Shown piece by piece: positions 1 to 22,207 of a stretch of DNA of 22,207 nucleotides; the first letter of the stretch is position 1, and the number at the start of each line of letters is the position of its first letter. This DNA is from a virus, in IMG/VR virus record IMGVR_UViG_3300001460_000048, positions 43-22,249 of that record; one strand, 5' to 3'. The notes beneath the pieces were generated by a model that was not told where the DNA came from, did no database searches, and saw only the letters and a list, made by a program, of their open reading frames with translations. Both the position numbers and the translations under genes were made by a program.

Positions 1-1225
1 GAGCCATAGTTTGGAACGATGAAGAGTCCGCTAGGTTACGAACAAGAGCATCAAATTTTTCTTTGGTTTTATCAAACTGAACTGAGAGTGACTGCTGTGC
101 TGTGGCGGCATCCTTGGCGACAGAACCACTAGACTCTTGAGCGATCCTTAAAGCATCTTGAGCTACCGTAAATTGCTTGATAAGGGGAATAACTTTACCA
201 ATCTGCCTAAATCCACCCAACGACTCAACGATTTCACTGAATCTAAAATCCCGAGGATTTAAAGAGGACAAGCCAGCAGAAAGTCTACTGACGGCCTCGA
301 AAGCTCCAACAAATTCTCCCTTAGAGTTTCTCAACTCAATGCCAAGCTGCTGTAGTTGGTCAACAGTGTCAGTTCTTTGCAAGCGAGTAAAAATTGTTCG
401 CAAACCAGTGGCGATTGTTTCTGCGGTTTCACGAGTAGTAGAACGAACAGAAGTGAATAAAGCTATAAGCTCATTAACACTACCACCAGCAGCTTCAAAT
501 ACACCACCGACCCTCCTGATAACTGTAATCAAGTCACCAGACTCAACAGCAAAGTTTTTGGACACAGAGTTGATCGCGTCCATAGTTCTTTCTAGAAACT
601 TAATGTCTCCACCAACCCTTTTAGCTTCATCGCCAAACTGCCTGAGAGCGGCGACAGCACCTTCGGTTGTATCTTCGATGTCTTCAAAGGTTGCCCCCAA
701 GGTAGTTTTTGCAAGAATATCTAATGCGGACTTAACTTTAGTTACTTCAAAACCAGCTTGAGTTAAAATTCTAGATATGCCAAGCAAATCTTTAGAACTT
801 GCACCCAAGGATGTTGACAATTTAGTTATTTCTTTTGTTAGTCCAGATAACTGTTTTACGCTTTTACCTGTGACCTGTTCGATTTTTATAAGCTGTCTTT
901 CAAACTCGATAGCTCCACCGAAGGCACTTTTAATAGAACGGGAAAGGGCAAGCAGAGAACCTGTAGCTATTGTGATAACACTAAATCTTCGGGCGGCTTC
1001 GGAAAGGCTTCTGTTTAAATTACCCATATTTGCGGATGCTTGCGTTGTAGCCTTTGACATGCCTTGCAATTGCTTATTTGCTTGAGCTAATTGTCTTGGG
1101 TTAGCATTTATTTTAACATCAGCACTTATACCGTTCAACTGTCTTGATATTTGATTAGCAATTCTGGGAACGTTTGTGGGAGCCTGCAACTGCATTTGAG
1201 CAGTCAAGTTAAACCTATTAGCCAT
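1..1225 (-). CDS. Tail tape measure protein, TP901-type, N-terminal 408 residues (cut by the window edge)
   Basis: This protein sets tail length and is packed inside the tail tube, and in many phages it is ejected with the DNA. The start is the ATG at 1225-1223, preceded by GGAG at 5 bases spacing, and the frame stays open to the window edge. After an amphipathic, Gln/Asn-rich N-terminus (about residues 1-85, with QLNGISADVKINANPRQL), residues about 108-283 match the TP901 tape measure core: FERQLIKIEQVTG, then LGASSKDLLGISRILTQAG, TTLGATFEDI, FAVESGDLITVIRRVGGVF and RSTTRETAETIATGLRTIF. Position after the tail tube and chaperone genes supports the call. Its own promoter-like motif and a stem-loop lie in the 72-bp gap upstream. 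The C-terminal part is outside the window, so total length and tail length cannot be estimated. Confidence 0.93.
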   Translation of the reverse strand, partial: MANRFNLTAQMQLQAPTNVPRIANQISRQLNGISADVKINANPRQLAQANKQLQGMSKATTQASANMGNLNRSLSEAARRFSVITIATGSLLALSRSIKSAFGGAIEFERQLIKIEQVTGKSVKQLSGLTKEITKLSTSLGASSKDLLGISRILTQAGFEVTKVKSALDILAKTTLGATFEDIEDTTEGAVAALRQFGDEAKRVGGDIKFLERTMDAINSVSKNFAVESGDLITVIRRVGGVFEAAGGSVNELIALFTSVRSTTRETAETIATGLRTIFTRLQRTDTVDQLQQLGIELRNSKGEFVGAFEAVSRLSAGLSSLNPRDFRFSEIVESLGGFRQIGKVIPLIKQFTVAQDALRIAQESSGSVAKDAATAQQSLSVQFDKTKEKFDALVRNLADSSSFQTMA

Positions 1226-1248
1226 CTTTTCTCCACCCTTAAATAAAC

Positions 1249-1267
1249 GGGGGAATTATCTTCCCCC
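1249..1267 (-). other. Perfect 7-bp stem-loop in the leader of the tape measure gene
   Basis: GGGGGAA pairs with TTCCCCC around a 5-base loop. On the minus strand it is followed by GTTTATTT, a poor U-tract, and then by the ribosome binding site. It lies between the promoter-like motif at 1288-1297 and the tape measure ATG. It could be a weak or leaky terminator of the upstream unit, or a structured 5' leader that stabilises or limits translation of the tape measure mRNA. The sequence alone does not decide between these. Confidence 0.5.
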
Positions 1268-1287
1268 TTAAATGAACTCACTAACTA

Positions 1288-1297
1288 AATTACACAA
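1288..1297 (-). promoter_or_regulatory. Promoter-like motif TTGTGTAATT (copy F) upstream of the tape measure gene
   Basis: TTGTGTAATT begins at the base right after the TAG stop of the preceding gene and lies 62 bases from the tape measure ATG. It is the most divergent of six copies of TTTGTGTAWW found in gaps between genes. Its first base is G in place of T when the ten-base window is aligned with the other copies. No -35 element of sigma-70 type is evident. Confidence 0.5.
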
Positions 1298-2236
1298 CTA
1301 AGCTGTTTCTTCAGTTTTTTTTGTGCTTCTTTTAGTTTTTTTAGCTGCCTTTGCTGGTTTTTCACTGGCTTTGCCTATAGGTTTGCCGCTATCGTCAAGG
1401 AAAGGCTTTCTTTCTGCAAGAGAAATCTTAACCCACTCTTCGTCACCCTTCTCGTTTGTCTTGCAAATAACCTCTTCTCCGTCCCTATTTACAAAATAAA
1501 CTTTAGATTCGTCTTTTTCTTCCTTAGCTTTTTCTGTTCGGTAAGCTATGTACCTACCTTCTTCATTGATAAGTCTACCTTCAGAATCAACAGTGTGGCC
1601 TTCTTCGTTGATAAAATCAAGCTCTTCATTGACAAAATTAAATTCTTTCAAGAACTTGTTTTCTTCAAGATTTTTATCGTAGTCTGGGTCTAGACCATAA
1701 ATCATACCAGCTAGTTCGGACGCAGCTTTGACCACCCAAGGTTGTTCAGCTTGAGAATCATAAGCCTTCTGATCCATAAAGCAGGGCTTTTTAGACTTGG
1801 GGTCTAACATGCACAATCTGATAAGCTCAGAGAATCTAGCGTTGTCAGCTTGGCCCTCAGCAGAATTTTGATCTAGTGCATTTTTTTCTGAAAGCAACTC
1901 TCTAAAATCTTCTCTTTTTTCACGCAATAATAAAGCAATTTCTTTAGCTTCTGAGAGTTTAATTCCTCCACCCTTTAACTTGTCTTCATAAGAAGATATT
2001 TCTGCAACCAAAAGATCGTGCTGCTCTTGTTTTTCATCATCCCAAACTTCATTGTCTCTCATGTAAGACACAAGCTTTTGCCTTAGTGGAGCCTTTGATT
2101 TTAAAGCTGCTGTAAAAGCTTTGTTGTATTCTATTTGTGAGTCTCTGTAATCTTTTGCTGTTGGCTGTCTAAGTAGAACCTCCACTTTGTTTCCATCCAA
2201 ATCCACACCTTCGATAAGTCTTTCTTTATTTTCCAT
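1298..2236 (-). CDS. Tail assembly chaperone-like protein, 312 residues, paralogous to the 349-residue protein upstream
   Basis: It lies directly before the tape measure gene, the usual place of tail assembly chaperones. Residues about 11-30 look like a beta-hairpin leading to a conserved Pro (LLRQPTAKDY). Residues 37-143 are helical: YNKAF, then PLRQKLVSYMRDNEVW, a charged coiled-coil stretch, and LDQNSAEGQADNARFSELI. The same sequence features, with the same 56-residue Trp-to-LD spacing, occur in the protein at 2597-3646. The C-terminal half carries short acidic-x-Gly-x-x-Ile/Val units (INEEGHTV, DSEGRLI, NEEGRYI, VNRDGEEV) and ends in a Lys-rich tail from residue 289. The ATG is preceded by AGGAG at 9 bases spacing, inside the end of the upstream gene, which stops one base before it. 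A frameshift fusion with that gene is possible (see findings). The role is inferred from position; I recognise no named family with certainty. Confidence 0.7.
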   Translation of the reverse strand: MENKERLIEGVDLDGNKVEVLLRQPTAKDYRDSQIEYNKAFTAALKSKAPLRQKLVSYMRDNEVWDDEKQEQHDLLVAEISSYEDKLKGGGIKLSEAKEIALLLREKREDFRELLSEKNALDQNSAEGQADNARFSELIRLCMLDPKSKKPCFMDQKAYDSQAEQPWVVKAASELAGMIYGLDPDYDKNLEENKFLKEFNFVNEELDFINEEGHTVDSEGRLINEEGRYIAYRTEKAKEEKDESKVYFVNRDGEEVICKTNEKGDEEWVKISLAERKPFLDDSGKPIGKASEKPAKAAKKTKRSTKKTEETA

Positions 2237-2237
2237 C

Positions 2238-2597
2238 TTAATTGTCTCCTGTTTTTTTTGCTATTGGTAAATTAATATAATGCTTCTTCCTAACGATGTC
2301 ATAATTGACAAACTCTGATTCCAGATTTCTAATCTGAGTGTTTCCCCTATCTAGTATTTTAGCACGAGCATCCTCGTAAATATCTAGAAGTTTTTTCTGA
2401 TCCTCCGTTTTTTCTAAATTGTTATCGAAACCCCATAAAAACCCAAAACTTTCCTCTAGTGTTGACAAAGCACCAATCATAGTTGTTTGAATTTTTTTTA
2501 CCGCTACTTTAAAAAGTTTGTCTTTCGACAGTTCTTTGTATCTTTCTTCTCTTGTCGATCTGTAGTCTAAAGATTTTTTTAAAAAACTCTCATCCAT
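2238..2597 (-). CDS. Conserved-looking small phage protein, 119 residues, tail-chaperone region
   Basis: Its ATG overlaps the TAA of the upstream gene (TAATG) behind a strong ribosome binding site, AAAGGAGGAAGG. The protein is mainly helical and charged, with a central stretch that looks conserved: TTMIGALSTLEESFGFLWGF, then about residues 81-98 with ARAKILDRGNTQIRNLE. There is no signal peptide or membrane segment. It sits between two paralogous long proteins and ends with an A8 run seven codons or fewer before its stop, so it may be the short partner of a tail-chaperone frameshift pair. I know similar GN-Q-R-containing small proteins only loosely from phage tail regions and assign no function. 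Confidence 0.7.
   Translation of the reverse strand: MDESFLKKSLDYRSTREERYKELSKDKLFKVAVKKIQTTMIGALSTLEESFGFLWGFDNNLEKTEDQKKLLDIYEDARAKILDRGNTQIRNLESEFVNYDIVRKKHYINLPIAKKTGDN
2252..2259 (-). other. A8 homopolymer, candidate slippery site
   Basis: The minus strand reads GCAAAAAAAACAGG, with eight A residues in codons GCA-AAA-AAA-ACA close to the end of the 119-residue gene. A +1 (or -2) shift here enters the frame of the following 312-residue gene with no stop between them (codons CAG GAG ACA ATT AAG ATG). A lambda-type -1 shift would not. The downstream gene has its own good ribosome binding site, so a frameshift is not required. Confidence 0.35.
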
Positions 2598-3646
2598 TAC
2601 CTTCCTCCTTTAATTTTACTTACCGCCGCTTGTCTGCCCTGCATAGCCATATCCTGCTTTACATCTTGCAGTTCAGTAAATTTAATTTGCCCCTCTGAAG
2701 CGTCAATTTGTGCATTTCTTCTATTTATAGTGCCTCTCGAAAGTGGGTCGTTCATATCGTATATGCTTTTAGCTGCATCAGTATTATTAGCCATAACAAA
2801 TATTTCTTGAGAATTAGCTATTTTTGGATTCTTTATCAAGCTTTCAGCCTCTTTCTTTTTCTTGTCTCTTTCCGCTTTTCTCTTCTGTACTAGAAACCAT
2901 CCATCTAGACAGTCATCATCCTCTATGACCTTTTCATTCGGACGTTCAGGACTTTCGTAAACATTATCGTACATTGAAGCAAAAGAACAAAGTGCGTTCT
3001 GAGGGCTTGTGTAGTCCTTTGACGGTTTATCGAATATTCCTGAGTGATTATTTCCATTGTTCCACATAGAACGCCAAACCCCAAACCTAGCTATAGCTCT
3101 GTATGTAGCCGTTTGAATCGACGAGGAGTTATAGTATTCCATAACTGAAGAAATGGTGTATTTATTCCAGTCATAAGGGGTTCCATCTTGAAACTGTGTT
3201 AATTTGGATATCAGCCACATGTTTCTTGAAAACTCTGCGGTTCCCTCACAGGATGTGTGATCTAGTTGAATTTTCTTGCTTTTTAATGCCAAAAATTGGC
3301 TTTCCATATCTCTTATAGTTCTTTTTATGGAGTTTAATTTTTTCTTATCATAAAAAGATTTAAACGCTTCTATCTTTTTGTTTTCGATGTCTTTTTCAAC
3401 TTTTTCTGCTTCTCTGTCATCCAACGGAGTCCAAAGATCGTTTTCTATTAAAATTTCAATAAGTTCAGACTTCAATGGAACTTCTTCAAAATAAGCCTTT
3501 GAGTAGGCATCGTCATAAATTTCATAAGACTCTTCTATTATGGAAGAATCGGGTTCATAAATATATAGAACCAGATCGCCCAAGACAACTCTCAGGCGAC
3601 CTCGTATTATTCTATATAAAGTCTTTTGTAAAAAAGAATTTTCCAT
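2597..3646 (-). CDS. Tail-region protein, 349 residues, sharing a domain with the 312-residue chaperone-like protein
   Basis: This is the first gene after the tail tube. Residues about 20-150 form a domain that also occurs in the protein at 1298-2236: a beta-hairpin ending in YEPDSS, AYSKAY (47-52), PLKSELIEILIENDLW (57-72), a charged coiled coil, and LDHTSCEGTAEFSRN (128-142). Residues about 180-265 are Trp/Tyr-rich (FGVWRSMW, ASMYDNVYESPERP, VIEDDDCLDGWF). A Lys-rich coiled coil and a Gln-rich C-terminus follow (TELQDVKQDMAMQGRQAA). The start at 3646 has AGGA at 6 bases spacing; the ATG four bases upstream is out of frame. Its stop overlaps the next start. A tail assembly or tail completion role is inferred from position. 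No enzymatic motif is seen. Confidence 0.7.
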   Translation of the reverse strand: MENSFLQKTLYRIIRGRLRVVLGDLVLYIYEPDSSIIEESYEIYDDAYSKAYFEEVPLKSELIEILIENDLWTPLDDREAEKVEKDIENKKIEAFKSFYDKKKLNSIKRTIRDMESQFLALKSKKIQLDHTSCEGTAEFSRNMWLISKLTQFQDGTPYDWNKYTISSVMEYYNSSSIQTATYRAIARFGVWRSMWNNGNNHSGIFDKPSKDYTSPQNALCSFASMYDNVYESPERPNEKVIEDDDCLDGWFLVQKRKAERDKKKKEAESLIKNPKIANSQEIFVMANNTDAAKSIYDMNDPLSRGTINRRNAQIDASEGQIKFTELQDVKQDMAMQGRQAAVSKIKGGR

Positions 3647-3664
3647 CCATATTCCTAAATAGTT

Positions 3665-4681
3665 CTAAGCGTGAGTTTTACCACCCTGTACTGTTAGAAC
3701 GTTGAAGTTAGAGAAACTGTAACTTACAGTTGCATTTCCACCACCAGTGTCAGCACCAGAATAAGAAACCGAAGACAGCTTGTTCTTGGTTCCCAAGCTC
3801 AAGACTGTACCAGCAGTATCGTTAATTCTGATTGTTTCGTTAGATAGGTTTGGTGCATTACCAGAAACACTAACCAAGTCACCAGATGTTGAGATAACTT
3901 CAAATTCGCAAGTAACTTCGATTGGGAACGTAGCATATCTATGGTACGGGCCAAATCTTCCAAGCTCTTGAATGTTTTCTTGACCAAAGTCAGTACTAAC
4001 ACTACAGCTTTGAATGTGGAATCCACCACCAATTCCAGTTGCGTCATCGCCACCTTGACTCTTGACAATCCCCGGAAGTAATGAACCCTCCATATCAACA
4101 TTAACACGACGAACAACACCACTAATAGGTGAGTCAGTACCGTCAATATTTGTTGTTGGGTTTGAAGACCAAGATGTTGCTGCGGCTTGAACTGTAGTAC
4201 CAAAAGTGCTATTGTTCCAGAACCTATCGTTTCCAACAAGCGTAACGGACTCTGTTGCAGAACCGTCGATGCTGTAACTGTAAGAAACAGAACTAACATA
4301 CATACCTGAGTTCATAACAACATTTCTAGGAACTCCAGTAGCGTGAGAAAGACCATCATCAAAGATAGCGACATAAACATCTGATCTAGCTTTAGAAGCT
4401 GCAACAATATCTGTCTTGCAAGCTCCCTGAGTGGCGAGATCGTAAATGAGTTTATAACCGTCAATAACCTTTTCCAAGGTCACTTCGATGTCAGCGACTT
4501 CTTCGATGTTCTCATAAATCTCAATCTGGCCTTGCTCGAAAACCTGATCAAGAGTAAATGTTGAACTCATACCAATGCTTTGCACACCATGAACTACGTG
4601 CTCAGGGTCTACATTAGCCGCACCCCTTGGGGTAATGGCTACCGCTTGGCAGGCGTAAAATATACGTTGATTACGCGACAT
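3665..4681 (-). CDS. Major tail tube protein (probable), 338 residues
   Basis: It probably forms the stacked rings of the tail tube. The protein is rich in beta strands, Ser/Thr and Gly, and has no coiled coil. It begins with SRNQRIFYACQAVAITPRG, has a mid-region with repeated strand patterns (SSVSYSYSIDGSATESVTLVGND), and near the C-terminus LSSVSYSGADTGGGNATVSYSFSN. The strand pattern YVSSVSYSYSIDGSATESVTL is typical of tube-type folds in which a long hairpin lines the lumen. A tube monomer is commonly about 150-250 residues, so this one is long and may carry an extra surface domain. It lies before the chaperone-slot genes and tape measure, as expected for the tube. AAGGAG lies 8 bases from the ATG, and a promoter-like motif lies 47 bases upstream, suggesting strong separate expression. 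Confidence 0.7.
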   Translation of the reverse strand: MSRNQRIFYACQAVAITPRGAANVDPEHVVHGVQSIGMSSTFTLDQVFEQGQIEIYENIEEVADIEVTLEKVIDGYKLIYDLATQGACKTDIVAASKARSDVYVAIFDDGLSHATGVPRNVVMNSGMYVSSVSYSYSIDGSATESVTLVGNDRFWNNSTFGTTVQAAATSWSSNPTTNIDGTDSPISGVVRRVNVDMEGSLLPGIVKSQGGDDATGIGGGFHIQSCSVSTDFGQENIQELGRFGPYHRYATFPIEVTCEFEVISTSGDLVSVSGNAPNLSNETIRINDTAGTVLSLGTKNKLSSVSYSGADTGGGNATVSYSFSNFNVLTVQGGKTHA

Positions 4682-4728
4682 TATTTATTCTCCTTTTTAA
4701 AATCGACCTCTGGTAAAAGGCAATGTAC

Positions 4729-4738
4729 TATACACAAA
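4729..4738 (-). promoter_or_regulatory. Promoter-like motif TTTGTGTATA (copy E) upstream of the tail tube gene
   Basis: TTTGTGTATAGTACAT lies in the 64-bp gap between the 319-residue gene and the tail tube gene, 7 bases after the upstream TAA and 47 bases before the tube ATG. It matches the other copies at every position of TTTGTGTA. Confidence 0.6.
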
Positions 4739-4745
4739 AAATTAT

Positions 4746-5705
4746 TTAAATGGCCTTAACTTGAGTAGAACACTTGGCTACACCCATGTATAAATCTGGA
4801 GAAAGTTCGGTTATACCATCAGATTTAGAGCTATTTATCCAACATCTTCTATAAAAGAAATTATCAACCAAATTAGGGTAAAGCCCACTAGGAATGGCAT
4901 TTTCGTTAAGCTCGTTCCTATAATTGAAAGGCATTGCACCTGACATAGCTATTCTGGTGGGGTCGAAAAGGAATATCGTTCTATCATTTTGGTAACTTAT
5001 TGAATCTAATAGGTTTTTACACTCCCAGTCATTTTCAGTAATAACATAAAAAACAACTTTACTATTTACCCATTGACCACCGCCAAGCTGGTAGCCCTCT
5101 AGGGATTCTGTTGGAACAACTTCTACGGCAATAGAAGGCAATTGAACTCTGGTTTGCCCCAGCATAGCCCAACCACCTGAGTTAGAAACCTGAAAACCTT
5201 TTTCGCTTCTAAAGGATCGTTGCTGTACCTGCCTAAACCAAGGAACCCCTTTCGACGGTATCACAGAAACCCACTTGTGACTATACTCTAGATGAACCTT
5301 ACTGGTGGTCGCTATAGCAGAATCAAAAACAACCCTACCATTCCTGTAATCAACGTAAAAAGGTTTAGTTACATTTCCAGTAGCGTAAAATTGATCGTCA
5401 ACAAAAACACCCGATATAGATACGGGTTGTTCGGCTACTCCATCTACGCCACTTTCCCAAACCCAGTTCTCTCTGTACCCCTCCCAAACCTTACCGTCTG
5501 TGTAGTTTGGGGTATCAACAGACCTAAGAACGTGCCTATCCCCACCGTATATACCGCTTTGAGGTATGCTAATATTAAAAAATCCACCACGATCTAGAAG
5601 ACCCCAATCATAAAATAATATAAAGTTGTCTTCTAGTATATTCGATATTGTTGAGTCTTGACAATTGACTAAGTTGTTCAACTTTGTATGTGGGCCACCT
5701 ACCAT
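4746..5705 (-). CDS. Neck or tail-completion protein of unknown family, 319 residues
   Basis: It sits between the 207-residue neck-type gene and the tail tube, where tail terminator or completion proteins are found. At 319 residues it is about twice the length of a usual tail terminator. It is beta-rich and aromatic: FILFYDWGLLDRGGFFN near residue 28, then YRENWVW, VFVDDQFYATG, FYVDYRNGRVVF and LPSIAVEVVPTESLEGYQLG. Three Cys are spread out (NCQDS, WECKN, AKCST) and no zinc pattern or catalytic motif is evident. AAGGAT precedes the ATG at 5 bases spacing. The gene is 9 bp from its upstream neighbour. The function is inferred only from position. Confidence 0.65.
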   Translation of the reverse strand: MVGGPHTKLNNLVNCQDSTISNILEDNFILFYDWGLLDRGGFFNISIPQSGIYGGDRHVLRSVDTPNYTDGKVWEGYRENWVWESGVDGVAEQPVSISGVFVDDQFYATGNVTKPFYVDYRNGRVVFDSAIATTSKVHLEYSHKWVSVIPSKGVPWFRQVQQRSFRSEKGFQVSNSGGWAMLGQTRVQLPSIAVEVVPTESLEGYQLGGGQWVNSKVVFYVITENDWECKNLLDSISYQNDRTIFLFDPTRIAMSGAMPFNYRNELNENAIPSGLYPNLVDNFFYRRCWINSSKSDGITELSPDLYMGVAKCSTQVKAI

Positions 5706-5714
5706 TTTTAATCC

Positions 5715-6338
5715 TTACTTTATAGAATTTTGTAATATCTTTTGAATCATTGGGGCAGTGGAAGCTATTGCTCTTGTTATAAAGTTATTGTTAGACGTTC
5801 CAGAAAATTGACTGCTTACCTTGAACGGACTAGCACTCCTTTCCATTCTTCCTCCACCAGACCTCCCAAAGTCTCCAAGCGTAACACCAAAGTCTGCTAT
5901 TATGATCTTGTCCCCCAACGTCAACAACCAAGAAAGCCAAGGAAGCGAAGTACCGTCCTCGGTTGACTGAGAGGCGAACCCTTGACTTAGCAAGTTGGCG
6001 TAATTGTCTGGCTGCATAACTATAGCAATGGAACCAGACCTTGAATACTTTCCACCCCTAACCTTTGTGACCACAACATCAAGTGAAGACATTATAGTAT
6101 CTACTAATTCACCCGTACTGTCTGAATCTAGCCCAAACTCCGCTTTTAAAATGCCTGATTTTAACGATTGTATTTCCGAGCTACTAATAAGTGCGTTTTT
6201 AATTACAGGATAAGCAGTTCTTCTTACTTTACCAGCAGCTTCGGTCAAAGCTTTATTCATAGCTCTAGTTAAAGCCTTGTTTACCTCTGTGGATATTTGC
6301 TTTTGCGAGGTTACTATATTAATCCTAGCCCTAGCCAT
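5715..6338 (-). CDS. Head-tail joining (HK97 gp10-like position) protein, 207 residues
   Basis: The N-terminal third is an amphipathic helix with Ala, Lys and Arg (EVNKALTRAMNKALTEAAGKVRR), a pattern seen in HK97 gp10-type neck proteins. The middle has beta segments (LDVVVTKVRGG, SGSIAIVMQP), a Gly/Arg-rich stretch (DFGRSGGGRMERS) and LPWLSWLLTLGDKIII. Its ATG overlaps the end of the upstream gene by 8 bases, with GGAG at 8 bases spacing, which indicates translational coupling. The order after the connector-type genes and before the tail tube supports a neck role. The family assignment is by pattern and place only. Confidence 0.6.
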   Translation of the reverse strand: MARARINIVTSQKQISTEVNKALTRAMNKALTEAAGKVRRTAYPVIKNALISSSEIQSLKSGILKAEFGLDSDSTGELVDTIMSSLDVVVTKVRGGKYSRSGSIAIVMQPDNYANLLSQGFASQSTEDGTSLPWLSWLLTLGDKIIIADFGVTLGDFGRSGGGRMERSASPFKVSSQFSGTSNNNFITRAIASTAPMIQKILQNSIK

Positions 6339-6843
6339 TCATTCTGCTCCAAAATGTTACAACGTACCTAGTTTCGTTTTGCTTGAAACCCTGCGGATAA
6401 GACGAACCACTTTTTTGGAATCTCATTTCGTCATACTTTTCTATACCATCATAATGAGGAATCAGGTAATTTGCTTTATTTATCTTAGGCAAGTCCGTCA
6501 TGTAAGATATTGTTTGAATTGATCCGTCTGGAACATTTATTGGTATACCAATGTCAACCCAAAACTTTTTGTCCCAATAAATCCTTGCCTCTATGTTCTC
6601 AGTGACCTCGATAGCTTTGTATCCATCACCAGTACAATAAGGGCACGGCATACCGCGAGAGAATTGTATTGGTCCCCCGGGCTTATAAAGACTTACAGAC
6701 CTACCTCTACTGCTAAGAGTGTCCATGTAACAATTTGGACACTCTTCTCTTCTTTCTGGGTAAACTAAGACGGCCACTCTTGTAAAAAGTTTTACCGCCT
6801 CATTGTAAGTTTTAAAAACATCACTTGGTATATTAATAGCCAT
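6331..6843 (-). CDS. Neck/head-completion candidate with a four-cysteine zinc-type motif, 170 residues
   Basis: The chosen start is the ATG at 6843, which follows the TAA of the upstream gene at once, with GGAG 12 bases before it. A frame open to 6897 would add 18 hydrophobic residues (LIIIVVVEH) without a ribosome binding site and would overlap the upstream gene by more than 50 bases. Residues 35-38 are CPNC and 67-70 are CPYC, followed by TGDG. The paired CxxC knuckles, with the second resembling DnaJ-type zinc centres, imply a bound zinc ion. The rest is beta-rich with many aromatic residues (EARIYWDKKFWVDIGIPI). Its place between connector and tail genes suggests a structural part of the neck. 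The Cys motif suggests a stabilising metal and not catalysis. Confidence 0.65.
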   Translation of the reverse strand: MAINIPSDVFKTYNEAVKLFTRVAVLVYPERREECPNCYMDTLSSRGRSVSLYKPGGPIQFSRGMPCPYCTGDGYKAIEVTENIEARIYWDKKFWVDIGIPINVPDGSIQTISYMTDLPKINKANYLIPHYDGIEKYDEMRFQKSGSSYPQGFKQNETRYVVTFWSRMNG

Positions 6844-6844
6844 A

Positions 6845-7087
6845 TTAAGAAAGTGCTCCACTACCACTATAATAATTAATGTCGTTAAATCTTCCATTAA
6901 GCTTTGCGTTTATTACCGCTATTGACTCATCTATTTGAGAGGGTAAAAGCGGTGGAAATGGAGACAGCACATTGTTCGAGCCAAGTTTCTCAGAAGCGGT
7001 CAGACCTTTGCAGCCCGCCATTCCAACGAAACCAACGCCTCCATTTGGTTGACTGTTTCCGTCTATAACTTTTCGTGATACTGACAT
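6845..7087 (-). CDS. Small hypothetical protein, 80 residues, neck gene cluster
   Basis: A good ribosome binding site (AGGAG, 5 bases spacing) overlaps the stop of the upstream gene, and the TAA is followed at once by the next gene's ATG, so it is part of the translated operon. The N-terminal half is Gly-rich (GNSQPNGGVGFVGMAGCKG), a Pro-rich segment follows (LSPFPPLLPSQ), then a short helix (ESIAVINAKLN). I recognise no family. Its size and place suggest a minor neck or connector component. Confidence 0.6.
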   Translation of the reverse strand: MSVSRKVIDGNSQPNGGVGFVGMAGCKGLTASEKLGSNNVLSPFPPLLPSQIDESIAVINAKLNGRFNDINYYSGSGALS

Positions 7088-7095
7088 TTCTACTC

Positions 7096-7596
7096 CTAGT
7101 TAAAATTATTTCCGCGAAAATCAAACTGAGAAGCACCCAGTATCATACCGCCTGGACTGTATGGGCCAAGTATAACTTGCCCAACTAATGTATTGTTGTA
7201 TTGGTAAGTTTTTAATATCTCTTCATACTTGTCGCAAAAATCTTTATATAAAGTGTAATAATTTTTACTAACTGCACGAAGGTCTATTGAGGACGGCCCG
7301 TCCTTAATGGCTATAGCATTTGTTGATTGAGTCTTAGCCTCGCTGCCCATCAAAATACAGGCCGACTTAAAAACTGTTAAGCAAGAGAAGTCAGTGTCGT
7401 TTTTTTCTACTGGGTCTGGAGATATTGAAACTGCTGTTATGTCTATAGTGTAATTCTCGGTAAAATCTGCGTCGTTGGCAACATTGTAAGCTCCCGCGAC
7501 TATTATCTGCTTTAATCTTTCATCTGTATAGGTAGTCATATCTAAGTCTCCAACCAGAGACCTTAACATTAAAACTAAATCTGTTTTCCAAGCCAT
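7096..7596 (-). CDS. Head-tail connector/adaptor candidate, 166 residues
   Basis: The N-terminus (WKTDLVLMLRSLVGDLDMTTYTDERLKQIIVAGAYNV) is the helical pattern seen in first-adaptor proteins that dock under the portal. The mid-part has ISPDP, then LTVFKSACILMGSEAKT, followed by KDGPSSIDLRAVSKNYY and a long helix (LYKDFCDKYEEILKTYQ). The C-terminus is Gly-rich with aromatic residues (LGPYSPGGMILGASQFDFRG). The gene follows capsid and fibre genes and precedes other neck genes, in keeping with the HK97 gp6 position. The ribosome binding site is AGGTGA, close to the ATG. The family assignment is inferred from pattern and order. Confidence 0.65.
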   Translation of the reverse strand: MAWKTDLVLMLRSLVGDLDMTTYTDERLKQIIVAGAYNVANDADFTENYTIDITAVSISPDPVEKNDTDFSCLTVFKSACILMGSEAKTQSTNAIAIKDGPSSIDLRAVSKNYYTLYKDFCDKYEEILKTYQYNNTLVGQVILGPYSPGGMILGASQFDFRGNNFN

Positions 7597-7606
7597 GTTT
7601 CACCTA

Positions 7607-7933
7607 TTATAAATTTTCGTAAACCTTGAAGCTACCGCTACTTGTTCTCCAGCTACCATCGGAAGTTTGGACATAAGCCTGCAATTTCCAATTACCTGCG
7701 GGAACTAAGTCCCCATCTACAGAAACGTACTGTATTTGACCATCTGAACCATTAGTTGTAAAAACAGCAACTCTTTCAAATGTCTGGCCGTCTGGCCTTT
7801 TGAATGTTATCTTTTTAGTGGTAGCAGACTGAATGTCTGCGACCTTTGTTGTTCCATCAGAGTTGGTATCAAAAACCGTAACCCTAAAGGTTGTACCTAT
7901 ATCGTTTTCGTGTGCCTGTTCTATGAAAGTCAT
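7607..7933 (-). CDS. Small beta-sandwich protein resembling the BppU N-terminal domain, 108 residues
   Basis: The protein is built from short strands: TTFRVTVFDTNSDGTTKVADIQSATTK, ITFKRPDGQTFERVAVF, GQIQYVSVDGDLVPAGNWKLQAYVQTSDGSWRTSSGSFKV. The order (a strand with D, then KxITFxxPDG, then a Gly-Asp turn and xGxWKLQAxV) fits the immunoglobulin-like N-terminal domain of phage upper baseplate proteins of the BppU type. Stand-alone copies also occur next to fibre genes. It may bind or anchor the fibre encoded upstream, or act as a decoration or neck protein. The ribosome binding site is AGGAG at 6 bases. It lies in one run with the 96- and 166-residue genes. Confidence 0.65.
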   Translation of the reverse strand: MTFIEQAHENDIGTTFRVTVFDTNSDGTTKVADIQSATTKKITFKRPDGQTFERVAVFTTNGSDGQIQYVSVDGDLVPAGNWKLQAYVQTSDGSWRTSSGSFKVYENL

Positions 7934-7950
7934 CTAAGACTCCTGTTAAT

Positions 7951-8241
7951 TTATTCCGCTGGGTCTATAATTACGGGAGGTGTCACTGGAGGAATGTTTT
8001 CTTTTTCCACTTTAATCTCGTAAGAAACTGTATTTTGCATCAAGAAATCTCTTGTCATTCTATTAGCAAACTGATTGGGTGTTTCTGGGTTTGGGATCGT
8101 CTCTGGGTTTTCATCCGAAGCTGGCTGATCTAGATCAAACGCAGGGTTTTCAATTTCGGTTTTGTATCCATAATTAGCACACATCGCTGTAATAACGCGA
8201 GAAACGTCATCATCAGCTATGTCAATTGTAAATGCAGCCAT
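7951..8241 (-). CDS. Small phage protein of unknown role, 96 residues
   Basis: It starts with a hydrophobic/acidic N-terminus (AFTIDIADDDVSRVITAMCANYGY), has an acidic Pro-rich middle (DENPETIPNPETP), a helix (NQFANRMTRDFLMQNTVSYEIKVEKE) and a Pro-rich tail (PPVTPPVIIDPAE). The pattern of a short strand, a helix to GY, then an FAxRMxRDF helix is one I associate with small proteins near phage neck or fibre genes, without an assigned function. It is the first gene after the fibre, with its own promoter-like motif 34 bases upstream and AAGGAG at 6 bases spacing. Confidence 0.6.
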   Translation of the reverse strand: MAAFTIDIADDDVSRVITAMCANYGYKTEIENPAFDLDQPASDENPETIPNPETPNQFANRMTRDFLMQNTVSYEIKVEKENIPPVTPPVIIDPAE

Positions 8242-8275
8242 TAAAATCTCCTTAAAATATTAAACTCTTCATAGT

Positions 8276-8285
8276 AATACACAAA
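8276..8285 (-). promoter_or_regulatory. Promoter-like motif TTTGTGTATT (copy D) upstream of the neck gene cluster
   Basis: TTTGTGTATTACTATG lies 2 bases after the stop of the fibre gene and 34 bases before the ATG of the 96-residue gene. It is an exact match to TTTGTGTA and would start the seven-gene neck unit (8241 to 4746). Confidence 0.6.
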
Positions 8286-8287
8286 TA

Positions 8288-11200
8288 TTACATATTTAAG
8301 TGTTTTTTAATTTCTCTTATCTCTTTGGTTAAGTCTTGTATAGCACCAACAATTAAGGGTGCAAACTTACTATAGTCCAATGTTTTGAAGTCTTTATATT
8401 GTCCAGTCAATTCTGGTTGTATCTTCTCTATTTCCTGAGCTATAAACCCAATGTCTTTTCCTGAATTGCTGTGAACTTCCTCGTGACCTTCACGCCAATC
8501 AAATTCAACGGGGTTCATGGCTAGTATTTTTTCTAGCGAACCTTCTATGTTTTTGATCTTATCTTTAAGCCTTTTGTCAGAAATGCCACTCCCACCACCG
8601 CCACCACCACTAGAGGCAGCAGTAAGTCTTCCTTGAGCGTCAACAGTGATGCTTGCAGTCGTGTAAGAGCCAGCAGTCACCGCAGTGTGAGCTAGTTTGT
8701 CAGCGGTAACTTGATTATCACCAATATGAGCAGTATCAATAGAACCGTCTACATAATGCTCACTATTAATAGAATCATCTGCTATATTGTCTCCATCAAC
8801 ACAATCTCCCGCTAAATGAACGTGGTCAATTGAGCCATCAACGTAATGCTGACTGTCAATAGAGTCATCAGGTGGTGGTGATCCACCAGCCTCCCAGTTA
8901 GGAACGTTGCCATTCATTGTCAAAACGTAATTGTTGGCACCCTTAGCTAATCTAACATAGCTTGTACCGTTATGGTAAAGCATGTCACCTTCAGCGTCAG
9001 ACCCCACAGCAAAGCCTGCGGCAAAAGTCACTTTGCCACCATCTGCTATGGTCATAGAATTGTCGCCGTCAGTGTAACCAATGTTTGCAGTTTTTAATTC
9101 TCCACCACAATGAACGTCACCGCTAGAATATATATGCCCGTCTGCATCAAAGTCTTGAGACCAAACCTTTCGCCATCTTCTGTGAATTGAGTTTGAGTCA
9201 AATCCAAGATGCTCCTCTTTACTTGAAAGAGGGACGAACATTGCGTCTGAGAACGCGTAAGTATTTGTACCGTTATGACTGATATATAGATTAGTGCCCA
9301 CCTTTAGGAAGTTGAGACTATTGGTGCTATAATTAATCGTGTTTCCCTTGACAGTCAAGTCTCCACTAGCACTAAGACTACCATCTGGGCTAACACTAGC
9401 CACAACAACGTCGTTATTAGCGTGCCACTCTTGCAAGTTGGCAGATTGAGAAGCTGCTGCTTTTGCGATCAAGACAACCTTGTTAGCGGCTGTTGCGGCA
9501 AGGCTAGCACTTCCACCATTTAGAACGCCAGAGGCGTATGCCGCCACACCAGAAGTGTAAGCGTCAACCCCGCCACCACCAGCAGCAGCAGCCCATGATA
9601 TATCTGTTCCGTCAGATGTTAATACATACGTGTTACTACCTGCGGCCAACGCAGAAGGATTCCCACTAGAATCTCCTACAATTAGACTACCTCTAGTAAT
9701 ACCGGCCATTTTAGCGAGGGTTATTCCATCGTCCTTAACCCTTATCGCATCGCTGTTAGTTTCTATGGTAGAATCATCCACGTTGACAGCCATAACAGAA
9801 TTGGACTTTGTTAAGCCGTCACCCGCAAGCAATCCCGCTAAGTCGTCTGTGCTACCCTTAGATGCTGCTCCGGTTGCTCCTCCATCTAGGAAGATTAAGT
9901 TATCTCCGTGAGCTATTGTGGCGGCAGCAGCCTCACTAAGATCAACGTCTACCTGATTAGCCTGAACGTCTATAAGATTTCCTGCCCCTACAGCAAACGT
10001 TCTGTTGGCAGCTAGAGTTCCTCCACCAGTTAAACCATCCCCAGCAGTAAGGTCAACCGCCTGCGTAGCTATCGTGTTGCCAGATGAATACGCGGCAATA
10101 CCCGAAAGGTATACGTTTACATTGTCTGCCCAAGCAACATCTGTACCATCAGAGGTTAACACTTGATTAGCAACCCCTAAAGCTAATGCGGCAGGGTCTC
10201 CACTGCTATCGCCATATATAATCTTACCTCTAGCAAGACCAGCCATTTTCGCTAAGGTTATTCCATTGTCTTTAACTCTTATTGCATCACTATTGGTTTC
10301 TATAGTAGAATCATCTACGTTAACCGCCATAACCGAGTTGGACTTTGTTAAGCCGTCACCAGCGAGGAGGTTAGCCAGATCGTCTGTACTACCTTTGGAC
10401 GCTGCTCCCGTTGCTCCTCCATCTAGGAAGATTAAGTTATCTCCGTGAGCTATTGTGGCAGCGGAAGATTCGCTAAGGTCAACGTCTACCTGATTAGCTT
10501 GAACATCTATGAGATTTCCGGCTCCCACGGCAAACGTTCTGTTAGCCGCTAGGGTTCCTCCCCCAGTTAAACCGTCCCCAGCAGTAAGGTCAATCGCTTG
10601 CGTAGCTATCGTGTTCCCAGATGCGTAGTTCGCGATAGCTTGAGTGGCTATCGTATTGCCAGACGCGTAGGTTGCCACACCAGAAGTGTAAGCGTCAACC
10701 CCGCCACCACCAGCAGCAGCAGCCCATGATATATCTGTTCCGTCAGACGTTAATACATACGTATTGCTACCTATAGACAACGCAGAAGGATTCCCACCAG
10801 AGTCTCCCGCAATTATACTACCTCTAGCAAGACCAGCCATTTTTGCGAGAGTTATTCCATCATCTTTAACTCTTATTGCGTCACTATTCGTTTCTATAGT
10901 GGAGTCATCTACATTAACAGCCATAACAGAATTTGACTTTGTTAAGCCGTCACCAGCAAGAAGATTTGCTAGATCGTCCGTACTGCCTTTGGACGCTGCT
11001 CCCGTCGCCCCTCCGTCTAGAAAGATTAGGTTATCCCCGTGGGCTATTGTAGCGGCAGCAGATTCACTAAGATCAACGTCTACCTGATTAGCCTGAACGT
11101 CTATAAGATTTCCGGCTCCCACGGCAAACGTTCTATTGGCCGCTAGAGTTCCTCCTCCGGTTAATCCGTCTCCAGCGGTAAGGTCAACCGCTTGCGTGGC

Positions 11201-14200
11201 TATCGTATTTCCAGATGCGTAGTTCGCAATAGCTTGCGTAGCTATCGTGTTCCCAGATGCGTAGTTCGCGATGGCTTGCGTGGCTATCGTATTACCAGAC
11301 GAATACACTGCAATGCCCGAGATGTACGTATTTACATTGTCTGCCCAAGAAACATCTGTGCCATCAGAGGTTAATACTTGGTTAGCAGCACCCAGAGCTA
11401 GTGCGGCAGGGTCTCCGCTGCTGTCACCGTAAATAATCTTACCTCTAGCAAGGCCAGCCATTTTCGCCAAGGTTATTCCGTTGTCTTTAACCCTTATTGC
11501 ATCACTATCGGTTTCTATGGTAGAATCGTCTACGTTAACCGCCATAACCGAGTTGGATTTTGTTAGACCGTCACCAGCGAGAAGGTTAGCCAGATCGTCT
11601 GTGCTACCCTTAGAGGCCGCTCCAGTGGCTCCTCCATCTAGGAAAATTATGTTGTCTCCGTGAACTATTGTGGCAGCGGAAGCTTCGCTAAGATCAACGT
11701 CTACCTGATTAGCCTGAACATCTATGAGATTTCCGGCTCCCACGGCAAACGTTCTATTAGCTGCTAGAGTTCCTCCTCCGGTTAAGCCGTCTCCAGCAGT
11801 AAGGTCAACCGCTTGCGTAGCTATCGTGTTCCCAGAGGCGTAGTTCGCGATGGCTTGAGTAGCTATCGTGTTCCCAGAGGCGTAGTTCGCGATGGCTTGC
11901 GTGGCTATCGTGTTACCAGATGCGTAGGCTATGTTTGTCTCGTTAGTGATCGCCAACCCAGAAGCGTAATTAACCCTTACACTATTTGTAGAAATGTTGG
12001 ATGTGTTTGTTGAGATGTTCGACGTATTCGTAGCTATTGCGGTTTCGTTTTCGATGGCCTGACCTGACGCATAAGCTAGACCCAACTCATTGGTTATAGC
12101 TAGACCCGAAGCATAGTTGGCGATACCTTGAGTGGCTATCGTATTTCCAGAGGCGTAATTAGCAACACCAGAAACATAGTTAAAATCTGCCGCACTAACA
12201 TCACCACCGCTACTTTCGGCTTCCCAGTTTGGAACATTTCCGTTCATCTTGAGAATGTAGTCGTTTGTGCCTTTAGCCAACCTAACAAAACTTGTGCCAT
12301 CGTGGTAAAGTAGGTCACCTTCTGCGTTTGACCCAAAGGCGATGTTCGCTGTGTTGCCCGAAGCGTAGGCTATAAGACCATCGTTTAATATGGTGTTACC
12401 GGAGGCATAGGCTACGTTTAACTCGTTAGTAATAGCGAGCCCGGAAGCATACGTTGCTATTCCAGAAGTGTAAACATCTACATTACTGCCAGCAGCTACG
12501 CCAGACACGTAAGATATGTCGATTTCATTCTGTATAGCTTGACCAGACGCGTATGTCACCCTAGCAGTATTAGTAGAGATATTTGTAGTATTAGTAGAAA
12601 TATTTGAGATATTAGTAGCAATAGCCGTTTCATTTTCTATCGCCTGACCGGACGCATAAGACACGTTTAATTCATTGGTAATAGCCAACCCAGAAGCATA
12701 GTTTACCCTACCCGTGTTGGTAGAAATATTACTCGTGTTTGTAGATATGTTTGATACGTTAGTAGCTATCGCAGTTTCGTTTTCTATTGCTTGACCAGAA
12801 GCGTAGGTTATTCTACCACTATTAATAGAGATGTTTGAAGTATTGGTAGATATATTTGACGTATTGCTAGAAATGCTGGACTTGTTAGCAATAGCTTGCC
12901 CCGAACTATAAACAGCGATGCCCGAAACGTAAGTGTCGTCATAGACAGAACCAGCCGCTACACCAGAGACGTAGGCTATATCAACTTCGTTGGCAATCGC
13001 TTGGCCTGAACTATAAACCGCGATACCCGAAACGTAAGTGTCATCGTAAGCAGTGCCAGCCGCTACACCAGACACGTAGGCTATATCAGACTCGTTTATT
13101 ATCGCTTGACCAGAAGCGTAAGAAATCTGATCACTTAAAGAAAGTCCATTCCAATAAAGTGAGCCAGATATATTATAAAGGGCACTACCTGTGATATTAG
13201 GAGTGGAACTATCCAGCCTTAAACCTTCACCGCTAGCCGCTATACCATTAGCTAAAATAGTACCTGAATTACTAACCGAAGCTATAGACTGGCTATCAAA
13301 CGTACGCCACTGAGTTAAATCGGATGATTGCAGAGAAGCACCTTGAACCACAATACCATTATCTGTTGATGAATTTACTCCAACATAAAATGTATCAGAA
13401 AGCGTTACATCAGACTTACCTACTGCTAGCCTTTTCGTGCTAAAATCACCCTTTATTAAAGTACCTTCGGAGGAAGGCTGATCGTCTGCAATAAAAAGCA
13501 TATCATTTAAAGTATTGCCTTTGCCTGACTTTTTACCTAAGTATATAGAGGTATTACCAGAAGAACCCTCGCCTGACAACTCACCCAATCCTATAGAATT
13601 TATAGCAGAAGAAGTACTTTTGCCAGCTTCTTTGCCTATCCACACAGAGGATTCGCCACCACCGTCTTTAGCCGATCTGTATCCAATGGCTATCAAATAA
13701 TCGCCTTCGTGGTTGTTTGCCGCTTCGTAACCACCAACAAATGCGTAGTTACCAACACCAGAGCCAGAAAAAGAACCTATTGAAACGTGCCCTCTAGAAT
13801 AAGCGGCTGCACCAGCCTCAAAACCAATATTAACGCTATCATCTCTAGATTTTTCACCAGCTTGGTATCCTACGTTTACCGTTCTGGACACGGATATACT
13901 GGCGTTTGCGTCTGACGGGCCAGCTAAATCTCCAATGCTTACATTCTTGAAGCCTTGCTGGTTCTTGTGACCTGCGTCAGTACCAATATTAGTGTTTGAA
14001 GTTCCTGAAGTTATCCCGCTACCAGCACCGTAGCCTATTAATGTATTTCTTGAGTTAGATGGACCAGAAGAATCTCCAATAACCAAACTTTTATTTGTTG
14101 TATTAAAATCTATAAGGTACTGACTTGATGCAGTACCCTGTAGATTTACATCTGTTAATTCTACAATTTTAGCTTCTTTGAATTTAGTTCCGTTGCTAAA

Positions 14201-14542
14201 AATCAATCCAGAGGCACCAACAACAATCTGTGACTCTAAGTCCCTTATAATACTTTTATCTGCTGGGTAGGTTACAAAAACCGCACCACTCCCACCCAAT
14301 TCTATTTTGTTTCCACTGTTTGAGCTAGACAAAATGTGAAAACGCTCAAGGTTGTCAGAACCATAAACTCCGACACCTACTTCAAATTTATCATTTTCTT
14401 CTATGACATAGTAAGTTATGTCGCCACTGGATAAAACGTCACTAAACTTTTTAAACCCCGGAAGATCACCAACTAAAGAAATGCCACCAACACCAGTACT
14501 CAGAGTGTTCTGTCTTATTCTATCACTTACTTTTAATGCCAT
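8288..14542 (-). CDS. Giant repeat-rich phage fibre with C-terminal S74 intramolecular chaperone, 2,084 residues
   Basis: Residues 1-105 (ALKVSDRIRQNTLSTGVGG, then YYVIEENDKFEVGVGVYG, SSNSG, VFVTYPADKS) match an N-terminal domain common in phage fibres and likely bind the particle. Residues about 165-350 carry NxxIGxxAG-type units like YadA/trimeric beta-roll heads. Residues about 475-912 alternate YASGQAIENE units with SNISTNT heptad-like stretches. Residues 913-1651 hold four copies of a 155-residue module separated by YASGNTIATQ units. An EGDLLYH-to-NWEA module occurs near residue 735 and again near 1850. A DGSID-rich stretch and poly-Gly precede the chaperone-of-endosialidase domain: SDKRLK (Ser1988, Lys1993), IGFIAQEIEKIQPEL and LDYSKFAPLIVGAIQDL. 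By family knowledge this domain trimerises the fibre and cuts itself off at the Ser. The gene is the partner of the 94-residue gene 2 bp upstream, and lies between head and neck genes, so it could be a head or neck fibre. The start follows AAAGG closely. Confidence 0.9.
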   Translation of the reverse strand: MALKVSDRIRQNTLSTGVGGISLVGDLPGFKKFSDVLSSGDITYYVIEENDKFEVGVGVYGSDNLERFHILSSSNSGNKIELGGSGAVFVTYPADKSIIRDLESQIVVGASGLIFSNGTKFKEAKIVELTDVNLQGTASSQYLIDFNTTNKSLVIGDSSGPSNSRNTLIGYGAGSGITSGTSNTNIGTDAGHKNQQGFKNVSIGDLAGPSDANASISVSRTVNVGYQAGEKSRDDSVNIGFEAGAAAYSRGHVSIGSFSGSGVGNYAFVGGYEAANNHEGDYLIAIGYRSAKDGGGESSVWIGKEAGKSTSSAINSIGLGELSGEGSSGNTSIYLGKKSGKGNTLNDMLFIADDQPSSEGTLIKGDFSTKRLAVGKSDVTLSDTFYVGVNSSTDNGIVVQGASLQSSDLTQWRTFDSQSIASVSNSGTILANGIAASGEGLRLDSSTPNITGSALYNISGSLYWNGLSLSDQISYASGQAIINESDIAYVSGVAAGTAYDDTYVSGIAVYSSGQAIANEVDIAYVSGVAAGSVYDDTYVSGIAVYSSGQAIANKSSISSNTSNISTNTSNISINSGRITYASGQAIENETAIATNVSNISTNTSNISTNTGRVNYASGLAITNELNVSYASGQAIENETAIATNISNISTNTTNISTNTARVTYASGQAIQNEIDISYVSGVAAGSNVDVYTSGIATYASGLAITNELNVAYASGNTILNDGLIAYASGNTANIAFGSNAEGDLLYHDGTSFVRLAKGTNDYILKMNGNVPNWEAESSGGDVSAADFNYVSGVANYASGNTIATQGIANYASGLAITNELGLAYASGQAIENETAIATNTSNISTNTSNISTNSVRVNYASGLAITNETNIAYASGNTIATQAIANYASGNTIATQAIANYASGNTIATQAVDLTAGDGLTGGGTLAANRTFAVGAGNLIDVQANQVDVDLSEASAATIVHGDNIIFLDGGATGAASKGSTDDLANLLAGDGLTKSNSVMAVNVDDSTIETDSDAIRVKDNGITLAKMAGLARGKIIYGDSSGDPAALALGAANQVLTSDGTDVSWADNVNTYISGIAVYSSGNTIATQAIANYASGNTIATQAIANYASGNTIATQAVDLTAGDGLTGGGTLAANRTFAVGAGNLIDVQANQVDVDLSESAAATIAHGDNLIFLDGGATGAASKGSTDDLANLLAGDGLTKSNSVMAVNVDDSTIETNSDAIRVKDDGITLAKMAGLARGSIIAGDSGGNPSALSIGSNTYVLTSDGTDISWAAAAGGGGVDAYTSGVATYASGNTIATQAIANYASGNTIATQAIDLTAGDGLTGGGTLAANRTFAVGAGNLIDVQANQVDVDLSESSAATIAHGDNLIFLDGGATGAASKGSTDDLANLLAGDGLTKSNSVMAVNVDDSTIETNSDAIRVKDNGITLAKMAGLARGKIIYGDSSGDPAALALGVANQVLTSDGTDVAWADNVNVYLSGIAAYSSGNTIATQAVDLTAGDGLTGGGTLAANRTFAVGAGNLIDVQANQVDVDLSEAAAATIAHGDNLIFLDGGATGAASKGSTDDLAGLLAGDGLTKSNSVMAVNVDDSTIETNSDAIRVKDDGITLAKMAGITRGSLIVGDSSGNPSALAAGSNTYVLTSDGTDISWAAAAGGGGVDAYTSGVAAYASGVLNGGSASLAATAANKVVLIAKAAASQSANLQEWHANNDVVVASVSPDGSLSASGDLTVKGNTINYSTNSLNFLKVGTNLYISHNGTNTYAFSDAMFVPLSSKEEHLGFDSNSIHRRWRKVWSQDFDADGHIYSSGDVHCGGELKTANIGYTDGDNSMTIADGGKVTFAAGFAVGSDAEGDMLYHNGTSYVRLAKGANNYVLTMNGNVPNWEAGGSPPPDDSIDSQHYVDGSIDHVHLAGDCVDGDNIADDSINSEHYVDGSIDTAHIGDNQVTADKLAHTAVTAGSYTTASITVDAQGRLTAASSGGGGGGSGISDKRLKDKIKNIEGSLEKILAMNPVEFDWREGHEEVHSNSGKDIGFIAQEIEKIQPELTGQYKDFKTLDYSKFAPLIVGAIQDLTKEIREIKKHLNM
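9590..10054 (-). repeat. 465-bp fibre repeat, copy 4 (type B)
   Basis: It encodes residues 1497-1651, from DLTAGDGLT to DISWA. The type B end is SLIVGDSSGNPSALAAGSNTY, followed by an Ala/Gly-rich linker. It has no insertion or deletion relative to the other copies. Confidence 0.85.
10127..10591 (-). repeat. 465-bp fibre repeat, copy 3 (type A)
   Basis: It encodes residues 1318-1472. The type A end is KIIYGDSSGDPAALALG, followed by VANQ and the DNVNVY linker. It has the same length as the other copies, with scattered base changes, mostly silent. Confidence 0.85.
10721..11185 (-). repeat. 465-bp fibre repeat, copy 2 (type B)
   Basis: It encodes residues 1120-1274. The type B end is SIIAGDSGGNPSALSIGSNTY, followed by the linker AAAGGGGVDAYTSGVA that is shared with copy 4. 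Confidence 0.85.
11196..11279 (-). repeat. 42-bp tandem units in the fibre gene (cluster between copies 1 and 2)
   Basis: Two adjacent 42-bp units (11196-11237 and 11238-11279) and part of a third encode YASGNTIATQAIAN-type 14-residue steps. They differ at a few positions. Confidence 0.8.
11342..11806 (-). repeat. 465-bp fibre repeat, copy 1 (type A)
   Basis: It encodes residues 913-1067. The type A end is KIIYGDSSGDPAALALG, followed by AANQ and the DNVNTY linker. Copies 1 and 3 are alike, as are copies 2 and 4. Confidence 0.85.
11817..11900 (-). repeat. 42-bp tandem units in the fibre gene (cluster before copy 1)
   Basis: Units 11817-11858 and 11859-11900 are identical except for one base (41 of 42), and a partial third unit follows. 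This points to a recent expansion by slippage or recombination. Confidence 0.85.
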
Positions 14543-14544
14543 GA

Positions 14545-14829
14545 TTACCTTTCTGCGGTAAAGTTGAATACGCTATTAATGTTTAGATTTTTTTCTTGCA
14601 TTTTGTTAAAATTTAACGCGTAATCCGTAGAAGTGTTTATGTCTAGAGAGTATTCATTAAGATCGTTAAATGATAGAGATTGCTCAACAAACTTGTTAAT
14701 ATTTAAGGTAAAAGTCAAAAAACTTTTATTAAAAAATATAACAACTTCTCCACTTGGTCTATCAGTCCTGCTAGACAGACCATCATCGCTAATAGGCACT
14801 TCGGAAAAGGCAACGCCACCAAAAAACAT
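14545..14829 (-). CDS. Small decapeptide-repeat protein upstream of the fibre, 94 residues
   Basis: The N-terminus MFFGGVAFSEVPISDDG is a short segment of the kind (FG..F(S/A)..P(I/L)SD) I loosely associate with small phage virion proteins. Residues 41-90 are five exact tandem decapeptides of pattern x-L-x-[I/F]-N-x5 (TLNINKFVEQ, SLSFNDLNEY, SLDINTSTDY, ALNFNKMQEK, NLNINSVFNF), and a degenerate sixth unit precedes them. Such spacing, with alternating buried residues and a fixed Asn, fits a small beta-solenoid or beta-arcade. The gene starts after the capsid terminator, has a promoter-like motif 28 bases upstream and AAGGAG at 8 bases. It ends 2 bp before the fibre ATG, so it is likely a partner, such as an anchor or adaptor for the fibre. 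I recognise no named family. Confidence 0.7.
   Translation of the reverse strand: MFFGGVAFSEVPISDDGLSSRTDRPSGEVVIFFNKSFLTFTLNINKFVEQSLSFNDLNEYSLDINTSTDYALNFNKMQEKNLNINSVFNFTAER
14560..14709 (-). repeat. Five tandem decapeptide units in the 94-residue protein
   Basis: Each 30-bp unit codes x-L-x-[I/F]-N followed by five variable residues. The units differ at the DNA level, so the pattern is kept in the protein and not by recent duplication. Confidence 0.75.
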
Positions 14830-14857
14830 TAATCAACTCCTTATTTTCTTTAGTTAA

Positions 14858-14867
14858 TATACACAAA
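14858..14867 (-). promoter_or_regulatory. Promoter-like motif TTTGTGTATA (copy C) starting the fibre cassette
   Basis: TTTGTGTATATTAAC lies 16 bases beyond the U-tract of the capsid terminator and 28 bases before the ATG of the 94-residue gene. TTGACT lies 17 bases upstream of TATTAA (15 before TATATT), so this copy could also be read as a sigma-70-like promoter. The other copies lack such a -35 element. Confidence 0.65.
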
Positions 14868-14883
14868 AAAAACTACAGTCAAT

Positions 14884-14912
14884 AAAAAAGCCACCCAACT
14901 GATTGGATGGCT
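14884..14912 (-). terminator. Intrinsic terminator after the major capsid gene
   Basis: On the minus strand AGCCATCCAA pairs with TTGGGTGGCT as a 10-bp stem (one G-T pair) around a TCAG loop, followed by TTTTTTATT. It starts 32 bases after the capsid stop codon. It should end the protease/decoration/capsid transcript and separate it from the fibre cassette. Confidence 0.9.
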
Positions 14913-14943
14913 TAATATCAACCCGAAAATTGCTAATTTCACA

Positions 14944-15945
14944 TTAGAATGAAGCCGCAACAATTCGTCTGTTGTCTAGAACACCAAAGCCGTGCTCTGC
15001 CCAAGCGTAATACCCCTGTCTCTGAGAGCGGTGCATTGCAGCGTCAGGATGAACTTCAACTTCCATCTTAACAGGCATGATAAAGCTATCGTTAGAACCT
15101 TGGTCTAGACCGATAACTAGCTCAACGTCATTGGTGAATAGACTTCCACCTAGATCGTTAATAAAGTAAGACTGGTATTCTTGCTGAGTACCAAACTCGA
15201 AAACGTCGTGAAGATTGACACCGTAAATACGTGTCAAAGAAGCGGCATCGTCACCAGCTTGATAAATCTCTCTACGAGTTACTTCATCAACTTGGTCAAC
15301 ACCCCAGTTTCTAATATCTTCGATGCCTTCTGGAGACATGTAAATATCAGAAAGTCTTCCGTTAGCAGTAACACTGTTACCACCACCGTTACGTCGCATA
15401 ACAGTTTTCATCAAGCTGATAAGTCTCTTGGTGAATTGACCTTCAGCAGCGTCACCGTCATAAACAAGAACGTTTCTATCAACAGCAGCACTCAAAAGTG
15501 TGTGCCATCCGTCATCATTGGTTTTCTTTACGAAAGAAGCTTCTAGAGCTTGCATAGCTCTCGCAACAACTCCCCACTTTGCTTCTCGTGCATACTTGAG
15601 CAAGAAATCAATCGAGCTAGTAATTCCGAAAGTGTTGATCATTACGTAGTCACCTTCAACGTGACGCTCTGGAATTCTGCCATTTCCAGGATTTGTGTAA
15701 GCAACGTGCTCACCTTCTGTTCCCGGGGCAATCAAATCCAAAGGATACTCAGTTGAAGCACCCGGCTCAAGAGGGTCTTTCTCGAAAATAGGCGAAACGA
15801 TATCGCCAGATAAAACACCTTTACGAAGAGGTGTAGTTAGTGCCTCGGCAAGCTCTAGTTGAGCAGCGTGAGCGACATCAATCTTAGTACTACCTGAATC
15901 TTTAAGCAATGCTAAAAACTCAGGAGATGGTTTTTTGTTAGACAT
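14944..15945 (-). CDS. Major capsid protein, HK97-fold type, 333 residues
   Basis: It forms the icosahedral shell. The size, the place after the protease/scaffold and decoration genes, and the sequence layout fit an HK97-type capsid protein: an N-terminal helical part (PEFLALLKDSGSTKIDVAHAAQLELAEAL), an extended loop (DPLEPGASTEYPLDLIAPGTEG), a long spine-like helix (WGVVARAMQALEASFVKKTNDDG), and a C-terminal domain ending MHRSQRQGYYAWAEHGFGVLDNRRIV. No long cleavable delta domain is evident, which agrees with a separate scaffold. AGGAG lies 9 bases from the ATG. A strong terminator lies directly downstream. I have no direct sequence match to a named capsid, so the call rests on layout and place. 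Confidence 0.88.
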   Translation of the reverse strand: MSNKKPSPEFLALLKDSGSTKIDVAHAAQLELAEALTTPLRKGVLSGDIVSPIFEKDPLEPGASTEYPLDLIAPGTEGEHVAYTNPGNGRIPERHVEGDYVMINTFGITSSIDFLLKYAREAKWGVVARAMQALEASFVKKTNDDGWHTLLSAAVDRNVLVYDGDAAEGQFTKRLISLMKTVMRRNGGGNSVTANGRLSDIYMSPEGIEDIRNWGVDQVDEVTRREIYQAGDDAASLTRIYGVNLHDVFEFGTQQEYQSYFINDLGGSLFTNDVELVIGLDQGSNDSFIMPVKMEVEVHPDAAMHRSQRQGYYAWAEHGFGVLDNRRIVAASF

Positions 15946-15963
15946 TAAATCGTTCTCCTGTTA

Positions 15964-16455
15964 TTATAGATTAGTGTTTGGAAGGTCTACGTAAAGTTTA
16001 GCGTAGCCATCTTCGTCAGCACCGCTTAGAAATTTACCGACAACTAGCTTTGAGCCATCTGCGTCTGTATCATCACTTGAAACATCAGCAATAGCAACGT
16101 TTCCACTATGAGCCAAGAACGCAGTTTCTCCACCAGAAGGTAAAGTACCTTGGATGTTATTAGTTACAACATAACCTTTTCTTAGCAAGGTGACTTTTCC
16201 ACCTTTTTGAACTTCATCTTTATGTTGATTAAGATGTTGTCTAGTAAGGTCAATGTTTACCATGTCGTTGATTAGAAGACCTACAGGAACAGCACCGGAT
16301 GGTACAGTCTTATAAGTAACTAGAGCAGCACCGTTGTCCATAGAAGCACCAGAACCAGCAGTGCTTTGCGAAGCAACGCCACCTCTTGTGGCAACTTCGT
16401 TCATGAAGTTAGAGATGTCAGTATCTAGTGTACTTCTGTCTGTTTTAAGAGCCAT
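15964..16455 (-). CDS. Capsid decoration/stabilisation-type protein, 163 residues
   Basis: It lies between the protease/scaffold and capsid genes, the usual place for head decoration proteins. A variable N-terminal helix (RSTLDTDISNFMNEVATRGG) is followed by a beta-rich part: VPVGLLINDMVNIDLTR, KGGKVTLLRKGYVVTN, GETAFLAHSGNVAIAD and LVVGKFLSGADEDGYAKLYVDL. The pattern of a Gly-Gly turn, a VTLLRKG strand and a final VGxFLSxxDEDGYAKLxVDL fits small barrel proteins that bind capsomer symmetry axes. It is probably made in large amounts with the capsid protein from the same transcript. GGAG overlaps the end of the upstream gene, 8 bases from the ATG. Confidence 0.72.
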   Translation of the reverse strand: MALKTDRSTLDTDISNFMNEVATRGGVASQSTAGSGASMDNGAALVTYKTVPSGAVPVGLLINDMVNIDLTRQHLNQHKDEVQKGGKVTLLRKGYVVTNNIQGTLPSGGETAFLAHSGNVAIADVSSDDTDADGSKLVVGKFLSGADEDGYAKLYVDLPNTNL

Positions 16456-16458
16456 TGA

Positions 16459-17166
16459 TTATTCTCCCTCTTTTAGATTTTGAGTTGATTTTAATACGCT
16501 TGTTTCAAACCAGTTTGAAGCGTAAGCTCTTAGTGCATCTGCTTCTTCTTCTTGGTTATCTAGGTTTTGCAAGGAAGCTTCTGAGCTTTCAACAGCTTCA
16601 GCTTCTACGTCAAGAGCCTCTTCTTCGTCAGAAGCTTTGCTCTTATCGTCTTCGTCTTCCTTGTCTTCGTCTTCTTTTTTCTCTTCCACTTTCTTCTTGA
16701 TGAAATCAGGCATTTCGGCCTTCTTTTTCATTGTTGCAACGATGTTTTCAAAAATTTCTTCTGAAACATCTTCAAATGTTGCAATAGTAGCTTCGCAGTC
16801 TTCATCGCTGAATCCGATTTCGCTAAGTTGGGCTTTACGCTTCATCATAGCTTCTTTCTTTTTCATAGTTGCGAGTTTCTTGTCTTTTTCCATCATTGCT
16901 TCTTCTTTGTCTTTAAGCTCTTCTTCTTTTTTAGCCAAAGACTCGTTCAAGCTCTCAATCGAGGACTTAAACTCTTCTGCTTGCTCAGTAGCTTTTGCGA
17001 CTTCTTCTTGCTTTTCGGCAAGGGAAGATTCCAAGTTAGAAATCTGTGATTCAAACTCAGCTTTTTGCTCTGCTACTACTTTCTCTTTAAGGGCTTCATT
17101 AGCAACTTTTGCTTCCGATAGCTCCTGTTTAAGAATTGAGACTTGATTCTCTAATTCAGTTGACAT
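16459..17166 (-). CDS. Nested scaffold product from an internal in-frame start (candidate), 235 residues
   Basis: The ATG at 17166 (Met270 of the long protein) begins MSTELENQVSILKQEL, the first turn of the coiled-coil domain. It is preceded by AAGGAG at 9 bases spacing, as good as the sites of real genes in the window. The Shine-Dalgarno bases code IKESYD, a spacer between protease and scaffold. This mirrors lambda, where Nu3 scaffold is made from a nested start inside the C protease gene. The nested product would give scaffold in excess over protease. The sequence signal is direct; its use is inferred. Confidence 0.55.
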   Translation of the reverse strand: MSTELENQVSILKQELSEAKVANEALKEKVVAEQKAEFESQISNLESSLAEKQEEVAKATEQAEEFKSSIESLNESLAKKEEELKDKEEAMMEKDKKLATMKKKEAMMKRKAQLSEIGFSDEDCEATIATFEDVSEEIFENIVATMKKKAEMPDFIKKKVEEKKEDEDKEDEDDKSKASDEEEALDVEAEAVESSEASLQNLDNQEEEADALRAYASNWFETSVLKSTQNLKEGE

Positions 17167-17973
17167 GTCGTAACTCTCCTTAATCGAGGATGTTGTTAAA
17201 ATAATTGATTTGGACTGACTAAAAGATTCATTGCTAAGTATTAGACTTTCAGGATTGGCAGGGTTTGAAACTAAGCCTTTACCAGAGAACGATAAGTTTC
17301 GTAACATTCTGCCAACTCTATAGTTGTTATACTCTCCTTCGCCGCCATAGGCTCTTAAATGTTTAGTTAAAAACGCTGAAGCCTCATTCCGCTCCAAGAT
17401 GGACTTTTCTCCATCTGGACCTATCATAGCGTAGTCAAAAGCTGGAAATAAACATTCCATAGAAACGAACCACTTACCTTCCTCGATCTCGGAAATGATT
17501 TTACTCATCCTAGACCTTTGCTCCAAATCACTCCACTCTTTATAAATAACGGCTTTTGTGAGAATGTCGAAATCTTCAGGTAGATCATCTTCACTTTGAA
17601 TTTCCATACCTAACTTATCTACCACTCTATTGCCGGTTATATGTCCAATGATATCTTTTTCATTGTGCATAAAATTAAAAGGCTTGTCTTCGGGCGTTTC
17701 CCTAGCAAGCCATAGTTCTTTTCGGTCGAAAACATCATCATTCTTGTTCCAGCCAGTACTAACTAGCACGGACTCAAGATTGTATAAGTCAAATTGACCT
17801 TCATTGCCAGCCATACTACAGCCAATTTTTTGAAGTTCGTTATCAGTTAAAGATTTTAACTCAGGGAAAAGAACCTCAGATGTTTTTGCTATAGACTGGC
17901 AATATATAGAATTATTAGAAATCTGATCAGCTATGCCGTCAGATATTTCTTGATCGTATATATTTATATTCAT
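16459..17973 (-). CDS. Prohead protease fused to scaffold protein, 504 residues
   Basis: The N-terminal part is a prohead maturation protease and the C-terminal part a scaffold. The start at 17973 has GGAG 9 bases upstream; the ATG at 17988 overlaps that GGAG and lacks its own site, so I reject it. Protease signs are FNFMHNEKDIIGH (His103), FVSMECLF (Ser171) and the closing GLVSNPANPES (about 234-244), typical of the S78/U35-type His/Ser proteases. Residues 270-395 are a charged coiled coil (ELENQVSILKQELSEAK, then EEVAKATEQAEEF). Residues about 430-475 are very acidic (KKEDEDKEDEDDKS), and the C-terminus is helical with few aromatic residues. By family knowledge the protease removes the scaffold and itself after assembly. 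An internal start at residue 270 could make scaffold alone. It has its own promoter-like motif upstream. Confidence 0.9.
   Translation of the reverse strand: MNINIYDQEISDGIADQISNNSIYCQSIAKTSEVLFPELKSLTDNELQKIGCSMAGNEGQFDLYNLESVLVSTGWNKNDDVFDRKELWLARETPEDKPFNFMHNEKDIIGHITGNRVVDKLGMEIQSEDDLPEDFDILTKAVIYKEWSDLEQRSRMSKIISEIEEGKWFVSMECLFPAFDYAMIGPDGEKSILERNEASAFLTKHLRAYGGEGEYNNYRVGRMLRNLSFSGKGLVSNPANPESLILSNESFSQSKSIILTTSSIKESYDMSTELENQVSILKQELSEAKVANEALKEKVVAEQKAEFESQISNLESSLAEKQEEVAKATEQAEEFKSSIESLNESLAKKEEELKDKEEAMMEKDKKLATMKKKEAMMKRKAQLSEIGFSDEDCEATIATFEDVSEEIFENIVATMKKKAEMPDFIKKKVEEKKEDEDKEDEDDKSKASDEEEALDVEAEAVESSEASLQNLDNQEEEADALRAYASNWFETSVLKSTQNLKEGE
17174..17181 (-). promoter_or_regulatory. 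Internal ribosome binding site of the nested scaffold start
   Basis: The minus strand reads TTAAGGAGAGTTACGACATG; AAGGAG is 9 bases from the ATG. It lies exactly at the protease/scaffold boundary. Confidence 0.6.
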
Positions 17974-17995
17974 ATTTGTTTTCTCCATATGTGAT

Positions 17996-18005
17996 ATTAC
18001 ACAAA
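17996..18005 (-). promoter_or_regulatory. Promoter-like motif TTTGTGTAAT (copy B) upstream of the protease/scaffold gene
   Basis: TTTGTGTAATATCACA lies in the gap after the portal stop, 41 bases beyond it, and 22 bases before the ATG at 17973. It would drive the protease-scaffold, decoration and capsid genes up to the terminator at 14884. Confidence 0.6.
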
Positions 18006-18046
18006 AAAATAAATTTGTGGGTTATTTTAAGGAAAAATGGAATCCT

Positions 18047-20158
18047 TTACAATTCTGCTACGTCCAAACAGAAAGCCTCTGAGTTTATAAGTCTCAACTC
18101 TTCAATCTTAGGATTTCTATTAAACGCATTTTTGAAGTCAAAGATCATAGCTTTTACATTGCTCTGAAACTCTTCGCTTGGAGTATTACCAGAGTTTATC
18201 AACTCCTGTATGACAATTTCAGATATTGGCATCATTGGTCGCATACCTGTAAATATACACAATTTGAAGTACTCTAGCTGATCCACCTCGGACTTGGTGA
18301 GAGACCTAGCTGTAGACTTTGAGAATTTAGCTAACGCTATAGGGGTAACAATTTTTGATATCTCTTCTTGAGCTTTAACACCCCAGAGGCAAATTGTTGA
18401 CCTAGAAGCCTCCCCACTTCTTGGCAATACTACCTTTTCTTTTCTCTTTTGTTTATCTCGCGAGTTTTTAGGTCTTCCATTTTGGCCTTCTGGCTCATAT
18501 TTGTCGTTAGGAGCTTTAGACGATGGATTGCTAGATTTAGGCTCTGAATACGGTAAATTCAATTCCTCTAAGAAAACTTTCGTGTCTAGCTGATCTTTAG
18601 TTAACGCCAACTTAGCTATGTCATCTTTGTGCTGAGGATTGTAATACGGGCCAGCTTTTGGTGGCTTTGATTTTCCATCGCCTCTGTCTTTTTCTTCTCT
18701 TTTCACTCTAACCTTTTCTATACTTGGAATTTCACCAAATCTTTCTAGTATTGTTTCATCCGAAATTAAGCCTCTATCATTTAATTTAATGTAAAGCTCT
18801 TTCTGAGTTGACTCATCTGATAGAACTATTTCATCAAATTTTATAACGGCTGGAAGCCTAAAGCCCATAGCCTGCCTGACCATCTCAAGCTCTTTCCTCC
18901 AAAATCCAGAAATTATATCTCTACCGTACTCTAATCTTTCCACTAGAGTTTTAAGTGAAACAAAGTTATTGCTATAACCACCGCTAGTACTAGCACCCGT
19001 TAAAGTTGGCGGGATGCCCAATCCTGCGTATATACTTGTTAAAACAGGTTGATACTTAGCCTCTCCAAGAAACTTGTAAACTTGAGAGTTAGACTCTTTA
19101 AATTGAAGCTCTGGCCCCCAAACGAAATCCATAGTACCGCCACCAACATGACCAGCTAATTGATTTCTAAGTCTTTTTGTTGCGGCAGCAGTTGGAATGA
19201 TCTTGTGATCTAGGCTACCGAGAGTCCAAAGCCTTACGTTAGATATGGCACCATCAAGTGCTGCAATATCTGCTAGCTTCATTTTTTCAAGCATGATAAT
19301 GTCGTCCAATATGGCGTATACCATTGGGTTTGCCCAAGCCATCCAGTCGTCTTTTTTGTAAAAGTACATACCAACATCACTTAGCGGTATCTGTCTTTTG
19401 CCGCCCTCTAACGCGGATTTTACGTCCGGTGGAAAAATATTCTTGATACTATCGTTAGTCCTGATAGACTCCATCATAGCTTGATGAGTTAGGTCGTTTA
19501 TATTAAGAACGTAGCTTGGGCCATTGCCACTAAGCCTGCTTGAATTATTTGCTATGTCGATAGCCAAAGGATTTAAAAATTCATAAGACCAAGGTATTAC
19601 ATTTTTAGCGTAATTTTTATTTTGAACATTTACAAAGTTATCGGCAGTAGCCCTTCTTAAAGAATCAGAGGTCTTTTTATTTACCTTTGTCACATTTCTT
19701 CTTACTGGCACATTACCGCAACGATAAAGGTAATTTAGAAATCTTTCAGACCTTTCAATTCCATTTACTTGCTTAAACCAAGTTCTGTAGAATTTCTCAA
19801 TAGTTTTATTTGGGTGATATATATTCAAACCCTGAGAGGAAAAGTCACTCATCAAATCAATAACATTTCTAATTATACCAACTTTGTCATAAGCGGACAT
19901 GCACTGCTTTATGATTCTTTTCTGTCTTTTGGATATAGATTCGCCGGGGCGAAAGTAGTCGTAATCTGACCTCAAAAATCCAGTTCTTACGGATGTATTA
20001 GGCTCTATGTCTAAATAGCTAGTCCTTTGCCTGCTTCCGTAAGCCTGAGCCTTTTCCATTGGCCCGTAATCTTCTCCGACGTTACCAGAAAAAGCATCTT
20101 GCCTTTCATCTTCGCTGGCCCAAGTCTTGTACATTACAACTTCTTTTTTGTCTGACAT
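18047..20158 (-). CDS. Portal protein with a C-terminal extension, 703 residues
   Basis: The portal is the dodecameric ring through which DNA enters and leaves the capsid. The start at 20158 has GGAG at 6 bases; the ATG at 20164 touches the GGAG and is unlikely. The portal core is about residues 75-480: ISKRQKRIIKQCMSAYDKVGIIRNVIDLMSDFSSQGL (helical, domain entry), DWMAWANPMVYAILDDIIMLEKMKLADIAALDG, then the typical LGIPPTLTGASTSGGYSNNFVSLKTLVERLEYGRDIISGFWRKELEMV read in pieces, with a crown-like end. Residues 485-580 are basic and disordered (KREEKDRGDGKSKPP, KNSRDKQKRKEKVV). A further helical domain of about 120 residues (581-703) follows. Portals are often about 400-550 residues, so this tail is extra. 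It precedes the protease gene and follows the terminase, as expected. Confidence 0.9.
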   Translation of the reverse strand: MSDKKEVVMYKTWASEDERQDAFSGNVGEDYGPMEKAQAYGSRQRTSYLDIEPNTSVRTGFLRSDYDYFRPGESISKRQKRIIKQCMSAYDKVGIIRNVIDLMSDFSSQGLNIYHPNKTIEKFYRTWFKQVNGIERSERFLNYLYRCGNVPVRRNVTKVNKKTSDSLRRATADNFVNVQNKNYAKNVIPWSYEFLNPLAIDIANNSSRLSGNGPSYVLNINDLTHQAMMESIRTNDSIKNIFPPDVKSALEGGKRQIPLSDVGMYFYKKDDWMAWANPMVYAILDDIIMLEKMKLADIAALDGAISNVRLWTLGSLDHKIIPTAAATKRLRNQLAGHVGGGTMDFVWGPELQFKESNSQVYKFLGEAKYQPVLTSIYAGLGIPPTLTGASTSGGYSNNFVSLKTLVERLEYGRDIISGFWRKELEMVRQAMGFRLPAVIKFDEIVLSDESTQKELYIKLNDRGLISDETILERFGEIPSIEKVRVKREEKDRGDGKSKPPKAGPYYNPQHKDDIAKLALTKDQLDTKVFLEELNLPYSEPKSSNPSSKAPNDKYEPEGQNGRPKNSRDKQKRKEKVVLPRSGEASRSTICLWGVKAQEEISKIVTPIALAKFSKSTARSLTKSEVDQLEYFKLCIFTGMRPMMPISEIVIQELINSGNTPSEEFQSNVKAMIFDFKNAFNRNPKIEELRLINSEAFCLDVAEL

Positions 20159-20210
20159 CAACATCTCCGTTTAATAGTAATGGCAATGGTATTGCTTTCA
20201 ATTCAATACA

Positions 20211-20220
20211 TATACACAAA
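20211..20220 (-). promoter_or_regulatory. Promoter-like motif TTTGTGTATA (copy A) upstream of the portal gene
   Basis: TTTGTGTATATGTATT begins at the base right after the TAG of the terminase gene and lies about 52 bases before the portal ATG at 20158. Between them a small GCAAT/ATTGC stem-loop (20183-20195) could form. Confidence 0.6.
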
Positions 20221-22203
20221 CTACTCCCAATTGTTGATTTTTTCAGTAAACCAGTTTGGACCATGATATAACTTCTCTTTTTCAAAGTTTGATTGAGAAT
20301 CAACGACAGCAAATCCACCTTGGGTCATATGGTCTACCATAACCTTTTCAGTGGATACTGACCTAGCGGACATATTAGCCATGATCAAAGACGAATACCT
20401 ATCTTTTCTCATTCTGTTTTTCTTTCCTGCTGCAACCTTAACTTCTGGAGTGTCCCATCTTTCACGACCTGTTGAAGTTTGAGTCATAACAATCATTGAA
20501 AGCTCGTCTTTTAATTCCTCTATTTCCATAACGCAGTCTTCAAGTGTGTCATAAACCCTACCAGTGGCATTGTCTTCTTCTGCCGAAAGCCCCAAACTAA
20601 CAGAGTCAAAGTATGGAAATAACACTCTTCTGTCTTCAAAGTCTTTTCTTAGGCCGTGATTAGCCTCAGCTAACCAACCAGCGTTTGCAAACTGACACAT
20701 TTTCAAAATATGCAAGCCGGGATGGTCGTCAGTGTCAGCTTCTTTGTCTTCGTTTATTACCGGCCAAATAGGTAGCTCTCCACTGCCTATCTTGTCTTTG
20801 TCGTGAAGAGCCTCCATTACCGCGATGCCGCCACCTTGTGCATCTAGGGCTATCTCGGAACATGGGAAAACTTTCATTAGCTGTCTTATTTTTTTAGCAC
20901 AGTATGAGTAAAAATCGTCCTCATCCACTATTTTCATTTTTAGCTTGTCTTTGTGTTGCTGTCTGTTTGTAGTCCAGCAATGAACAACTTTTCTATGGTC
21001 TGGATTTACTTCCAGTACAACTATACTGAAGTTATCAACCTCTGAAGCTGGATCAACACCATAAACGTATTTTTTGCTTGAGCTACCTCTCAGTTGAGAT
21101 TCAAAGAAAACGTCTCCAGACAGGTGTTTTATTGGGTTTTCCTTAGATGTCGTACATGACTCGATCAAAGACCTTTTGAAGAACCCTTGACTGTCTGTTG
21201 TAAAACAAGCACCGTACTCCATATTGTATATACCAGAGTGAATTGTCGCTTTTGCCCTAGCTACCTGACCCTCATCCATGAATCCATCAGCTAATTTCTC
21301 TACTGGTATCCTTATAACTGAGTACTCACTCCAATCAAAATCTTCTGGTGGCTCATTACCAAAAACCTCTTTTAGTTTAGACCTAGAGCCTCTACTTTTT
21401 ACGATGGCACTGTAGCGTCTCCAGTAATCAGCAAAATGATTAAAGTCGTAATAAGCTGTACCAGACAGCACAATCTGGTTTGACTTTTCTTGAATTCCAT
21501 TGATTTCTTCTTTAAGTTCGATTCCTAGCTGTTTAGCTCTTTTTGCTTTAGCTTTGCTTTTAACCTTTTCTATAGGCGATGACGCAACGATAGCAAAACC
21601 AGCAACAACATTTTCAAAAATCTCTCTAGGAATAGACGCAAATTCATCTGCTATAATATCATTAGCACGCTGACCACGAATCTTGCTGCCGTCACCTAGA
21701 GGTAAGCAGGTTATAGTGCTTTGATTAATGTGCATAACACATCTGTCAACATCTCTTCTTGGGCCACTTTTGCTGTCACATAAATCTCTCAAGACTGGTG
21801 CATTTTTCCAGATAGTATCCATATACTCAAACAAAACCTTGGACTGCCTAAAGGCCGCACCCACAATAATTATTTTCCTTCTAGGCATAAACAATGCCCG
21901 CAATAACGGATAAACAGAAAGCAAGAACGACTTACCCATACCACGAGTACCAATCAATAATGGAAACTTTCTATTCCACAACTCTTCTAGGGTAAGTGCT
22001 TGAAATGGGGATATTTCAATATTTAGTATGTATTTACAAGCGAAAGAAAAATACTGGGGTTGCATCATCAACCAAGCAACCCGCTCTAACAATTCCTCTC
22101 TATCATTACAGTCGGATATAAATGTCATAGGATTGAAAATAGTTGACTCGTCTACGTCTATCCCCAACCAAGCATCTTCTAATTTTTGCAAGTCTGTTAT
22201 CAT
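20221..22203 (-). CDS. terL: Terminase large subunit (packaging ATPase and nuclease), 660 residues
   Basis: It docks on the portal, uses ATP to drive DNA into the prohead, and cuts the concatemer. The ATPase domain has Walker A GTRGMGKS (85-92), a hydrophobic strand to Walker B DIIADEF with Asp186-Glu187, and the coupling motif LSGTA (246-250). The nuclease domain shows the three acidic residues of an RNase H-like fold: Asp384 in YGVDPA, Asp454 in IALDAQGGG and Asp601 in RKDRYSSL. The length is in the usual large-terminase range. The start is the first ATG in the window, four bases from the right edge, so a longer N-terminus upstream cannot be excluded, although the helical beginning (LQKLEDAWLGID) looks natural. 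A small terminase gene, if present, would be upstream, outside the window. Confidence 0.95.
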   Translation of the reverse strand: MITDLQKLEDAWLGIDVDESTIFNPMTFISDCNDREELLERVAWLMMQPQYFSFACKYILNIEISPFQALTLEELWNRKFPLLIGTRGMGKSFLLSVYPLLRALFMPRRKIIIVGAAFRQSKVLFEYMDTIWKNAPVLRDLCDSKSGPRRDVDRCVMHINQSTITCLPLGDGSKIRGQRANDIIADEFASIPREIFENVVAGFAIVASSPIEKVKSKAKAKRAKQLGIELKEEINGIQEKSNQIVLSGTAYYDFNHFADYWRRYSAIVKSRGSRSKLKEVFGNEPPEDFDWSEYSVIRIPVEKLADGFMDEGQVARAKATIHSGIYNMEYGACFTTDSQGFFKRSLIESCTTSKENPIKHLSGDVFFESQLRGSSSKKYVYGVDPASEVDNFSIVVLEVNPDHRKVVHCWTTNRQQHKDKLKMKIVDEDDFYSYCAKKIRQLMKVFPCSEIALDAQGGGIAVMEALHDKDKIGSGELPIWPVINEDKEADTDDHPGLHILKMCQFANAGWLAEANHGLRKDFEDRRVLFPYFDSVSLGLSAEEDNATGRVYDTLEDCVMEIEELKDELSMIVMTQTSTGRERWDTPEVKVAAGKKNRMRKDRYSSLIMANMSARSVSTEKVMVDHMTQGGFAVVDSQSNFEKEKLYHGPNWFTEKINNWE

Positions 22204-22207
22204 TCGT

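Follow-up and report, generated by a model that had tools for sequence, protein, structure and literature searches.

The gene at 16459–17973 of the window, the whole 22,207-nucleotide stretch of viral DNA analysed here, very probably encodes two co-terminal capsid-assembly proteins, to judge from its sequence and those of its relatives. These would be a protease joined to a scaffold, of 504 residues, and the scaffold alone, of 235 residues. The nested-start design is already known from lambda and Mu. What is added here is a large lineage with this design, a protease of the gp21/herpesvirus type, and comparative evidence of selection. Maintenance of a nested scaffold start by selection across a large uncultured phage lineage is in this way shown with comparative data and not by analogy. 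The features of the gene are as follows.

16459–17973, minus strand: protease-scaffold gene, 504 residues (open reading frame; relatives)
17191–17973, minus strand: protease domain and tail linker, residues 1–261, of predicted gp21/herpes-type fold (alignment of 97 members; model)
17176–17181, minus strand: internal Shine-Dalgarno, AAGGAG (sequence, pairing score, codon tests in relatives)
17164–17166, minus strand: internal ATG, putative start of the nested scaffold (sequence; relatives)
16459–17166, minus strand: putative nested scaffold, 235 residues, with a long helix, a low-confidence acidic stretch and a C-terminal helix (sequence, model)
17974–17988, minus strand: GGAG-bearing leader of the long form, directly before ATG 17973 (sequence, pairing score)

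The long form begins at ATG 17973 and runs for 504 codons of the minus strand to a stop ending at 16459. The initial annotation had described an AAGGAG nine bases before an in-frame ATG at 17166, and read on the minus strand this is correct: AAGGAG at 17181–17176 is followed by a 9-base spacer and ATG 17166–17164, in frame with the 504-codon gene. The codon counts agree with the short form of 235 residues that had been proposed within the long form of 504, the first residue of the short product being Met270 of the long product and the stop being common to both. The placement of this ATG at the border between protease and scaffold also stands, as in the model of the 504-residue protein residues 225–270 are of very low confidence and are followed by a long helix, residues 272–385, that is mostly of high confidence.

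Starts were scored by pairing to the anti-Shine-Dalgarno, with exact spacing ignored. The inner site, at −9.5 kcal/mol, is the second strongest among the starts scored in the window, with only that at 2597 (−11.6) being stronger; it had been said to equal the start sites of the other genes. Of the 607 ATGs on the two strands of the window, 1.2% reach a score of −9. The long form's own start, at 17973, scores −6.4, less strongly than the inner site but better than an alternative upstream in-frame ATG at 17988 (−1.6) that would extend the product to 509 residues.

Relatives were collected from IMG/VR with four queries, each scan having at least 583–598 confirmed relatives of which the best 80 were kept, and four extra loci from genome contigs were added. 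The set is therefore a sample (the best 80 of at least 583 per viral scan), and some loci share one contig. The 321 loci correspond to 247 distinct proteins, of which 243 reach the Met at the border column; those dropped are L085, which is broken, and L269, L274 and L312, where the contig ends before the border. Thinning of the 243 proteins at 90% identity left 180 representatives. Relatives with protease and scaffold as two separate genes were sought because a split would be independent proof of the inner start, and none was seen among the 321 loci.

Short closed frames among the 321 loci are limited to L084 and L085. L084 (3668–4564), from a GC-rich cellular metagenome assembly, is a 321-codon stop-to-stop frame located after a 936-residue frame. 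Its protease domain is 57% identical and has a short tail in place of the scaffold; both the internal start motif and the scaffold are absent. L085 (5992–8885), in the Limnoglobus roseus chromosome, is a protease relative split in two by a transposase-like frame, and the frame downstream of the two pieces resembles the small head protein by eye. This locus may be read, partly by eye, as the decayed remains of a provirus, or of an element of that sort, in a planctomycete.

Ribosomes starting at 17973 would make the 504-residue protease joined to scaffold, and those entering at the inner Shine-Dalgarno and ATG 17166 would make the 235-residue scaffold alone. Both forms would presumably come from the same message, the short one by way of the internal ribosome site. 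By way of the coiled coil and C-terminal end that both have, the long form would assemble together with free scaffold, and this would bring a limited amount of protease into the procapsid. The protease would then cut the scaffold and itself, before DNA packaging. The site strengths hint at an excess of scaffold over protease-scaffold, the inner site being stronger in 103, weaker in 75 and equal in 1 of 179 relatives (L084 left out). The same counts would suit a variant of this explanation, not exclusive of it, in which the inner start works, neither form is made much faster than the other, and cleavage supplies part of the free scaffold. The inner site of the window is, however, clearly the stronger one (−9.5 against −6.4), and in lambda and Mu the scaffold is in excess; comparable rates are possible, but rather doubtful.

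Whatever the ratio, the two-product reading depends on the inner start. Loss of the Shine-Dalgarno from relatives in which the protein is conserved had been named as the observation that would count against such a start, and the motif is instead retained: GGAG is found 5–10 bases before the aligned ATG in 176 of the 180 representatives (less than 90% identical, sampled as the best 80 of at least 583 per scan). The expectation for a GGAG-ATG pair is 30.3 of 180 when the codons in the 18 upstream bases are redrawn according to the usage of each gene and the peptide is left unchanged, and among the other internal Met codons of the 180 representatives 5 of 1552 have such a GGAG. The inner Shine-Dalgarno-ATG pair is evidently not due to chance. 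In a 177th representative with the motif, L276, the GGAG is directly before the aligned ATG and also 9 bases before the next ATG, while L245 (GAGAGGA) and L247 (GAGAG) have weaker purine tracts at the border. The aligned Met of L084, which has no motif and no long scaffold, is probably a coincidence.

The border Met itself is present in 162 of 163 relatives from the first two scans and the genome loci. It is followed by Ser in 154 of the 180 representatives and by Ala in another 16 (170 together), and Ser or Ala after Met is usual at starts where the Met is removed. Two other Met columns, conserved in 55 of 55 members of the first sample, have no Shine-Dalgarno, their median scores being 0.1 and −3.3 kcal/mol where the border has −8.7. 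In the 114 representatives from the first two scans and the genome loci, Lys-Glu pairs at the border are written AAGGAG in 62 of 65 cases and elsewhere in 20 of 622.

The motif falls in two codon phases. In 92 rows it is the last base of a codon followed by GAG, mostly as Lys, Arg or Met before Glu, and in 84 rows it is a GGA codon and the first base of a GAR or GAY codon, giving Gly-Glu or Gly-Asp (two of the rows are Gly-Gly). Using a FastTree tree of the protease domain, from which the border was left out, at least 2 changes of phase and at least 8 changes of spacing are found among the 176 rows, the four motif-less rows being outside these counts. The motif codon column has the highest codon bias of the 483 columns scored (GAG in 92 of 92 and GGA in 84 of 84). 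Second is a Glu codon column in the stretch that leads up to where the start of the long form aligns, which is consistent with the ribosome site of the long form. Because the motif is read in two phases and its spacing changes, it is the nucleotides that are conserved and not the linker peptide. Comparison of the relatives demonstrates, at the level of sequence, that the inner start is under selection as nucleotide sequence. Other protease-scaffold genes can be tested in the same way, for retention of a motif across codon phases.

Low RNA structure was also considered as independent evidence for the start and was rejected. In 162 of 179 relatives (L084 left out) other places in the gene are more structured than the inner site, but the site is no less structured than synonymous redraws (93 of 179); the mean is −5.13 kcal/mol against −5.08 in the redraws, so composition explains it.

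The residues encoded at the motif, at 17164–17186 of the window, have a pattern as well, [IL]-x-[ED] being present there in 91 of 176 representatives compared with 15% of the acidic residues in the scaffold part. T4 gp21 reportedly cuts after triplets of this kind. The border could in that case be double-coded, with the bases as ribosome site and the residues as a cleavage site of the gene's own protease; the scaffold would then have nearly the same end whether translated from the inner start or cut from the fusion. This is improbable, as Lys or Glu in the first place of the triplet in 37 of 84 of the GE/GD group counts against it. It is far less probable still that the enrichment of the triplet is the whole of the matter, with the motif kept for the linker that it encodes (IKE..., which might be where the protease is released) and its likeness to a Shine-Dalgarno a by-product. 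The peptide varies by group (KE, RE and ME, or GE and GD) while the GGAG stays, the wobble bases are fixed, and redraws that keep the peptide give 30.3 of 180 where 176 are observed; the phase switch has already largely refuted this explanation. The position of the motif between a folded domain and a helix would suit slowing of ribosomes to aid protease folding, with no initiation, but this can hardly be its role as pausing needs no ATG at 5–10 bases, whereas here motif and ATG stay paired across the spacing changes and the ATG is followed by Ser or Ala as at ordinary starts.

Scans of the whole protein against families gave only weak, coiled-coil-type or unnamed matches, with no profile naming the C-terminal part as scaffold. 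In the 171 complete representatives the part after the border has 200–257 residues and a median net charge of −33. Its position, helix and acidity suggest that it is the scaffold.

In the first model, which covered all 504 residues, the protease part is of low quality (mean pLDDT 59.7). A model of residues 1–261 built with 97 rows has a mean pLDDT of 84.3. Foldseek comparison of this protease model against the PDB gave T4 gp21 first, as a weak match (E 0.044), and against viral models (BFVD) 11 matches at E 0.001 or better, the best being a 'Prohead serine protease' at 1.7e-07. T4 gp21 was also first with VIA-align (Z 8.2 over 141 residues, 4.2 Å), a Z of 8 being near the level that the tool itself calls middling. 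Ranks 2–6 were all herpesvirus proteases (VZV, two entries of pseudorabies virus, KSHV and EBV; Z 3.6–4.3), and a succession of six capsid-assembly protease entries among these model-based matches is unlikely to be an accident. The modelled fold supports a protease of T4 gp21/herpesvirus (assemblin) type and not of lambda's S49 type. H103 and S171 are invariant in the 97 aligned members and, by their order and conservation, are a candidate catalytic pair.

By sequence, the protease domain is a family of its own. None of the 97 protease domains matched the protease families of Pfam or PHROGs, where only scattered weak matches were found, and this lowers the claim of family membership by sequence but not the likeness of fold. 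A profile search of solved structures gave nothing relevant, and sequence profile comparison with T4 gp21, HK97 gp4, P2 gpO and lambda C (hhalign probability 0.2%) found no similarity. These negative comparisons are of little weight because T4 gp21, whose fold matches, also fails by sequence. A protein that no family library names gains a likely function here.

The protease-scaffold gene lies between the portal and the decoration/major head genes, and the neighbours in the window are the following.

18047–20164, minus strand: portal protein, the upstream neighbour (phrog_2739, 3.4e-05)
15964–16455, minus strand: small head protein, in place of lambda D (phrog_563, 1.3e-04; XM1 gp53 below cut-off)
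14944–15945, minus strand: major head protein (phrog_2522, 4.1e-09; phage G gp27)

Where the sequence leaves room for the gene in question, 172 of 177 representatives have the portal upstream; on the downstream side the small head protein is present in 160 of 162 and the major head protein in 133 of 134. Lambda has the same order of portal, protease-scaffold, D and major head protein.

The likeness to lambda C/Nu3 that was drawn at first holds for the design of the gene and fails for the type of protease. With a protease fold of gp21/herpes type and a nested design, the gene would therefore work like lambda C/Nu3 with a different protease, lambda C being listed as an S49 peptidase in a table of PMC10695390. 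In both cases the 3' end of the protease gene also holds the scaffold, in the same frame. The real Nu3 start is presumably at lambda position 5342. The lambda record (J02459, L322) has AGGAGG, four bases and an ATG at this position inside C. By eye, no strong ribosome site is evident for the nu3 start that GenBank gives at 5132, and the AGGAGG-4-ATG at 5342 is in the same frame.

T4 gp21 is the best solved match for the protease fold, and gene 21 has an internal translation start marked in the T4 record. That inner start gives a shorter protease, however, and the T4 scaffold gp22 is a separate gene. In P2 gpO the protease and scaffold are in one protein, but no sequence similarity to it was found and its record annotates one product. 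In herpesvirus UL26/UL26.5 a scaffold comes after an assemblin-type protease and is also made alone, as a co-terminal product; this short form is made from its own transcript, whereas an internal ribosome site is proposed here. Inner in-frame starts are shared with Mu I/Z and PaMx73, judging by their description. For the Mu-like PaMx73, PMC4378225 describes a scaffold start within the protease gene 27, in frame and with a Shine-Dalgarno, as in Mu I/Z, the proposed inner start there being a Val codon where that of the window is an ATG. The design common to lambda, Mu and, in the logic of the products, herpesviruses looks like a repeated solution for dosing the procapsid protease. No report of the gene of this lineage was seen in the literature on the nested-start design, including the available portions of PMC3224144, PMC3185693 and PMC5155283; the search subject was the design and not the lineage itself, and most subscription journals lay outside it.

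The window lies in a virus record of 43,447 bases. This record is probably a fragment because several relatives (L029, L065, L247, L267 and L297) sit on contigs of 95–159 kb. A protein search of 50,697 phage records (E 0.01) gave no match for the protein of the window, that of L160 or a 194-residue part of that of L247, and a plasmid search with the window's protein also gave none. Other proteins have remote relatives among named phages, the terminase being remotely like those of Bacillus phages Stills, Staley and Slash and Microcystis phage MaeS, and the major head protein remotely like Bacillus phage G gp27. Elsewhere, 8288–14542 of the window encodes a 2084-residue protein with many near-repeat blocks and a terminal Peptidase_S74 chaperone domain, which is likely to be a tail fibre or spike. 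In the portal frame the first ATG, at 20164, scores 1.7 kcal/mol and the ATG six bases on, at 20158, scores −6.6, the latter being the likelier portal start.
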